64,000 bases of DNA from Candidatus Poribacteria bacterium (GTDB lineage: Bacteria; Poribacteria; WGA-4E; PCPOR2b). The DNA lies in NCBI GenBank assembly GCA_003635265.1, contig PYIZ01000053.1, positions 124,001 to 188,000 of the forward strand. The letters are read 5' to 3'. The notes beneath the pieces were generated by a model, which ran no database searches, was not told the origin of the DNA, and saw only the letters and a list, made by a program, of their open reading frames with translations. Positions within the stretch are counted from its first letter, which is position 1, and each line of letters begins with the position of its first letter. Below, one piece after another: positions 1 to 64,000 of this stretch. A program made the position numbers and the translations under genes.

Positions 1-665
1 TGATGAACGTAACAATAGATCAACGATTTGCGCGGTTTATCCGATCTATTTGCGACGAAGCCGTGCCACATCGCATGAGGAAAAATAGCCATATCACCCG
101 CCTCCACACACAGCGGCAATGCTTCGGGGATATACGGTCCATCCTCGAATCCACCGTCTGGAAAGAGGCGGTTGTGGCTGCCGGGGACGACCGTGAAATT
201 ACCCATATCCGGTTCAGGCAAATCGGTCAGGAAATATTGGAATTTGATCTGGAACGGCAGACTACTTTCACTCACCCGTATCTGTCGCATCGCCTGACCG
301 CCATCTGTGTGCAACAACCCTTTCCCTTCGGGGTCTGTCGGTCGGACAATGATCTCGGACATACTCAGATGTATGTAAGGACTCATCAACTCAAGCACGA
401 TTGGAAACGTCGCGGGATGATCCATCAAATCAACAAAGATGTCGTGATCCTCCATGACGTTTCGCCGATCTAGCCCTGCGTCCGGCTTCACATCGGGTTG
501 TTGGAGATGGTCCTCGTACATCTGATCAACGATGGCTGTCAGGTTCTCGACCTCCTCCGAAGATAGGATGCCTTTCATAACCAGATAGCCATCTTCCTTC
601 CACTGCTGTTTCTGTTTGTCAGTTAAGACACTTTCCTGTCCTTCAATTAACGGGGCTAGGTCCAT
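1..665 (-). CDS. Phytanoyl-CoA dioxygenase (PhyH) family protein, 3' part cut by window edge
   Basis: Reading from ATG at 665-663, the minus strand is open to the window edge (221 codons). An AAGGAGG ribosome site lies 5-8 bases upstream. The protein carries HTDGG around residue 110, the HxD iron ligands of non-haem Fe(II)/2-oxoglutarate oxygenases. Further on it has VVPGSHNRLFP and MWHGFVANRSDKPRKSL, which supply the distal His and the Arg that binds 2-oxoglutarate in the PhyH family. The natural C-terminus lies outside the window. The substrate cannot be read from sequence: PhyH members hydroxylate lipids, amino acids or small metabolites. A second, distant PhyH gene sits at 1188 on the other strand. 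Confidence 0.85.
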   Translation of the reverse strand, partial: MDLAPLIEGQESVLTDKQKQQWKEDGYLVMKGILSSEEVENLTAIVDQMYEDHLQQPDVKPDAGLDRRNVMEDHDIFVDLMDHPATFPIVLELMSPYIHLSMSEIIVRPTDPEGKGLLHTDGGQAMRQIRVSESSLPFQIKFQYFLTDLPEPDMGNFTVVPGSHNRLFPDGGFEDGPYIPEALPLCVEAGDMAIFPHAMWHGFVANRSDKPRKSLIYCYVH

Positions 666-743
666 GCTGACCTCCTTGAAAGATCTCTCAAAATATATAT
701 TGACTCAAACATCTAACGACATGACGGATTATTGCCGTTTCAT

Positions 744-1028
744 TTAACAGTCGCACGGCGTAGATTCGCACTTAGGACAGCCAGCTGCGTAAATTTTTGC
801 AGCTTCAGTGAGATCAACACCAAGCAAACTAGCGAGCGTTGACATCCACGCAAACACATCGGCGAACTCAGCCCGGAGCCGTTCTATATCCCGTTGTTCA
901 CGCCGAATCTCTTTGGCAAGTTCGCCAACCTCCTCAGTGAACCAAACAAACGTGCCCTCTACACCGCGTTCAGCATCTCGATTATAATAAATGCGTTCGA
1001 TAAGTTTTTGAAATTCCTGAATAGTCAT
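744..1028 (-). CDS. MazG-like nucleotide pyrophosphohydrolase
   Basis: A 94-residue all-alpha protein. It shows the MazG/all-alpha NTP-PPase signature EEVGELAKEI (EExxE) followed about 20 residues later by EFADVFAW (ExxD), which coordinate Mg2+. Family members hydrolyse (d)NTPs to NMP and pyrophosphate, usually for house-cleaning. The C-terminus ends in a Cys-rich tail, CPKCESTPCDC, which could bind metal and is not part of the MazG fold. The frame stays open to 1214, but that extension would overlap the start of the divergent PhyH gene and has no family similarity. The internal ATG at 1028, directly before TIQEFQ, is therefore preferred. Confidence 0.82.
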   Translation of the reverse strand: MTIQEFQKLIERIYYNRDAERGVEGTFVWFTEEVGELAKEIRREQRDIERLRAEFADVFAWMSTLASLLGVDLTEAAKIYAAGCPKCESTPCDC

Positions 1029-1187
1029 TATGGGTTCCCCAAAATACACTTCCGATTTAATTTCACATCGTGTATACTTTGACGGATAGCGATCGGCGCA
1101 TTTTCCTGTAGGAGGGATCTCCGAATCCCGACGCTGTATAGCAGACATCAAAGGGGTATCTATACTAAAAAAGAGGTTATACAAATT

Positions 1188-2000
1188 ATGGCAAACGACC
1201 GCACATGGCCTCATCTCAAAAGAGATTTAAGATTCTATCCGTCTAAATGCGAACAGCCACGTCGGCTTTCCCAAGAACAGATCGAATCGTACAATCAGAA
1301 CGGCTACCTGAAAGGGTTTCGCATCTTCAGTGACGAGGAAACGGATGCGAACCAACAATATCTCGACAAATTACTCGCGAATCTCGAACCCGAAAAAAAT
1401 AGCTACTCAATCAACGGCTATCATAAACACTGCCAAGGTCTCTACGACCTCGTAGTGAATCCAATCATCTTGGAATACGTTCAGGATCTGCTCGGACCGA
1501 ACTTTGTCTGCTGGGGAACACACTACTTCTGCAAGATGCCCGGCGATGGAAAAACGGTCTCATGGCATCAGGACGCGCATTACTGGCCCCTAACCCCCTC
1601 AAAGACTGTCACTGTGTGGCTTGCCATCGACGATGCGGATGTCGAAAACGCCTGTATGCAATTTATTCCCGGATCCCATCGCCGCGGAGAATTAAAACAC
1701 CATGCCAGCGATCCCGCTGAGGACAATGTGCTATACCGAACCGCCGAAGCCACAGAAATTCGCGCTGAACCCGTTCATATCGAGTTGAAAGCCGGTGAAA
1801 TTTCCCTGCATTCTGACCTATTGCTGCACGGTTCTCCACGGAATAACTCCAACCGTCGCCGTTGCGGGTTGACAATGCGCTACGCTTCGACCGATGTGAT
1901 CGCTCACGAAAGGTGGAACAAGAGCAGCATCCTCTGTTGTGGCGTAGATGCCGACAAAAATTGGGCGAACATTCAGCGCCCTGAGGAAGAGATTGTATGA
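1188..2000 (+). CDS. Phytanoyl-CoA dioxygenase (PhyH) family protein
   Basis: A complete 270-residue Fe(II)/2-oxoglutarate-dependent oxygenase. The motif VSWHQDAHYW (about residue 125) gives the HxD pair. FIPGSHRRGE follows, then LLLHGSPRNNSNRRRCGLTMRY with the distal His and the 2-oxoglutarate Arg. The N-terminal segment LSQEQIESYNQNGYLKGFRIF is the usual opening of bacterial PhyH proteins. AGAGG lies about 13 bases upstream of the ATG. The substrate is unknown. It is divergent from the MazG gene with a short shared upstream region. The family is often expanded in Poribacteria, which fits the context but does not prove the taxon. Confidence 0.88.
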   Translation: MANDRTWPHLKRDLRFYPSKCEQPRRLSQEQIESYNQNGYLKGFRIFSDEETDANQQYLDKLLANLEPEKNSYSINGYHKHCQGLYDLVVNPIILEYVQDLLGPNFVCWGTHYFCKMPGDGKTVSWHQDAHYWPLTPSKTVTVWLAIDDADVENACMQFIPGSHRRGELKHHASDPAEDNVLYRTAEATEIRAEPVHIELKAGEISLHSDLLLHGSPRNNSNRRRCGLTMRYASTDVIAHERWNKSSILCCGVDADKNWANIQRPEEEIV

Positions 2001-2211
2001 AAGTTCAACGTCAACTCCGAGTTCGACTCAATAGAAATGCACTAAGGCGTGGATACGCCATCGCAAATCAACGCTATCTTAGCAAAAACATACCGCGTTG
2101 TCAAGCCAGATTTGGGGAATGCCCCTGCTGATATCTTTCATTGTTGCGATCTCCTGCCTATCGTCCGATACAATGAGTGAATGAACTCATGAACCAAATA
2201 AAGGAGTTACC

Positions 2212-4698
2212 ATGAAATTCTCGCTTGCTCGTTTTCTGGTCTTCTCGTTTTCCCGTCTTCCCGTCTTCCTAGTCGCGGCAACCCTTCTCATAACCACCAC
2301 CGCCTACGCTCAGGTCGTCAACATCCCCGACCCAAACCTCAGGGGTGCTATCACGGAGGCATTGGAACTGCCTGCCAACACGCCCATCACCCAGCAAGAC
2401 ATGCTGCAACTCATGACTCTTGACATTCGGGGCAGCAGTATAGCTGACCTAACCGGACTGAAATATGCTGTCAATCTAGAGGTCTTGTATTCAATGAACA
2501 ATCAGATTACAGACATATCCCCACTCGCCAATTTAACAAACCTAATGTATTTATACCTAGGCGATAATGCCTTGGAAACTATTGAACCGTTAGCAGGTTT
2601 GATTAACTTGCGGGTATTAGACCTGTATAATACCGGAGTAAAAGATATTACGCCGCTCGCCAATCTCACTGCATTGGAATCGCTGGTGCTAGTTAGCAAT
2701 ATGATTGTGGATTTAAGCCCGCTCGTTGGATTAAAGAACCTCAAGCGACTGCGGATCGCCGAAAACCCTATTGGTGACTTTACTCCCCTGCTTGAACTTG
2801 AAGGGGTTGAACTAGACTTAGAAATTGATCTCACCCGGTTAGACCAACTGCACCTTGTCGTAGAAGTACCTGACTCTAACTTAAGACAAGCGATTCGAGA
2901 AGCGCTGTCTCTCCCTGATGGAGTCCCCCTTACTCAATTCGACATATTGCACCTCACGAATCTAAAAGCTTGGCAACGAGATATTAACGACCTCACTGGA
3001 CTCCAATACGCCACAAATTTAGAGAACCTACATCTATGGGAAAATCAAATTCAAGATGTTACCCCACTTGCCAACTTAACCAAACTCACGGAGTTAAACC
3101 TTGCTTATAACGCCGTTGAATCCGTTGCACCGATAGCAGGATTGATAAATTTACAAAGATTGAACCTGACCATCAATCGTGTCCAAGACATCACGCCACT
3201 TGCGAACCTTATCAATCTGGAGTTTCTCTATATCCGTGAAAACCTCGTTACCGACATCACACCCATCCAAGGGTTAAATTTCATTGAATTCCAGTATGAT
3301 GAAGTCTGCGATATATCCCCTATCGCTCCCCCGGTCAGAGAGCGGATGGAAAATCGCAGCTTCCCCTCAATCTTTGCTTGGGGTGGCAGTCATAAGACGC
3401 TTGAATTAGACCATCTGACACCCAACCAACGCGCTGCCCTTCATGATCTCGATTTTGGTGTCTGGTTCTCATTCAGTTGGGATCAAACCCCAACAGAACC
3501 CTTTGAGGGCATCGCCACCTCACTAGCTGGCAATCTTTCCTATTCCCGAGAGACCCACCGACAACGTCTTGACCTAAACCCTAACATGCTCGTTTTGTTT
3601 ACTGTCGGTTTCCACAGTCATTATTCAGATGACGCGTATCCCCCCGATTCTGACTACTTTCTGAGAGATGAAAACGGCGAAATTATCAGAAGAGACACCG
3701 GCAGCCCCAACATCAATTTCTTAAACCCCGAAGTCCAAGATCTGCTTGTAAAGCGCATCATTGCTGTCGAGCGGTGTGGGCTTTACGATGGTGTTATGAT
3801 TGACCAGTTTGTTAATCATGGCGCTTGGGGAAGCCATATCTACGGCGTCACCGAGGAAGAAATTATCCAAGCATTTCTTAACATTTTTCGATCCGTCCGC
3901 GAGCAAACGCGCGACGACTTTCTTATACTTATCAATGCAAACAGAAGTAAAGCAACACGCTATACCGAGTATATCAACGGCACCTTCATGGAAACCGGTA
4001 GTGATAACGAGTATCTAACAGGTGTTCCCGGAGGATATACCCACGACGGACTCAAGGAAATCGAAAGCACCCTGTCATGGCACGAAGAAAATCTCCGTGC
4101 CCCACAGATTAACTGTCTCGAAGGATGGGGCATCCCCGCTGAACCGCCCGATAGTCCAGAGAACCGACGCTGGATGCGGGTTATGACAACCCTCAGCCTC
4201 ACCCATTCCGATGGCTATGTCATGTATGATACCGGCTGGGGCGCGGTAGCCGTCTGTCCTGAGTGTCCCTATGTGTGGGGAGTTGCTCATGAACATATAT
4301 GGTACGATTTCTGGGACGCCGACCTCGGTCGTCCCGTCGGTTCCAAAGCCCAACACCACCAAAACATCAATGGACTCTTTAGCCGCGAGTTCACAAACGG
4401 CTGGGCGGTCTATAACCGCAGTGGGGAACCCCAAACTATCACACTGACCACATCTGCTACCCCCGTCTCCGATAGGGGAAATAACGCTGCGTCCCCAACA
4501 CATCTGCTACCCGACCTCGACGGCGAAATCTATCTTAAGGTCAAAAGCCCCTACGATCTCAACGGCGATGGGAACGTCAACATCTTAGATCTGCTCCAAG
4601 TCGCCAACAACCTCGGCAAATCTGACCCTGACCTCAATGGTGATGGTGTCGTCAACATCCTCGATCTAGTTTTCGTTACACAACACTTTAGCCAATGA
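2212..4698 (+). CDS. Secreted leucine-rich-repeat / glycosidase-like / dockerin protein
   Basis: An 828-residue exported protein starting after AAGGAG. It has a signal peptide (about residues 1-34, ending TTAYA). Two blocks of internalin-type leucine-rich repeats follow (about 60-195 and 225-355, with recurring DITPLANLT units). Each block is preceded by the same cap, V-P-D-x-N-L-R-x-A-I-x-E-A-L, so the LRR half looks internally duplicated. Residues about 375-700 form a TIM-barrel-like region (FAWGGSHKTLELD, YDGVMIDQF, TLSLTHSDGYVMY) resembling the hypothetical glycosyl hydrolase GHL15 group. The C-terminus has two DLNGDGxVNILDL units, a dockerin type I-like Ca2+-binding pair. Binding partners and glycan are unknown. 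Confidence 0.8.
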   Translation: MKFSLARFLVFSFSRLPVFLVAATLLITTTAYAQVVNIPDPNLRGAITEALELPANTPITQQDMLQLMTLDIRGSSIADLTGLKYAVNLEVLYSMNNQITDISPLANLTNLMYLYLGDNALETIEPLAGLINLRVLDLYNTGVKDITPLANLTALESLVLVSNMIVDLSPLVGLKNLKRLRIAENPIGDFTPLLELEGVELDLEIDLTRLDQLHLVVEVPDSNLRQAIREALSLPDGVPLTQFDILHLTNLKAWQRDINDLTGLQYATNLENLHLWENQIQDVTPLANLTKLTELNLAYNAVESVAPIAGLINLQRLNLTINRVQDITPLANLINLEFLYIRENLVTDITPIQGLNFIEFQYDEVCDISPIAPPVRERMENRSFPSIFAWGGSHKTLELDHLTPNQRAALHDLDFGVWFSFSWDQTPTEPFEGIATSLAGNLSYSRETHRQRLDLNPNMLVLFTVGFHSHYSDDAYPPDSDYFLRDENGEIIRRDTGSPNINFLNPEVQDLLVKRIIAVERCGLYDGVMIDQFVNHGAWGSHIYGVTEEEIIQAFLNIFRSVREQTRDDFLILINANRSKATRYTEYINGTFMETGSDNEYLTGVPGGYTHDGLKEIESTLSWHEENLRAPQINCLEGWGIPAEPPDSPENRRWMRVMTTLSLTHSDGYVMYDTGWGAVAVCPECPYVWGVAHEHIWYDFWDADLGRPVGSKAQHHQNINGLFSREFTNGWAVYNRSGEPQTITLTTSATPVSDRGNNAASPTHLLPDLDGEIYLKVKSPYDLNGDGNVNILDLLQVANNLGKSDPDLNGDGVVNILDLVFVTQHFSQ

Positions 4699-4785
4699 TA
4701 TTAGGGATGTTTAGTTCTCCTGTAAGTCGAAGATTCCTCCGATTCCTCGGATCCTCGGAACGGAATTGGACTCGCCCCGCAGTTT

Positions 4786-4807
4786 GTAGTAGCGCAATTC
4801 ATTGCGC
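4786..4807 (+). repeat. REP-like palindrome, GTAG head, stem class GCGCAAT
   Basis: GTAG, then TA, then the perfect palindrome GCGCAATTCATTGCGC. An almost identical copy lies at 29766-29787. It sits between the LRR gene and the IsrB-like element, in a stretch that also holds short TCCGAT/ATCGGA-type palindromes. Confidence 0.65.
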
Positions 4808-4973
4808 GTTCCTATACTAGTTGAGCACCAGCGAAATTCCGCCTGCCTGCTCTCGGCTTGTCGGAGTCCCGATCTATCGAGGATCTTTCGGGTAGGGATT
4901 TCTAAGTCCCGACCTGTTACTCAGGAAAGGAGAAAATCGAAAACGAAATAGCCCTAAGATTTGGGGAAAACCC

Positions 4974-5002
4974 TTGACAAAAAGGCGGGAGTCTGTTACG
5001 AT
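4974..5002 (+). promoter_or_regulatory. Candidate sigma70-type promoter for the omega-RNA/IsrB-like unit
   Basis: TTGACA at 4974-4979 and TACGAT at 4997-5002 are separated by 17 bases, followed by a T-run. Transcription would start near 5009, so it would cover the structured region from 5056 and the nuclease gene. This is a sequence match only. Confidence 0.5.
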
Positions 5003-5055
5003 TTTTTTTCTCTAAATGACCTGCCTCTACTATGAAAGGACATCAGAGTCAATAA

Positions 5056-5232
5056 CCCCGCCCTGAAGGGCGAGGCTCCGACCTGTCGGAGTTAAACCGT
5101 TGACTAGACGATTATATCGCGGGTCTAAGGCATGGCAGCCTAACTGATGTTTCGGGTGCTCCCCAAGCCTGAATCCACTCTGATTCCGTGATGTCGATGG
5201 GGCAATACACACACCCGCAGGAGTGATTTACA
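5056..5232 (+). ncRNA. Candidate omega-RNA scaffold upstream of IsrB-like gene
   Basis: This 177-base non-coding stretch directly upstream of the nuclease start is strongly foldable. It begins with a hairpin around GCCC-TGAA-GGGC (5056-5075), then CTCCG-6nt-CGGAG (5076-5091). A three-tier stem-loop follows: CGGGTG 5153-5158 pairs with CACCCG 5212-5217, CCCC 5161-5164 with GGGG 5199-5202, and GAATC 5171-5175 with GATTC 5182-5186. IscB/IsrB proteins are known to use an omega-RNA encoded just 5' of the ORF, with the guide at its 5' end. By analogy the guide would be the flanking DNA just left of 5056. The boundaries are estimates. Confidence 0.6.
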
Positions 5233-6240
5233 ATGCTTGTTCCTGTCGTTGACAAAAAGCGTAACCCACTAATGCCGACCACACCCGCACGGGCAAGGAA
5301 GTGGGTGAAGTCGGGGAAAGCCACACCGTTTTTTCGGAATGGCGTATTCTGCGTGCGGTTGAATGTCGAACCCTCTGGCACCCAAACACAAGATATAGCC
5401 GTTGGGATTGACCCCGGTAGCAAGAAAGAAGGGTTCACTGTTAAGTCAGAGAAATCGACATATCTGAATGTACAAGCCGACGCTCATAATAAGGTTAGCA
5501 AAAAAGTTGAAACCCGTCGTCAATTGAGACGGGGTAGACGGTCACGTAAATGTCCGAATCGGAAGCACCGCACCAACCGCATGGCGAATAAGCAACGGCT
5601 ACCCGCCGGCACACGGACACGGTGGGATTGGAAACTCCGCATCCTCAACTGGCTGTCCACGATGTTTCCGATAACGCATGTCTGTATTGAGGATATCAAG
5701 ACACAGACGCGGCAGGGTGCCCGTAATTGGAACGAGTCTTTTAGCCCCCTTGAGGTGGGCAAGCAATGGTTCTACACCGAAATCCAGAAACGTTGGATAT
5801 TGGTCACACTAAGAGGTTTTGAAACAAAGGCAATTCGTGATTCGCTCGGACTCCAGAAGTCTGGCAATAAGATGTCGAACGACTTCAATGCCCATTGCGT
5901 AGACTCATGGTGCTTGGCATATCATGTCATCGGAAGCAATACAGACCAAGTGGACAATACTTGTGTGTTTTATGTCAGTCCGATACCCATTGCACGGCGG
6001 CAATTGCACAGACAGAATCCACAGAAGGGTGGCAGACGCCCACGCTACGGCGGTACAATGTGCAATGGCATAGCCAAGAACACGCTGGTAAAGCATGTAA
6101 CATACGGGTTGACGCGTGTTAGCGGATATATGGAGAAAAAAGGGTATTCTCTATACGCGTTGGGGGGCAAACGTCTCACTCAGTCTGCCAAACGCGAGAA
6201 TTTCAAAGTTCTCACACGATTAAACTTTAACTATATCTAA
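5233..6240 (+). CDS. IsrB/IscB-like RuvC nuclease (RRXRR domain, no HNH)
   Basis: A 335-residue protein starting at ATG after AGGAG (5219-5223). The N-terminus has the PLMP motif (KKRNPLMPTTPARARKWV) that defines the IscB/IsrB group. The split RuvC fold follows: RuvC-I GIDPGSKKEGF (Asp), an Arg-rich bridge helix RRQLRRGRRSRKCPNRKHR, RuvC-II HVCIEDIKT (Glu) and RuvC-III HCVDSW (Asp). All three catalytic acids are present. There is no HNH domain between RuvC-II and III, and the length fits IsrB (about 350) better than IscB. Known IsrB is an omega-RNA-guided nickase; that activity is inferred here. A basic C-terminal region (about 240-335) may bind RNA. Confidence 0.82.
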   Translation: MLVPVVDKKRNPLMPTTPARARKWVKSGKATPFFRNGVFCVRLNVEPSGTQTQDIAVGIDPGSKKEGFTVKSEKSTYLNVQADAHNKVSKKVETRRQLRRGRRSRKCPNRKHRTNRMANKQRLPAGTRTRWDWKLRILNWLSTMFPITHVCIEDIKTQTRQGARNWNESFSPLEVGKQWFYTEIQKRWILVTLRGFETKAIRDSLGLQKSGNKMSNDFNAHCVDSWCLAYHVIGSNTDQVDNTCVFYVSPIPIARRQLHRQNPQKGGRRPRYGGTMCNGIAKNTLVKHVTYGLTRVSGYMEKKGYSLYALGGKRLTQSAKRENFKVLTRLNFNYI

Positions 6241-6298
6241 GAAGGAGCGCTGTTTCCTACCCGACTTAAAAGACGGGGGTTCCACAGCGAAGATTTCG

Positions 6299-7234
6299 AT
6301 GATTACCGAAAAAGTTCTAGGCGCGTATACCATCGTTGGAACACTTTCTCCAACTGAACAGGCAGATTGGTATCGCAAAGCAGTGGAAGAATGGAATATC
6401 AACACCTTTGAAGTCCCAATTCTGGCGGGTGTGCCGGTAGTGCCGGAAGTCGTTGACGTACTCACCGAGCTGTCCGCTTCGATTGTGGCAACCTTTGTGG
6501 CGCAGTGGGCAACAGCTGGGCAGAAGAACCCCGTATACGGTTTGTCCTCATTGGACGAATCGTCTCGTCAAACAGCACTGGTGGATACCTGCTCATCATT
6601 GCAGCAATGTAGGACGTTATCCGAGGCTGGGGTCCGTGTCCGCAATGTCTTCGTGCACACTGGGGGACGCTCCGGGGAAACTATCCCGCACGCCATCGCA
6701 TTCCATAAAAGTTTGACTCATTTGCACGAATTGGCTGCTGCTATTCTGCCAGATACCACGCTATCGGTAGAAGTGACGGATAGCCTTCCCTCCGACCATC
6801 CAATACCATTTCCCGCAGCCAAGAAGGCTTCATTGACGTTGAGCGATCTTATCCAAATTCTATCCGTCGTCAACCGAGAGAGCACATCAAGAAATCCCAT
6901 CGCGCTCATGGTGAATTGGGGACGCCTGCTGGTCAATGGCGACGTGCCACTATCCAGCCTAAATCAGATACTGGAATCGGATGTGCCGCTGTCAGGTGTG
7001 ATTCTGTCCGGTGCCGGTCATTCAGCGGATGGATTCATGGACTCCCACAACTCCCATCTCGATCCCCAAAGTGGTTTTACTGAAGAAGATGCAATGTCTT
7101 GCGCTTCTGTGCTAGCTTCAAGTTCTCAACCGATATTTCTTGGCACAAAATGTAGCACCGCCAAAGGAGACGAAGAGTTGCCAGTCGGAACCGTATTGGC
7201 TGCACAGGCGGAGTTGCTCAACAAGGCTAACTAA
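6299..7234 (+). CDS. Putative TIM-barrel sugar isomerase/epimerase-like protein (DUF4862-like)
   Basis: A 311-residue cytoplasmic protein. Its opening (VLGAYTIVGTLSPTEQADWYRKAVEEWNI), its FEVPIL strand and the later LMVNWGRL and GVILSGAGHS strands suggest a (beta/alpha)8 barrel. They recall DUF4862 proteins, which are annotated as xylose-isomerase-like. I cannot assign a substrate. The stop overlaps the start of the HAD phosphatase by one base (TAATG), so the two are probably co-translated and may act on the same sugar phosphate. The start lies only about 20 bases after the IsrB element, and no good ribosome site is visible, consistent with a disturbed leader. Confidence 0.55.
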   Translation: MITEKVLGAYTIVGTLSPTEQADWYRKAVEEWNINTFEVPILAGVPVVPEVVDVLTELSASIVATFVAQWATAGQKNPVYGLSSLDESSRQTALVDTCSSLQQCRTLSEAGVRVRNVFVHTGGRSGETIPHAIAFHKSLTHLHELAAAILPDTTLSVEVTDSLPSDHPIPFPAAKKASLTLSDLIQILSVVNRESTSRNPIALMVNWGRLLVNGDVPLSSLNQILESDVPLSGVILSGAGHSADGFMDSHNSHLDPQSGFTEEDAMSCASVLASSSQPIFLGTKCSTAKGDEELPVGTVLAAQAELLNKAN

Positions 7235-8088
7235 TGATGACAAAATATAAACTGATCGCCTTGGACATTGACGGCACACTCGCCGATTCAAACGGAAGAA
7301 TTACAACGCGTACAAAGGAAGCTGTACATTCGGTCGCTCAAACAGGCGCAACCGTCGTCGTTGCTACCGGACGACGGTTCATCACCGCAAAACCCAGGGT
7401 TTTACAACTTGATTTCTCAGACTTGCTGCTGGCGGCACACAACGGTGCAATTCTAAAACGGCTCAACGGCGAGCTGCTTCACCACCAACTGCTGTCCTGT
7501 GCCGTTGCGAAACAGGTTGTCCAGATATCGAAGGACCTTGGACTCCGACCCGTTGTTTTTGAAGGAACGCAAGATTCAGCCAATCTCTATGTTGAGGACT
7601 ATGGCGACGAGCTTGATGCTTGGGAACGTGGATATCTTCAGGAAAATGCGGCTCACCTGAAATGGGTCAATAATCTTGCAACCGATCTGCCGGGCGACGT
7701 GATTGAAGTGATCTCTGTCGTTCCCGCAGAAAAGGCGCATAAGATCGCCGAAATTTTTCAGACGCGCCTAAATGGCCAAGTTAAACCAATCCTTGTAATC
7801 ATCAATAACGGACGGCACGCCTTTCTCGGCCTCTCACACGCAACGGTAGGCAAAGATCTACCGTTACGCTACCTTGCCGAACACATGAAGATAATGCCAT
7901 CAGAAATCCTCGCAATTGGAGACAACTATAACGATCTGGACATGTTACAGTTCGCCGGAACGGCTGTAATCATGGAGAATGCCGACGAAGCGCTTAAACA
8001 ACACGGATTCTACGTGACCGCCTCGAACGATGCAGATGGCGTCGCAGCAGCTTTAGAACGGTTTGTGTTGGGCGGAGATGCTGTCTGA
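7234..8088 (+). CDS. Cof-type HAD-IIB phosphatase
   Basis: A 284-residue HAD-superfamily hydrolase. Motif I ALDIDGTLAD (nucleophile and general-acid Asp) is at residue 10. Motif II is VVATGRR. A C2-type cap domain occupies about 85-190. Motif III/IV is the terminal pair K (VGKDLPLRYL) and GDNYNDLDML. These are the hallmarks of Cof/YidA-type sugar- or nucleotide-phosphate phosphatases. It overlaps the preceding TIM-barrel gene by one base, which suggests a two-gene operon. The substrate is not predictable; broad specificity is common in this family. Confidence 0.88.
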   Translation: MMTKYKLIALDIDGTLADSNGRITTRTKEAVHSVAQTGATVVVATGRRFITAKPRVLQLDFSDLLLAAHNGAILKRLNGELLHHQLLSCAVAKQVVQISKDLGLRPVVFEGTQDSANLYVEDYGDELDAWERGYLQENAAHLKWVNNLATDLPGDVIEVISVVPAEKAHKIAEIFQTRLNGQVKPILVIINNGRHAFLGLSHATVGKDLPLRYLAEHMKIMPSEILAIGDNYNDLDMLQFAGTAVIMENADEALKQHGFYVTASNDADGVAAALERFVLGGDAV

Positions 8089-8137
8089 TAAAGATCTACC
8101 ACGTCCCGAGGCTTTATCTTCAAATTGAGGTTATGAC

Positions 8138-9586
8138 ATGACAACTCCTCCAAACATTCTGCTGATTATGTCGGATCAGCATAGCCCACGTTTTCTTGGA
8201 TGCGCTGAAGATAAAGTTGTGCGAACTCCAACGCTTAATCGGTTAGCGGAACATGGAGTCCGTTTTGCCAACAATCATTGTGGGAATCCCCTCTGCGTCC
8301 CTTCACGGATGACGTTCCTGACAAGTCGGCATAGCTCCGATATCCGGGTCTGGACCAATCGTTGCCGCCTCCAATCCGACATACCCACCTTTGTCCATCA
8401 CCTAGTCAATGCCGGTTATGAGACGACTTTGTGCGGACGTATGCACTTTAACGGTCCCGATCAACGGCACGGTTTTGAACGGCGAATTATCGGAGACATC
8501 AGCCCACAATTGGGGCATATTCCGAGCTACACCGCTGGTCAAACCGCTGCTGGTGTCAAGGTTGCGGGTCCCGGACGTACCGCTTACACCCGTTATGATG
8601 AAGATGTCACACAGGTCGGCTGCGATTTTCTTGAGTCGCTAGACAAAAATCCGGGGGATAGACCCTTTTTTATGACGGTTGGATATGTGCTGCCACATTG
8701 CCCATTCATCGCACCGAAACGGCTTTTCGACGAATACCTTGAGACGATTGATGTGCCACAACTTCCGGACGGTTATCACGATTCGCTGCATCCATTCATG
8801 AAATCGTGGCGGGAACACCGCCAAGTAGATGAACTGACAGACGAGCAGGTACGAATCGCCCGTGCGGCATACTACGGTCTAGTCACATTCATGGATGAAC
8901 AGATTGGAAAGCTACTATCTACGCTCGCAGACACCCGTTTTGGCGAGAACACGTTGATTATCTATACCTCCGACCACGGCGAAATGGCAGGCGAGCATCG
9001 GATGTGGTGGAAGTCAAGTTTTTATCAAGCCTCCGTCGGCGTACCACTTATCTTTTCATTGCCCGGTCAGATTGCCGAAGGTCGAACAATCTCTGATGTG
9101 ACTAGCCTGCTTGATATTGGACCGACGCTTGTTGACCTTGCAGGAGGCGAACCGATGTTCGGGGTGCGTGGGCGAAGTCTCAAAGAATTTTTGGTCAATG
9201 ATGGAGAGGTTTCCGGCTGGCATAATACAGCGTTCGCAGAGTTGGGCGGTCTCCAGAACGATCCTCCGGCGCGGATGATTCGCCGCGGGGGTTGGAAGCT
9301 GAACTACTATCACGGGTATGATCGCCCACAACTGTTTAATCTTGAAACCGACCCCGGTGAATGGAACGATCTTGCGGACGATACCACTTATTCGGGAATT
9401 CGAGAGGAACTGCTTGCCGAAGTCAGAGCGGACTGGTCGGGTGAAACAGTGCTGCACACGCTCGAAACAACGCAAAATGATTATCAGGTTCTAGGGGAAT
9501 TTGGTAGAAATGCCCACATTTCCACCGAAGATGGTCCCGATCTATGGACTGCTCCCGACGGTTGTAACGTCTTCCCTGAGATTTAG
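8138..9586 (+). CDS. Sulfatase family protein
   Basis: A 482-residue alkaline-phosphatase-superfamily sulfatase. PNILLIMSDQHSP at the N-terminus provides metal ligands. CVPSR (about residue 52) is the C-x-P-x-R site where Cys is converted to formylglycine by an anaerobic or FGE-type maturase. YTSDHGEMAGEH carries the second metal pair. The C-terminal part (MIRRGGWKLNYY, LFNLETDPGEWNDLAD) is typical of arylsulfatase A/choline-sulfatase-like members. No signal peptide is evident, so it is probably cytoplasmic. GAGG precedes the ATG. The sulfated substrate is unknown. Sulfatase expansion is common in marine polysaccharide degraders. Confidence 0.9.
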   Translation: MTTPPNILLIMSDQHSPRFLGCAEDKVVRTPTLNRLAEHGVRFANNHCGNPLCVPSRMTFLTSRHSSDIRVWTNRCRLQSDIPTFVHHLVNAGYETTLCGRMHFNGPDQRHGFERRIIGDISPQLGHIPSYTAGQTAAGVKVAGPGRTAYTRYDEDVTQVGCDFLESLDKNPGDRPFFMTVGYVLPHCPFIAPKRLFDEYLETIDVPQLPDGYHDSLHPFMKSWREHRQVDELTDEQVRIARAAYYGLVTFMDEQIGKLLSTLADTRFGENTLIIYTSDHGEMAGEHRMWWKSSFYQASVGVPLIFSLPGQIAEGRTISDVTSLLDIGPTLVDLAGGEPMFGVRGRSLKEFLVNDGEVSGWHNTAFAELGGLQNDPPARMIRRGGWKLNYYHGYDRPQLFNLETDPGEWNDLADDTTYSGIREELLAEVRADWSGETVLHTLETTQNDYQVLGEFGRNAHISTEDGPDLWTAPDGCNVFPEI

Positions 9587-9648
9587 ATCGCAATTTTATT
9601 GGACTATAGCCCGAATCGAAATGAAAATGTAATCGATAGGAGCACAAC

Positions 9649-10548
9649 TTGCCACACTTTGTCGAACTTCAACCACAGCATCTTGATGAATTGACCGGTT
9701 TTTGCAACAGAAACTTTGAATTTCATTCGGGGCAATTTGAAGCAGAGATTCTACACAGACGCATTTTCGACGACTCCGACCATATACCTGACCACGGCTT
9801 TCTCCTGCGTGATAACGGAAAAACAATCGGCTTTATGGTTGGGGTGTTGCGCGGCAATGAGGCAGGACTGAAACTTTTCGCTGTAGATCAGGAACACCGC
9901 AGATCAGGGATTGGAAGTATGATGTTGGAGGAAATAGAAGCGCTCTTTCGATCCGATGGCGCAGAGCGGGTACGTATCCTGAATTGCTCCCCGTGCTATT
10001 TCACGCCCGGCTTAGACCCACGCTATACTGAAGCATTCTGCTTTCTCCAATCGCGCGGCTACAACCCCGAACGTTATGTGCATAATATGGAGGTTGACCT
10101 TACAGCGAACGAGTTTGACACTTCGGAGACAGAATCGACACTGGCAAAACAAGGCTTCAAGATAAGGCGGCTAGAGCGCGAAGACGGGCAGACGTTTTAC
10201 GAGTGGATGTTGGGAACTTGGAGCCAAAACTGGACAACAGAAGCGTGCAATTCCCTGAAGAATACGCCAGTGACGACATTTATAGCCGTTGATGCAGATC
10301 GGAATATCTGTGGCTTTGCTACCTATGACGTAACGCTGTTTCGCGGGGGATTTGGACCCACAGGAGTGGAGGAACGGTTACGCGGCTTGGGCATTGGGAA
10401 AGTCCTCTTCCTTCGCTGTCTTCAGGATATGAAAAATCGCGGCTACCCTCGTTGTGAAATTGCGTGGGTTGGACCCATCTCTTTTTATGCTCACACCGCC
10501 GGTGCAAGGATCTGCGCGACGTTTATGCAGGGAAGCAAGGTGTTGTAG
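9649..10548 (+). CDS. Tandem GNAT N-acetyltransferase, TTG start
   Basis: A 299-residue protein starting with TTG at 9649, after AGGAG at 9640-9644. There are two GNAT modules. The first (about 1-150) has LFAVDQEHRRSGIGSMML, the acetyl-CoA binding motif A with R/Q-x-x-G-x-G/A. The second (about 160-299) has GVEERLRGLGIGKVLFLRCL. The tandem layout recalls mycothiol synthase-like proteins, but the acceptor is unknown. It is followed after 24 bases by an aminoglycoside-phosphotransferase-like gene, and the two may be co-transcribed. Confidence 0.8.
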   Translation: MPHFVELQPQHLDELTGFCNRNFEFHSGQFEAEILHRRIFDDSDHIPDHGFLLRDNGKTIGFMVGVLRGNEAGLKLFAVDQEHRRSGIGSMMLEEIEALFRSDGAERVRILNCSPCYFTPGLDPRYTEAFCFLQSRGYNPERYVHNMEVDLTANEFDTSETESTLAKQGFKIRRLEREDGQTFYEWMLGTWSQNWTTEACNSLKNTPVTTFIAVDADRNICGFATYDVTLFRGGFGPTGVEERLRGLGIGKVLFLRCLQDMKNRGYPRCEIAWVGPISFYAHTAGARICATFMQGSKVL

Positions 10549-10572
10549 AAAGCAATTACACTATTATGTCAA

Positions 10573-11508
10573 GTGCAAATGGCTACTAGCAAGATGCATA
10601 TCGACGAGGTAGATACCAACGTATCGCTGGTCGGGCGGTTACTCATCACACAATTTCCGCAGTGGGCGAATCTTCCAATTGAGCCTGCCCACTCCGCTGG
10701 TACAGGCAACGCGCTCTATCGGCTTGGCGATGACATGGTTGTGCGACTACCCCGAATCCCCTCCGCTGTTGGGCAAGTGGATAAGGAGCAGAAATGGCTG
10801 CCTAGACTTGCTCCACGCTTACCACTCAACATCCCGATCCCACTTGCGAAAGGAAAACCTAGCGACGGCTACCCGTGGCATTGGTCGGTCTATCAGTGGC
10901 TCGAAGGTGAAGACGCGACCATCGCGCCTATCTCCGATCTACGCCAAGCAGCGACGGATTTGGCGCAGTTCATAGTTGCACTACAGCAGATTGAGGCTAT
11001 CGACGGACCACCACCGGGGCAACACAACTTTTACCGCGGCGTACCGCTAGCAATGCGGGACCAGCAGACTCGCGACGCAATCGCAGCTCTACGGGATGTA
11101 ATCGATGTTGGCGAAGCGACCGCAGCGTGGGACGCAGCCATTGAAACCCCAACGTGGAACAAGGCACCCGTCTGGTTACATGGGGACCTACACGCTGGGA
11201 ACCTACTCGTGCGACAAGGGAGGCTTAGTGCCGTTATCGATTTCGGGGGGTTGGGGGTGGGCGATCCAGCATGTGACGTGATGGCTGCATGGACGCTCCT
11301 GTCTGCCGAAAACAGGCTAGTATTCCATGAACTGCTACAGGTTGATGACGCAACCTGGGCGCGAGGGCGTGGCTGGGCACTGTCTTTCGGGCTGATTGCT
11401 CTACCTTACTATCAAATCTCCAACCCCGTACTTGCCGGAATAGCTCGACGTGCAATTGATGAAGTCCTCACCGATCATAGGGATGTCGCATTCTGTGATT
11501 TTCAGTAA
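10573..11508 (+). CDS. Aminoglycoside phosphotransferase (APH) family kinase
   Basis: A 311-residue eukaryotic-kinase-like phosphotransferase. The nucleotide-binding N-lobe includes NALYRLGDDMVVRLPR. The Brenner/catalytic loop is WLHGDLHAGNLLV (HxDxxxxN) and the metal-binding Asp is in VIDFGGLGVGDPACD. The APH family includes resistance enzymes but also many sugar, choline and homoserine kinases. Chromosomal members like this should not be called resistance genes. The start is GTG 10573 or ATG 10579; neither has a strong ribosome site, and translation may be coupled to the upstream GNAT gene. Confidence 0.82.
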   Translation: MQMATSKMHIDEVDTNVSLVGRLLITQFPQWANLPIEPAHSAGTGNALYRLGDDMVVRLPRIPSAVGQVDKEQKWLPRLAPRLPLNIPIPLAKGKPSDGYPWHWSVYQWLEGEDATIAPISDLRQAATDLAQFIVALQQIEAIDGPPPGQHNFYRGVPLAMRDQQTRDAIAALRDVIDVGEATAAWDAAIETPTWNKAPVWLHGDLHAGNLLVRQGRLSAVIDFGGLGVGDPACDVMAAWTLLSAENRLVFHELLQVDDATWARGRGWALSFGLIALPYYQISNPVLAGIARRAIDEVLTDHRDVAFCDFQ

Positions 11509-11574
11509 GGCGAAGTTTTTTCTCCTATCTTTAGGTCAATCTTTCGATTCATACACCTAGATCCTGCCCAAAAA

Positions 11575-13710
11575 TCACAAGCTGTCACTTACATCCGAAA
11601 TCTGCTCCAGTGCCTCAATCATCCGTTGGAATGCCTCTGCTAGGCGATTTACTTCGATTGATGCCTGTTCTTCATCGTTCATCTCTAGCGCATCTTGGAT
11701 CCCGGGAAAAATGGCTGCAGCATAGCCACTATGAAGCCCCGGCGCATAAGCAAGATGCTTATACCACGGTCGCAGTGGCAATCCTGATTCAGAAGTCAAT
11801 ATCCGTTCTAAGCCTTGTAAACTACGGTTAATCTTTTCGGTTTCAACTGGCTCTCCACTTTCGAGCCGGGCGGTGAGGTCCTTGTGGAGAGCCGCTGCGA
11901 CTATTTCCCACTTTCTGAGTAATGCCCGAAGTCGCTCCGGCCGGTCCTTCGTAATAGTGCTATGTTTATTTTCGTTTTGCAGTGCCTTTAGATGGCTTAA
12001 CAGTTCGTCAGCATACCTCGCGTAGTCGAATGGCAAGATATCTGCCTCCGCAAGGCGTAAACCCATGATCCCCCAAATTTGCGCCATCGCTACGTGATAC
12101 CGGAACGTGGGATCAGCGAAACGCTCCAGCCAATAGAAATTGTCCTGCATAGCGTGATAGACACCGTACGGACCGTAAAATCCCATACTGATAGATGGTA
12201 TACCTAGATGTCCAATAAAGGGAGAGTGATCTGAACCACTACCGAGATTGCCAACGCGTGGGACATGATTCTCTTGATCTTGCCTCCACGCCTCATAAAC
12301 TGTTTGATGGGTCTGCGGATCCATAACGGTCTGGGCGACCTCCTTCACTAGCGGCTTCAGTGAGGGCACAGCACTCGCATAAAACTCCGTCCCTGTTGTC
12401 GCAGTATCGACATTCAAGTACGCGATCGCCTTCTGCTGAAGTTCAGCTTTCAAATCTTCAGCCCACTCGGCTGAACCAATGATGCCGAATTCCTCCGCAT
12501 CCCAGTTCGCAAAGACAATGGTACGTTTGGGGCGATACCCCTCCTTTGCGAGTTGCCCCAGACAGCGTGCGACCTCTAGAAGAGTGGCAGTACCGCTACC
12601 CGGATCCGCAGCGCCGTAAACCCAAGCATCATGGTGGTTGCCAAGAATCACCCACTGATCCGGGCTTTTTGTTCCTTTTAGTTTGGCAATGACATTATAG
12701 ATCGGGCGATTTTTATGCTCACTACGCACTTTAAGGCGAACTTTTGCGAGTCCCGGCCCAATGTGATATGCGAATGGCAGTCCACCCTGCCAGCCTCTAG
12801 GCACGTTTGGTCCTGCCAGCGCCCGGAGCAACGGCTCTGCGTCCCGATACGCCAACGGCGCGACGGGAATTCGCGGGAGATCGGTCGCCTCTGTAATTGG
12901 GATACGATGTGCCTCTTTGGTCGATGCCCAGCCCGGTGTCAGCGGGTCACCGGCGTGCTGGAAAATATACTTCACTGTCCCCCGTTGAATCGCATCGGCT
13001 GATCGCCAAGGACCACGTGGGTAAACATCGCCTTTCATATATCCATCGTCTACCGGATCCGAATAGATAATTAAGCCGACGGCACCCTGTTCCCCGGCGA
13101 TCTTCGCCTTGACCCCGCGATAGCTACCTCCATACCTTGCGATAGCGATCTTGCCTTCGACAGAAATGCCCATCTCCGCTAGTTTCTGATAATCATCCGG
13201 CAAGCCTTTATTGACATAGATTAGATCGGCGGTCACATCACCGTCCGGCGAATAAGCATTATAACCTGCCACGATATTCGTTTCGTAGGAATCCTTATCC
13301 CACTCCCAGCTTTCCTCTTTTCCAGATGCTAGATAATGCGTCGGTGCAATCATCTCGACACGAACTTCGATTGGGTACGGCAGATAGACAGTGTATTCGT
13401 AGATCTGCGCGTCCAATCCATATTCCTGATATTTCTTGTGGAGATACTGCGCGATCTTATAGCTATTCTCCGTCCCAGCAAGGTGAGGTTCTTCCGTTAA
13501 ATACCGCAATTCTCGCCGACATGTCTCCGGAGAAGTAAGCCGCTTAAACGCCTCTTCATATTTTTTTTGTACAATTGAACTCTCATAGGTAAAACCACGA
13601 AGGGTAGATGACGTTTGTGCAAGTAGTGGGAAGGTAATGATGGTAAAATAAAATATAAAGCGGAGTTGCAACCAAAGTTGACGGTTATCTTTTGTTCGCC
13701 GAATCATCAA
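11575..13710 (-). CDS. Secreted M28 peptidase, glutamate carboxypeptidase II-like
   Basis: A 711-residue zinc peptidase with an N-terminal hydrophobic export signal (about 13-32, FIFYFTIITFPLL). A PA insert domain (about 150-300, KIAIARYGGSYRGVKA) is followed by the M28 catalytic core. GNHHDAWVYGAADPGSGTA supplies zinc-ligand His and bridging Asp. NWDAEEFGIIGS supplies catalytic Glu and a ligand Glu. LNVDTATTG supplies Asp, and VYHAMQDNFYW supplies the last His. The C-terminal helical region (about 585-700) matches the transferrin-receptor-like dimerisation domain. The architecture equals that of NAALADase/PSMA-like carboxypeptidases. It probably acts on peptides in the periplasm or outside the cell. 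Confidence 0.88.
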   Translation of the reverse strand: MMIRRTKDNRQLWLQLRFIFYFTIITFPLLAQTSSTLRGFTYESSIVQKKYEEAFKRLTSPETCRRELRYLTEEPHLAGTENSYKIAQYLHKKYQEYGLDAQIYEYTVYLPYPIEVRVEMIAPTHYLASGKEESWEWDKDSYETNIVAGYNAYSPDGDVTADLIYVNKGLPDDYQKLAEMGISVEGKIAIARYGGSYRGVKAKIAGEQGAVGLIIYSDPVDDGYMKGDVYPRGPWRSADAIQRGTVKYIFQHAGDPLTPGWASTKEAHRIPITEATDLPRIPVAPLAYRDAEPLLRALAGPNVPRGWQGGLPFAYHIGPGLAKVRLKVRSEHKNRPIYNVIAKLKGTKSPDQWVILGNHHDAWVYGAADPGSGTATLLEVARCLGQLAKEGYRPKRTIVFANWDAEEFGIIGSAEWAEDLKAELQQKAIAYLNVDTATTGTEFYASAVPSLKPLVKEVAQTVMDPQTHQTVYEAWRQDQENHVPRVGNLGSGSDHSPFIGHLGIPSISMGFYGPYGVYHAMQDNFYWLERFADPTFRYHVAMAQIWGIMGLRLAEADILPFDYARYADELLSHLKALQNENKHSTITKDRPERLRALLRKWEIVAAALHKDLTARLESGEPVETEKINRSLQGLERILTSESGLPLRPWYKHLAYAPGLHSGYAAAIFPGIQDALEMNDEEQASIEVNRLAEAFQRMIEALEQISDVSDSL

Positions 13711-13862
13711 GACGTTACCTTTCTATAGGTCGAGTGAGCGTTCCTCAATAGTTGAGGAATTAAAGTTACCTCCAATGATAGCACAGCTCCTTCTGTTTGT
13801 CACTGAAATTTGTGAAACCCACTATCATCCACCAAGTTCTCGATGAGCCGCAGCAAAAGCGG

Positions 13863-13892
13863 TTGACAATTCAATCTGGGGAATGCTATTCT
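13863..13892 (+). promoter_or_regulatory. Candidate sigma70-type promoter upstream of TPR lipoprotein
   Basis: TTGACA at 13863-13868 and TATTCT at 13887-13892 are spaced 18 bases apart, about 30 bases before the ATG at 13921. Confidence 0.5.
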
Positions 13893-13920
13893 ACCCCAAG
13901 TTACTAGGTATTGAAGATTC

Positions 13921-14580
13921 ATGATCACAATGAATGCACCAATGATTAAATCAGCTTCACTTGTCGCGTTTCCTGTTTTCAGTCCTAAGGCGAATCATTG
14001 GATTAGTGTGATTTTAATCCTTTGCTTGATATGCTTTGGCTGTTCAGATGATGCGGAAGTTGATACCGCGACTGTCGAAAAAAGACAGGAGGACGGGTGG
14101 ATCGCATATGATAAAGGTGACTTTTCCGCTGCACTTCTGCATTTTGAACGGGTCATTGAACTGGATACAACCTTTGCGGACGCACACAACGGCTTGGGCT
14201 GGACCCTCCTCAGTACTACGCACGCACCCGCAACGGCTCCAGAGGTTCTCGCGAAGGCACAAAAGGCATTTGAGACTGCCATCCGATCAGATGCTTCTAG
14301 TGCAGATGCGTGGATTGGATTAGCCAATACGTTATTTCTCCGTCGTGAAAGTAGCTCAGATTTTCAAATCGCGCTCCGTGCCATCGACAACGCCTTACAG
14401 GGGGATCATCGAACCCTCTTTAGACATGATTATCAGTCAATCGCAGATCTCTATGCGCTCAGAGCTGCCTGCTACTACTATCTCGGCCAAGTAAATCTTG
14501 CGAAATCAGCGATTGAAACCGCACTTCAAACAGAACCATCAAACCTAGCGGCGTTATCGCTTCAAAATCTACTACGATGA
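13921..14580 (+). CDS. TPR-repeat lipoprotein
   Basis: A 219-residue protein with a long N-region, a hydrophobic stretch (ISVILILCLICFGC) and a lipobox Cys at about residue 41, followed by SDDAEVD. The mature part holds tetratricopeptide repeats: WIAYDKGDFSAALLHFERVI, then FADAHNGLGWTLL, then YYYLGQVNLAKSAIETAL. It is probably anchored in the outer membrane or facing the periplasm as a scaffold. An alternative start is the ATG at 13930. A sigma70-like promoter lies just upstream. Confidence 0.75.
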   Translation: MITMNAPMIKSASLVAFPVFSPKANHWISVILILCLICFGCSDDAEVDTATVEKRQEDGWIAYDKGDFSAALLHFERVIELDTTFADAHNGLGWTLLSTTHAPATAPEVLAKAQKAFETAIRSDASSADAWIGLANTLFLRRESSSDFQIALRAIDNALQGDHRTLFRHDYQSIADLYALRAACYYYLGQVNLAKSAIETALQTEPSNLAALSLQNLLR

Positions 14581-14847
14581 ATTCTGAAAATAAATAGACA
14601 CTTTTGCCCCTCGGTTTCGATCCCGCCTGTCCCGATTCATCGGGGATTTATCGGGGCCGAAGGGTGCGGCTTCCGACCGCACCGCATTCAACCCTACCCG
14701 GTAGGTGTGGTTTCTAACCGCACCGGTGCCGATTCATCGGCATCCTCGACAAGTTCCGATATATCGGAATACTCGGAACGGCATCGGGATTTGGAGTGTC
14801 TCATTAATTCTAAGGTCCACTATGAAATCAACTATGGAGAACTCAAT
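14581..14847. repeat. Repeat-rich intergenic region with GTAG palindrome
   Basis: It contains GTAG (14701-14704) followed by a palindrome around GGTT-TCT-AACC (14705-14725), matching a copy at 58702-58723. It also has an ungated palindrome GGTGCGG/CCGCACC near 14663-14683 and several TCCGAT/ATCGGA-type inverted repeats. The first bases (AATAAATAGACACTTT) recur at 58676. No gene is seen. Confidence 0.6.
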
Positions 14848-15624
14848 ATGTTATTAGAAGGAAAAAAAGCACTCATCACCGGTTCACGACGTGGGATTGG
14901 GCGAGGAATCGCCCTCGCCTTAGCGCAAAACGGCTGCGATATTGGACTTAACGATGTTGAACATGATCAATCTGCAGATCGGACAATTGGGCTTATCGGC
15001 GAAACGGGGCGCAAATGCACCTTCACTGTTGCTGACATCAGTAACAGCGATTCGGTGAACGCATTATTCGATGAGTTCTTGGTTGAGCACGGTCAGATTG
15101 ACATTCTGGTAAACAACCCGTATTGGTCCGAAAATCTGCCATTCCTGAAAATCACCGAAGAGGTTTGGGATCGAACGATGGAGGTGAGTTTGAAGGGATA
15201 CTTCCTCTGTAGCCAGCGGGCTGCAAAAGAGATGATTGACCAAGGATCCGGCGGCAGGATTGTCAGTATCTCATCTATACACTCCGTGCGTGTGTGGGAG
15301 GAAGATACTGCCTACGGCGTTGCCAAGGCGGGCGTGATCCGCCTGATGATGAGTATTGCACGCGATTTGGCGGGGACCGGCATTACAGCGAATGCGATTG
15401 CACCGGGCTGGATCGATAGCCGTGAGTTGCCTCCGGAGCGAGAAGGTGAGCGAGCGCAAGGCGATGTTGGTGGCGACGCACTAGCGTCAATTCCAAGTCG
15501 TCGAATCGGTGTGCCAAACGACATCGCACAGGCAGTTGTCTTTCTCTCTTCACCAATGGGAGATTACGTCAACGGCACTTGTTTGACAGTAGATGGCGGA
15601 TTTCTTGCGCACGGGAATACCTAA
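14848..15624 (+). CDS. Short-chain dehydrogenase/reductase (SDR)
   Basis: A classical SDR of 258 residues. TGSRRGIGRGIA is the Rossmann TGxxxGxG NAD(P)-binding motif, VNNPYW replaces the usual NNAG, and the catalytic Ser is in IVSISSIHS. AYGVAKAG is YxxxK, and the C-terminal LTVDGGFLAHG is standard. The frame is open back to 14707, but that part is translated repeat DNA. The ATG at 14848 has GGAGA 9 bases upstream and places the dinucleotide motif at the usual distance, so it is chosen. The substrate is unknown, most likely a sugar or hydroxy acid. Confidence 0.88.
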   Translation: MLLEGKKALITGSRRGIGRGIALALAQNGCDIGLNDVEHDQSADRTIGLIGETGRKCTFTVADISNSDSVNALFDEFLVEHGQIDILVNNPYWSENLPFLKITEEVWDRTMEVSLKGYFLCSQRAAKEMIDQGSGGRIVSISSIHSVRVWEEDTAYGVAKAGVIRLMMSIARDLAGTGITANAIAPGWIDSRELPPEREGERAQGDVGGDALASIPSRRIGVPNDIAQAVVFLSSPMGDYVNGTCLTVDGGFLAHGNT

Positions 15625-15640
15625 AACAAGGAACGCACAT

Positions 15641-17989
15641 TTGAATAAAACAAAACTGTTTGCCTGCCTTCTCCTTTCAATTTTGATTACCTGCCAGCTT
15701 GTCGCTGCCGATTCACCTAAAGTTAATACGTCCCTGCCTTCTCACTCTGTTGCTATGAGCGATGACGCGCTCGCCACTTTTTTTAATCCCTCAGGCCTAG
15801 GGGCCGGGGGACGAGGATTTGATCTCCACTATCTCCGCGCCTCCGAAAGCGATTTGGGGGTTGATGATGCCTTGTTCATTTCTGTGGCAAATGCAGGATT
15901 TGGGATGGAGTTTGCCACCGGTGAAGATGGGGTTGATTTTAATCGATATACGCTCTCTAGTGGCAGCGGCATTGGCTCCTCGATTTATTGGGGAACCGGT
16001 TATAGTTGGGTTAATTCCGACGATGACAACTACGATAAACTCACATCGTGGTCGTTGGGCTTGATGTTTCGGCGGCGATACTTCTCAACCGGCATCGTTG
16101 CGCGAGACCTGAACCGTCCTCGTTTCCATGGAGAAAAACTGGGCAGAACCTACGACTTCGGCGTGGCGATTCGACCCAGTACCTCCCGTATCACCCTTTC
16201 AATTGATGCCCGTAAAGTCGAGAAAATCAAGGGATTGGATTTCAACTTTGCTGTAGAGGCGCGCCCCTTCCGTTGGGTGACATTACGCGGCAGCGTGAAC
16301 GACGACAGCAGCTTCGACCTCCGTTTCGGAGTCAATTTCCGGCAGTTTGGGTTGGGAATGTATAACCGTTTCGACGAAAATCAGGAATACCAACGAACCG
16401 TGGGATATATGTCTCTTTCTCAGGCACTTCATACAACCCGACACATCCGCCGCAACGCCTTCTTAGACGTACAAATGAGTGAGATTGAAAAAACGCTCAA
16501 AGTCGCCAAGCGGGATAGAGAAATTGTTGGAGCGTTGATCAAAATCGGGGGTAGCCGCTACGGTATTGGTCGTTTGCAGGAGATGCGCGATGCCATCTTG
16601 GATTTTAAGAAAAGTGGCAAGAAGGTCGTAGGTTATATGACCAACTGTTCAACAGGTAATTATCTGCTTGCATCGGTCTGCGATCGGATTGTACTGCACC
16701 CGTCCGGGGAAGTGCGTTTGATCGGGTTGCGATCAGAGATTTCCTTTTACAAAGGGGTGCTCGACAAACTTGGTATCCGGGCGGATCTGGAGCATATCGG
16801 CGAGTATAAATCGGCGTCGGATCTGTTCACGCGGGAAGATATGTCGGAGGCACACCGTGAAGTACAGAACGCGATCCTTGACGATCTCTACGATCAGTTG
16901 ACACAATCGATCGCAGACAAGCGGAGTTGGACCCAAGACGATGTAAAGCGCCTGATTGATCAGGGGCCCTTCACTGCGAAACAGGCGTTAGCGCACGGCA
17001 TCGTGGATCAACTTGCCTATCGCGATCAACTCAGAGCCATTGCAAAAGCGCTCACAGGGCAAGACTGTCGTTTAGTGAAAGCGGGTCAGTATCTAGGCAT
17101 TATTGAATATGAACATGATTGGGAAGTTCCTCTACCGAAGATAGCGATTATCGAAGCAGAAGGTATGATGATGACGGGTGACAGTTTTACGGATCCTTTC
17201 ACAGGAACCAAAACGATGGGATCCTCCACCATCACACGCGCCATCCGCAATGTTCGTAAAGATTCTTCGGTAAAGGCGGTCGTCCTACGAATTGATAGCG
17301 GTGGAGGATTGGTTGTCGCTGCCGACACGATCTGGCGTGAGTTGATGCGGCTCAAAGACGTTAAGCCGTTGGTCGTTTCTATGGGCGATGTCGCTGGATC
17401 CGGAGGATACTACATCGCTGTGCCAGCACACACTATCGTTGCTGAACCCGGCACCATCACCGGCTCGATTGGTGTTGTCTCCGGCAAATATAGCTTCAAG
17501 GGGCTTTACGACAAGATTGGACTACACAAAGAGATTCTCAAACGCGGGAAACACGCCGATTTTTACACAGACTACGGCGATTATCCGACGGAGGAGCGCG
17601 AAATTATCCGCGCACAGATCAAAGAGATTTATGAAGATTTTATTGGTAAGGTATCAGAGGGGCGTGGCATGACAAAAGAGGCAGTCGATGAGATCGGCAA
17701 GGGACGAATCTGGACAGGCAAGCAGGCGAAGGAGATTGGACTAGTTGACGAACTTGGTGGATTAAATCTCGCGCTCTCGATTGCTCGGGAAAAAGCAGGA
17801 CTCGCGCGAAAGAAGGTGCAGCTCATTCGATTGCCGCAACAGGGGGCGTGGGAACAGTGGCTGCAAGCCTTCCACACAGCACGATTGAACCGTTCCCCGA
17901 TGAACTGGAAATTGCCCACACTCTCGGAAGCTCTCCTAGAACACCGGACTTTTTTGGTGATGCCGTATAACGTGCAGGTCAATGATTGA
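15641..17989 (+). CDS. sppA: Signal peptide peptidase SppA (S49) fused to N-terminal outer-membrane-barrel-like domain
   Basis: A 782-residue protein if started at TTG 15641, preceded by AAGGA. An ATG at 15593 would overlap the SDR and put 16 extra residues before the signal peptide (LFACLLLSILITCQLVAA). Residues about 30-270 (DDALATFFNPSGLGAGGRG, then alternating strands such as YWGTGYSWV and FGLGMYNRF) look like a PorV/FadL-type beta-barrel. Residues about 290-750 carry two S49 domains: catalytic Lys in GEYKSASDLFTRE, then nucleophile Ser in GDVAGSGGYYIA. SppA normally degrades signal peptides at the inner membrane, so a fused barrel implies an unusual location. Confidence 0.82.
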   Translation: MNKTKLFACLLLSILITCQLVAADSPKVNTSLPSHSVAMSDDALATFFNPSGLGAGGRGFDLHYLRASESDLGVDDALFISVANAGFGMEFATGEDGVDFNRYTLSSGSGIGSSIYWGTGYSWVNSDDDNYDKLTSWSLGLMFRRRYFSTGIVARDLNRPRFHGEKLGRTYDFGVAIRPSTSRITLSIDARKVEKIKGLDFNFAVEARPFRWVTLRGSVNDDSSFDLRFGVNFRQFGLGMYNRFDENQEYQRTVGYMSLSQALHTTRHIRRNAFLDVQMSEIEKTLKVAKRDREIVGALIKIGGSRYGIGRLQEMRDAILDFKKSGKKVVGYMTNCSTGNYLLASVCDRIVLHPSGEVRLIGLRSEISFYKGVLDKLGIRADLEHIGEYKSASDLFTREDMSEAHREVQNAILDDLYDQLTQSIADKRSWTQDDVKRLIDQGPFTAKQALAHGIVDQLAYRDQLRAIAKALTGQDCRLVKAGQYLGIIEYEHDWEVPLPKIAIIEAEGMMMTGDSFTDPFTGTKTMGSSTITRAIRNVRKDSSVKAVVLRIDSGGGLVVAADTIWRELMRLKDVKPLVVSMGDVAGSGGYYIAVPAHTIVAEPGTITGSIGVVSGKYSFKGLYDKIGLHKEILKRGKHADFYTDYGDYPTEEREIIRAQIKEIYEDFIGKVSEGRGMTKEAVDEIGKGRIWTGKQAKEIGLVDELGGLNLALSIAREKAGLARKKVQLIRLPQQGAWEQWLQAFHTARLNRSPMNWKLPTLSEALLEHRTFLVMPYNVQVND

Positions 17990-18104
17990 CAGGGAACAGT
18001 TCACAGCATATTCTCCGTTCCTTATTCACGGTTATGAGTGCCGAATCGGTTTTGGATTTACGCACTTCAGTCAGAAGTCGGAATTTCCGTCTACCATACC
18101 AACC

Positions 18105-18127
18105 GTAGGCGGGGCATCTTGCCCCGC
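18105..18127 (+). repeat. REP-like palindrome, stem class GCGGGGCA (copy 1)
   Basis: GTAG followed by the palindrome GCGGGGCA-TCT-TGCCCCGC. Identical copies lie at 19408-19430 and 20801-20823. It sits in the gap between sppA and the dehydratase gene. Confidence 0.75.
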
Positions 18128-18226
18128 GATATTCTGTCAGAGATCGGAATTCTCTTCTACTGTGTAAGTTCTAAGCTGGAGAGGCTGTAGTTCACCTCAC
18201 GCTCAATTTATGTTAAGGAAAAAACA

Positions 18227-19372
18227 ATGAAAATCACAAACGTTCAGACATTCCTTGTTCACCCTGGCGGCGGTAAAAACTGGTTGTTCGTCAAAGTGGA
18301 AACAGATGAGGGCATCCACGGATGGGGCGAATGCTACACACAAGCTGACCGCGACCGCACCATTGAAATTCATGTGCATCAACTTGGGCGCTACCTCGTT
18401 GGACGGGACCCTTTCAATATTAAACACTTCACCTTCATGGCATATCACGATTTTGCGGGCAAGCGTGGGTCCATGGAATTCTATTGCGCGATAAGTGGAA
18501 TTGAGCACGCCTTATGGGACATCGCGGGAAAGGCGCTCAATACCCCCGTCTATAACCTGTTGGGTGGTGCGTGTCGGGACAAGATTCGTGTTTACGCCAA
18601 CGGTTGGGGTGGCAGCACAATTGAGGAACGTGCTGAACGTGCAGCGCAACTAGTTGAAGAGGGATTCACGGCAATGAAGTTCGATCCGCTTCCCAATCCG
18701 TGGAGGACGCACATCAGCCGCGACGATGAACGTGAGGCCGTTGCGTGCGTAAAAGCAGTGCGCGAAGCCGTTGGACCTGATATTGACCTACTGGTCGAAA
18801 TCCATCGCCGGCTCGCGCCGATTCACGCAATCCGTCTCGCTCACATGATGGAAGAATTTCAACCGTTCTGGTACGAGGAACCTGTCTCCGCCCGAAATTT
18901 AGATGCCCTAGCAGAAGTCAGGGACGCGATTAACCTACCGGTTGTCACCGGCGAAGAACTCTACACAAAAGCTGAATTCCGCGAAGTTTTCGAGAAACGT
19001 GCTGCTGATATCCTTAACCCGGATGTCTGCAACTGTGGTGGTATTCTAGAACTCAAAGAGATTGCAGCAATGGCTGAACCGTATTTCGTCGTCATGTCGC
19101 CACACAACTACAACAGCACAACGGTTGGACTGGCTGCGACGGTGCAGGTCTGCGCAGTGATGCCAAACTTCCTTATTACTGAATACTTCGTCAACTTCAC
19201 TGAGAAAGGTAATGAAGTTTCGACGCCGCCGATCGAGGTGGAAAACGGCTACATCAAGCTTCCAACGACGCCGGGGTTAGGATTATCGCTTGACGAAGCA
19301 GCACTAGCAAAATATCCGTATCAAGAATTTTCTGCCCGACATCTACGTCAGTTTCACGAGGAAGGACCATAG
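18227..19372 (+). CDS. Mandelate racemase/galactonate dehydratase-like enolase-superfamily enzyme
   Basis: A 381-residue enolase-superfamily protein started after AAGGA. The N-terminal capping domain (KITNVQTFLVHP, GIHGWGEC) is followed by the barrel. Metal-ligand acids occur in LLVEIHRRL, FWYEEPVS and VVTGEELY. A later His region (MSPHNYNST) is typical of the MandR/DgoD branch. GIEHALWDIAGKALNTPVYNLLGG is the conserved signature. The reaction is probably dehydration of a sugar acid. Exact specificity (galactonate, gluconate or other) cannot be read. Its neighbours do not form an obvious catabolic operon. Confidence 0.85.
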   Translation: MKITNVQTFLVHPGGGKNWLFVKVETDEGIHGWGECYTQADRDRTIEIHVHQLGRYLVGRDPFNIKHFTFMAYHDFAGKRGSMEFYCAISGIEHALWDIAGKALNTPVYNLLGGACRDKIRVYANGWGGSTIEERAERAAQLVEEGFTAMKFDPLPNPWRTHISRDDEREAVACVKAVREAVGPDIDLLVEIHRRLAPIHAIRLAHMMEEFQPFWYEEPVSARNLDALAEVRDAINLPVVTGEELYTKAEFREVFEKRAADILNPDVCNCGGILELKEIAAMAEPYFVVMSPHNYNSTTVGLAATVQVCAVMPNFLITEYFVNFTEKGNEVSTPPIEVENGYIKLPTTPGLGLSLDEAALAKYPYQEFSARHLRQFHEEGP

Positions 19373-19407
19373 AGCAACGTGAGGCATCTTCAGTCTATCC
19401 CCAGCCA

Positions 19408-19430
19408 GTAGGCGGGGCATCTTGCCCCGC
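19408..19430 (+). repeat. REP-like palindrome, stem class GCGGGGCA (copy 2)
   Basis: Same GTAG-headed 23-base palindrome as at 18105, located just downstream of the dehydratase stop. Confidence 0.75.
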
Positions 19431-19543
19431 TCGAAGAATTAAATGCCCCTACGCAGCACTGCTTTCACCTTGACGGAGCAGGGAGCGGTGTGGTAAAGTT
19501 GAGGACGAGAGCGCTGGATTGAAAAATCAAAGGATGTGGTCTA

Positions 19544-20632
19544 ATGAAACAGCGTACGCAAGGAAGGCAAAAACTATCGAAAGCCCTTCTGTTTTCACTA
19601 ATACTACATATCATTTGTATGGGCACGTTGAATACCGTTCAGAGAGAGGCGAAACCCGCGAAGGACGAACTATTCGTCCAAGTTGAAATTATCTCACAGT
19701 CTCGAAAACCGGTGCCTAGAAAATTGCAGCGTCCACTACATGTGTTGCCAAATCCCAATGTTTCCGTCCCTCAGTCTCAGCCGATCATGGCTGGAAGCAC
19801 GGTGCCTAACCCGCCTCGGCCGCAAATCGCACCGTCCACGTCACACAACCCTCCGAACAAACAGTCATTTTCAATGTTGACGGAAGAATCTATTCCCCTA
19901 GCGGCGGTGTCTACACCCGTAGGCGAGACTTCTTTCAGTCAATCAAATCGGGGGATTACACGGGGCCGCGGAGGTTGGTCAGGTAGCGGATTAGTTCGTG
20001 GCGCCAAGGCTGCCCCAATGCGAGGTTCACTTGGACTAGAGAACGAAACCACGCTCTCTGAGGTCAGCCACTTGACACAACCGGATGTGGCACTCATAAA
20101 AATTGGTCATCACCTCTTAAAAACGCGCAGAGGTGATACCCTTGATATCGTTTTTGTTATTGATGCCAGCAAAAGTATGCGGAATGACATTGACGCAGTG
20201 CGTAAACATCTGAATCAGATGACCGATCTTCTTGAATCCGCGGAATTAGACTTCACCGTTGGGCTGGTAGCGTTCCGAGATGGCACAAGTTTCTCCTTAC
20301 TAGGCTGGGATTTTCAGGTCACACCACAGACCAAGTCGATTCGGGAGATAAAAAAGAAACTAGCCGCCATACATTGCCGAGGTGGTGAAAAAGCCCTCGA
20401 TGCACTCGTCCAAGCAGCAGCTAAAGTAAAGTTTCGTAGAGGGGCAGAGCGGCGATTCATCTTGGTCACAGATGAATACGTAAGCGGCTCATATTCGCCG
20501 AAAAAAGTATTGCGAAAACTAAAGTCCGAAAAGATCAACGTCAACGTTATCGGACGTGATGAACCTTTTCAAAAGCTGCTCGTGCAAGGCACCGGTGGAC
20601 TCTGGATACCGATCTCAAGCCTCAGAGAATAA
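19544..20632 (+). CDS. Membrane-anchored von Willebrand factor A protein with TonB-like N-terminus
   Basis: A 362-residue protein. Residues 10-30 (KLSKALLFSLILHIICMGTL) form a single transmembrane anchor in the style of TonB-family transducers. A Pro/Ser/Asn-rich linker follows (about 50-130), and residues about 195-360 form a vWA domain. The MIDAS starts with VFVIDASKSM (DxSxS); VGLVAFRDG and LVTDE provide the other metal contacts. The layout suggests the vWA domain sits in the periplasm and binds a partner through Mg2+. A Gly/Arg-rich patch (RGITRGRGGWSGSG) precedes the vWA fold. Partner unknown. Confidence 0.78.
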   Translation: MKQRTQGRQKLSKALLFSLILHIICMGTLNTVQREAKPAKDELFVQVEIISQSRKPVPRKLQRPLHVLPNPNVSVPQSQPIMAGSTVPNPPRPQIAPSTSHNPPNKQSFSMLTEESIPLAAVSTPVGETSFSQSNRGITRGRGGWSGSGLVRGAKAAPMRGSLGLENETTLSEVSHLTQPDVALIKIGHHLLKTRRGDTLDIVFVIDASKSMRNDIDAVRKHLNQMTDLLESAELDFTVGLVAFRDGTSFSLLGWDFQVTPQTKSIREIKKKLAAIHCRGGEKALDALVQAAAKVKFRRGAERRFILVTDEYVSGSYSPKKVLRKLKSEKINVNVIGRDEPFQKLLVQGTGGLWIPISSLRE

Positions 20633-20661
20633 AATGAAGATAGGACTTACCTACTTTACTC

Positions 20662-20686
20662 GTAGGTACAGGTTTCCAACCTGTAC
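20662..20686 (+). repeat. REP-like palindrome, stem class GTACAGGTT
   Basis: GTAG followed immediately by GTACAGGTT-TCC-AACCTGTAC. A related copy with GTGG head is at 58797-58822. Confidence 0.7.
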
Positions 20687-20800
20687 TTGCCCACAGAATC
20701 CGTTCTTGATGAAATCAGGGTTAGCCAACCTCCGCTACAACTAGGTTCTGATTGTTCAACTGTGCAGCTCCCAAAAACAATAGGATTTATGCAGCCAACT

Positions 20801-20823
20801 GTAGGCGGGGCATCTTGCCCCGC
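20801..20823 (+). repeat. REP-like palindrome, stem class GCGGGGCA (copy 3)
   Basis: Third copy of the GTAG-headed palindrome also found at 18105 and 19408. Confidence 0.75.
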
Positions 20824-20952
20824 ACCACCCATGCTGAAATGCGTAAGTCCTAAAAAGAATATCAACTGATAAGTTTATTGCTATTAACCAATGGTGCTAG
20901 CTGCAATACTGATAACGTGGGACGTGAAAATCATTGATTCATCAGTTCATTT

Positions 20953-21021
20953 AGCCCCAGCGGGGCGACATGTTTATAGCACATGAATGGACAGATACTA
21001 AAGCCCCAGCGGGGCGACATG
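20953..21021 (+). repeat. Two copies of AGCCCCAGCGGGGCGACATG
   Basis: The exact 20-base sequence occurs at 20953-20972 and 21002-21021. It is a GCCCC-AGC-GGGGC hairpin. A decayed copy lies at about 59144-59175. Between 20633 and 21169 there is no gene, only these repeats and the REP palindromes listed separately. Confidence 0.75.
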
Positions 21022-21169
21022 TGTCCCCTGAAGGTGGAACGGTAGCAGAATAGATGAACCAAACTAATGAACTTGAACAATGTGAAAACGGCTTTTTCAC
21101 CAACTAGCACCACAGGTTATTATAGTCAAGGTCTTATATCTTATCGAAACACCTATAAATGGAGAACAA

Positions 21170-22354
21170 ATGGCACAACAACCAATTATAAATTACTTCT
21201 TGCCCCCATCAATCCAATTTGGTGCTGGAGCGGTAAAAAACTTAGCGCAACATATCCACGCTTTCGGTGGGACAAAGCCGCTCATTGTTACTGACGAAGG
21301 GGTGACAAACGCTGGTATTTTGTCGAAAACGGTGGAGCCGCTAGAAAGAGCGAAGATCGATTTTACAGTGTTCGACGCCGTTCAACCCAATCCGACAGAC
21401 CTTAGCGTCCTTGAAGGGCTAGACGTTTATCGTGCTGAAGACTGCGACGTGGTAGTTGCCGTCGGTGGCGGGAGCGTCATGGATGCCGCTAAGGGGATTC
21501 GTATCCTAACAACGCACGAACCGCCGCTGGAAAATTATTACGTTGATGTGGGAGGGATCGACCGCATTACCAGCAATCTGCCAGCACTAGTATGTATACC
21601 GACGACAGCAGGAACCGGCAGCGAGGTCTCACAAGGGTCAATCATCACCGATACGTCGGGACGCACAACGGAGGGGCATCGGAAACGCGCAGTTAGTACA
21701 CCGCACAATATGGCATCTCTCGCACTACTCGACCCAGAATTGACGGTGGGTATGCCTCCCGGTTTGACAGCAGCGACGGGCATGGACGCCGTAACACACG
21801 GTGTTGAGGCTTACGTGGCGACGCGGTATCACCCCATTGCCGAAGGTGTTGCGCTGCAAGCCTTGAAGATCCTTGGTAAAAACATCCAACAAGCCTATCA
21901 TCACGGTGAGGATCTCGAGGCGCGGGGCGAAATGCTAATCGCCTCTGCGATGGCGGCATTCTCTTTTCAAAAAGGGTTGGGTGCCGTGCATTCGCTCGCG
22001 CACCAACTGTCAACGGAAGCCAATATCCCCCACGGCATTGCCAACGCGATCCTGCTGCCGGAGGTGATGGAGTTCAACATATCTCACGCTGTCGATGGCT
22101 ACGCAGACATTGCGGCAGCGTTGGGGGTTGACACATCGGGTATGTCAACGGGGGATGCCGCCGATGCTGCCATCGCTGAAATTCGATCGTTGAATGAGGA
22201 GTTTGCGATACCGAAGGGATTGGGGATCGCAGGATTGAAATGGGATCGCATTCCGAAAATTGCGAAGGACGCTATGCTGGATCACTGCTACAAATTCAAT
22301 CCACGTCCTTGCACCGAAGCGGATATGCAGGATCTGTTTGAGGCATCATTTTAG
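21170..22354 (+). CDS. Iron-containing alcohol dehydrogenase
   Basis: A 394-residue group III (Fe-ADH) dehydrogenase. The NAD(P)-binding VVAVGGGSVMDAAKGI (GGGSxxD) is followed by CIPTTAGTGSEVS. The metal ligands are Asp in LTAATGMDAVTHGVEAY, His in GAVHSLAHQL, and His in IPHGIANAILLP. GGAGA precedes the ATG. Members of this family oxidise or reduce short-chain alcohols, 1,3-propanediol, lactaldehyde or hydroxy acids with Fe2+ or Zn2+. The precise substrate is unknown. The gene stands alone, convergent with the glycosidase-like gene 4 bases beyond its stop. Confidence 0.9.
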   Translation: MAQQPIINYFLPPSIQFGAGAVKNLAQHIHAFGGTKPLIVTDEGVTNAGILSKTVEPLERAKIDFTVFDAVQPNPTDLSVLEGLDVYRAEDCDVVVAVGGGSVMDAAKGIRILTTHEPPLENYYVDVGGIDRITSNLPALVCIPTTAGTGSEVSQGSIITDTSGRTTEGHRKRAVSTPHNMASLALLDPELTVGMPPGLTAATGMDAVTHGVEAYVATRYHPIAEGVALQALKILGKNIQQAYHHGEDLEARGEMLIASAMAAFSFQKGLGAVHSLAHQLSTEANIPHGIANAILLPEVMEFNISHAVDGYADIAAALGVDTSGMSTGDAADAAIAEIRSLNEEFAIPKGLGIAGLKWDRIPKIAKDAMLDHCYKFNPRPCTEADMQDLFEASF

Positions 22355-22358
22355 TAGA

Positions 22359-23939
22359 TTAGCGTCCTTCTCTAGCAGGCTCTATCTTCTGCGGATTAGT
22401 CAGAGTCGGATAGAACGGCAGCGGCTGCACATTAGGATACACACCCACGATCTCGTCTCCCTGCCAGGCGAACTCATACGTGTCTCCTGCCGGCAGGGTT
22501 TCTACAGTCCGTCGCGTCGGCAGGTCGTGGTGTAAGACAACTTTGCTCCCCACCTTTATCTGTTCTCGGGTGATGTAAGCGTACGAGCCGACCTTCCGAA
22601 GAGGCACCGGCGCACCGTCAACGGTGATGCAGACCGACTCTGCCGACGCCCAACCCGGCACCCGTAGCAGGACGTTGTCGTGTATCTTCGGAACAATACT
22701 GACCCGGGCGATGCTATCCCGCTCTACCGCGACCCGTACCGTATCGTCGTCGTAATTGAAATGCAGGTTGATGAACAGGCCGCTCTCATCATGGGCGATG
22801 ATGTTCTGGTATATGGCGCTCATCGTATGCACGATCTCGGCAGTGCCGCTGGGATTGAAACCCTTGCCCGCATGCGGATAGTCGTTTCCACCCCACCCAC
22901 CGATAGCTTTCTCGTCGAGATCTAAGCTAGGGTTGTTTCGCACATCTGTTTCCGTTATCTGCCCGGGAAACAGGCGTGCCCGCACCAGTCGCTCGACATC
23001 GTCATAGCACGCTGAGTTCTGTGTATACATGCCCAGCCATAGCGCTAGTCGCGCCGCCGCCCCGGTCGATTCGGTGTTAGCCAGAGGATTCCCGGTCTTG
23101 TCGGGGAATCTCAAAACTCCGAGGTCGTGAGCCACCCAGCCGCATCTGTTGACCAGATCAGGTATACCCGTCCTATACGTTTGCACGACCGCATCGACAT
23201 ACTCCGACTGGTGGGTCATCAACCCGTAGAGCAGGAGACCACACAGGGTGTAGAGATATGATTGCCGGTCGCCCGGACGACTAGATTCAGCTGCGAGAGA
23301 CTCAGGAATAGTACCCGCCGCGTTCGTGGCATACGAAAGATGAAATCTCGCCAAGCGATCTGCCAGTTCCATGGCAAGTGAATCTCCGGTCCACCGATAA
23401 AACCAGATAAGTGCCTCAATACAGCGTCCATGTGAAACGGTGAGTTGGAATCGGTTCTCGTTTTCGGGAGTATGTCCGGGGTGTACGTTTTCTCCACCCG
23501 AACAATGTTTAGCGTATTCAAAGGCGTCTACATCCCACGAAAAATCCGGCTTGAGAGCGCGGTTAATCGACTCGAGATAGCGGTGACCGGCTGCTTTCGC
23601 CCAAGCGCTGCCGCGAAAGTGTGCCAGTGCCGCGAACGTTAGAATACCTTCGCGAAAACTATGGAACTCGAACTTCATTTCATGCCAATCTAGTCCGGGA
23701 GGAACCCATAGCAGCCCGTCCGGATTGTCGGTGAGCCAAGCCAGATTGCGTAGACTTGCGCCCTCAAGATGGCCTGGAATGACGAACCCAGTGGCATCCT
23801 CCAAGCGCAGCATGGCGTCCCACCAGCGAGCCAGATCGTGCGTGATTGCCCAGCTACCTGTTGGTAGATAGTCCCTTTCCGGGTTCAGCCAGCCCAACAG
23901 ATGCTCGCCCCCCAACTCCATTGAGTCCCTCAGTTTCAT
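22359..23939 (-). CDS. Six-hairpin (alpha/alpha)6 glycosidase-like protein, GH127-like
   Basis: A 526-residue protein. The body (LARWWDAMLRLEDATG, SHGRCIEALIWFYRWTGD, GGWGGNDYPHAGKG) has the helical-repeat look of six-hairpin glycosidases. The C-terminal beta region (VLLRVPGWASAESVCITVDG, then YAYITREQIKVGSKVVLHHD) closely resembles the jelly-roll of GH127/DUF1680 beta-L-arabinofuranosidases. The Cys-Cys zinc motif known from characterised GH127 enzymes is not visible, so catalysis may differ or it may belong to a neighbouring family. No signal peptide is seen. The function is a plausible glycoside hydrolase without a known substrate. Confidence 0.6.
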   Translation of the reverse strand: MKLRDSMELGGEHLLGWLNPERDYLPTGSWAITHDLARWWDAMLRLEDATGFVIPGHLEGASLRNLAWLTDNPDGLLWVPPGLDWHEMKFEFHSFREGILTFAALAHFRGSAWAKAAGHRYLESINRALKPDFSWDVDAFEYAKHCSGGENVHPGHTPENENRFQLTVSHGRCIEALIWFYRWTGDSLAMELADRLARFHLSYATNAAGTIPESLAAESSRPGDRQSYLYTLCGLLLYGLMTHQSEYVDAVVQTYRTGIPDLVNRCGWVAHDLGVLRFPDKTGNPLANTESTGAAARLALWLGMYTQNSACYDDVERLVRARLFPGQITETDVRNNPSLDLDEKAIGGWGGNDYPHAGKGFNPSGTAEIVHTMSAIYQNIIAHDESGLFINLHFNYDDDTVRVAVERDSIARVSIVPKIHDNVLLRVPGWASAESVCITVDGAPVPLRKVGSYAYITREQIKVGSKVVLHHDLPTRRTVETLPAGDTYEFAWQGDEIVGVYPNVQPLPFYPTLTNPQKIEPAREGR

Positions 23940-24270
23940 TACTATACCCCCTCTTTAACTCAGTTCCAGAGATTGACTGTGCCCTAGGTCACGTTGCTGC
24001 CTGCTTCCTTGAACGAATCTTCCCGGTATCTCCTTGTCCACGCCGGTCCTTCGTTGCTGCTCGGACTCAAGAAGAGAACAGCGTACGCCGAAGAAGCGAT
24101 ATACAGGAAGCGTCAGAGATTTTTAGTTGACTTGAAAATTAAGAAAGTGTAAGATAACTTGTCAATAAATCCCAAGCTAGCCGGTGAGGATTGCAACATG
24201 TGAATGGCTGCCAAGACCATTATTAGACACTATCCGTACAGTCCTAGAAAACCGAGAGGAATCGTACCCC
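23940..24270. other. Intergenic region without recognised feature
   Basis: 331 bases between the glycosidase-like gene and the desaturase. No credible gene, RNA or repeat was recognised. It must contain the divergent promoters of both flanking genes. Confidence 0.5.
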
Positions 24271-25278
24271 ATGTATAACGACGAAAATAAACGAAAAATC
24301 ACTTGGTACAGATCGCGATTAGACCGTGAAACACTCAAGTCCCTCAATCAACGTAGTGACTGGAAAGGATGGCTTGAGGTGCTCGGCCATCTCGGTTTGG
24401 TTGCGCTGACAGGAACTGTCGCCGTGTATGCTCAAGGCAGGTTTCCGCTGGGCGTGCTGTTCCTGATTCTGTTTTTTCACGGGACATTCTACGCGTTTCT
24501 CGGTAATGGGTCCCATGAACTCTCTCATAACAGCGTTTTCAAGACGAGAGCCCTCAATACATTCTTTTATAGATTTTTCTGCTTTCTCGTCTGGCGCAAC
24601 CATGGTATGTTTTCAGCAAGCCACGGAGAACATCACAAGTACACCTTGCATCCGCCGGACGACCTTGAAGTCGTGCTGCCGGTGGAACTGTCAGTCAAAG
24701 GTTTTCTCAAGAATGCCGTTGTAAGCCCATGGACACTGTACAGCACTCTCTACACAACCATCCGTCTCAGTTTTGGTAAGTTAACAGGTGACTGGGAGAC
24801 ACACCTTTATGCCGAATCGAACCCACCTAGGCGACGTCATCTGTTTAGCTGGCCCCGTATGATTCTCTTGGGACATATTCTTATTGCCGGGTTTTCGTTT
24901 TACTTCGGCTTCTGGATGCTGCCAGTTTTGACCACGTTCGCGCCATTTTACGGCGGTTGGCTGCGCTATCTATGCAACGGCACTCAACATGCAGGGCTTG
25001 CGGACAATGTACCCGATTTCCGACTCTGTACCCGAACCATAATTCTGAATCCATTCCTGACTTTTCTCTATTGGCACATGAACTATCACATCGAACACCA
25101 TATGTATGCTTCGATACCCTGTTACAACCTTGGGAAACTGCATAAGTTAATCAAGCCTGAACTTCCACATTGTCCTAAAGGGCTTTTCACAACTTGGAAG
25201 CAGATTATTGCAATCATGAAGCAGCAGAGGACGCAGCCGGAATATCAATATGTGCCCGAATTACCCGTCCAGGTCTAG
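24271..25278 (+). CDS. Membrane fatty acid desaturase
   Basis: A 335-residue di-iron membrane desaturase. Three His boxes are clear: HELSHN (H-x3-H), HGEHH (HxxHH) and HIEHH (HxxHH). They are separated by paired hydrophobic spans (GLVALTGTVAVYA, GVLFLILFFHGTFYAFL, ILLGHILIAGFSFYFGFWML). It introduces double bonds in acyl chains or related lipids, or acts as a hydroxylase or ketolase; the boxes do not separate these. The frame is open to 24184, but the ATG at 24271 with GAGAGGA upstream is the likely start. Confidence 0.85.
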   Translation: MYNDENKRKITWYRSRLDRETLKSLNQRSDWKGWLEVLGHLGLVALTGTVAVYAQGRFPLGVLFLILFFHGTFYAFLGNGSHELSHNSVFKTRALNTFFYRFFCFLVWRNHGMFSASHGEHHKYTLHPPDDLEVVLPVELSVKGFLKNAVVSPWTLYSTLYTTIRLSFGKLTGDWETHLYAESNPPRRRHLFSWPRMILLGHILIAGFSFYFGFWMLPVLTTFAPFYGGWLRYLCNGTQHAGLADNVPDFRLCTRTIILNPFLTFLYWHMNYHIEHHMYASIPCYNLGKLHKLIKPELPHCPKGLFTTWKQIIAIMKQQRTQPEYQYVPELPVQV

Positions 25279-25370
25279 TTGAACTTTGGATGTGCGTATT
25301 CTGTAGGTAGATTGTCCAGATGCTAGATAGGTTAGCAAACCGATTACACGAATGGTATTGATCTCATACC

Positions 25371-25461
25371 GCTCATGTTAAGAAATTGTGCAACAGAAAC
25401 CGAGTTTTTTCGGCAAAACTCGGTTTCTCTTTCCGCTTTGCACTTTCTCTTTCCATGAGCC
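25371..25461 (+). repeat. MITE-like element A (GCTCATG ... CATGAGC ends)
   Basis: A 91-base unit. The left end (GCTCATGTTAAGAAATTGTG) and right end (..CTTTCCATGAGC) are imperfect 23-base inverted repeats, with 18 of 23 matching by eye. The centre is an AAACCGAG...CTCGGTTT hairpin. Related units lie at 50244-50394, 51191-51350 and, decayed, near 37653. The central hairpin followed by pyrimidines could also act as a terminator. Confidence 0.65.
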
Positions 25462-25487
25462 TAGCAGGTTAGCACCCTCCCCTATTA

Positions 25488-27020
25488 TTAATTCCAAAAA
25501 CTTCTATCCAAACTCCGATACTGAATCGCCTCTGAAACATGCTCCGCTTCAATCGTTGTGCTTTCCGCAAGATCTGCAATCGTCCGCGCAACTTTCAAGA
25601 TGCGATCATAAGCGCGGGCGCTCAAACCCAACTGTGTGATGGCAACGCGTAGCAGCTCCTGTGCGGCGTCTTCAACTTTGCAGAACTCGCGGAGATGGCG
25701 AGATTCCATGTTGGCATTGCAGTAGATTTGCGCCTGTGTGAAACGTTCTTGCTGAATATGCCGTGCCCGCTGCACCCGTTCACGGATGCCCGCCGAAGGT
25801 TCACCTGCAAAATCACTTGCCAGATCTCTGTACTTGACCGCCGGGACCTCTACCTGTAGATCGATCCGATCCAACAAGGGTCCCGAAATACGGGAAATGT
25901 AATTTTGGATCTGCTGTCGTGAACATCGACATTCCCGGCTCGAATCACCGAAAAAACCGCATGGACACGGATTCATCGCTGCGACGAGCATGAAATTGGC
26001 AGGATACGTATAAGACGCAGCGGCACGAGCGATTGCCACCCGTCCATCCTCAAGCGGTTGGCGCATCACTTCTAACACATTCTTGCGGAATTCGGGCAAT
26101 TCGTCTAAAAACAGGACGCCGTGATGGGAGAGGCTCACCTCACCGGGGCGTGGAAACTTGCCGCCACCGATTAATCCGGCATCGGAGATTGTGTGATGTG
26201 GAGATCGATAAGGCCGTGTCGCGATCAACGGAACATCATTTCCGAGTAAACCCATGATGCTATGGATCTTGGTCGTCTCAAGCGCTTCGTCCAACGTCAT
26301 ATCTGGCAGGATGGTCGGGATGCGTTTGGCAATCATGGTTTTGCCGGAGCCGGGCGGACCGATCATGATAAGATTATGCCCACCCGCAGCAGCAACTTCA
26401 ATCGCTCGCTTGACATGCTCCTGCCCCTTAACATCGACAAAATCAACGGGATACTCTGAATGGTGGTCAAATGCTTCTCGAATGTTGTATTGGAAGGGCG
26501 GAATTGTGGTTTGTCCATTTAAGTGTTCGACTGCTTCCCGCAGGGACTCTACCGGATAGACCGCCAAGTCATCGATGACCGCAGCCTCCTTCGCACTTGC
26601 CTTTGGCAGAATAATGCCCTTGAATTGATTCTCTTTCGCGATGGCTGCCATCGGCAGACAACCGGGCACTGGCCGAACACTTCCGTCAAGCGCGAGTTCT
26701 CCCAGGATCAACATCCGCTCAAAATTGTCAGTTTGAATCTGCCCGGTCGCCGCCATCACGCCCAACGCCATGGGCAAGTCGAACGCAGAGCCCTCTTTCC
26801 GCACGTCGGCGGGGGCGAGGTTTGCTGTGATTCGGCTGGGGGGAAAGTAGAACCCCGAATTCTTAATTGCAGCGGTGACACGTTCTCGACTCTCCTTGAC
26901 GGCGCTATCTGGAAGGCCCACCGTCGCAAAAGCGGGCAATCCGTCCGAAATATCCAACTCTACCTCGACAATATAGGCGTCAATCCCCATTACAGCGCTG
27001 CTCAAAACTCTGGCAAGCAT
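25488..27020 (-). CDS. comM: YifB/ComM family Mg-chelatase-like AAA+ ATPase
   Basis: A 510-residue ATPase with the ComM layout. The N-terminal ChlI-like domain ([22 protein letters not shown]) is followed by the AAA+ core. Walker A is [13 protein letters not shown], Walker B is LFLDELPEF, and the conserved CPCGFFGD loop follows. The C-terminal Mg-chelatase domain ([19 protein letters not shown]) ends the protein. In naturally competent bacteria ComM is a helicase promoting branch migration during transformation. The gene is widespread and does not alone prove competence. AAGGAG lies upstream of the ATG at 27020. It reads in the same direction as the acetamidase gene. Confidence 0.93.
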
Positions 27021-27039
27021 ATCCGATAGTCTCCTTCGC

Positions 27040-27957
27040 TCATAACAAATACTTCCGTGGGCATTTAGCGACCATCGTAAATTTCGGATCCACCATATTG
27101 CCTAGCCGCATCTGTCCGACCTGTCCGAGGAAGTGATAGGCTTGCATCCGATCAAACCCGTAATCGGCAACCATCCAATCTATCAGTTCGACCCAAGCGA
27201 TACGCGCTGCTGCGTCCAGCGGTCTCGCGCTGCCAGCTACCATGATAAAATCGTCGCTCACGATGCGGGGCCAGCCGATCGTATACCCCTTCTTCAGATC
27301 AAGCGTCACTGTCACCTTCGCTGGAATTTCCAGCGCAACACCGGTGAGTTCCCCGTCCCCTTGGCTTGCGTGGGCATCGCCAGTGAAAAAGTGTGCACCC
27401 TCCACCAACACCGGAAACCAAACCTCGTTCCCCGGACTCGTATCAACACAGTCCATGTTTCCGCCGTAATAATCGGGTGTCAACGCATTAACTGCTTCAA
27501 TCTCCGGCGCGACGCCCATCGTCCCCATAAATGGTTCATAGGGGATTACTCGCTTGTCATCGAAGCGGATGCCAGCATCCTCAAGGGGCAGGAAAAGCCA
27601 CTGTTCCTCTAGCGCATCCTGAAGCATCGGATCCAACCGTGTCGAGGTCAGTCCTCCAAAGTAGGGTACAGTTCCAGTAACCGCATGGTCTCGCGTGGGT
27701 TCGATAGAATGGATCTTGACGACGAGCGTATCCCCCGGTTCAGCGCCTTCCACAAGAATGGGACCTGTCTGGGGGTTTAAGAAAGGATAGGTACATACGT
27801 CTGCAAAGTGTTCCACTTCCGGCGTCAGTCTGTTTTCAAAGGCGTCTACCGTATGGATACATACCATCTCGCCCGGCGTCACCTTTGCAACAGGTGGATG
27901 GAATGGGGAGTAGGTGTAGCAGTACGGTCCGTTTTGTTGAATCTTACGAACGTCCAT
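27040..27957 (-). CDS. Acetamidase/formamidase family protein
   Basis: A 305-residue FmdA/AmdA-type amidohydrolase. The opening ([20 protein letters not shown]), the [15 protein letters not shown] segment, a Pro/Gly-rich metal-site region ([21 protein letters not shown], with His and Asp) and a C-terminal [16 protein letters not shown] helix are typical. The family hydrolyses formamide or short amides to ammonia and acid. Start choice: ATG at 27957 (MDVRKIQ) fits the family N-terminus; ATG at 27984 would add nine residues. It lies 20 bases upstream of comM on the same strand. Confidence 0.85.
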
Positions 27958-28146
27958 CGATAATCTTCGCAGCGAAAATCCCATGAAATATCAACCGTGT
28001 CGCGCGATAGTGAGATACCCGCCTTACATTATGGCGTGTCAGATGGATTACTCTAAGTTGCAACACGATATTTAGGATATTTCTGGCAAGGGAACTGCGC
28101 TCCTTTTTCGGGTAATTGTGAATCATTAAAGGGTACTTGCACTTTC

Positions 28147-28695
28147 TTATTGGATGATTTCGCACTGAAAACGTTCCACAAATAGAGCAGCCTGTCTTCT
28201 TGCTTCTGATTCATCCTCACCACCGTATATTATGCGTGGTCCACGGTTTTCCACAGAGTCAACCAAATGGGCAGTGGCAATCCATCGAGTGTTAGTAGTA
28301 TCTGGGGATACTGTAACATATTTTATCAAATCAGGATTTAAGTCATTTAGCGAGGGATCCGGACCGAAACGATTTGAACCTTCAGTACCCTTAAAAAATC
28401 CACATTCAAAAATCCTCCACCCCATACCGAAAACTGGAATAAATTCGATAAACAGCCACCAACCTGATTTATCCATGTCATGCCAACGTTTTACTATTAT
28501 CGGGAAAACCACATAGAATGTGAGCAAAAGTAACAAAACAAGCGGTACAGTAACGATGAAAGAAATCAAGTCACTACTGTGAGGGAGAACAAGAACACAA
28601 CTAAAGAAAACCAGTACCCGCATGCCAATCGCGCACCAATAGGTCCTCCGGCTTATTCTTCCTTTATATGAGAAAAAAATTGACCAAATACTCAT
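28147..28695 (-). CDS. DUF805 membrane protein
   Basis: A 182-residue protein with the DUF805 signature: FFSYKGRISRRTYW at the N-terminus, then three hydrophobic spans, KRWHDMDKSGWW, and GTEGSNRFGPDPS. An unusual hydrophilic C-terminal extension (about 125-182, ending FVERFQCEIIQ) is not part of DUF805. It reads like a short alpha/beta domain (WIATAHLVDSVENRGPRIIYGGEDESEAR). AAGGAGG lies directly upstream of the ATG. The family function is unknown; it is an integral inner-membrane protein. Confidence 0.85.
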   Translation of the reverse strand: MSIWSIFFSYKGRISRRTYWCAIGMRVLVFFSCVLVLPHSSDLISFIVTVPLVLLLLLTFYVVFPIIVKRWHDMDKSGWWLFIEFIPVFGMGWRIFECGFFKGTEGSNRFGPDPSLNDLNPDLIKYVTVSPDTTNTRWIATAHLVDSVENRGPRIIYGGEDESEARRQAALFVERFQCEIIQ

Positions 28696-28895
28696 CTTTA
28701 TTGACCTCCTTCGATTAGGCGATGACTGCTAATCGAATTGCACTACAAGAAAGACACATCATCGCTATCTACTACTAATTCACACTGAGGTCGTCCCAAA
28801 GTTCCAGTTATCGCACGAAATTTAAACTTCGGCGTTACCATGCGTAACTTGCACAGTCTTCTTAGGACACGATCCCTGTGCACAAATATTGGAGG

Positions 28896-29729
28896 TCAAA
28901 CATATTCCAGATACGCTTGCTTGATGCGTTCGAGGAACTCTTTCTGATTGCTTTCCCACAAGCGGTTGGAGAAAATCTCAACTTCGTGGAAACCGGTAAA
29001 CCCGGCAGCTTCCACCCAAGACCGAATCTCCCGAATCCGAATAATACCCTCACCCATCAATCCACGGTCATTGAGCATATCTTCCATGTCCATTTTCCAG
29101 TCGCAGATGTGAAAAGCAAACAGGTTACCGTGTTCGCCGCAACGTTTGCATTCGTTTTGTAAATCTGGATCCCACCAGAGATGAAAGACATCGACCGCCA
29201 CACCGATATAGGGGGAATTAAATCTCTCAGCGAATTCATTGGCGGTTTTCAGGGTACAGATAGCAGAACGGGAATCGGCATACATGGGGTGGAGCGGTTC
29301 AATTGCCAACTTGATGTTGTGTGCTTCGGCGTAAGGCAGGAGGGTTTCTAAGCCGGTATGAATCTGAGCAATCGATCGGTGGATCGACTGTCCGGGCAGC
29401 GCGCCACACACAAGGACGACTATCGGTGCCCCTAGTGCGCTAGCTTCATCAATCGCCCGCCGATTATCGTCAAAAGAGGTTTGGATTTCAGTGTTGGTTT
29501 TGCCAGTAAAAAATCCGCCGCGAACAAGGGAGACAACTTCCATTCCAGCCCCCCGAATTTGCTCGCCAATTTTCGCCGCCTCCCGGCTTTCCAAGAGGTC
29601 GCGCCAGACAGAGACCGCTTTCACCCCGGCTTTCGGATAGTTTTCGATGATCTCCTCAATTGACCACGGCTTAGTGGTTATCGTGTGAACACAAAGGCGG
29701 TCAAGATTCGTTAGTTTTTCAGAACTCAC
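28896..29729 (-). CDS. Sugar phosphate isomerase/epimerase, xylose-isomerase-like TIM barrel
   Basis: A 277-residue AP-endonuclease-2-like barrel. Motifs include GVKAVSVWRD, IKLAIEPLHPMY (metal-binding Glu), VAVDVFHLWWDPDL (Asp, His), FAFHICDWK and GFHEVEIFS (last Glu). The frame reaches an ATG at 29777, but that segment is the antisense of a dispersed REP palindrome. GTG at 29729, preceded by GAGGG, is a better start. Such enzymes isomerise or epimerise keto sugars or inosose. It lies downstream of a second, related barrel gene on the same strand. Confidence 0.8.
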   Translation of the reverse strand: MSSEKLTNLDRLCVHTITTKPWSIEEIIENYPKAGVKAVSVWRDLLESREAAKIGEQIRGAGMEVVSLVRGGFFTGKTNTEIQTSFDDNRRAIDEASALGAPIVVLVCGALPGQSIHRSIAQIHTGLETLLPYAEAHNIKLAIEPLHPMYADSRSAICTLKTANEFAERFNSPYIGVAVDVFHLWWDPDLQNECKRCGEHGNLFAFHICDWKMDMEDMLNDRGLMGEGIIRIREIRSWVEAAGFTGFHEVEIFSNRLWESNQKEFLERIKQAYLEYV

Positions 29730-29765
29730 CCTACTATCCCTCACTAGAGTTACACATTTCGGTTT

Positions 29766-29787
29766 GTAGTAGCGCAATTCATTGCGC
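29766..29787 (+). repeat. REP-like palindrome, stem class GCGCAAT (copy 2)
   Basis: GTAG, TA, then GCGCAATTCATTGCGC, as at 4786. It lies immediately upstream of the start of the isomerase gene, so it is transcribed in its leader. Confidence 0.65.
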
Positions 29788-29828
29788 GTCCCGGCAGGCG
29801 CACCCGATTACAAATCGAAGATCTTACT

Positions 29829-29853
29829 GTAGGGGCAACCCTCGTGGGTGCCC
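29829..29853 (+). repeat. REP-like palindrome, stem class GGGCA-CCC
   Basis: GTAG followed by GGGCAACCC-TCGT-GGGTGCCC. It is the second REP-type unit in the 126-base gap between the two isomerase genes. Confidence 0.6.
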
Positions 29854-29855
29854 GC

Positions 29856-30788
29856 CTATCCTTCAGCTTCAACCTTGTGGATGAGTGCCTTGAGATTGGC
29901 GTAATTGATACGCATCGCTTCTTCAGCGGAGTCACTAGGCGGCTGAAAATGGGTTGCGATCGATAACACAGCATCACACTGGTGATCGCGCAGGTTGTGC
30001 AGCACTGTCAGGTAGTCAACATCACCCTCACCGATAGGACAGTACTCAAAATTGAGATGCAGTCCATCAATTACACGCAAATCTTTCAGGTGGAGTCCAT
30101 GCAGGTAGGAGCGCACATTGCCAAAGCCCGTGGTCTCGGTATCCGATTCCCCACAGTTGGTGTTATCTGCGGGACCCCACATGACTTTAAGCCGTTTTGA
30201 ACCAACCGCTTCAACAACACGGCGGAAGTTGCCGGTCGTATTGGTGTAGTTCCAAGGCATCATGCTGAGAGCGACATCGACATCGTACTGTTCAGCTTCC
30301 TCTGCGACCATCGAGAACGCTTTCACTAGCTTCTCCATGTCAATGTCGGCGATGACACCACCCCGAGTCCGCCAGCGCATGGGCCAAGTCGGTTTGCCAG
30401 CACTGTACTCGCCGGGCCAAGCGAATGTGAAGATATTCACCGCAGGTATTCCCAAACGGACAGCGACCTCTAAGGAACGTTTGAAGTTATCAAATTCCTT
30501 GCGGAATGCCGGATGCATCTCCAGTGTGTCCAGATCCAGATCGGTTAGATGAAGCTGCTTGAAAGGATTGCTCGCGCCTATCACGAAGATCTCTAGACCG
30601 TGTTGTGCCACGCGCGCTCCCATGCGATCTATCTCGGCATCGCTCATCTCAGCGATCGGTGGTTCATCAGGTAGACTATTAAACCAAACATACTCTGCGC
30701 CAATATCCTTTGCCTTTGCTAATGCCTCATCGAAGGGCAGGCGCAACTCAGGTAGATACATTCCAAGTTTGAAGCGATAGTCAGTCAT
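29856..30788 (-). CDS. Sugar phosphate isomerase/epimerase-like TIM barrel
   Basis: A 310-residue barrel. FKLGMYLPELRLPFDEALAKAK opens like xylose-isomerase-like proteins. AEYVWFNSLP, VALSMMPWNY, VMWGPADNTNCGE, HGLHLKDLRVID and YCPIGEGDVDYLTVL (metal-site Glu/Asp) mark the usual strands. Sequence similarity to the neighbouring isomerase at 28896 is low, so they are distinct families of the same fold rather than a recent duplication. GAGGG precedes the ATG. The substrate is unknown. Together with the VOC and ThDP genes it may belong to a sugar-acid or inositol-type catabolic region; this is inference. Confidence 0.78.
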   Translation of the reverse strand: MTDYRFKLGMYLPELRLPFDEALAKAKDIGAEYVWFNSLPDEPPIAEMSDAEIDRMGARVAQHGLEIFVIGASNPFKQLHLTDLDLDTLEMHPAFRKEFDNFKRSLEVAVRLGIPAVNIFTFAWPGEYSAGKPTWPMRWRTRGGVIADIDMEKLVKAFSMVAEEAEQYDVDVALSMMPWNYTNTTGNFRRVVEAVGSKRLKVMWGPADNTNCGESDTETTGFGNVRSYLHGLHLKDLRVIDGLHLNFEYCPIGEGDVDYLTVLHNLRDHQCDAVLSIATHFQPPSDSAEEAMRINYANLKALIHKVEAEG

Positions 30789-30966
30789 TTTTCATGCCCT
30801 CATGGGAATAACTTTTGTGGGTTTCAGTGATTTCGTAGGTTGGGTTGAACGGTTGAAAGCACCTCACTATCAAAGACGCTAAAGCGTACTTATTTCAACA
30901 CCACGTTTTTCCAGATAACGAGAGTGAAACCCAACATTCACCGTCAATGAATCAGTTTTGCTCGAT

Positions 30967-31389
30967 TCACTGCGAGTTGGGGTGCAGTGTTGTACCGGGC
31001 CAATTAGTATCAGTGCCATTCACATCAACAGTAATTCCGTCCGGATCTTCCACCTTGAACGCCAGTTCTTCGAGATTATCCGGGTCCAGCGGCTCTTTAC
31101 CGCCGAGACCGTCCGAGAAGATTTCGTATCCCATCTCTCGGAGGCGTTTCGCCGCTGCAGCGACATCAGGCACACCGACACCGATATGCAGGTAGTCAAG
31201 CATTCCGCCTAAATGTGCAGGGCGTTTCTCGCCTTGGTGTTGGAACACTGCAAAGTTGTGATAGCCATCTGTGAGGTCGTAACGGCTTCCACGGTGTTGG
31301 GCAACCTTCAACCCCAAACCATCGCGCCAGAAACGGATTGAACGCTCAAGGTTAGAAGCGCGTATTCCCACATGAAGTAAGGTGCTCAT
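30967..31389 (-). CDS. VOC superfamily (glyoxalase/bleomycin-resistance-like) protein
   Basis: A 140-residue two-module beta-alpha-beta-beta-beta protein. LLHVGIRASNLERSIRFWRDGLGL is the first module with its N-terminal metal His. DYLHIGVGVPDVAAAAKRL opens the second, and AFKVEDPDGITVDVNG ends it. AAGGAGGG lies upstream of the ATG. VOC proteins include glyoxalase I, dioxygenases and epimerases, so the reaction cannot be given. It is adjacent to, and reads in the same direction as, the isomerase at 29856. Confidence 0.82.
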   Translation of the reverse strand: MSTLLHVGIRASNLERSIRFWRDGLGLKVAQHRGSRYDLTDGYHNFAVFQHQGEKRPAHLGGMLDYLHIGVGVPDVAAAAKRLREMGYEIFSDGLGGKEPLDPDNLEELAFKVEDPDGITVDVNGTDTNWPGTTLHPNSQ

Positions 31390-31716
31390 AACAAACCCTC
31401 CTTATCTTGCTAATTAGATTTTCTTCCCATTCTGCCACATCTGGAACTGGGCAAATTCTTTTTCTAGATATGTCTCAAACCTGTCGATTTGATTATAAAG
31501 CATCTCGAAAAATGAAACCAGCGAAAAAACGAAAAACTGTGAATTACAAGAGCTGGAAGATCGGTTGGACGGCCTACCCTGCCATCCTTCCACGCTTTTC
31601 CCTGCGTTCTCCGCGTCTCTGCGGTAAGCTTTCAAAAGGACTCGTTTCCCGCCCCTCAGTAATGAACCAATGAACCAATGTACTAATGAACAAATTGTAT
31701 TCACGTTTCACTTCGG
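31390..31716. repeat. Intergenic region with AATGAACC repeat
   Basis: 327 bases without a gene. At 31662-31715 it holds a run of AATGAACCA/AATGTACTA/AATGAACAAA units followed by TTCACGTTTCAC. Closely similar blocks occur at 48985-49020 and 51250-51311. It also holds a stretch reading CTGCGTTCTCCGCGTCTCTG, resembling common filler repeats. No further structure was recognised. Confidence 0.55.
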
Positions 31717-33273
31717 TTAATACTGTCGATCCATCTTGCCAACGGGCACCTCAATAACCCTCGGCGCATCAGCCGCGAGTGCGTCACGCAATGCCGCTTC
31801 CAATTCTCCGGCATCGTGCACCCGGACGCCTTCCACACCATACGCTTCAGCCAACTTGACAAAGTCTGGGTTATACAGTTCTGTTCCAAGCACATGTCCG
31901 TTAAACTGTTCGATCTGAGCGCGGAGGACATTCCCGTAAGCGTTGTCGTTGAACACAATCACCACCACGTTGATACCATACTGAACGGCGGTCGCCAACT
32001 CCTGCGAATTGTAGAGAAAACCGCCATCACCGGAGGCTACCACCACTGCTTTATCCGGTTTCGCTATCTTCGCGCCAAGTGCCACAGGAAACGCAACGCC
32101 GAGATTGCCCGCCGAAATGAGGTAACTCCTCGGTTCATACACCGGATAATAACTACGACTGTAGTACCCCATTTGGTTCATACCCTGGATGAAGATACCG
32201 TCGTCAGGAATCGCTGCCCGCATCGCCTGCATAAATCCCCATTGAGGCTGGAGCTGAATCTTTGGATCAAACCGCGCAGCATTGATGAGACGTACCTCGT
32301 CTGTGCAACTTGGACGTGCAGCCGTTGTAGCTGAAACGATACGATAAATTGCTTCCAAACAGCGTCTTGCATCCCCCAAAATGCCGAGGCAGCGATCGGT
32401 TGTACGCTCTATGGTCGCCTTATCTATATCAATACGGATAATCCGCCGTTTATCGTCACCGTCACCAAAGCGAGATGTTCCCACGGCGAGGATGACATCC
32501 CGCTGGGCGAGCCATTTTCGGAGGAGATCAAAGCGGAGTTCACCCATGCCGAGAGAAAGCGGGTGACGGTCTGATATTACCCCTTTGCTTTCCCGACCAG
32601 TCACCACCGGTGCCTGTAGATGCTCTGCTAATGCTTGAAGTACTTGTGAACCCCCTGAACGCTGCACGCCGGTCCCAGCCCAAATAGCCGGACGTTTCGC
32701 CTCTGTGAGGAGATGTGCCGCCTGTGCAATGTGCTCCAGCTCGCCAGCGGGCGGGTCGTACGATTCCGTTGCAAGCAATTTGACCTCCGCTTCCGCTGCT
32801 AACACCTCGTGTGGCACCTCAAGGTATACGGGACGGGGGCGACCAGTTTTCAGATGATAGAAGGCTTCATGAACAACTGCCGGCACGTCCGCAGGGTTGG
32901 TGGCGCGCGCTGCCCACTTGGTAATCTGTCGAACCGAAGCCATCTCATCGTTAGAGCTTTGGTCGTGTCTGCCGGTCACTACCAATATGGGTGAAGACAC
33001 AGAATGAGCCGTTGCAATACCGGTCGAAGCATTAAACACACCCGCTCCTGGCACTACCAATGCGGTTGCAATATTTCCACTGACACGGGCATATCCGTCT
33101 GCCATGTGCGTGGTTGCCTGTTCGTGCCGCGTAGTGAAGTAGTGAATCCCCGGCTCTTCGTAAATTCCATCTATTGCTTCGTACTGTCCGGCTCCGGGCA
33201 ATCCGAACACAACCCGCACCCCTTCTCGGTACAGCGATTTTGCGAGTGCCTGACCTCCGGTCATCTTGGTCAT
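31717..33273 (-). CDS. Thiamine-diphosphate-dependent enzyme, acetolactate synthase-like
   Basis: A 518-residue three-domain ThDP enzyme. The Pyr domain has VVFGLPGAGQYEAIDGI and the catalytic Glu in RHEQATTHMADGYAR. The central domain (about 190-330) has PAIWAGTGVQRSG. The PP domain has VASGDGGFLYNSQELATA and ends the GDG-x(25)-N motif with NDNAYGN. The family includes acetolactate synthase, benzoylformate decarboxylase, oxalyl-CoA decarboxylase and sulfoacetaldehyde acetyltransferase. The residues do not single out one. No acetolactate synthase small subunit follows, which argues against branched-chain amino acid synthesis. AGGAGA lies before the ATG. Confidence 0.85.
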   Translation of the reverse strand: MTKMTGGQALAKSLYREGVRVVFGLPGAGQYEAIDGIYEEPGIHYFTTRHEQATTHMADGYARVSGNIATALVVPGAGVFNASTGIATAHSVSSPILVVTGRHDQSSNDEMASVRQITKWAARATNPADVPAVVHEAFYHLKTGRPRPVYLEVPHEVLAAEAEVKLLATESYDPPAGELEHIAQAAHLLTEAKRPAIWAGTGVQRSGGSQVLQALAEHLQAPVVTGRESKGVISDRHPLSLGMGELRFDLLRKWLAQRDVILAVGTSRFGDGDDKRRIIRIDIDKATIERTTDRCLGILGDARRCLEAIYRIVSATTAARPSCTDEVRLINAARFDPKIQLQPQWGFMQAMRAAIPDDGIFIQGMNQMGYYSRSYYPVYEPRSYLISAGNLGVAFPVALGAKIAKPDKAVVVASGDGGFLYNSQELATAVQYGINVVVIVFNDNAYGNVLRAQIEQFNGHVLGTELYNPDFVKLAEAYGVEGVRVHDAGELEAALRDALAADAPRVIEVPVGKMDRQY

Positions 33274-33422
33274 TATATTTTATCTCCTATGATTGCGGTT
33301 AAAACTATGTGAATTTGCTATCTGAGGTATGTACACGGCGAGTATAGTTTAGCAGGCGATCTCAGACACTTTATCATATATCCTGTCAGTTGTCAAAGCC
33401 AATTCGTCCATCTCTTTTCTTA

Positions 33423-33451
33423 TGGACAGGTGATGAGCGTGGTGGTATAAT
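33423..33451 (+). promoter_or_regulatory. Candidate promoter upstream of CBS-korAB cluster
   Basis: TGGACA (33423-33428), 17 bases, TATAAT (33446-33451), reading toward the CBS genes about 290 bases downstream. The rest of the 466-base gap 33274-33739 shows nothing recognisable. Confidence 0.4.
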
Positions 33452-33739
33452 TGTCATTAGATGAAATAGTTTTCATAACTACCACAAAGAAACAAACAGG
33501 TGGACGACCTAGAAACTTCATAGTGAGATTCATCGTTAAATAATAATGACAAAAACTTGCCCTATTGTTGAAGCTCCTGTGCCCAATTATTCATTTTTAT
33601 AATGTCTACTTTGAACCATTTCAACTTGCAAAATGCCGAGGGTGTATGCTACCATTTGCACACTATAACCGCTAACCCATTCAACCAGTTTTGCAAAAGA
33701 AACATGATTGATTCGGAAGTTGATTGAAAGGAGAAAGCC

Positions 33740-34180
33740 ATGGACGCGCAAACCTTATCTTTACCGATTAGCATACTGAACCTCAATCAACCCTGCACTG
33801 TGGAGATGGGCACACCTATTTCGGAGGTTATCGACCTGATGCAGAAAGGGCGATTTGGGTGTGTGTTGGTTGTCGATGTACGCGAGCGGCTCACCGGCAT
33901 CATCACGGAACGGGATTTACTCGTTCACATCGCCGAGGTACGGGCAAACCCCGACACGGTTCGAGTGGATGATATCATGACGCCATCGCCGGAATCATTG
34001 CGCCCCACTGATTCTATGGCATTTGCCTTGAACCTCATGCACCTCGGTCACTTCCGTCATATTCCATTGCTCGTCGGAGAGTCCGATGAAGGTGAAGGTG
34101 TATACCCGGCTAGTGTGGTATCAAGCAAGGATATTGCAAACTATGTCGCTGCGTTTTTGGAGGAAGAGAAGGAGGGATGA
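33740..34180 (+). CDS. CBS-domain pair protein
   Basis: A 146-residue protein made of two CBS motifs. The first is around VEMGTPISEVIDLMQKGRFGCVLVVD with RLTGIITERDLLVHI. The second is around DDIMTPSPESLRPTDSMAFALNLMHLGHFRHIPLL. CBS pairs bind adenine nucleotides and act as energy sensors. GAAAGGAG precedes the ATG. It is separated by three bases from a second CBS protein and then korAB, so the four genes look like one operon. This suggests nucleotide-responsive control of the ferredoxin oxidoreductase. Confidence 0.85.
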   Translation: MDAQTLSLPISILNLNQPCTVEMGTPISEVIDLMQKGRFGCVLVVDVRERLTGIITERDLLVHIAEVRANPDTVRVDDIMTPSPESLRPTDSMAFALNLMHLGHFRHIPLLVGESDEGEGVYPASVVSSKDIANYVAAFLEEEKEG

Positions 34181-34183
34181 ACC

Positions 34184-34726
34184 GTGCTTTACCAAGAAAT
34201 CGTTGAAGAAGAAATGGCTATCATGGACGAGGAAACCCCCGATGAGCCATCAAAAACCTTGAGTCCTCACGAGATTCATGTTCCGCTTCACTCTTTGATG
34301 CATCCCCCTGTTACAATTGACAGTGGAAGGAGCACACAAGAAGCGATCGATCGAATGCTCGACAATAAGGTGGGTGCCATCCTCATTGTATCCGATGGGG
34401 TTCTCAAAGGGATTTTCGGTGAGCGAGATGTGCTGCTGAAAATCCTAAACAAGCCGGTGGGTGATTTGACACAGATTCCTATTGAGCAATTTATGAAAGC
34501 CGATCCGCAGGCTGCCTATGTAGAAGATTCCCTTGATACAGCGATACTCTATATGGCGCAAGGAGGTTATCGCCATATACCCATCGTAAACGAACAAAAC
34601 CAGCCGGTTGGCATAGTGTCAATTCGCCACATTATCTCTTATCTTGTCGAACATTTTCCGCAAGAAGTACTAACCCTACCGCCCAAACCAGATAATGACG
34701 CGATGAAATCCCGTGAAGGAGCGTGA
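34184..34726 (+). CDS. CBS-domain pair protein, GTG start
   Basis: A 180-residue protein beginning at GTG 34184, three bases after the preceding stop. An acidic N-terminal tail (about 1-35, EEEMAIMDEETPDEPS) precedes two CBS motifs: LMHPPVTIDSGRSTQEAIDRML with GIFGERDVLLKIL, and FMKADPQAAYVEDSLDTAILYM with GYRHIPIV and GIVSIRHIISYL. It is paralogous to the preceding gene, so the pair may form a hetero-oligomer. It lies 47 bases before korA's likely start. Confidence 0.85.
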   Translation: MLYQEIVEEEMAIMDEETPDEPSKTLSPHEIHVPLHSLMHPPVTIDSGRSTQEAIDRMLDNKVGAILIVSDGVLKGIFGERDVLLKILNKPVGDLTQIPIEQFMKADPQAAYVEDSLDTAILYMAQGGYRHIPIVNEQNQPVGIVSIRHIISYLVEHFPQEVLTLPPKPDNDAMKSREGA

Positions 34727-34773
34727 GTCCTGCTTTTGTAAGGACAGGTATAAATAGAAAGAAGGATAGATGG

Positions 34774-36612
34774 ATGAAAAAAAAGAAACAATCGATAGAG
34801 GAGGCGACGATTCTGTTTGCGAGCGATTCTGGAGGTGGCGCGCAGAGCATTGGAACGCAAATGACCGAGGCTTCCGCAATCGCAGGGAATGATGTTGCGA
34901 CGTTGCCAGATTATCCTGCGGAGATTCGTGCCCCTGCCGGCTCATTGGCTGGGATTTCAGGGTTCCAGCTCCGCTTTTCCAGTTTGACGATTCATACGCC
35001 CGGTGATCTCTGTGATGTTCTCGTGGCGATGAATCCAGCAGCATTAAAGGTCAACATTGATAAACTCAAACCGAACGGGATCCTTATCGTTGATATAGAT
35101 AATTTCGCCCGACGCAACCTCAGACTGGCTGGATACAGTAGTAATCCTCTTGAAGATGGTTCGTTGACACAGTTTCAGGTATTTCCGATCGAACTGACCC
35201 GCCTCACAAGAGAAGCATTGAAAGACACGAATCTCACGCAACGCGAGGTCGATCGGTGCAAGAACTTTTACGCACTTGGGATGGTATGTTGGATGTATAA
35301 CCGCCCGATGGACTATGCGTTTCAGTGGCTCGAGGAGAAGTTTGCCACAAAGCCACAATACATCGAAGCCAATACCCTTGCATTGAAAGCTGGCAATATA
35401 TATTGCGAAGTTACGGAGCAGTTTGCGACCTCTTATGAAATCAAGCCAGCCAAGTTTGCGCCGGGGACATATCGTAATATCGAAGGAAATATGGCGACGG
35501 CACTAGGATTAGTCGCTGCCTCTCAAAAATCCGGCTTGCAGCTCGTCTATGGCAGTTACCCGATCACACCCGCAAGCACTATTCTCCACGAACTGGCACG
35601 ATATAGAAACTTCGGAGTCAAAACAATGCAGATGGAGGATGAAATTGCAGCGGTTGGTGTTGCAATCGGTGCTGCATTTAGCGGTGCACTAGGTGCCACT
35701 GGAAGTAGTGGTCCCGGCATTGCCCTCAAAGCGGAAGCCATCAATCTTGCCATGATCGCGGAGTTACCAATGGTTGTCTGCAATATTCAGAGAGCTGGTC
35801 CCTCGACAGGAATGCCAACAAAAACCGAACAGGCAGATCTCCTACAGATGTTTTATGGACGAAATGGCGAGTCGCCGCTCCCCGTGATTGCTGCCTCGCG
35901 TCCGTCCGATTGTTTTGAAACTGTCTATGAAGCCTGCCGAATTGCTATCAAATACATGACGCCGGTCATTTTCATGTCAGATCTTTATATCGCGTTCGGT
36001 GCCGAACCTTGGCTTATTCCGAAGGTGTCGGATCTGCCGGCGATTGATGTGCATTTTCCGACCGACACCAACGGATTTGAGCCTTATCTCCGCGATGAAG
36101 CAACGCTAGCACGTCCTTGGGCACTTCCGGGCACCCCCGGTTTGGAACATCGGATTGGTGGGTTGGAGAAAGAAGACGTTTCAGGCAATGTCAGTTATGA
36201 CCCTGACAACCATGAGCAGATGGTTCATCTCAGAGCGGAAAAAGTCGCTCGCATCGTGGACGATATGCCACCCACAGAGATTTTTGGCGAATCAGGTGCT
36301 GAACTCCTTGTGTTAAGTTGGGGTGGATCGTACGGTGCAGTCAGAACAGCCGTTGAGCATAAACAAGCGGAAGGCGAATCAGTTGCCCATGTGCACCTGC
36401 GCTATCTCAACCCCCTTCCCAAGGATCTCGGCGACATTATGAAGGGATTCAAAAGGGTGCTTATTCCTGAGTTGAATCTAGGGCAGTTGCGCCTACTAAT
36501 CCGCGCAGAGTATTTGATAGATGCCGTTGGCCTCAATAAAATCCAAGGACAACCGTTTCATGTATTTGAAATTGAATCTAAAATTGATGAGTTGTTAAGA
36601 GGTGCCGCATGA
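34774..36612 (+). CDS. korA: 2-oxoacid:ferredoxin oxidoreductase subunit alpha (gamma-alpha fusion)
   Basis: 612 residues from ATG 34774, which has GAAGGA upstream; the frame extends to GTG 34723. The N-terminal gamma-type domain (about 1-190: LFASDSGGGAQSIGTQMTEA, PDYPAEIRAP) is followed by the pyrimidine-binding alpha domain (GNMATALGLVAA, YGSYPITPAS, MEDEIAAVGVAIGAAFSG). The order gamma-alpha is that of KorA/VorA-like two-subunit enzymes. With korB it oxidises 2-oxoglutarate or a related 2-oxoacid plus CoA to acyl-CoA, CO2 and reduced ferredoxin. The last four bases overlap korB (ATGA). Two CBS genes precede it. Confidence 0.9.
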   Translation: MKKKKQSIEEATILFASDSGGGAQSIGTQMTEASAIAGNDVATLPDYPAEIRAPAGSLAGISGFQLRFSSLTIHTPGDLCDVLVAMNPAALKVNIDKLKPNGILIVDIDNFARRNLRLAGYSSNPLEDGSLTQFQVFPIELTRLTREALKDTNLTQREVDRCKNFYALGMVCWMYNRPMDYAFQWLEEKFATKPQYIEANTLALKAGNIYCEVTEQFATSYEIKPAKFAPGTYRNIEGNMATALGLVAASQKSGLQLVYGSYPITPASTILHELARYRNFGVKTMQMEDEIAAVGVAIGAAFSGALGATGSSGPGIALKAEAINLAMIAELPMVVCNIQRAGPSTGMPTKTEQADLLQMFYGRNGESPLPVIAASRPSDCFETVYEACRIAIKYMTPVIFMSDLYIAFGAEPWLIPKVSDLPAIDVHFPTDTNGFEPYLRDEATLARPWALPGTPGLEHRIGGLEKEDVSGNVSYDPDNHEQMVHLRAEKVARIVDDMPPTEIFGESGAELLVLSWGGSYGAVRTAVEHKQAEGESVAHVHLRYLNPLPKDLGDIMKGFKRVLIPELNLGQLRLLIRAEYLIDAVGLNKIQGQPFHVFEIESKIDELLRGAA

Positions 36613-37655
36613 AAAATAGAACCTCCAGTCCAATACCAGTTGCTGTCCAGACGCTAACAAAGCAAGATTTTACCTCTGATCAAGATGTTCGCTGGTGCCC
36701 AGGGTGTGGGGACTACTCCATTCTCGCCCAAACCCAACGGATTTTGCCAGACCTCGGTATCCCGAAGGAGGATTTCGTCTTCATCTCTGGTATTGGCTGC
36801 TCAAGCCGTTTCCCGTATTACATGAATACTTACGGCTTCCATACCATTCACGGTCGTGCACCAACCATTGCTGCGGGTGTAAAAACTGCCAATCCCGATC
36901 TCTCGGTTTGGGTAATCACCGGTGATGGCGATGCACTGTCAATTGGGGGCAACCACTTCATTCACCTGATGCGCCGCAATCTGGACATTAATGTGCTGCT
37001 GTTCAACAACCGTATCTACGGACTGACGAAAGGGCAATATTCCCCGACTTCCGAGCAAGGCAAAAAAACCTACTCCACGCCGATGGGATCAATTGACAAC
37101 CCCTTCAACCCGATTAGCCTCGCACTCGCTTCTGGAGCGACCTTTGTTGCCCGTTCACTTGACAGAGACCCCGAACATCTCCGAAACGTCATCAAGGCAG
37201 CTTTTGATCACAAGGGCACCTCATTCGTCGAAATCTATCAGAACTGTAATGTCTACAATGACGGTGCATTCTTTACGTATACCGAAAAGGAAACGAAAGC
37301 CGATAATACGGTATTTTTGGAACACGGTGAACCGCTCGTCTTTGGAAAAGACAGTGACAAAGGTATCTGCTTGAACGGATTTAAACCGGAGGTTGTTTCT
37401 TTGACCGATGGCGCACCCACCTCCGAAAATCTGATTACCCATGATCAGTTTGCCGAAGATCGAACATTGGCATACTTCCTCAGTCGTATGACTGAAGTTC
37501 CGGGCTTACCCCATCCGATTGGCATCTTTCGTAGTGTTGAGCACCCCTGCTATGAAGGGATGATGACCGAGCAGATCAACACCGCCAAAGAGCGGATGGG
37601 AGAAGGCAATCTGGAAGCCCTACTTAATGAAGGTGATACGTGGGTCGTTGAGTGA
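36609..37655 (+). CDS. korB: 2-oxoacid:ferredoxin oxidoreductase subunit beta
   Basis: A 348-residue ThDP-binding subunit. VRWCPGCGDYSILA is the KorB/PorB opening with cluster-ligand Cys residues. GIGCSSRFPYYMNTYGFHTIHGRA and the ThDP/Mg motif GDGDALSIGGNHFIHLMRRN ending in NNRIYGLTKGQYSPTS are conserved in 2-oxoglutarate:ferredoxin oxidoreductases. It overlaps korA by four bases. The C-terminal region (about 240-348) is longer than a minimal KorB (about 290) and has MTEQINTAKERMGEGNLEALL at its end. Confidence 0.92.
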   Translation: MKNRTSSPIPVAVQTLTKQDFTSDQDVRWCPGCGDYSILAQTQRILPDLGIPKEDFVFISGIGCSSRFPYYMNTYGFHTIHGRAPTIAAGVKTANPDLSVWVITGDGDALSIGGNHFIHLMRRNLDINVLLFNNRIYGLTKGQYSPTSEQGKKTYSTPMGSIDNPFNPISLALASGATFVARSLDRDPEHLRNVIKAAFDHKGTSFVEIYQNCNVYNDGAFFTYTEKETKADNTVFLEHGEPLVFGKDSDKGICLNGFKPEVVSLTDGAPTSENLITHDQFAEDRTLAYFLSRMTEVPGLPHPIGIFRSVEHPCYEGMMTEQINTAKERMGEGNLEALLNEGDTWVVE

Positions 37656-37731
37656 GATTTAACCATATACGAAGAGAAACCGAATTTTTTCTTCAAAACT
37701 CGGTTTCTTTGCATGATTTCTTAACATGAGT
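37653..37731 (+). repeat. Decayed MITE-like/terminator unit C
   Basis: A GAGAAACCGA...TCGGTTTCTT hairpin (about 37675-37710) with a right arm TTCTTAACATGAGTC resembling the CATGAGC end of the MITE-like family. The left arm is poorly preserved. It lies just after korB and may serve as its terminator. Confidence 0.45.
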
Positions 37732-37859
37732 CTCTAACTTTTGTAGAACGCTGTTTCAGATTTGGAAGAAGGGAAAATGAGAGTTTATCTGTCTTCCCTT
37801 CTCCACCAAACCTTCCTAATTTTCTTTCCTTCTGTTTTTTTGTTCTCCTGCCAATTTTA

Positions 37860-38969
37860 ATGCGCATCAAATCAACCCAGATCTTTTTGCCAATTCTCAT
37901 CACCGTCTTAGCTCTTTTCATCAATGCGCTGATTATGCTTGCGTGTGGCTACCAGCCGGTAAAGGCGTTTGTCGCTATGTACCAAGGCGCGTTGGGGGGA
38001 ATGCGAGAGGTGACGGAAACATTTGTAAAAACCTGTCCACTTCTGCTGACGGGACTGGCTGTAGCGTTCGCATTTCGGTGTGGTGTTTGGAACATCGGGG
38101 CTGAAGGACAATACCTCATCGGCACACTTGTTACCACGTGGATTGCCACATCAATCACCAACTTGCCACCACTTCTCCTTATCCCTCTGGTTCTCGTGCT
38201 TGGATTTGTCGCCGGGGGATTCTGGGGTGCTGTTGCCGGGCTGCTCAAAGCCTATCGGGGTGTGCAAGAGGTCATCAGCACCATTATGTTAAATTTCATC
38301 GCACTTGAACTAGTCCGTTATTCGATAGATGGTGGTCCGCTACAAGAGGCGGCGAGAGCATATCAACAAAGCGAAAGAATTGCAGCAAACGCTGTGCTAC
38401 CTCGTCTACTACCGAAAGAATGGGTCCCACACAACCGATTTCACTTGGGGATCCTCCTTGCACTTGTACTCGCTGCTATCCTGTACTGGATCCTGTTTCG
38501 CACGGTGCTTGGCTATCAGATACGTGCTGTCGGACAAAACCAAGTCGCTGCACGGGTGGCAGGCATCAGCATCCCTCGAAATATCGTTATTGCTATGCTA
38601 ATCAGCGGTGGGTTAGCAGGTTTGGCAGGCACCATTGAACTGATGGGGCTAAGTCCCCATCGACTCTATCAAAACGCGCCCGGCTACGGTTATACAGCCA
38701 TCGCTGTTGCGCTGCTTGGACGGCTCCATCCGATTGGCGTTATTTTCTCTGCGTTGCTATTCGGTCTGCTGCAAGCCGGGTCCGAGGAGATGCAAATAAT
38801 CGCCCAAGTCCCCTCAAAGTTGACATGGGTAACACAAGCAACTGTCCTTCTGCTTGTGCTGGGGCTCAGTATGTATGAAGCAGCGCAAGCTGACGAACAA
38901 TTAAACCGAGATGGTTCATTTTACTCAAGAGTCAAATCTATACTTTCTAACGGCTTAAAAATCAAGTAG
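37860..38969 (+). CDS. ABC transporter permease, nucleoside/simple-sugar type
   Basis: A 369-residue inner-membrane permease of the BPD_transp_2 (LivH/RbsC/YufP) group, with eight or more hydrophobic segments. AFRCGVWNIGAEGQYLIGTL is the signature of nucleoside (BmpA/NupP-like) importers. The EAA-like loop VAGISIPRNIVIAMLISGGLAGLAG and YGYTAIAVALLGRLHPIG are typical too. Its usual partners (second permease, ATPase, BMP-type binding protein) are not in the window, so it is an orphan here. No ribosome site is obvious before the ATG. Confidence 0.85.
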   Translation: MRIKSTQIFLPILITVLALFINALIMLACGYQPVKAFVAMYQGALGGMREVTETFVKTCPLLLTGLAVAFAFRCGVWNIGAEGQYLIGTLVTTWIATSITNLPPLLLIPLVLVLGFVAGGFWGAVAGLLKAYRGVQEVISTIMLNFIALELVRYSIDGGPLQEAARAYQQSERIAANAVLPRLLPKEWVPHNRFHLGILLALVLAAILYWILFRTVLGYQIRAVGQNQVAARVAGISIPRNIVIAMLISGGLAGLAGTIELMGLSPHRLYQNAPGYGYTAIAVALLGRLHPIGVIFSALLFGLLQAGSEEMQIIAQVPSKLTWVTQATVLLLVLGLSMYEAAQADEQLNRDGSFYSRVKSILSNGLKIK

Positions 38970-38977
38970 AGTTTTTT

Positions 38978-39292
38978 TTACTTTTCGAGATGATGGGCGA
39001 GGTGCTTGATGTAGTTCTGGTTAAGTGCGTCGAGTCGAGTTTCAATCAAATTAAATCGCTTATCGAAGCGGGTTTCAAGTTCAGTGAATCGTGTGTTAAT
39101 GCGACTTTCAAGTTCAGTAAATCGTGTATTAACGCGACTTTCAAGTTCAGTAAATCGCTTATCGAAGCGGGTTTCCATCTGTACAAGGCGGTTATTCACC
39201 TGTGTGACGGCAAACAGAATATAAACCTGTGCGAATACGAAGATAGCCACAATCAAGGTGATAAGTGCTATCCAGAGATTCTTTTGATTCAT
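38978..39292 (-). CDS. Single-span membrane protein with 11-residue coiled-coil repeats
   Basis: A 104-residue protein. Residues 6-30 (LWIALITLIVAIFVFAQVYILFAV) form one transmembrane helix. Residues about 38-90 are four tandem 11-residue units of the type RFTELESRVNT, forming a coiled coil. The units are also conserved as about 33-base DNA repeats (39052-39179), which shows recent expansion. Proteins of this shape are often small scaffold or regulatory membrane proteins; no function can be given. It is convergent with the permease gene, 8 bases beyond its stop. Confidence 0.75.
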   Translation of the reverse strand: MNQKNLWIALITLIVAIFVFAQVYILFAVTQVNNRLVQMETRFDKRFTELESRVNTRFTELESRINTRFTELETRFDKRFNLIETRLDALNQNYIKHLAHHLEK

Positions 39293-39479
39293 TGAAGTAT
39301 CCTCCTATCAGACTTTCAACAGAGCGGCATCTCTAACACCTTCATATTAACTTGATTTTAACAAATGTAAGTATTTGCATAACAGCATAGTTAAAATATC
39401 CTAACAAACATGAAAGGCTATGTCAAGAAAAAAGTAATATCACACTTTCCAGCCAAGCCCAGAAGTACTCAAGGAGGAA

Positions 39480-41417
39480 ATGATGACGCAACCGCAGGTA
39501 GCACCCTACGGCTCATGGAAATCGCCAATTAGTGCCGATCTTATTTCAACAGAAGGACGCAGGATAATAGAAGCCGTAGCTGATGGAGAAGATATCTATT
39601 GGATTGAGATGCGTCCAGCCGAGGGCGGTCGCTACGTCATCGTTCGACGCTCACCGGATGGACAAACAACTGATGTGATACTATCTCCTTTCAATGCGCG
39701 GACCCGAGTCCATGAATACGGGGGGGCAGCGCTCATCGTCAGCGATGGGATAACGTACTTTTCAAACTATGCAGATCAGCGGTTCTACTGCCAAACTACC
39801 GGATCAGAGCCACAGCCGGTTACTCCCGAAGCAGATCTACGTTACGCAGATGGTATTGTTGATTCCAAACGGAACCGCGTAATCTGTGTCCGCGAAGACC
39901 ATACCGATATCAAGAATGAAGCTATCAATGCCTTGGTGGCTATCCCGTTGAATGGAACGGCTGACGAACAGGTGCTTGTCAGTGGCAACGATTTTTATTC
40001 TTCACCCCGCCTGAATCCCGATGGCACTGGCTTGGCATGGATGACTTGGCACCATCCCAATATGCCTTGGGATGGTGCCGAACTTTGGGTCGGTGAGATC
40101 AACGCAGATGGATCACTTGGGCTCACCGAATGTGTAGCAGGTGGCGTCGATGAATCCATCTTTCAACCCGAATGGTCGCCAGATGGCACGTTACACTTTG
40201 TCTCCGATCGAACGGACTGGTGGAATCTCTACCGCCATCAAGCTGGATCCGTTGAGCCACTATGCGAGATGGAGGCGGAGTTTGGACGACCGCAGTGGAT
40301 ATTCGGCATGTCCACCTATCGATTTGTCTCCGCCAATCAGATTATTTGTACGTACACACAGGATGGTGTCTGGCATCTCGCAAGTTTCGACACCGTGACA
40401 CGAAAACTCGATCAGATTGAGACTCCCTATACATCAATTACCAATCTGCAAGCCATCCTTGGCGGCGTCATGTTCATCGCTAGCTCATCTACGGAGTCTG
40501 CGTCAATTGTCCGCTTTGACCTCGCCACTAGACGATTCGAGGTCCTATGCCGTACAAGCGAGATAAACATTGATGCCGGGTATTTCTCACCGCCCCAAGC
40601 AATTGAATTTCCAACCGAAGGTGGATTGAGTGCCCACGCCTTCTTTTATCCGCCACAAAATCGTGACTACACCGCACCCGCCGAGGATCTGCCCCCACTC
40701 CTTGTTATCAGCCACGGCGGTCCGACCTCAGCCACTTCGACTGCGCTTGACCTAGAGATCCAATACTGGACGAGCCGGGGGATTGCCGTCCTTGATGTGA
40801 ATTACGGCGGCAGCAGCGGCTATGGTCGCGCCTATCGCCAGCGACTCAATGGGCAGTGGGGGATTGTTGACGTTGACGATTGCGTGAACGGCGCGCTATA
40901 CCTCGCTGAAAAAGGTTATGTAGATGCGAACCGGCTAGCAATTCGGGGCGGAAGTGCGGGCGGTTACACAACACTTTCGGCACTGACATTCCGTGACATT
41001 TTCAAAGCGGGTGCTAGCTACTACGGAATCAGCGACCTTGAGGCAATGACAAGCGACACACATAAATTTGAATCCCGCTATCTGGATAGCCTGATTGGAC
41101 CCTACCCTGAAGAACAGGCTCGCTACCGAGAACGCTCGCCGATCCATTTCACGGATCGCCTTTCATGTCCGCTGATTCTTTTTCAGGGTCTCGAGGATAA
41201 AGTTGTTCCACCCAATCAGGCGGAGATGATGGTCGAAGCGTTGCACGCGAAAGGATTACCTGTCGCTTATGTCCCATTTGAAGGTGAGCAGCACGGATTT
41301 CGCCGCAGCGAGAACATCCGGCGATCGCTTGAAGCGGAACTCTATTTTTATGGTAAAGTCTTTGGCTTTGTCCCCGCGGATAGGGTGGAACCCGTGATGA
41401 TTGAAAACCTTGCGTGA
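39480..41417 (+). CDS. S9 family prolyl oligopeptidase
   Basis: A 645-residue serine peptidase. A seven-bladed propeller (about 30-370, with FQPEWSPDGTLHFVSDRTDWWNLY-like blades) precedes an alpha/beta hydrolase domain. LLVISHGGPTSAT forms the oxyanion region, IRGGSAGGYTTL is the GxSxGG nucleophile, LEDKVVPPNQAEMM holds the Asp, and GEQHGFRRSEN holds the His. The layout matches dipeptidyl-aminopeptidase/acylaminoacyl-peptidase-like S9C members. AAGGAGG lies directly upstream. No signal peptide is seen, so it probably recycles cytoplasmic peptides. Confidence 0.92.
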   Translation: MMTQPQVAPYGSWKSPISADLISTEGRRIIEAVADGEDIYWIEMRPAEGGRYVIVRRSPDGQTTDVILSPFNARTRVHEYGGAALIVSDGITYFSNYADQRFYCQTTGSEPQPVTPEADLRYADGIVDSKRNRVICVREDHTDIKNEAINALVAIPLNGTADEQVLVSGNDFYSSPRLNPDGTGLAWMTWHHPNMPWDGAELWVGEINADGSLGLTECVAGGVDESIFQPEWSPDGTLHFVSDRTDWWNLYRHQAGSVEPLCEMEAEFGRPQWIFGMSTYRFVSANQIICTYTQDGVWHLASFDTVTRKLDQIETPYTSITNLQAILGGVMFIASSSTESASIVRFDLATRRFEVLCRTSEINIDAGYFSPPQAIEFPTEGGLSAHAFFYPPQNRDYTAPAEDLPPLLVISHGGPTSATSTALDLEIQYWTSRGIAVLDVNYGGSSGYGRAYRQRLNGQWGIVDVDDCVNGALYLAEKGYVDANRLAIRGGSAGGYTTLSALTFRDIFKAGASYYGISDLEAMTSDTHKFESRYLDSLIGPYPEEQARYRERSPIHFTDRLSCPLILFQGLEDKVVPPNQAEMMVEALHAKGLPVAYVPFEGEQHGFRRSENIRRSLEAELYFYGKVFGFVPADRVEPVMIENLA

Positions 41418-41563
41418 TGACCTCAATAACTACAGCCCATCGATTATTAATTTTCACTTGCGTTTATGGGGATGCGTATGCTAAAATTAAACGACCTTTT
41501 AATAAAATAACCTAAGTCGCTATAAAGTAGTAGGCATACTCCGTATGCCGTAACAGTGCCCTA

Positions 41564-41734
41564 ATGAACCAAACAGATACGCGAACAAAGAAGATGCGAC
41601 AATCCCACTTCAACTTTTCTTCAATTACTCACTTTGTTCCCTTTGCAAATACCACCATGTACATGCCGGGCATGGGCATTGCTGCTGTTGCGGTGTCCAT
41701 GCGTGCGAGGCGAAGTGAGAATAGGCAAATTTAG
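41564..41734 (+). CDS. Possible leader peptide ORF upstream of threonine synthase
   Basis: A 56-codon frame (MNQTDTRTKK... to ...ENRQI, stop TAG at 41732) ending 40 bases before a terminator-like hairpin. It contains six Met codons and an ATT-ACT ... ACC-ACC Ile/Thr-bearing middle part. The start has no good ribosome site, which lowers confidence. Its last codons overlap the 9-base segment AATAGGCAA that can pair with the terminator's 5' arm, the arrangement of a translated attenuator leader. A weak promoter (TTGCGT 41458, TAAAAT 41482) lies about 75 bases upstream. Confidence 0.35.
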   Translation: MNQTDTRTKKMRQSHFNFSSITHFVPFANTTMYMPGMGIAAVAVSMRARRSENRQI

Positions 41735-41811
41735 ATATGAATTGGGATTGTTTTTAACATATATGCTTTAAAGAATTGCCTATTGTCACAGCCGTGATGA
41801 TAGGCTTTTTT
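41720..41811 (+). promoter_or_regulatory. Candidate transcription attenuator of threonine synthase
   Basis: Two mutually exclusive structures are visible. The terminator is GCCTAT (41778-41783) with ATAGGC (41800-41805), inner TCAC/GTGA, and a six-T run (41806-41811). The anti-terminator is AATAGGCAA (41720-41728), perfectly complementary to TTGCCTATT (41776-41784), which includes the terminator 5' arm. The hairpin lies about 105 bases before the threonine synthase ATG. Confidence 0.5.
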
Positions 41812-41915
41812 ATTGTCCACATTTTTAACGAAACGGTCAGTCGGTCTTGGCTCGTAAAATTGACTGACTGTTTGCTAGCAGAATTTCCTTATATTTTGAA
41901 CCAACGGAGACGAAC

Positions 41916-43148
41916 ATGGAAGAAAAAGTACTGGGATTGAAATGTCGTGAATGTGAAAGGCAGTATCCCAAAGAACCATTACATGTGTGTGAGTTCTGTT
42001 TTGGTCCCCTTGAGGTGGACTACAACTATGAGGTAATCCAGAAGTCAATCTCACGAAAATCTATTGAGAGTGGGCCCGAAAGCCTCTGGCGTTACGCCGA
42101 CCTACTGCCAATTGATGGCGAACCGACCGACGGATTCAGTTCGGGGTTTACCCCTTTAATTCGTGCCAAGAATTTGGAGGCGGCGCTTGGCGTAGAGGCA
42201 CTCTATATCAAAGATGACTCGGTATGTCACCCGACCCTCTCCTTCAAAGATCGTGTTGTTGCAGTGGCGCTAAGTAAGGCAAAAGAGTTTGGATTCGATA
42301 CCGTTTCGTGCGCTTCGACCGGCAATTTAGCAAACTCTGTTGCAGCAAACGCAGCGATCGCAAACCTCAACTGCTTCATCTTTATTCCCGCCGATCTAGA
42401 GATGGGAAAAGTGGTGGCTTCGCTCGTTTATGCACCAACAGTCGTCGGGATCGCAGGAAATTATGACGATGTCAACCGGTTATGCAGCGAGATTGCTGGT
42501 GTCTATCCTTGGGCGTTTGCCAATATCAATATCCGCCCATTTTATGCAGAAGGTTCCAAAACGTTTACCTATGAGATTCTTGAGCAACTCGGTTGGGAAG
42601 CACCCGATCACATCGTTGTCCCCGCAGCGGGCGGTTCGCTTATCACAAAGGTAGGCAAGGCATTGAAGGAATTTCACATGCTGGGCTTAATAGACAAGCC
42701 ACAAACTAGCATCCACGTCGCACAGGCTGAGGGTTGCGGTCCTATTGCCACAACAGTCAAAGAGGGCAGCGATTTTGTTAAGCCTGTTAAGCCGGACACC
42801 ATCGCGAAGTCCCTTGCGATCGGCAATCCTGCCGATGGGATTTACGCTGCTGATATCGTGCGGAATTCTGGCGGATACGGCGAACATGCGAGCGATGATG
42901 AGATCGTCGAAGCGATGAAACTCCTTGCTGCGACGGAAGGTATCTTCACCGAAACAGCGGGCGGTGTCACGCTTGCAGCCGCGAAGAAGCTAATCGACAG
43001 TGGACGCATCAGCCGTGATGAGCGTATTGTTGTCAGCATCACCGGCAACGGACTAAAGACCATCGAAGCGCTTGAGGGACGAGTGCCCGAACCTCATGTG
43101 ATTCAGCCACAACTGAACGCATTTCGAAAATTGATGACAATGCTATAG
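41916..43148 (+). CDS. thrC: Threonine synthase
   Basis: A 410-residue fold-type II PLP enzyme. The N-terminal zinc-ribbon (CRECERQYP, then CEFCFGPLEV) is found in the long archaeal/plant-like ThrC group. GFTPLIRAKNLEAALGV follows. The PLP Lys is in PTLSFKDRVV, CASTGNLANSVAA binds phosphate, and VPAAGGSLITKVGKAL is conserved. It converts O-phospho-L-homoserine to threonine. GGAGA precedes the ATG. A possible attenuator lies upstream. The aminotransferase gene 76 bases downstream may be co-transcribed. Confidence 0.92.
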   Translation: MEEKVLGLKCRECERQYPKEPLHVCEFCFGPLEVDYNYEVIQKSISRKSIESGPESLWRYADLLPIDGEPTDGFSSGFTPLIRAKNLEAALGVEALYIKDDSVCHPTLSFKDRVVAVALSKAKEFGFDTVSCASTGNLANSVAANAAIANLNCFIFIPADLEMGKVVASLVYAPTVVGIAGNYDDVNRLCSEIAGVYPWAFANINIRPFYAEGSKTFTYEILEQLGWEAPDHIVVPAAGGSLITKVGKALKEFHMLGLIDKPQTSIHVAQAEGCGPIATTVKEGSDFVKPVKPDTIAKSLAIGNPADGIYAADIVRNSGGYGEHASDDEIVEAMKLLAATEGIFTETAGGVTLAAAKKLIDSGRISRDERIVVSITGNGLKTIEALEGRVPEPHVIQPQLNAFRKLMTML

Positions 43149-43224
43149 GGGACGCCATTCCAAAATGTCACCCTCTTTTTTTAACTATCTCGGTTAAAAC
43201 TGCGAAAACCTAGGAGCATACAAG

Positions 43225-44403
43225 ATGAGATTTTTCGACACAGTAGAAATGGCACCTCCCGACCCTATCTTGGGGCTTAACGCAACGTTCAAAGCGGATC
43301 CCCGATCAAACAAGGTAAACTTGAGCATTGGTGCCTACAAGACCGATGATCTCCAACCGCTGGTGCTTGCCGCGGTCAGAAAAGCAGAGCAGCAAATTCT
43401 GACTGACGGTATGGACAAGGAGTATCTCTCTCAAGATGGCGACCCAGAATATGTAAGACATTCCATCAGGCTGGTATTTGATACTGAGCAGGATAATATC
43501 TTCGGCGCGCAGGCACCCGGTGGAACCGCCGGCGTCAGACTCGCAGGAGAATTTCTCTCCCAAATCGGAAGCCAAGTTATCTACATTCCAGATCCCACTT
43601 GGGCGAACCACAACCAAGTTTTTGCAAGGGCGGGCTTGGAGGTCGCATCCTATCCCTACTACGATGCAGAGCGCAGAGAGTTTACCAAGGCGCGCATGAT
43701 TGAAGCGATTAAGTCCATCCCTAGTGGAAGCCCAATCTTGCTTCATGCCTGTTGCCACAACCCTACCGGACTCGATCCGACACCAGCGGATTGGAAGGAT
43801 CTCTCCACAGCCATCAAAGTACAAGGGCTGCTACCAGTGTTTGACTTTGCCTATCAAGGTTTTGGACGCGGTATTGATGAAGATGCAATGGCAGTCCGTC
43901 ACTTCCTCGCTGATGGACATCAAATGCTCGTCGCAAACTCATATTCAAAAAACTTCGGGCTTTACGGAGAGCGAATCGGTGGATTCTATGTTGTTACGGC
44001 TGATGCGGAGACCACTGGACGGGTCAAATCTCAAGTCATGCGAATCATCCGCGCCAACTACTCCAACCCACCCCTGCACGGATCGCGTATCATTGCAGCA
44101 GTGCTTGCCTCTGACACCCTCAGGGAGGAGTGGGAGAACGAACTCTCGGTCATGCGGGAACGAATCTCTGGTATGCGCAAAGCGTTAGCGGAAGGCTTGA
44201 ACGCAGGCGGCAGCTCGGTGGACTTCAGCTTCATGTACAAGCAGAACGGAATGTTCTCTTATTCTGGTCTCTCCAAAGATGCCGTGGATCGGTTGCGCGA
44301 GGAATTTGCTATCTACATGCCGACAAATGGTCGGTTAAATGTGGCAGGGCTTTCGCCTAAGAACTTGGATTACGTCGTAGAAGCGATTTTAGCGGTTTTG
44401 TAA
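43225..44403 (+). CDS. Aromatic/aspartate aminotransferase (class I)
   Basis: A 392-residue fold-type I aminotransferase of the AspC/TyrB branch. The start (FFDTVEMAPPDPILGLNATFKADPRSNKVNLSIGAY) is that of the Ia-gamma subgroup. HACCHNPTGLDPT is the conserved NPTG loop. PVFDFAYQGFG carries the Asp and Tyr for PLP, and NSYSKNFGLYGERIGG carries the PLP Lys. It transfers amino groups between aspartate or aromatic amino acids and 2-oxoglutarate. AGGAG lies upstream. It lies between threonine synthase and an M16 peptidase pair on the same strand. Confidence 0.92.
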   Translation: MRFFDTVEMAPPDPILGLNATFKADPRSNKVNLSIGAYKTDDLQPLVLAAVRKAEQQILTDGMDKEYLSQDGDPEYVRHSIRLVFDTEQDNIFGAQAPGGTAGVRLAGEFLSQIGSQVIYIPDPTWANHNQVFARAGLEVASYPYYDAERREFTKARMIEAIKSIPSGSPILLHACCHNPTGLDPTPADWKDLSTAIKVQGLLPVFDFAYQGFGRGIDEDAMAVRHFLADGHQMLVANSYSKNFGLYGERIGGFYVVTADAETTGRVKSQVMRIIRANYSNPPLHGSRIIAAVLASDTLREEWENELSVMRERISGMRKALAEGLNAGGSSVDFSFMYKQNGMFSYSGLSKDAVDRLREEFAIYMPTNGRLNVAGLSPKNLDYVVEAILAVL

Positions 44404-44419
44404 GGGAAAGGATGCCATT

Positions 44420-45772
44420 ATGACCACACAGGGTGAAAACCGCTCTGAAATCATCGAACATAAGTTGCTTAACGGTTTGAAGGTATTGACGAAAGAGGTG
44501 CACGCCGCCCCGGTCGCTAGCAGTTATATCTGGTATAAAGTTGGATCGCGTAACGAGCGTCCCGGCCTCACGGGCGTTTCTCATTGGGTTGAACACATGC
44601 TGTTCAAAGGCACACCCAAATTCTCCAAAGAGGAGCTAGGACGCTTTATTGAAGGCAACGGTGGCAGATGGAATGCCTTTACCAGCAACGACTATACCGC
44701 CTACTATGAAACACTGCCCGCGGACAAAATTTCCGTCGCTCTCGCCTTGGAGTCGGATCGGATGCAAAACAGCGTTTTTGATCCAGAGGAGGTCGAGGCA
44801 GAACGCACCGTAATCCTTTCGGAACGCGAAGGATACGAGAATACCCCCCAATTCGTGTTGAGGGAGGAGGTCCAGGCGACCGCGTACAAAGCCCACCCGT
44901 ATCAATGGGGTATCATCGGTTGGCCCTCAGACCTCAAAACGATGACCCGCGACGATCTCTATGATTACTACCGCCAACGTTACGTTCCGAACAATGCAAC
45001 TCTCATCCTCGTTGGAGACTTTGATACTGCCGACCTGCTGAAACAGGTTGAAGATTACTTTGGTACACTTGCTCCCGGTGAGTCGATCGCCGGTCCATCG
45101 ACGATCGAACCAGAGCAGCGCGGCGAAAGACGGGTCACGGTTCGGAAGGAAGGAACGCTCGCTTATGTCGCCATCGTCTATCATATTCCAGCCGCCGGGC
45201 ATCCAGACTTTTATCCACTGGAAGTGATCAGCACCGTGCTGAGTATGGGCAAAACTTCGCGTTTCTATCGGGCTTTGGTCGACAAACAGTTGGCAACCTC
45301 CGCCTATTTTTATCCAGATTTTTCCAAAGATGCGGGACTCGCTTGGACGTTTGCAGAGGCACAGGTCGGTGTAGATCCAACCACGCTCGAAAAAGCACTA
45401 TTAGAGCAGATAGATCGCATCCAGAACGAGATACTCACCGAAACCGAACTGGAAAAAGCAATCAACCAAACAGAAGCACACTTCATCTTCTCCCTCGACA
45501 GTGTTTCAAATCAAGCAGCACAAATCGGTTACTATGAAACCGTCTACGATTACAAATACCTCGATACCTATCTCGAAAATATTCGGTCTGTCACCCGAGA
45601 ACAAATCCGTGAAGCTGCGCAGAAGTACCTCACTGAAGATAACCGCACAGTTGGATATTTTCAGCCCGTTACACCGGCTGGTGGCGGGGCATCTAGCGAG
45701 AGTGCTACACCTGCTTTCCACTACATGAGACAATCCGCATTTTTTCAAGCCCAGGGAGGAGTTGAAAGATGA
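44420..45772 (+). CDS. M16 zinc peptidase, catalytic subunit
   Basis: A 450-residue pitrilysin-family peptidase. HWVEHMLFKGT is the inverted zinc motif HxxEH. The third ligand Glu lies in VEAERTVILSEREGYEN. The second half (about 185-440) is the homologous non-catalytic domain. It overlaps the next gene by four bases, and that gene encodes a homologue without HxxEH. Bacterial M16B enzymes often work as such catalytic/regulatory heterodimers that degrade peptides. No signal peptide is visible, so the complex is probably cytoplasmic. Confidence 0.9.
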   Translation: MTTQGENRSEIIEHKLLNGLKVLTKEVHAAPVASSYIWYKVGSRNERPGLTGVSHWVEHMLFKGTPKFSKEELGRFIEGNGGRWNAFTSNDYTAYYETLPADKISVALALESDRMQNSVFDPEEVEAERTVILSEREGYENTPQFVLREEVQATAYKAHPYQWGIIGWPSDLKTMTRDDLYDYYRQRYVPNNATLILVGDFDTADLLKQVEDYFGTLAPGESIAGPSTIEPEQRGERRVTVRKEGTLAYVAIVYHIPAAGHPDFYPLEVISTVLSMGKTSRFYRALVDKQLATSAYFYPDFSKDAGLAWTFAEAQVGVDPTTLEKALLEQIDRIQNEILTETELEKAINQTEAHFIFSLDSVSNQAAQIGYYETVYDYKYLDTYLENIRSVTREQIREAAQKYLTEDNRTVGYFQPVTPAGGGASSESATPAFHYMRQSAFFQAQGGVER

Positions 45773-47034
45773 GTAACCATCAGTCGCCAGTTACTCGCCA
45801 CGTCTATGACAACGGTCTGACCCTGCTCATCCGAGAAAACCACTTCAATCAGACTGTTGCAATCAGCGGCCGCTTGAAGGCAGGAAGCATGTATGACCAC
45901 CAAAGTTCCTACGGGCTAGCAGATGTTGTTGCCAATATGCTAACCAAAGGAACTGAAAACCGGACATGGGAAGAGATCGCTGAGACAACCGAGTCTGTCG
46001 GTGCAAATATAGGCGCTGCGAGCAGCACCGAGACGGTAAGCATTGAGGGACGCCTGCTGTCAAAGGATTTTGATCGGGTGCTTGACGTGCTCAATGACAT
46101 CCTGCGCGCCTCTAACTTTCCGCAGGAAGAGCTTGAAAAACACCGGCATCAGGTCTATAGTTGGCTAAAGGCATGGGAAGATGAAACCGATGACGTTGCG
46201 GATCGGCTGCTTCGAGAGGCAATCTATCCCGTTGAACACCCCTATCATTGGCGTGTGCAGGGGACGGAGGAATCAGTTGAGCGCATCCAGAGGGGTGCAT
46301 TAGTTGATTTTCATGCAACCTTTTATCGGCCCGATTCGCTCATCCTAGCGATTGTCGGTGATGTGGAAACACAGGCAATCATTGAAAAAATTGATGCTGC
46401 AATGGGGGATTGGGCAGTAAATGGCGAAAAACCACCCTTCACCATACCGACGGTAGAATATTGCGAAAAACAGGTTGTGAGCAAGCCGATGATGGACAAG
46501 TCACAGGCAAATATTGAGATCGGACATAAGGGAATTACCCGAAAAAATCCAGACTTCTACACTATCAATCTCATGAACGCTGTCTTGGGCGGAAGCGCAG
46601 GGATTGCCCGCTTATTTGGTCGTGTGCGCGATGTACAAGGGCTCGCATACAGCGTGTGGAGTTCGTTCAGTCCATCAATGGGTGAAGGGCTTTTTCATGC
46701 AAGCGCTGGCGTTAATCCAGCCAACGTAGATAAAGCCGTTAAAAGCATCCTGCACGAGATTGAATTGATGAAATCCGATGGTATCACGCTGGAAGAATTA
46801 TCGGACGCCCAGAACCTAATTGTCGGCAATTTCGCGCTAGCACTCGAAACCAACAGGGGACTCGCAGCAGTGCTCCTAACGGCAGAACTGTACGGTTTGG
46901 GACTCGACTATCTTGAGCACCATGAATCAATCTATCGGAGCATCACCCGTGCACAGGTGAACGCCGCTGCCCAGAAATATCTGCACCCCGATCTGTGCAG
47001 TATCGCAATCGCGGGACCGTATCGTGAAACGTAA
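45769..47034 (+). CDS. M16 peptidase-like, non-catalytic subunit
   Basis: A 421-residue M16 homologue. The position of HxxEH is occupied by SSYGLADVVANMLTKGT, so zinc ligands and the catalytic Glu are missing. A C-terminal R/Y-type region is kept (NAVLGGSAGIARLFGRVRDVQGLAYSVWSSF), which helps substrate binding in the partner subunit of heterodimeric M16B enzymes. AGGAGG lies upstream, and the start overlaps the stop of the catalytic gene (ATGA), consistent with translational coupling. Confidence 0.9.
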   Translation: MSNHQSPVTRHVYDNGLTLLIRENHFNQTVAISGRLKAGSMYDHQSSYGLADVVANMLTKGTENRTWEEIAETTESVGANIGAASSTETVSIEGRLLSKDFDRVLDVLNDILRASNFPQEELEKHRHQVYSWLKAWEDETDDVADRLLREAIYPVEHPYHWRVQGTEESVERIQRGALVDFHATFYRPDSLILAIVGDVETQAIIEKIDAAMGDWAVNGEKPPFTIPTVEYCEKQVVSKPMMDKSQANIEIGHKGITRKNPDFYTINLMNAVLGGSAGIARLFGRVRDVQGLAYSVWSSFSPSMGEGLFHASAGVNPANVDKAVKSILHEIELMKSDGITLEELSDAQNLIVGNFALALETNRGLAAVLLTAELYGLGLDYLEHHESIYRSITRAQVNAAAQKYLHPDLCSIAIAGPYRET

Positions 47035-47056
47035 AGCATAAAAGGTTATCGAAAAA

Positions 47057-47176
47057 ATGCCTGATGCCTCCCAGTTGGAGCACTTTTATCGTGCAGTTTC
47101 GGCAGAGGAACTTATCGCTATTCGCCAAGCCGGAGGGCTTGTTCTGAACAGAACAGAGATATTATGGAAGAGATAA
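47057..47176 (+). CDS. Short ORF, possibly a truncated gene
   Basis: A 39-codon frame (MPDASQLEHFYRAVSAEE..., ending NRTEILWKR). The FYRAVSAEELIAIRQAGGLVL segment has the look of a domain start but stops after 39 residues, overlapping the next gene by 13 bases. It may be a remnant or a small peptide. I do not recognise the family. Confidence 0.3.
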   Translation: MPDASQLEHFYRAVSAEELIAIRQAGGLVLNRTEILWKR

Positions 47177-47727
47177 GAATCAAAACCAAGGAGGTGCTCG
47201 ATCGGGTCGAAAAAGCACCTGACGGGAGTTTTCTGCTGAGAGTTCGCAGTTTTGTTAAGTTTGCCCAACAGCAGCGTGAACCTTTTGGTAAGATCCTTGT
47301 GGAAGAATTGGAGGCACAATATCAAGCGTTTAAGGCCGAAAAAAACTTCACGGGTGCCGCTGAATACGCCCTGATTTGTGCGCTGTGGAAGTGCCCGACT
47401 AGAGAGGCGGTGCCAGTCTTGTCTAAAATATTTGTCGAGAATCCAACGGCAGGGCGAGAGGAAATTGCACAAATCTTTCGTGACCTTGGCGATCCACGAG
47501 CAGTCAAACCGCTTCTCTCCGTTCTGGACACCCTTGATGATAATAACGATATAGGCGGTCATTTACGTTCGGCGATTGCGGAGGCACTCGGTGCTATCGG
47601 GGATTCATACGCTCTGCCTGCGCTTCGACGGTTAGAAGTAACTCCCTCCGACGACAACAAAAAAATCGCAAGGTATGCAAAGTGGGCGATTGAACAACTA
47701 GAGTCCCGTCCGCCCAACCGCGATTAA
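47164..47727 (+). CDS. HEAT-repeat protein
   Basis: A 187-residue all-helical protein. The C-terminal half has HEAT/PBS-lyase-like repeats (IAQIFRDLGDPRAVKPLLSVL, then IAEALGAIGDSYALPALRRL, then ARYAKWAIEQLES). The N-terminal half (EEIRIKTKEVLDRVEKAPDG...) is helical without a known domain. Such proteins usually mediate protein-protein contacts. Its last 30 bases overlap, in antisense, the end of the convergent GDPD gene, so the C-termini of both are encoded by the same DNA. Confidence 0.75.
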   Translation: MEEIRIKTKEVLDRVEKAPDGSFLLRVRSFVKFAQQQREPFGKILVEELEAQYQAFKAEKNFTGAAEYALICALWKCPTREAVPVLSKIFVENPTAGREEIAQIFRDLGDPRAVKPLLSVLDTLDDNNDIGGHLRSAIAEALGAIGDSYALPALRRLEVTPSDDNKKIARYAKWAIEQLESRPPNRD

Positions 47728-48384
47728 CAGATCCGGACGATTTGAACCGATGGCGTCAACCCCCAAATCCATGGCACGCTGTATCTCCTCAACCGTGTCA
47801 GGATTCCATGCACGAATCTGGAGACCGTGTGCGTGTGCTTTCTGAACGAGATCCGCATCAATGTTCAGATGTTGGATGTGTATCGCTTCCGCTCCCATAT
47901 CGATTGCTTGTTCACACGCGTCAGGCGGTGGAATCGCCCACAGCGCACCTAGCCTCAAGTTCGGATTCAGTTGACGGGCTTCACGTAGCCGTTCATGGAC
48001 AAACGAAGTCAGAAGCACCTCATTTTCCATACTGTTTTGCTTAACTGTTTGGACGACCGGTTCAGCCGTACCGGGCCCTTTCAGTTCAATCTGGAGAATC
48101 ACCTTCCCGCGCACCAGATCCATTACCTCCTGTAGCGTTGGGAGGCGCTCTCCTTTGCCGGCGTCCAACTGTTTCACTTCTGCTAACGTAAAATCGGCGA
48201 TCTCACCCTGACCATCGGTTGTCCGATCCACAGTAGTATCGTGGATGACCACCAAGTGTTGATCGCGCGTGAGATGCACATCAATCTCTATCTGATCAAC
48301 GCCGAGATCTATCGCCTTTTGAATGGACAGCAGCGTATTCTCTGGTTCAAGTTTTGCTGCGCCCCGGTGTCCAGTAAGAATCAT
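47698..48384 (-). CDS. Glycerophosphodiester phosphodiesterase
   Basis: A 228-residue GDPD-family TIM barrel. GHRGAAKLEPENTLLSIQKAI gives the first catalytic His and metal Glu. QIEIDVHLTRDQHLVVIHDTTVDRTTDG gives the Glu-Asp pair and the second catalytic His. ILQIELKG gives a metal Glu. It cleaves glycerophosphodiesters to glycerol-3-phosphate and an alcohol, using Ca2+ or Mg2+. GAGAGGA lies upstream of the ATG. It follows the redoxin gene by 13 bases on the same strand and is probably co-transcribed with it. No signal peptide is seen. Confidence 0.9.
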   Translation of the reverse strand: MILTGHRGAAKLEPENTLLSIQKAIDLGVDQIEIDVHLTRDQHLVVIHDTTVDRTTDGQGEIADFTLAEVKQLDAGKGERLPTLQEVMDLVRGKVILQIELKGPGTAEPVVQTVKQNSMENEVLLTSFVHERLREARQLNPNLRLGALWAIPPPDACEQAIDMGAEAIHIQHLNIDADLVQKAHAHGLQIRAWNPDTVEEIQRAMDLGVDAIGSNRPDLLIAVGRTGL

Positions 48385-48397
48385 CTGAATCCTCTCT

Positions 48398-48895
48398 TTA
48401 GTTGTTACTATCTTGAAGCCCTTTCAAGGCTGCGACAATCTCCTCATGTTTGGGGAGATCAAACTGGTGTGAGCCAATATACATGAACCGGATAATTAAA
48501 TCCTTATCAATCACGAATGTCGCAGGACGAGCAATGTTATACGCATCAAGTCCCAGCCAATGATACACCCCATAGCTTCTGATCACCTCGCGCTCCTTAT
48601 CCGTAAGCAACGGAAAGGTGATATCGTGTGTTTCCGCGTATCGGCGCACCTCACGGGGCCATTGACCAACGATACTAAGCACAGCAGCCCCGAGTTCTGT
48701 GTATTCGCCGCTAGCGCGCTGAAGGTCTCCTAACTGGCGACGGCTGTTCGGTCACCACGTCCCCCGAAAGAAGGCGAGAATGACAGGCTGCCGACTGAGA
48801 TATGACTCAAGGCTCACAGTTTCACGCTGAACAGAGGTCAATGTGAATAGCGGTGCCTTATCACCGATGTTGAGAATCTTGTTTTTTCTTGGCAT
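48398..48895 (-). CDS. Peroxiredoxin-like (AhpC/TSA) redoxin with in-frame TGA, putative selenoprotein
   Basis: From ATG 48895 to the stop at 48398 the minus strand encodes 165 residues if TGA at 48754-48752 is read through. The N-terminal part (NIGDKAPLFTLTSV, then VILAFFRGTW) and C-terminal part (PNSRRQLGDLQRASGEYTEL, FPLLTDKEREVIRSYGV, ARPATFVIDKDLIIRFMYIG) join in one frame to a complete AhpC/TSA redoxin. Family members have W-C-P-x-C here; TGA replaces the first Cys (codon 48) and Ser the second. No other Cys exists. A small hairpin (AGG-AGA-CCT, 48731-48723) 21-29 bases after TGA is in bacterial SECIS range. Alternatives are a pseudogene or a sequencing error. Confidence 0.65.
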
Positions 48896-48984
48896 AATTT
48901 TCTCGCTCACGCCAGAAGTCGCCCAATAGAAACCGAGTTCTGTTTTTTCCATGAGTCCCGTAGGTCGAATTTCCTAGACTGATT

Positions 48985-49020
48985 GCACCAATGAACAAAT
49001 GGTTTTCACGTTTCACGCTT
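48985..49020 (+). repeat. AATGAAC repeat block
   Basis: CCAATGAACAAATGG followed by TTTTCACGTTTCACG, matching blocks at 31662-31715 and 51250-51311. Confidence 0.55.
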
Positions 49021-49025
49021 ATCGT

Positions 49026-50228
49026 TCAACCCTGTTCCAATTCTTGACGAATCCGTTCAGCAAGCGTCTCAGTGTTGCTGTCGTTCAAATGCAGCGGATT
49101 AATCATGAGTTTTCCTTCTGGGAGGCCGCCGTGGCTGACATAAATCGGTGGGGCACCGTTGCGAAGACTTTGACAGATCTCCATCGCGCCTCGACCGGCA
49201 GCCGCCTCATCAATCGCGATTTCCAAAAGCGGAAGGCTTTCGCCATCACCTTTATCACGGAGGTCGCATTGCACAGGGGAACCATTTAATTTTTCCGCGA
49301 TCCGGTTAAGACGTGCGTGCGCCTTGGAGGCTTCTTCATCATAAGCACCGGACGTGAAAAGCTGCAACGCCACAAGCAGGGCAATAATCTCCTCTTTCGA
49401 CACCTTAAAACCACGTCCTATTCCGTGCCGGGGGATGCCCCCGAGTTTCGTCTTATCAATAAGCGATGCGGGTGGATTCCACAATTCTAAATGGTCGTCC
49501 ATATCTAACAACTGTGCGACTGCCGGTCCTATGAGATTTCGCCGACCGCAGAGAATCCCCGTTGACTGGGGACCACGAATAGATTTTCCGCCGCTGAACG
49601 CTACCAAATCGGCACCCGTCGCAGCAATCGATTTAAGGTTGCTACGCGGGGGTAGTTCACCCGCTGCATCTACCAATACAGGAAATTGGTGCCGATGTGC
49701 GGCATCAACGAGTTCTTCGAGCGGCGGTCTAGAGGTTGGGCTGTATACATAAAGGATGCCCGCAGTATTCGGTCCAACAGCTGCCTCATATTCCCACGCT
49801 TCAGTTCGACGTACCCCTGCATTGGCAACGATTTCGTTGAAGCCGACCTCAACGAGTCGTGCACCGGCGGCTCTTACGGCGTGATCGTATCCACTTCGTT
49901 GCTCACGGGCGACGATAAACTCGTTGGGAAATCCGTCGCAGTGCGGTAGCTGCTCCATTCGTCCCAAGTCGTAGCCTGTTAAAATTGCAGCGGTCCCCAT
50001 GGTTAGGGCGGACGCAGCACCCGCGGAGACCAAACCGGCTTCCGTTCCGGTCGCCTCCGCGATAACTTTGGACGCAGCTGCCTGAAGTTGTTCAAGCGGC
50101 ACCGATGCACGCGCAGCTTCATTAAACGCCTCCAGAACCTCATCGGGCATCGGCGCACCGCCGAGACGGGTCACCGCTCCGGATGCATTGATAATCGGTG
50201 TAACGCCAAATTGTTCATAAATTCCCAT
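49026..50228 (-). CDS. SelA-like/DgaE-like PLP-dependent enzyme
   Basis: About 400 residues from ATG 50228; an earlier ATG at 50324 would run through repeat DNA. The opening GVTPIINASGAVTRLGGAPM resembles the SelA superfamily start. TGTEAGLVSAGAASALTMGTAAIL, PVLVDAAGELPPRSNL and the PLP Lys in LVAFSGGKSIRGPQSTGIL follow. True SelA has about 460 residues with an N-terminal domain; this shorter form fits the D-glucosaminate-6-phosphate ammonia-lyase (DgaE) type. It reads toward the redoxin gene that carries the in-frame TGA, 130 bases away. Confidence 0.75.
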   Translation of the reverse strand: MGIYEQFGVTPIINASGAVTRLGGAPMPDEVLEAFNEAARASVPLEQLQAAASKVIAEATGTEAGLVSAGAASALTMGTAAILTGYDLGRMEQLPHCDGFPNEFIVAREQRSGYDHAVRAAGARLVEVGFNEIVANAGVRRTEAWEYEAAVGPNTAGILYVYSPTSRPPLEELVDAAHRHQFPVLVDAAGELPPRSNLKSIAATGADLVAFSGGKSIRGPQSTGILCGRRNLIGPAVAQLLDMDDHLELWNPPASLIDKTKLGGIPRHGIGRGFKVSKEEIIALLVALQLFTSGAYDEEASKAHARLNRIAEKLNGSPVQCDLRDKGDGESLPLLEIAIDEAAAGRGAMEICQSLRNGAPPIYVSHGGLPEGKLMINPLHLNDSNTETLAERIRQELEQG

Positions 50229-50243
50229 AGATATTTCCAATCC

Positions 50244-50394
50244 GCTCATGTTAAGATTTAGTGCAAAGAAACCGAGTTTTTTTGGCAAAACTCGGTTTCT
50301 CTTCGTGTTCCGCTCGTTCCGCAAGGCGGAATCCCGATGTATCGGGACGAGAATCCTCGATGAATCGAGACTTGCACTTTCTTTTTACGTGAGC
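50244..50394 (+). repeat. MITE-like element B
   Basis: A 151-base unit with ends GCTCATGTTAAGATTTAGTG and CTTTCTTTTTACGTGAGC (imperfect inverted repeats, each continuing into a GTGCAA/TTGCAC core) and the same AAACCGAG/CTCGGTTT central hairpin as copy A. An extra about 60-base palindromic stretch (CGGAATCCCGATG-type) lies in its right half. It fills the divergent gap between the SelA-like and AAC(3)-like genes and may affect both promoters. Confidence 0.65.
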
Positions 50395-50427
50395 CTTCCA
50401 ATCTTATCAATTACTATTAAGGTTAAC

Positions 50428-51168
50428 ATGACAACACCACACACACGCGAAACACTCACACATGACCTGAAAAACTTGGGCGTTGAATTAGGCGATACGC
50501 TCTTTATTCACTCCTCCTTCAAGAGCCTCGGACCTGTCGAAGGTGGGGCAGGAACTGTGGTCAGCGCACTAGAGGACACCGTTGGGTCAGAGGGGCTCAT
50601 CTTGATGCCTTCGTTCAATCTTCTAGATGGAAGAGAGCTGCGGGTGAGCACATGGAACCTCGAAACAACGCCCTCCACGGTCGGTTGGCTCACCGAGTTT
50701 TTCCGACAGATGCCCGACACCTATCGCTCCGACCACTACTCCCACTCGGTCGCTGCACGGGGAAAAGACGCCAAAGAGTTTGTCAGTACGCATCTCAGCC
50801 GTGAGGGGTATAAATCACCATGGGACATTGAGCCGTGGGGCAAAACTTACGGCACACATTCCCCAATGCAGAAGGCGTATAAGGCGGATGGAAAGCTACT
50901 CATGCTCGGCGTTGACTACAACACTTCCACGTATGTCCACTTCGTGGAAGTCCTCTATTGGCATGAGTTGCTTAAACAAGATCCTGAAACACCCTATCCC
51001 GCGCTGGATAGACCACTGCTTGGGGTATTTTGGGACGAAGTAGGAACGTTAAACCGCGGATTGCTGGGCAATTCTGACTGCCGCCTCTTTCGCATACAGG
51101 CATATATCCATACCCTCTTGGGCGAAGTCGAGAGCAATCCCGACCCCTATGTCAGGGGGCGCTCCTAA
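50428..51168 (+). CDS. AAC(3)-family N-acetyltransferase
   Basis: A 246-residue protein of the aminoglycoside 3-N-acetyltransferase (Antibiotic_NAT) fold. LTHDLKNLGVELGDTLFIHSSFKSLG is its signature start. LILMPSFN, RSDHYSHSVAARG and the catalytic-site LLMLGVDYNTSTYVHFVE follow. Start ATG 50428 has AAGG upstream; the frame is open to 50248, but that part is translated repeat. Chromosomal members include enzymes not linked to drug resistance, for example YokD-like proteins. The acceptor is therefore unknown, and it should not be called a resistance gene on this evidence. Confidence 0.85.
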   Translation: MTTPHTRETLTHDLKNLGVELGDTLFIHSSFKSLGPVEGGAGTVVSALEDTVGSEGLILMPSFNLLDGRELRVSTWNLETTPSTVGWLTEFFRQMPDTYRSDHYSHSVAARGKDAKEFVSTHLSREGYKSPWDIEPWGKTYGTHSPMQKAYKADGKLLMLGVDYNTSTYVHFVEVLYWHELLKQDPETPYPALDRPLLGVFWDEVGTLNRGLLGNSDCRLFRIQAYIHTLLGEVESNPDPYVRGRS

Positions 51169-51190
51169 ATCCTTGAACTAATCAATCTTG

Positions 51191-51350
51191 GCTCATGTAA
51201 AGAGATGGGGCAACCGAAACCGAGTGAGTTCATGAGTTCACTCGGTTATTAATGAACCAATGTACTAATGAACCAATGAACAAAGAGTTTTCACGTTTTA
51301 CGCATCACGTTTTGCGCTTTTTGTGTTTTGTATCTTCTCTTAACGTGAGC
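51191..51350 (+). repeat. MITE-like element D with internal AATGAACC block
   Basis: Ends GCTCATGTAAAGAGATGGGG and TTCTCTTAACGTGAGC are inverted. An AACCGAGTGA...TCACTCGGTT hairpin lies inside (about 51217-51248). A block of AATGAACCA units and TTTTCACGTTTTACG (51250-51311) is nested within it. Confidence 0.6.
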
Positions 51351-51351
51351 C

Positions 51352-52170
51352 TCAATCTCTTAGTGGTGGTTTGATCTCTTTATTGATCGCCCAGTCGGGA
51401 TAGTAGTTATACACCTCGGCGCCGGGATACGGAGTGCCAAGTGGCTGCGGCGGCGCGTAAAACGGTCCCGGCATTCCTATCATCACCGACATGATGAATT
51501 GCAACCCTACCGATCTAAGTGTGCGGGCAGAGCGGACATTCCAAGGGGCGGTTGAAGCAAAGACGAACCGGTTATTTTCTAGGATCCAACGCCCAGCTGC
51601 ACTCGTGACGGCGCGCCCGAGTCCTCGTCCTTTGGCTTCCGGTGCAGTGTCAATGCCGATCTCCCAAACGTTATCATCTTCAGCACGAACCGCTGCAAGT
51701 GACGCCAATTTGCCAGCCTCAAAGATGCCGAAACCTGTCATCGCCTCATCCTCAAAGCAGTGCCAGAAAATATGATGATCGACCGTTTCTGCCAATTCCT
51801 CCCCGGAAAGCTGCACAGGACGATCATCCCCCGCATCACGAAAACAGTTTTCGTCGCCAACGTAGAACCAACTCGGTCCCCACACGCCGCATCCATCAGG
51901 GAGCAATACACGCGCCAGCTCATACCCACCGAATGTCGAGAACAGTTCCTCCAAGCTCAGGTTGGCAACGATCGGCTCAAGCTGTTCTAACCACTGCTTT
52001 TGCGTCGTTACAAGTCCACGCTCACCAACTCTTGCTGCGAATAACGGACTTGACGCTCCTTCCTCAGTCTCATAGACCGGTATCGGTTCTGAACCTAGCA
52101 AATCCAGATTTGCCCCAATCTTCTCGTCCAGCCACGGACGAAGGGCTTCGATAAGGTTTGATGCGTTCAT
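51352..52170 (-). CDS. GNAT-family N-acetyltransferase
   Basis: A 272-residue protein. The C-terminal half is a GNAT domain: VWEIGIDTAPEAKGRGLGRAVTSAAGRWIL is motif A with the R-G-x-G-R pyrophosphate loop, and FASTAPWNVRSARTLRSVGLQF is motif B. The N-terminal half (about 1-120) is unrelated to GNAT and unidentified. A Pro/Tyr-rich tail (GPFYAPPQPLGTPYPGAEVYNYYPDW) ends the protein. The acceptor is unknown. GGGGAAA lies upstream of the ATG. Confidence 0.75.
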   Translation of the reverse strand: MNASNLIEALRPWLDEKIGANLDLLGSEPIPVYETEEGASSPLFAARVGERGLVTTQKQWLEQLEPIVANLSLEELFSTFGGYELARVLLPDGCGVWGPSWFYVGDENCFRDAGDDRPVQLSGEELAETVDHHIFWHCFEDEAMTGFGIFEAGKLASLAAVRAEDDNVWEIGIDTAPEAKGRGLGRAVTSAAGRWILENNRFVFASTAPWNVRSARTLRSVGLQFIMSVMIGMPGPFYAPPQPLGTPYPGAEVYNYYPDWAINKEIKPPLRD

Positions 52171-52616
52171 TGCTGTTATTTCCCCTCAGATTCGTGCTAT
52201 CGTTCCTAGATTTCGCTTCATTGCGTTCGTTCAATACACCCATGGTTATCAATTACTTTTTCGCAGCTGCATCTACCTACTTAATTTTGCGGGATGATAG
52301 GCGATTGAGAGGAAATAATCAAGGAAAAAATACACGGCTCGACGGCTAATCTGTTAAGGAATATTGGCGAAGGTTGATGAAAAAGGGAGCGAAATCACAC
52401 CAAATTATGTATAAATGAAAGTTTTATCTAGATGTTGCATGGAGGCGTCTTTTTCCCTTGATAAACGTGTTGGAAAATGCGATTATTCTGCCATATGGGG
52501 ATTTCACTCTTATCTAACTCGTAAAATCAATTCAAAGTCTCTCAAGCAGAGAAATGTCGTCCGAATTAAGCTTCTCAAGCAGGCAGATCAATCAAATGCT
52601 AGAGAGGAGATAACAG
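52171..52616. other. Intergenic region without recognised feature
   Basis: 446 bases. AT-rich in its second half. No credible gene or repeat was seen apart from the ribosome site AGGAG just before the TTG start at 52617. Confidence 0.5.
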
Positions 52617-53576
52617 TTGAGACTTTTTCAGTCTTACCGAGCCATTATAGGAATTTTGTGTACTGTCATTTGGTTAGGGTGCGGTAATGACGATGAGAAC
52701 ACCAATAATAATGATGTCTACATCGAACCTGTTACGCCGCCACCAACTAAGATCGCGTTTGTATCAGACCGTGAGGAAAACCGGGAAATCTTTGTGATGA
52801 ATTCTGATGGTACGCAAGTCGTCAACATTACCAAGAATGAGGCTTCTGACTCCTATCCGAGTTGGTTGCCGAATAAGAACAAAATTGCGTTTACGTCAAA
52901 CCGTGAGGAAAACCATGAAATCTTCGTGATGAACTCTGATGGTACTAATGTCTTCAATATTACCAAGAATGAGGCTGCCGACTTGCAGCCCGATTGGTCG
53001 CCAGATGGGGGAAAAATCGTCTTTATCTCGAATCGTCAGGAAAACGAGGATGGAAGCGAAAATTGGGAAATCTACGTGATGCATGCTGATGGCACAAATC
53101 AGGTTAACATCAGCAGACATCATGCTACGGACAGAGATCCTGACTGGTCACCGGATGGGAAAAAGATCGCCTATGTATCCGACCGTAACGAAAACGACGA
53201 TGGAAGCCAGAATTGGGAAATCTACGTGATGCATGCTGACGGCACAAGCCAAGTTAACATCAGCAGACATCCAGAGGATGATTATAACCCCGACTGGTCC
53301 CCGAATGGAGATAAAATTGTTTTTATGGCGCTTCGTGAGGACAAATCTGAGATTTATGCGATGCGTGCTGACGGCACAAACCAAGTTAACATCAGCGAAC
53401 ATCCTGCTGCAGACAGAGATCCTACTTGGTCACCAGATGGCAAGCAAATTGTCTTTGCGTCGACGCGTGAACGAAATTCTGAAATCTATGTAATGAACGC
53501 CGATGGCACAGTTCAAATCAACATTACTAACAATCAAGGAGATGATTTTTTACCTGATTGGAGTTCTGGACGCTAA
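52617..53576 (+). CDS. TolB-like PD40 propeller lipoprotein, TTG start
   Basis: A 319-residue protein from TTG 52617, preceded by GAGAGGAG. A signal peptide with lipobox (IWLGC, Cys at about 22) is followed by an Asn-rich linker. Six PD40 propeller repeats follow, with the recurring pattern IAFVSDREENREIFVMNSDGT...VNIT and PDWSPDGKKI. Pairs of blades are nearly identical at DNA level (around 53041-53110 and 53185-53260), which shows recent blade duplication. It is probably outer-membrane or periplasmic and binds proteins or glycans. A full propeller would need the repeats to close on themselves. Confidence 0.82.
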   Translation: MRLFQSYRAIIGILCTVIWLGCGNDDENTNNNDVYIEPVTPPPTKIAFVSDREENREIFVMNSDGTQVVNITKNEASDSYPSWLPNKNKIAFTSNREENHEIFVMNSDGTNVFNITKNEAADLQPDWSPDGGKIVFISNRQENEDGSENWEIYVMHADGTNQVNISRHHATDRDPDWSPDGKKIAYVSDRNENDDGSQNWEIYVMHADGTSQVNISRHPEDDYNPDWSPNGDKIVFMALREDKSEIYAMRADGTNQVNISEHPAADRDPTWSPDGKQIVFASTRERNSEIYVMNADGTVQINITNNQGDDFLPDWSSGR

Positions 53577-53639
53577 AAGGCTTGTGCCCACTATAGGCGG
53601 CTTAATTACTGCAGGATAAACCTCAAAGAAAGGATTAAA

Positions 53640-54602
53640 GTGATACAGAAATTCTTTAACGTGGGTGTTCTAGTTGGATTGGTTACACTCGCTGGCTATG
53701 TAGTCATCGGTTGCTCTGAGAGTGCCTTGACTGAAAAAATTGACGAACCAGTAACAATTAACTTGCTCGCTACCTCTCCTGAGACGGGAGGAACGGTTTC
53801 AGCAACCGCAGATCTCAGGATAGTATTCGATAGTGCTCCCAAATCGGTGATTGTCGATGGCATACCTGCAATAATCCTTAACAATACTGCGTTGGTGCCG
53901 ATTGGAGATTTACCTGACGTGATTCCCGGCACTGAGAAATCGGTCATCATTGAATGGAGAAATCCGGATAATTCTGTTGCCGGTGCTAAAACTATTACTT
54001 TCACGGTATTAGATCCACCAATAGACAGATTCACATTTCCAAACTTTGTTGTTGTGGAGCCATCCCCTGGTGCCATGCTTCCGTCAAACCAGTCGTTCAA
54101 TCTGACGTTTGATCAAGGGGTACGCGCAGTGACAGTCAATGGTGTTGCAGCCACCGGATCCGGCCTCAACTGGACCGTATCGCTGACGCTACAGGAAGGA
54201 GACGGTCAAGTTCTGAATGTTATCTGGACAAACCGGGATCATTCAACAGGTTCTAGAGCGGTGGGGCCTTATGTAATTAGGGATCCAGATGTCACACTGC
54301 CGGTCATTGTCGCCGGTACAGTGAGAGATGGGGATGCAAATATTGACCCCGCACGAATCAACGCAAGTGGCTTCCGATTTGATTTCAATGAACCAGTCAC
54401 AGGCAGCATCAAACTGACAGATGAAGCGGGTGCAGATCTCAATTGGATTGCAACGGTGGCCGCACGGACAGCAACGTTGACCCCGGTTGTCGGGCAAGAA
54501 CTTGCTAACGAAACAGTCTATAAAATCGAAATTGATGTCCGAGATGGTTCGGGTAATCCAGCTCAATGGACGATTACTTTCGTTACCATACCAAAAGAGT
54601 AA
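53640..54602 (+). CDS. Ig-like (Big_5/SbsA type) lipoprotein, first of four paralogues
   Basis: A 320-residue protein starting at GTG 53640 after GAAAGGA. The signal peptide (VGLVTLAGYVVIGC) has a lipobox Cys at about 25. Three beta-sandwich-like modules follow: about 35-125, 135-215 (VTVNGVAATGSGLNWTVSL) and 220-320 (LPVIVAGTVRDGDANIDPARI ... KIEIDVRDG...ITFVT, a Big_5-like domain). The last two modules are shared with the genes at 55240, 56019 and 56762; the first is unique to this member. Function unknown; probably surface-exposed structural or adhesive domains. Confidence 0.75.
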   Translation: MIQKFFNVGVLVGLVTLAGYVVIGCSESALTEKIDEPVTINLLATSPETGGTVSATADLRIVFDSAPKSVIVDGIPAIILNNTALVPIGDLPDVIPGTEKSVIIEWRNPDNSVAGAKTITFTVLDPPIDRFTFPNFVVVEPSPGAMLPSNQSFNLTFDQGVRAVTVNGVAATGSGLNWTVSLTLQEGDGQVLNVIWTNRDHSTGSRAVGPYVIRDPDVTLPVIVAGTVRDGDANIDPARINASGFRFDFNEPVTGSIKLTDEAGADLNWIATVAARTATLTPVVGQELANETVYKIEIDVRDGSGNPAQWTITFVTIPKE

Positions 54603-55239
54603 ACCAACCGTTAGTTGTCGGTTCTAATGTTTGGAATCGGTGCATCGCTCACCCTCTTCCCCAACACTGCTGATAGAGAGAACGCCCTAGGCTATCAGGC
54701 GACCATCCAGTTCGATACTTTTCTTCCCCGTCACGTAGAGAGCATCAAAAGAACCAACCTGCCAGATAGCGCGTCCCTTTTGCGAGTAGTTGCCGATATA
54801 GATCGCGCAATGCTCTCACAACCCCTCTAGTGGGAAAAAGCAACGGCGCCTGCGCTCCTGTTGCCCTCATACTCAAATTTATCCCCGCCACGTCATCCAC
54901 CTCAATTTCCAAGAAAACCTATCCAACAGCTCGACAGATCTGCTCTGCTCTGTATGAATTGGCAAACCCAAGGTCAGTCTGTTATAGTGGAAATCATTGC
55001 ATGTCCCAGAAGTCGGGGATTGGTCGAACCGCCGCGCTTTTTTGTCCCCGTGTGCATTTATTGACGAAAGTTTTACCTGATAGCCAGCAACCAATCTTTA
55101 TAGAAGGAACATATCCCATGAGAACAACCTTGAGCTAAGGCTTGGGTAGAATCGCCTCCTGTTGGAACTTCACACAGTTAAAGGTTTGATATAAAGAGAA
55201 AGTTATTGGTGGGAAAACTCCACAGAAAGGACAAAAACA
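54603..55239. other. Unassigned region inside the lipoprotein array
   Basis: 637 bases between the first and second Ig-like lipoprotein genes. Short frames exist (for example FGIGASLTLFPNTADRENAL at 54626-54685) but none has a ribosome site or a family. It may be a remnant of a deleted gene. No repeat was recognised. Confidence 0.4.
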
Positions 55240-55989
55240 GTGCACAGAAGGTTAAGAGCTACCATTCTAATCACGTTTGGGCTGCTTATTATCGGTATAT
55301 TCGGCGGTTGCGGTGATGACTCACCTGAAGTGGTTACGGATCCGTCACAATCAGATGATACGGACCCGTCCAATCCAACAACAAGCGGGGCGACATCTCC
55401 ACGAACTGATGATGTCCCTCCGCCTACATTGCAAGTCGGGGTAGATCCTGCTCCGGGTGCCGCGCCAATTCCCCCCAATACCCAGTTTTCACTGACCCTT
55501 TATCGGGCTGTTGTAGCGGTAACAGTCAATGGTGTTGCAGCCACCGGATCTGGCCTCAACTGGACCGTATCGCTGACGCTACAGGAAGGAGATGGTCAAA
55601 CTCTGGATGTTCGCTGGACATACCCAGACGGTCGTTCCGGCTCTCAAGTGGTTGGTCCTTATACGGTTAGGGTCCCGGATACGATGTCGCCAAGAATCAC
55701 GGGTGGCGCGGTAACTGATGGAACCGTAAATGTCGATCCCGCGCCACTCAACGCCGGTGGTTTCCGATTTGATTTCAACGAAGATATCACGGGAAGCATT
55801 AAGTTGACCGATGAGGCGGGTGTCAACCTCAACTGGATTGATACCCTGGGAGGTCAGACAGCAACGTTGACTGCGATTGTAGGACAGGAACTTGTTAACG
55901 AGACAACCTACAAGGTTGAAATTGATGTCCACGATGGCGCTGGCAATTCACTTCAAGCAACGATTACTTTCGTTACTAAACCGAAGTGA
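55240..55989 (+). CDS. Ig-like (Big_5 type) lipoprotein, paralogue 2
   Basis: A 249-residue protein starting at GTG 55240 (AGAAAGGA upstream). The signal peptide TTILITFG...LLIIGIFGGC is almost identical to those of the next two genes. A Thr/Ser/Pro-rich spacer (about 25-70) precedes two beta modules. The first holds VTVNGVAATGSGLNWTVSLT. Its DNA matches the gene at 53640 in about 85 of 90 bases (54120-54210 versus 55515-55605), so a recent conversion or copy event is likely. The C-terminal Big_5-like domain ends KVEIDVHDGAGNS...FVTKPK. Confidence 0.75.
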   Translation: MHRRLRATILITFGLLIIGIFGGCGDDSPEVVTDPSQSDDTDPSNPTTSGATSPRTDDVPPPTLQVGVDPAPGAAPIPPNTQFSLTLYRAVVAVTVNGVAATGSGLNWTVSLTLQEGDGQTLDVRWTYPDGRSGSQVVGPYTVRVPDTMSPRITGGAVTDGTVNVDPAPLNAGGFRFDFNEDITGSIKLTDEAGVNLNWIDTLGGQTATLTAIVGQELVNETTYKVEIDVHDGAGNSLQATITFVTKPK

Positions 55990-56018
55990 TATATCTTCTT
56001 TAAGAAAGGACTAAAACG

Positions 56019-56732
56019 ATGCACAGACTTTTAAGAACTACCATTCTAATCACATTCGGGCTGCTTATTATCTGTATAATCCGTGGTTGTGCTGATGATG
56101 CTCCCATTGAGGATGTGATGGCTCTTTCACCATTAGAGGGGGTTGCTGCTGCTGAGTCTGCACCGCCTGCGCATGCGGTCAAGGTGTTTCCAAATCCCTG
56201 CATTCCTGTTTTTCCAGATACACGATTCACGTTGACCTTTGATGCGGGTGTCGAAGCTGCGAGGGTCAATGATACACCGGCTACCGGTGCAGGACGCGAT
56301 TGGGAGCTGATGCCGGGTTTAGAGGTGGGAACAGCACGATTAAATATCGAGTGGTTCAACCGGGACGGCACCCGTGGCACTACAACGATTGGGCCCTATG
56401 TAGTGCTGGCAGCTCCGGAGGTGCTAGAATCTCCCACAATCACGCGTGGTACTGTGAGAAATGGGGAGGTCGATGTCAACCCTGCACCAATCAATGCAAG
56501 CGGTTTCCTGTTTGTGTTCGACGAACGAGTCATAGGAGCCATTAAGCTAACTGACGAGGCGTGTGCTGACCTCAACTGGACTGGAACCGTCGATGATCGA
56601 ACAGCAGCACTCACTCCGGTTGCAGGACAGGAACTTGCCAATAACACGGTTTACAAGATTGAAATTGATGTCCAAGATGGCGGAGGTAATCGATTTAGAG
56701 CAACAATTACCTTCGTTACTAAACCCAAGTGA
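56019..56732 (+). CDS. Ig-like (Big_5 type) lipoprotein, paralogue 3
   Basis: A 237-residue protein 29 bases after the previous stop. The leader (AAGAAAGGACTAAAACG then ATG) and signal peptide (LLRTTILITFGLLIICIIRGC) are shared with paralogues 2 and 4. The first beta module is strongly diverged (FTLTFDAGVEAARVNDTPATG, LRVEV-like strands), while the C-terminal Big_5-like module is conserved (IKLTDEACADLNWTGTVDD...YKIEIDVQDGGGN). An odd extra Cys (DEACADLN) is absent from the others. Probably co-transcribed with its neighbours. Confidence 0.75.
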   Translation: MHRLLRTTILITFGLLIICIIRGCADDAPIEDVMALSPLEGVAAAESAPPAHAVKVFPNPCIPVFPDTRFTLTFDAGVEAARVNDTPATGAGRDWELMPGLEVGTARLNIEWFNRDGTRGTTTIGPYVVLAAPEVLESPTITRGTVRNGEVDVNPAPINASGFLFVFDERVIGAIKLTDEACADLNWTGTVDDRTAALTPVAGQELANNTVYKIEIDVQDGGGNRFRATITFVTKPK

Positions 56733-56761
56733 TATATCCTCTTTAAGAAAGGACTAAAACG

Positions 56762-57481
56762 ATGCACAGAATGTTAAGAACTACCATTCTAATCACGTTT
56801 GGGATGTTAATTATCTGTATAGCCAGTGGTTGCGGTGATAATCCACCTGAAGAGGTTACAGATCCGCCACAATCAGCAGATGATGTTGGACCCGCCTCTG
56901 CAACAACAGTTGAGGTAGATCCACCACCACGTACAAGTGCTGGTAGAGTTTTGTATGTTCCCTCAAACACAGAATTCACTTTGACGTTTAATGAGGGGGT
57001 CATAGCAGTGACAGTCAACGACACACGTGCTTCGGGTTCAGGGCTCAATTGGAAGTGGAGCGCGCAGCCTCATTTACCCTACGGATCTGTAACTCTGAAA
57101 ATCATGTGGACAAACCGAGACGGTTCAGGCGGGTTTGCAACAAGTGGTCCTTATAAAGTTGCAGATGGCGATCCAGAGCCCCCCGTAATTACGAGTGGTA
57201 CAGTAAGCGATGGGGATGCAGACGTCGATCCTGCGCTAATCAATGCCGGCGGCCTTCGGTTTGATTTCGACGAACCCGTTACAGGCGCCATTAGGCTGAC
57301 CGATGAGGCAGGTGCCGACCTCAACTGGGTTGGAACCGTGGCTGGTCAGACAGCAACATTGACCGCAGTTGCAGGACAGGAAATGGTCCACGCGACGACC
57401 TACAAGATTGAAATTGATGTCCGAGATGGTGCTGACCTCCCACTTCAAGTAACGATTACTTTCGTTACCAAGCCCAAGTGA
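56762..57481 (+). CDS. Ig-like (Big_5 type) lipoprotein, paralogue 4
   Basis: A 239-residue protein 29 bases after paralogue 3, with the same leader and signal peptide (MLRTTILITFGMLIICIASGC). An acidic/Pro-rich spacer follows, then EFTLTFNEGVIAVTVNDTRASG with GLNWKWSAQPHLP (diverged first module) and the conserved Big_5-like domain (PPVITSGTVSDGDADVDPALI ... YKIEIDVRDGADLP). It is the last member of the array. The constant signal peptide with a variable first module suggests modular diversification of surface proteins. Confidence 0.75.
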   Translation: MHRMLRTTILITFGMLIICIASGCGDNPPEEVTDPPQSADDVGPASATTVEVDPPPRTSAGRVLYVPSNTEFTLTFNEGVIAVTVNDTRASGSGLNWKWSAQPHLPYGSVTLKIMWTNRDGSGGFATSGPYKVADGDPEPPVITSGTVSDGDADVDPALINAGGLRFDFDEPVTGAIRLTDEAGADLNWVGTVAGQTATLTAVAGQEMVHATTYKIEIDVRDGADLPLQVTITFVTKPK

Positions 57482-57670
57482 TATAAGGTCAACCCTATGA
57501 GGCAGTCCTTCTGTTCTTAAAATTATCAGAAATCCCTCTGTGCTTAAAACCTGAGTCTTTAGATTTGGTTTACAGACTGTTCTAGCATGTTTTTTCGTTA
57601 TTGTGGCATGTAATGGTATAATTGCTTTGTCCCTGTGGGAAGCGGAGCTGCCCTTAATTGGCTTCGGTGC

Positions 57671-57781
57671 CTATAGGTAATCTGCACCCCAATCAACAAT
57701 CTGTTGAACAATTTGTGATTGACATCCGATAGCACCAGTTGTTATAATAAAGATAACAATCGTTAATAATCTCTTGGACAT
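57671..57781 (-). CDS. Very small lipoprotein candidate (36 aa)
   Basis: From ATG 57781 the minus strand encodes MSKRLLTIVIFIITTGAIGC followed by QSQIVQQIVDWGADYL. It has a positive N-terminus, a hydrophobic core and a lipobox (A-I-G-C) with a 17-residue mature peptide forming one amphipathic helix. This is the layout of entericidin-type mini-lipoproteins, although no family match is claimed. The frame extends upstream without motifs. The rest of the 471-base gap (57482-57952) shows a partial MITE-like end, CTTTTTACATGAGCC, near 57867-57882. Confidence 0.45.
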   Translation of the reverse strand: MSKRLLTIVIFIITTGAIGCQSQIVQQIVDWGADYL

Positions 57782-57952
57782 TAATTTGCCCCGTGCTACC
57801 ATCCGCCGGTCAAATACGGTAGGCATTCCCCCGTAGAGTATGACGCGATTAAAGAAAACTTTACACTCTCTTTTTACATGAGCCACCTCTGGTTGTTAGG
57901 TTTTGCCTGAACAGATACTAAAAACCGGACAAATTACAGAAAGGATTCCCCA

Positions 57953-58507
57953 ATGCCAGACAAAAAGTTCGACAAACCACTCAATCCGGATAATTACCCA
58001 AATCTCCCCATGTTCATTATCGAAGAGTTCGCACGCTTTCGCACGACAGCACAGGTTTTAGATTTTCTTGAAAATACGCAAAAGAGATCTATACTAAAGA
58101 AAGTCCACCAAAGCCGAGACGAACTGCGCGAAATGATGCGCACTATGAATCCCCACAACGCGAAATTCAACCGCGCAAAATGGGGAGACCTCCTTGATGA
58201 ATGCCGGCAAGAGTTTCTCGCTGAATTGAGAACACGAATGGCACAGACCGCCGTCACGACTGCCAATCTCCTCTACAAGATGGTTAGAAACGCAAGCATT
58301 CAGCAGATGCGCACTGTTGAAGACCTTCACGAATACGTGAAGTTGCTGAAAACATTTGAAAAGCTTAACAGTGATTCAAACGATGAGATCGCGCAAGCGT
58401 TGAACGAGGGGATACTCCCTCAATCCTCCATCGAAATGTTACAAACGAAAACGTTAAAAACGGAAATGTTACAGCCGGGCATGAACGGGCAGAGCGAAAC
58501 CGTCTAA
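57953..58507 (+). CDS. Hypothetical helical protein
   Basis: A 184-residue protein with AAAGGA 8 bases before the ATG. It is rich in charged helices (VLDFLENTQKRSILKKVHQSRDELREMM, then LLDECRQEFLAELRTRMAQTAVTTANLLYKMV) and has no signal peptide or membrane segment. I do not recognise a family. The C-terminal tail (LQTKTLKTEMLQPGM) contains short direct repeats with their DNA (ACAAACGAAAACGTTAAAAACG). It stands alone between intergenic repeat regions. Confidence 0.6.
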   Translation: MPDKKFDKPLNPDNYPNLPMFIIEEFARFRTTAQVLDFLENTQKRSILKKVHQSRDELREMMRTMNPHNAKFNRAKWGDLLDECRQEFLAELRTRMAQTAVTTANLLYKMVRNASIQQMRTVEDLHEYVKLLKTFEKLNSDSNDEIAQALNEGILPQSSIEMLQTKTLKTEMLQPGMNGQSETV

Positions 58508-59333
58508 ACCCGCTTGTTGCCTAATGTTTATAAATGCCCGGAGATTCCTTTTCCGTTCCGCTTGTCCCGATGCAATCGGGGAGAACTCCGATCTATCGGA
58601 GCCCGTCTGTATTTTCCTCGGAGCCACATCGCCTTTATATCGAATCGCGATGAGTCGTTTATGGTAAATTCCAAAAATAAATAGACACTTTCACCCGCCC
58701 GGTAGGGGCGGTTTCCTAACCGCACCGGTGCCGACTCGTCGTCCATCTCCCGATATATCGGGATCCAAGGCGACTTGCCTGACCGCTGAACACCTCGTGG
58801 GTACAGGTTTCCTAACCTGTACGTACAACCGCATAAATAATCCATAAAATTGGGGTCCCCAACCCTTCGAGCAACGCAACCTTGCCTCTACGATGGCGCA
58901 CGCATCGATGAATCATAGATATATTTCGCATAAATGCCAACACACCCTAGCGCTCTGTTAAATAAATCGTGATAAGTCACTCACTGCTCGGTTTGGATAG
59001 ACATGTCCAAGCCATCTTTGCGCGTGTGCTGTAGATTTGTCAATCCACAGCAAGTAGGGATATTAGCATTTATCTGACAAGGTACTAGTTATATGTGGAG
59101 CGCGGTGCCCGCTAAATAGAGATTTTCAATTTGCAGGAACTACAAAGCACCAGCGGGGTGATAGGTATATAGAACATCAATAAACCTGAGGACTCCGATG
59201 CATCGGAGGAAGGCACGGTTTCCTCCGCTCTACCAGATGATCTGATCTAACGGCACAAATCCCGTATAGCGAGGATTCCGACAAGTCGGAACCCGCTAAC
59301 GGCGGCTTACGTGCCTTTTTTAAGGAGATACTA
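58508..59333. repeat. Long repeat-rich intergenic region
   Basis: 826 bases without a gene. It contains a GTAG palindrome at 58702-58723 (GCGGTT-TCCT-AACCGC), a GTGG-headed GTACAGGTT palindrome at 58797-58822, a decayed AGCACCAGCGGGGTG repeat at about 59144-59175, and several TCCGAT/ATCGGA-type inverted repeats. AATAAATAGACACTTT at 58676 recurs from 14589. It looks like an accumulation site for small mobile repeats. Confidence 0.6.
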
Positions 59334-59897
59334 ATGATACGTCACATGATTTCACTCTGCATAGCAAAATTAATAATTTTCAGTCTCATGGGCTGTGCGA
59401 CTATTACACGCGGAACAACCCAAGATATTCCTATTTCCAGCGTGCCTGCCGGCGCACAAGTCAGCATCAATAACCAGTTCTGGGGCGTAACCCCCATCAT
59501 TGCCAAGCTTGACAGGAAACACCGACATAATGTGTTGATAGAACTTGAGGGATATAAACCTGTCGTGACAATCATCGTATCTCAACAGGATATGGCGATC
59601 GCTGGAAATTGCTTGGCAGGAGGATTGCCGGGCATGGCAGTTGACTCAATGAGTGGTGCAGCTTCTGTCTTGAAACCTGAAATGGTCCATGCGGTGTTGG
59701 TAGCACGTGGAGAAGATCCTCCCTCGGTTTCGACACAGAAGCCTGTAAGCAGACTACCGCCACAACCCCAACCGCCCGTAGTCGCACCAGCTGTCAGGAG
59801 GCAGCAACAGAAATCAGATCAATCCGAGACGATTGCAGTTGTCCTACTTGCCGCTGTCCTCGCAATGGGACTTATTATCGTATCCTCCGGCTCGTAG
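59334..59897 (+). CDS. PEGA-domain lipoprotein
   Basis: A 187-residue protein with AAGGAG before the ATG. The signal peptide has a lipobox (SLMGC, Cys at about 21). A PEGA domain follows (about 30-85: ISSVPAGAQVSINNQFWGVTPI, LELEGYKPV-like ending). A Pro/Gln-rich linker (about 125-155) and a C-terminal hydrophobic segment (TIAVVLLAAVLAMGLIIV) complete it, so it may be held at both ends. It lies upstream of LpoB-like and COG3014-like genes; such genes are known to occur together, probably around cell-wall synthesis. Confidence 0.75.
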   Translation: MIRHMISLCIAKLIIFSLMGCATITRGTTQDIPISSVPAGAQVSINNQFWGVTPIIAKLDRKHRHNVLIELEGYKPVVTIIVSQQDMAIAGNCLAGGLPGMAVDSMSGAASVLKPEMVHAVLVARGEDPPSVSTQKPVSRLPPQPQPPVVAPAVRRQQQKSDQSETIAVVLLAAVLAMGLIIVSSGS

Positions 59898-59961
59898 TGC
59901 CTTCAGCCTCGGTTCAAATTTACAATGTCTCGGGCGATTTGTTTCAGTCTGTTTTCGATGA

Positions 59962-60471
59962 CGCAGACCTGCTTGCGTATATCTTCCAGTTCATCGACGA
60001 CATTGGTGTGGTATCAACAGTGAAACGATAGACTTAATCCATCTGCATCTGCCGTTCAACTCAAAACGCAACTACGCTGTCCCGATAGGGAGTCAAGCCG
60101 CCGCTGCTGCATTTTCGGACACATGGAGTTTTGACGATATCAAAAAAGAGCGGGTAGAAACCCTTGAGACAGAGAGCAATCATCGCGGTAGGGTTTATCA
60201 GTGGATAAGGATTGACATTGAAGAAAGAGCCCGCGGCCCTGTGATTGAGCGGTTACACAAAAAAACCTATAACGACACCTTTTTGAAAGGCAGACCATTG
60301 CCCGATGTAACACACCGCAAAATCGCCCCAATCGAGCGGGGCTTCCTATCCCAAGTATTGGTGTGGCATTTTTGCGACAAAGGTGTAGCAGAGTTTCGAC
60401 AGCTGCCTTGTGATCATGAAGTTTCCTTTGAAATCATAGCCATATCGAAAATATACCCAAGATTGGCTTGA
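59962..60471 (+). pseudogene. Possible decayed coding region
   Basis: This frame is open for 169 codons to TGA at 60469. It has coding-like composition (FDDIKKERVETLETESNHRG, IRIDIEERARGPVIERL, RKIAPIERGFLSQVLVWHF) but no ATG or ribosome site; the only usable start is GTG 60241. On the opposite strand the first 110 bases (59898-60010) encode a coiled-coil-like fragment (DELEDIRKQVCVIENRLKQI). Both look like remnants. The family is unknown. The remaining 190 bases before 60662 hold nothing recognised. Confidence 0.4.
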
Positions 60472-60661
60472 GAAGACATTTGCAGATAAACTCGATCTTT
60501 GATACAATACGTTGTGTATGATTCGAGATAACTGTGGTATCTAAATTGCTATGGGTCAATGCACTCTGTAAATTTAGTTTGGTAACAGTTCACGTTGGAT
60601 TTTATCTATTTATGTTGCAAGGTCAACACAACCTATACACTCTCAAAAATTAGGAGGAATC

Positions 60662-61267
60662 ATGAAACAGGTAATCATCCCAATCACTTGCATTCTATTC
60701 ATCAGCCTTGTAGGATGCGGTTCAGCAAAAACAGTCGAGCGCATCGAAGTCGACACAACCATTGACCTCTCCGGACGCTGGAATGACACCGATTCTCGCC
60801 AAGTTTCCGAGGCGATGATTGCGGATTGTCTCAATCACCCGTGGATCTCACGGCATACGGTCGGCGCTGAAGGCAAAAGGCCAGTAGTCATCGTCGGAGC
60901 GATCCGCAACCGCAGCACAGAACATATCGCAATTCCTACATTTGTCAGTGATATTGAACGGGCGTTCATCAATTCCGGCTTGGTGTCCGTTGTCGCTAGC
61001 GCCACCGAGCGGGGCGAACTGCGTGATGAGAAAGGAGACCAGAGCAAGTTTGCCAGTCTCGAAACGGTCAAGGCGATGGGTCAAGAGCTGGGTGCAGACT
61101 ACATGATGACGGGGCAGATCAACACGATCGAAGACCGTGAAGGTGGGAAACAGGTCACATTTTATCAAACCGATCTGACCTTGACCAACATCGAAACCAA
61201 TGAAAAAATATGGCTTGGTCAAAAGAAAATTAAGAAATTCATCGAGCGAAAGCGAGCAGCGTTTTAG
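60662..61267 (+). CDS. LpoB-like penicillin-binding-protein activator lipoprotein
   Basis: A 201-residue lipoprotein: MKQVIIPITCILFISLVGC, then SAKTVERIEVDTTIDLSGRWNDTDS, the typical opening of LpoB/COG3417 proteins. The core (VIVGAIRNRSTEHIAIPTF, AFINSGLVSVVASATER, GQELGADYMMTGQINTIED, EKIWLGQKKIKKFIER) follows the family fold. LpoB is the outer-membrane activator of PBP1B in enterobacteria; here the partner is inferred only. AGGAGG precedes the ATG. The COG3014-like gene follows after 12 bases, so the two form an operon. Confidence 0.85.
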   Translation: MKQVIIPITCILFISLVGCGSAKTVERIEVDTTIDLSGRWNDTDSRQVSEAMIADCLNHPWISRHTVGAEGKRPVVIVGAIRNRSTEHIAIPTFVSDIERAFINSGLVSVVASATERGELRDEKGDQSKFASLETVKAMGQELGADYMMTGQINTIEDREGGKQVTFYQTDLTLTNIETNEKIWLGQKKIKKFIERKRAAF

Positions 61268-61279
61268 AAAGAGCAAGCC

Positions 61280-62650
61280 ATGCAAACTGTGAAAATTCTA
61301 CCGCTCTTGGCACTATTCTGCCTGAGTCTTGGGTGTAGCCCTTACAGCATGGAGGAGGTGCAGATCGCTTTTGAACAGGGCGATTTTGATGCCGCGCTGA
61401 TTGAACTAGACGCAGACGGTAAGGGAGAAGCCAAATTACCGTATCTTTTTGAACGAGGTCTTATCACCCACTACGGTGACCAGTTCGATGAGAGCAACCG
61501 TACCTTCGAGCTTGCCGAGATTACCTCAGATGACCTGTATACCAAAAGCATCTCGCGGGAAGCTGTCTCACTAGTCACTTCAGATAACCTCCGTGCATAC
61601 GCCGGAACCCAGTATGAACGCCTGCTGATACACTATTACCGTGCGTTCAATTACGTCTATCTGAATATGCCTGACGACGCACTCGTTGAATGTCGGAAAG
61701 CCAGCAGACTGCTGCAGTTCTACGCCGATGCCGACGAGAATTACGAGTTTGTCGGTGCTGCTTTCATCGCGTACCTATCAGGTATTCTCTACGAGTGGGC
61801 GGGGGATTGGAACGATGCCTTCATCGCCTATCGTTGGGCAGAAAGAGCGTATAAGCAGTACGAGGAAGCGCTAGGGATTCCTTTTCCACAGGAGGTCGGG
61901 GAGTCTCTAGTACGCCTCGCGAGGCAGTTAGGCTTTCGGGAAGAATTTGAGAGGTATGCGGCAATCTACGGCAAACCGTCCGAGCGAGATCCAGATTCAG
62001 GTGAGCTTATCCTGCTCTATGAAACGGGGTTTGCACCCTTCAAAATTGAGGAAAACATAGTCTTCCCCATTCTCAAGGTCGATCCCATTGTCCAAGAGGA
62101 CGCCGATCGAGACGAGAAACGGGTTCGGGAATATGGGCGTACGTTGATGGGCAGACGAAACCGACGATATAAAGAGATCGAAATCGAATACCTCTTGCGC
62201 GTCGCGATTCCTGCCTATCGCTCAAATCGTCCGAGTATTGTCGGTATTGACGCAGACACAGCCTATGGGGGTGTCTCTGGCGTCTTGGTTGAGGATATCG
62301 AAGCCGCGGCGATGAAAACGTTTGAGTCCGAGCTGCCGACTATTATGCTCCGCACAGTTGTGCGCGGCGTGTTGAAATATCTCAGTTTTCGTCGTGCTAA
62401 TCAGGAGGGAGAAACGCTTGGCAGGCTGGTCAATCTACTGAATGTTGCCACCGAAAGTGCGGACACTCGTTCATGGCAAACCTTGCCAAATAAAATTCTT
62501 CTTGTGCGGATGCGTTTGCCAGCGGGCACCCATAATGTGACGCTTTCGTTCTCTAACCGCACCAACCGTAGGGTTAAAACGGACACATTAAAGGATGTCG
62601 TAATTCAGAAAGATGATAAGACGTTTCTAAACTACCGGACGTTTGAGTGA
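61280..62650 (+). CDS. COG3014-like TPR lipoprotein
   Basis: A 456-residue lipoprotein (LLALFCLSLGC, Cys at about 19) with helical TPR-like repeats at about 25-220 (AFEQGDFDAALIEL, YEWAGDWNDAFIAYRWAERAY). A C-terminal beta-rich region follows (about 310-456: LVEDIEAAAMKTFESELPTIMLRTVVRGVLKYL, LPAGTHNVTLSF). This is the layout of COG3014 proteins, which often sit beside LpoB-type genes, as here (12-base gap). The molecular role is unknown; an envelope-assembly function is inferred from the neighbour. Confidence 0.75.
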   Translation: MQTVKILPLLALFCLSLGCSPYSMEEVQIAFEQGDFDAALIELDADGKGEAKLPYLFERGLITHYGDQFDESNRTFELAEITSDDLYTKSISREAVSLVTSDNLRAYAGTQYERLLIHYYRAFNYVYLNMPDDALVECRKASRLLQFYADADENYEFVGAAFIAYLSGILYEWAGDWNDAFIAYRWAERAYKQYEEALGIPFPQEVGESLVRLARQLGFREEFERYAAIYGKPSERDPDSGELILLYETGFAPFKIEENIVFPILKVDPIVQEDADRDEKRVREYGRTLMGRRNRRYKEIEIEYLLRVAIPAYRSNRPSIVGIDADTAYGGVSGVLVEDIEAAAMKTFESELPTIMLRTVVRGVLKYLSFRRANQEGETLGRLVNLLNVATESADTRSWQTLPNKILLVRMRLPAGTHNVTLSFSNRTNRRVKTDTLKDVVIQKDDKTFLNYRTFE

Positions 62651-62675
62651 AACCGCCCTTCTTTCCCTAATTTGC

Positions 62676-64000
62676 CTAGGAGAAATATGGCTTAAGGAAT
62701 TGTCCAGTGTAGGAACCGGAGGTTTGAGCGATCGCCTCCGGTATTCCCTCCGCGATAATCCTTCCTCCGCGATGTCCGCCTTCTGGACCGAGATCAATGA
62801 TATGATCTGCGGTCTTGATCACGTCGAGATGGTGTTCAATCACTAGCACGGTGTGCCCCGAATCAACCAACTGGTTCAGGCTCGCTAGCAGCTTCTGAAT
62901 ATCGGCGAGATGCAATCCAGTGGTGGGCTCATCAAGGATGTAAAAGTTATGCTTGCCTCGCTTAATTTTACCCAGTTCGTTTGCCAATTTTACCCGCTGT
63001 GCCTCCCCGCCTGAGAGGATAGGTGCCGGGTGTCCTATCTGCAAATAACCCATACCCAAATCGTTTAGGACACTCAGCTTATGGTGGATGAGCCGCTGAG
63101 TCGCAAAGAAATCAACGCCCTCCTCAATCGACATCTCCAACACTTCGGCAATGTTTTTTCCGTTATAGGTTACCTCAAGGGTTTCGTCATTGTATCGCGC
63201 CCCTTTGCAAGCAGGGCAAGGCACTTCCACATCCGGCATAAAGTGCAATTTAGTCGTGATTTGACCCTCGCCGCCACACTCCTCACATCGTCCCCCTTTG
63301 ACGTTAAAACTAAATCGGGAAGCTGTATAACCGCGGGCTTCTGATTCGGGAGTGCTCGCAAAGAGTTTTCGGATGTTATCGTAGAAACCGATGTAGGTCG
63401 CCGGATTGGAGCGGGGCGAACGCCCGATCGGGGATTGATCTATATTGATTACATCGCTGATATATTCATACCCCTCAACGTTGTCGTGGTCGCCCGATAG
63501 GACGCGGCTATCGTGGAAGATGGAATAGAGTTTCTTATAAAGGATTTCGTTGATCAGCGTACTCTTTCCCGATCCCGATGCCCCGGTGACGCAGATAAAA
63601 AGTCCCAAGGGAATCTCCACATCAATATCTCTTAGGTTGTTCTCTCGCGCCCCACGGATGATAATCGACACCCCATTGGCTTCTCGCTGCTCGTCTGGGG
63701 TTTCAATTTCCTTCTCCCCACGCATATACTGCCCGGTTAGCGACACCGGATTTCTCAAGACTTTATCGGCAGGTCCCTCCGCAACTACCCTTCCACCATG
63801 AATCCCCGGACCGGGACCCAATTCAATAATGTGGTCTGCGGCTCGGATTGTTGCTTCATCGTGCTCGACTACGATAACCGTATTCCCAATATCTCGCAGC
63901 TGCCTCAGTGTTCTGAGCATCTTGATGTTATCTTTGGGGTGAAGTCCAATCGTCGGTTCGTCCAGCACATATAGCATTCCCATCAGACCAGAACCAATTT
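62676..64000 (-). CDS. uvrA: Excinuclease ABC subunit A, C-terminal part
   Basis: The minus strand is open from the window edge to the stop at 62676, so the gene starts outside. The edge reads [21 protein letters not shown], the UvrA Walker B/D-loop of the first ABC module. The second module follows: Walker [14 protein letters not shown], zinc-finger [10 protein letters not shown]...CPACKGARY, signature [15 protein letters not shown] and Walker [13 protein letters not shown]. UvrA recognises bulky DNA damage in nucleotide excision repair. About half of the protein (441 codons) is present. It is convergent with the COG3014-like gene. Confidence 0.96.

Follow-up and report, generated by a model that had tools for sequence, protein, structure and literature searches.

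A probable single-selenium redoxin of the AhpC/TSA family in Candidatus Poribacteria

The window, a stretch of 64,000 nucleotides from a Candidatus Poribacteria assembly, carries a redoxin gene (Table 1) in which an in-frame TGA at codon 48 is almost certainly read as selenocysteine (Sec); this would make the product a small redox enzyme whose one reactive selenium has no partner cysteine. The explanation preferred as a whole, to which a probability of about 0.7 is given, is a single-domain AhpC/TSA selenoprotein with a thioredoxin fold, which would be recoded by way of a SECIS hairpin with an AGUU(A) loop and would complete its catalytic cycle with an outside thiol. The original prediction described two half-frames in phase, separated solely by a TGA with FFRGTW before it and PNSRRQLGDLQ after it, and this is precisely what is found at 48754-48752; with the TGA taken as Sec the translation runs VILAFFRGTWUPNSRRQLGDLQ across the site. 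The start (MPRKN) and the entire frame are kept in relatives.

Table 1. Features of the redoxin gene and its putative recoding signal (window coordinates).
Feature	Position	Strand	Remarks
Sec-containing AhpC/TSA-family redoxin gene (predicted)	48398..48895	minus	165 codons + stop TAA; single frame broken only by TGA
In-frame TGA = codon 48, almost certainly read as selenocysteine	48752..48754	minus	TGA in 45/45 Poribacteria loci; Cys (TGT) in ortholog L119
Active-site motif GTWUPNSRRQL, codons 45-55	48731..48763	minus	invariant in 46/46
Probable bSECIS hairpin GUCGCC-AGUUA-GGAGAC	48725..48741	minus	stem of 6 positions including a G/A mismatch; loop 16 nt after TGA, G second in loop; CAGTTR in 46/46
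AGG-AGA-CCT hairpin of the original prediction	48723..48731	minus	letters present, 3 bp; without conservation outside the genus

A contig scan for relatives found 73, of which 45 (L017-L061) are Poribacteria loci with 59-88% protein identity, the nearest lying in records titled Candidatus Poribacteria; all counts out of 46 given here refer to the window redoxin together with these loci. Compared with its four nearest relatives, the window redoxin has a dN/dS ratio of 0.06-0.12 before the TGA (codons 1-47) and of 0.09-0.12 after it (codons 49-165), so that the two halves are under similar constraint and purifying selection and, because of the latter value, the codons after the TGA can be regarded as translated protein. 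It had been argued that a random stop was unlikely to fall on this codon, and with TGA at codon 48 in every Poribacteria locus and both flanks constrained the pattern is indeed far beyond chance. A search of 84 whole genomes of the phylum, with matches accepted at E 1e-25 or better, yielded the redoxin in 70; within the same order 66 of 72 genomes have an ortholog with 60-99% identity and no match was found by this search in the other six. The order-level orthologs contain one in-frame TGA in 65 of 66 cases and none in the remaining one (G027), the position of the TGA having been verified in 29 fetched loci (L110-L138) and the others being known by stop count only; many of the genomes known by stop count are the same as those behind L017-L061. 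Among the 29 fetched loci 28 have the TGA, and the one from G027 is a natural CPNS ortholog (L119) in which the hairpin letters CAGTTGGCGG are still present and whose genome keeps SelB and tRNA-Sec. In a tree of 30 chosen rows the UPNS proteins form one clade (support 99/99) with this Cys ortholog nested inside it, suggesting that Sec was replaced by Cys in that lineage. Class-level matches were found in four genomes with 34-42% identity, three of them with a TGA (UPYC, UPDC, UPDC) and one, G010, with a CPVC form; neither SelB nor tRNA-Sec was detected in G010, a genome only 61% complete. The same tree does not settle how the deeper UxxC branches are ordered, and UPNS may be derived from UPxC. 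Besides L119, Cys occupies the Sec position in two looser relatives (L062 and L139).

The genome to which the window belongs (5.3 Mb in 53 contigs, 88.5% complete, 4.1% contamination) possesses selA, selB, selC and selD, all above curated cut-offs: SelA, SelB and tRNA-Sec lie together on contig C10 and SelD, which has an in-frame TGA of its own, on contig C21. SelB was found in 75 of the 84 phylum genomes and tRNA-Sec in 73. Among the 65 genomes bearing the TGA, SelB is present in 60 and either SelB or tRNA-Sec in 62; no SelB match was obtained in G028, G031, G047, G058 and G059 (73-83% complete), and in three of these, the MAGs G028, G031 and G059, neither was found. Taken with the conservation of the TGA and the selection around it, this machinery supports the predicted insertion of Sec at codon 48. 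The upstream neighbour of the redoxin gene (49026-50324, minus strand) encodes a PLP enzyme resembling SelA (partial Pfam SelA match, E 1.1e-11), which is not the genuine SelA of contig C10. A search covering about 3 kb looked for seven neighbours, the query for the SelA-like one being taken in the wrong frame. Only L017-L020, the four loci of the same genus, share them; beside the remaining 41 loci, some with short flanks, none was detected. Neighbours are thus not shared past the genus and give no hint of an operon.

Several further Sec proteins are predicted in the same genome. Redoxins with TGA at the matching site have the motifs UPSC, UPSC, UIFC and UPKD, the first three in the contexts EFUPSC, TYUPSC (in the second domain of a longer protein) and RWUIFC (L091, L092 and L093). 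The fourth, RGAYUPKD with a UxxD motif (contig C45, 94789-95325; L096 and L176-L183), keeps the TGA in all 8 of its matches, from 8 of 58 order genomes, and has a hairpin CUCC-AGUU-GGAG with its loop 16 nt after the TGA; it is a second redoxin whose motif lacks a resolving Cys. On the same contig (about 120249-121016; L095/L100) there is a peroxiredoxin-like protein of two tandem domains, each with TGGU, and hence two predicted Sec in one protein. The 30 SelD loci that were fetched (L108, L147-L175) fall into two Sec types, TCGUAAK with AGUU (7) and AGUASK with a loop that by eye is of GGG type (23). The letters CCAGTTGG, whose loop follows the TGA by 16-17 nt, are found in 7 of the 30 SelD loci, including that of the window's genome, and in the UPKD redoxin (8/8), whose loop is not an independent case because it is homologous at the site (QL codons); CAGTT is absent from the other 23 SelD loci within the 60 bases looked at.

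The nature of the recoding signal is a matter in which the original prediction has to be amended. The small AGG-AGA-CCT hairpin that it put forward does exist as letters and its AGA loop is at the tip of the strongest hairpin (-11.1 kcal/mol) of a mini bSECIS scan of the window, but the 41 relatives further away, which give 37 distinct rows, can form its three pairs in 36 (as G-U), 15 and 2 of the 37, and in L018, a relative with an identical nine-letter stretch, the scan picks an AGUUA loop instead; the -11.1 hairpin is set aside because it is not conserved. What is conserved is an overlapping hairpin. Numbering from the T of TGA as 1, its first arm is positions 14-19. In the window and L017-L020 this arm pairs with 25-30 and encloses AGUUA; the remaining 41 sequences pair it with 24-29 and enclose AGUU. 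The window's genus keeps the stem only in its shifted register. Five of the six pairs form in 40 of the 46 sequences and all six in the other 6, whereas at least five of six were reached by 13.6% of synonymous-codon shuffles and 35% of third-base shuffles. In the 41 clade-2 sequences three of the pairs are broken, in 16, 15 and 5 sequences respectively, and no two are ever broken together (expected 5.9, 2.0 and 1.8), an absence reached by 0 of 5000 permutations, although the sequences are related and these are therefore counts and not probabilities. The loop codons point in the same direction, for Gln54 is CAG and Leu55 is TTR in 46/46 whereas Gln and Leu at other positions use mixed codons, and the mean synonymous diversity ratio is 0.51 over codons 49-55 versus 0.78 over 61 other conserved columns (Mann-Whitney p 0.008); codons 2, 4, 8 and 12 near the start are equally narrow (0.09-0.33), so that narrow choice is not unique to the loop.

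By the published bSECIS model the loop is of 3-9 nt, lies 16-37 nt from the UGA and has a G in its first two positions, while the upper stem has 4-16 bp and an energy of -7.5 kcal/mol or lower (as given in the available part of PMC13188914). The loop of the window hairpin (AGUUA, spacing 16) lies within these bounds; its stem, which consists of 2 bp, a G/A mismatch and 3 bp, would do so only if one mismatch is allowed, and its energy of -4.9 kcal/mol is above the limit. When the energy limit was applied in a free scan 19 of 46 sequences passed, compared with 45 of 184 shuffles; the mini-scan gives some hairpin in 45 of the 46, but since 130 of 184 shuffles do so too it is not evidence by itself. 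A standard pair count in a 7-pair version does not exceed its controls (73/500 shuffles for pairing, 102/500 for score), the 7-pair helix is nearly as good when slid by -3 or +3, column-wise covariation of the hairpin is not above controls, and a search of the whole window against Rfam at the gathering threshold gave nothing. Simple folding of four window stretches was no better than dinucleotide shuffles, and the case for the hairpin therefore rests on comparison and not on energy. Across the 46 sequences codons 51-58 are the most consistent stretch tried, with a mean folding z of -1.09 that is negative in all of them; the window's own value is only -0.22. On this comparative evidence the AGUU(A) hairpin is probably the bSECIS element.

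The redoxin matches PF00578 (AhpC/TSA) with an E value of 5.6e-30 and 104.3 bits (gathering cut-off 26). It falls below the cut-off for PF13911 (AhpC-TSA_2; 15.3 bits, cut-off 27) and for NF040769 (SelL-related redox protein; 57.1 bits, curated cut-off 120), all its NCBIfam matches being below cut-off, and PF00255 (glutathione peroxidase) is not among its three Pfam matches up to E 10, although HMMER filters may drop very weak ones. An AlphaFold2 model built from 32 rows (pLDDT 89, pTM 0.88) is closest to the Bcp4 structure 3hjp (TM 0.87) and the mycobacterial 1-Cys peroxiredoxin AhpE, 1xvw (TM 0.84). AhpE resembles the window redoxin in having a single catalytic residue without an internal resolving Cys, but that residue is a TxxC-type Cys and not UxxS. 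The register of the active site differs from what was first proposed, namely that the TGA stands exactly at the peroxidatic Cys. In three ungapped alignments with the Bcp-type proteins 3hjp, 2cx3 and 2ywn, and in a further alignment with TxxC rows, Sec48 is opposite the Thr/Ser of TxxC and Ser51 opposite its Cys, which we take to be the peroxidatic Cys; 2cx3, 2ywn and the TxxC rows have Cys at the Ser51 position, whereas the 3hjp chain has Ser. The CxxC and UxxC relatives (L062, L139-L142) place Sec at the first Cys of the motif, and by this alignment Sec48 is at the N-terminal, nucleophilic Cys position of a thioredoxin-like CxxC. The PxxxT/SxxC active site of peroxiredoxins is absent, with Ser51 in place of the peroxidatic Cys and Sec in place of the Thr. 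The Sec peroxiredoxins of PF00578 (PxxxTxxU) share the fold and superfamily, but there Sec is the peroxidatic residue, where the window redoxin has Ser and carries its Sec three residues earlier. The other features proposed for the motif were borne out: its second position is Ser in all 46 sequences and the window protein has no other Cys. Within the first 166 codons 26 of the 46, including the window redoxin and one cut short (L060), have no Cys and 20 have Cys156, one of them (L043) with Cys68 as well; five of these 20 have, by eye, further Cys in a longer tail. There is no conserved resolving Cys among the 46.

The location, chemistry, substrate and reductant of the redoxin can be proposed as follows. 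SelB would bind the short AGUU(A)-loop hairpin 16 nt after the UGA and deliver Sec-tRNA-Sec, so that the UGA would give Sec as the N-terminal residue of the ancestral CxxC/UxxC; with the second Cys of the motif replaced by Ser (UPNS) there would be one selenol and no conserved partner thiol. No leader was seen on the window redoxin, which is why it is probably cytosolic. From the position and conservation of Sec48, Sec-dependent redox catalysis is very likely. Sec48 may attack peroxide or another oxidised substrate to give Se-OH or a selenosulfide, which an outside thiol, such as thioredoxin or a low-molecular-weight thiol, would resolve as in 1-Cys peroxiredoxins and in glutathione peroxidases, the latter having a thioredoxin fold. 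Within the selenoprotein reading a peroxidase reduced by an outside thiol is the first choice, by somewhat more than even odds, because of the fold and the loss of the second Cys, and the lack of the PxxxTxxC motif and of a PF00255 match counts against it. Glutathione is doubtful as the reductant because no full glutathione synthetase was found in the 88.5% complete genome, only a partial match of 69.7 bits against a cut-off of 299.

The same selenoprotein might instead be a thiol-disulfide or selenosulfide reductase of the monothiol CxxS type, which is ranked second and considered possible with odds clearly below even. It is favoured by Sec at the thioredoxin nucleophile position, by the CxxC/UxxC relatives, by the missing PxxxTxxC motif and by matches to ResA and SelL-related models (all below cut-off), but the closest folds are peroxiredoxins, 1-Cys AhpE among them, and a protein that has lost the second Cys is a poor candidate for dithiol exchange. 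Readings that dispense with Sec fare far worse. That the TGA is decoded as another residue, be it Trp through a code change or whatever leaky-stop read-through supplies, is highly improbable, for TGA is also an ordinary stop that terminates 19 of the 48 long non-overlapping ORFs in the window, the genome has the full Sec machinery, and the sole sense codon at the site in an order-level ortholog is for Cys. Least probable of all is a sequencing error or a decaying pseudogene; the draft state of the source assembly would allow for either, but both are already contradicted by the TGA in 45/45 loci of other assemblies, some titled as chromosomes, and by the dN/dS after the TGA.

That Sec redoxins are an established theme in bacteria holds for Sec in AhpC/TSA proteins, and the U-P-x-S form without a resolving Cys, which had been thought notable, is unusual but has parallels. 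UxxS is known for arsenate reductase, rhodanese and an AhpC/TSA protein assigned to cd02970 in Table 1 of PMC13188914, which states a coverage of 119 families and subfamilies, and filed as PF13911 in the accessible part of PMC9312934. In that table the cd02970 protein, MDX2448127.1, for which PMC13188914 credits a 2007 Olavius symbiont paper, is the only AhpC/TSA entry with UxxS, while PF00578 is represented by TxxU and UxxC/UxxU. The window redoxin shares UxxS and the AhpC/TSA superfamily with the cd02970 protein but belongs to another subfamily, being set apart by family score (15.3 bits for PF13911 versus 104.3 for PF00578). Closer in Pfam terms are the Prx-like thiol:disulfide oxidoreductase selenoproteins (PF00578, UxxC/UxxU; listed in PMC13188914), also with Sec at the first Cys of CxxC, from which the family of the window redoxin differs by the invariant Ser and the missing resolving Cys there; the UPxC class-level relatives seem by eye to carry lipoprotein-like leaders, unlike the window redoxin. 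Glutathione peroxidase (PF00255, UxxT in the same Table 1) has the U-x-x-(S/T) layout in common with a redoxin that itself has no PF00255 match. No report of the Poribacteria UPNS redoxin was found in the openly readable literature on Poribacteria selenoproteins or selenocysteine, or on UxxS redoxins. Different Sec motifs in one domain are counted as different subfamilies in PMC13188914, and as far as its catalogue table goes the UxxS layout in PF00578 is absent; we call the variant new and the kind, a one-Sec redoxin, known.

Plain ORF calling splits the redoxin in two, and an ORF list cut off at 90 aa retains just a 94-aa fragment of it, which illustrates how a conserved Sec enzyme can go unnoticed when calling cuts at TGA. 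Poribacteria are linked with sponges in the available part of PMC5649159, a link that does not come from the record of the window's genome, and SelA and SelB are there said to co-occur in most symbiont bins; the redoxin may be a concrete member behind the enrichment of SelA/SelB that has been reported there for sponge symbiont bins. The UPxC relatives, UPNS and the CPNS ortholog form a natural series in which to ask what the loss of its partner Cys means for the role of Sec. It may tentatively be proposed, at a little under even odds, that the family is a lineage-wide enzyme with one selenol, in which the peroxidatic residue of a peroxiredoxin scaffold has become Ser and catalysis rests on Sec at the thioredoxin/GPx nucleophile position without a thiol partner. 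If this were true, a GPx-like active site would have been reached from a UxxC-type AhpC/TSA ancestor, the GQWPRE segment, fully conserved in 46/46, would supply candidate GPx-like Gln/Trp partners, and almost every member of one order of Poribacteria would have retained the arrangement.
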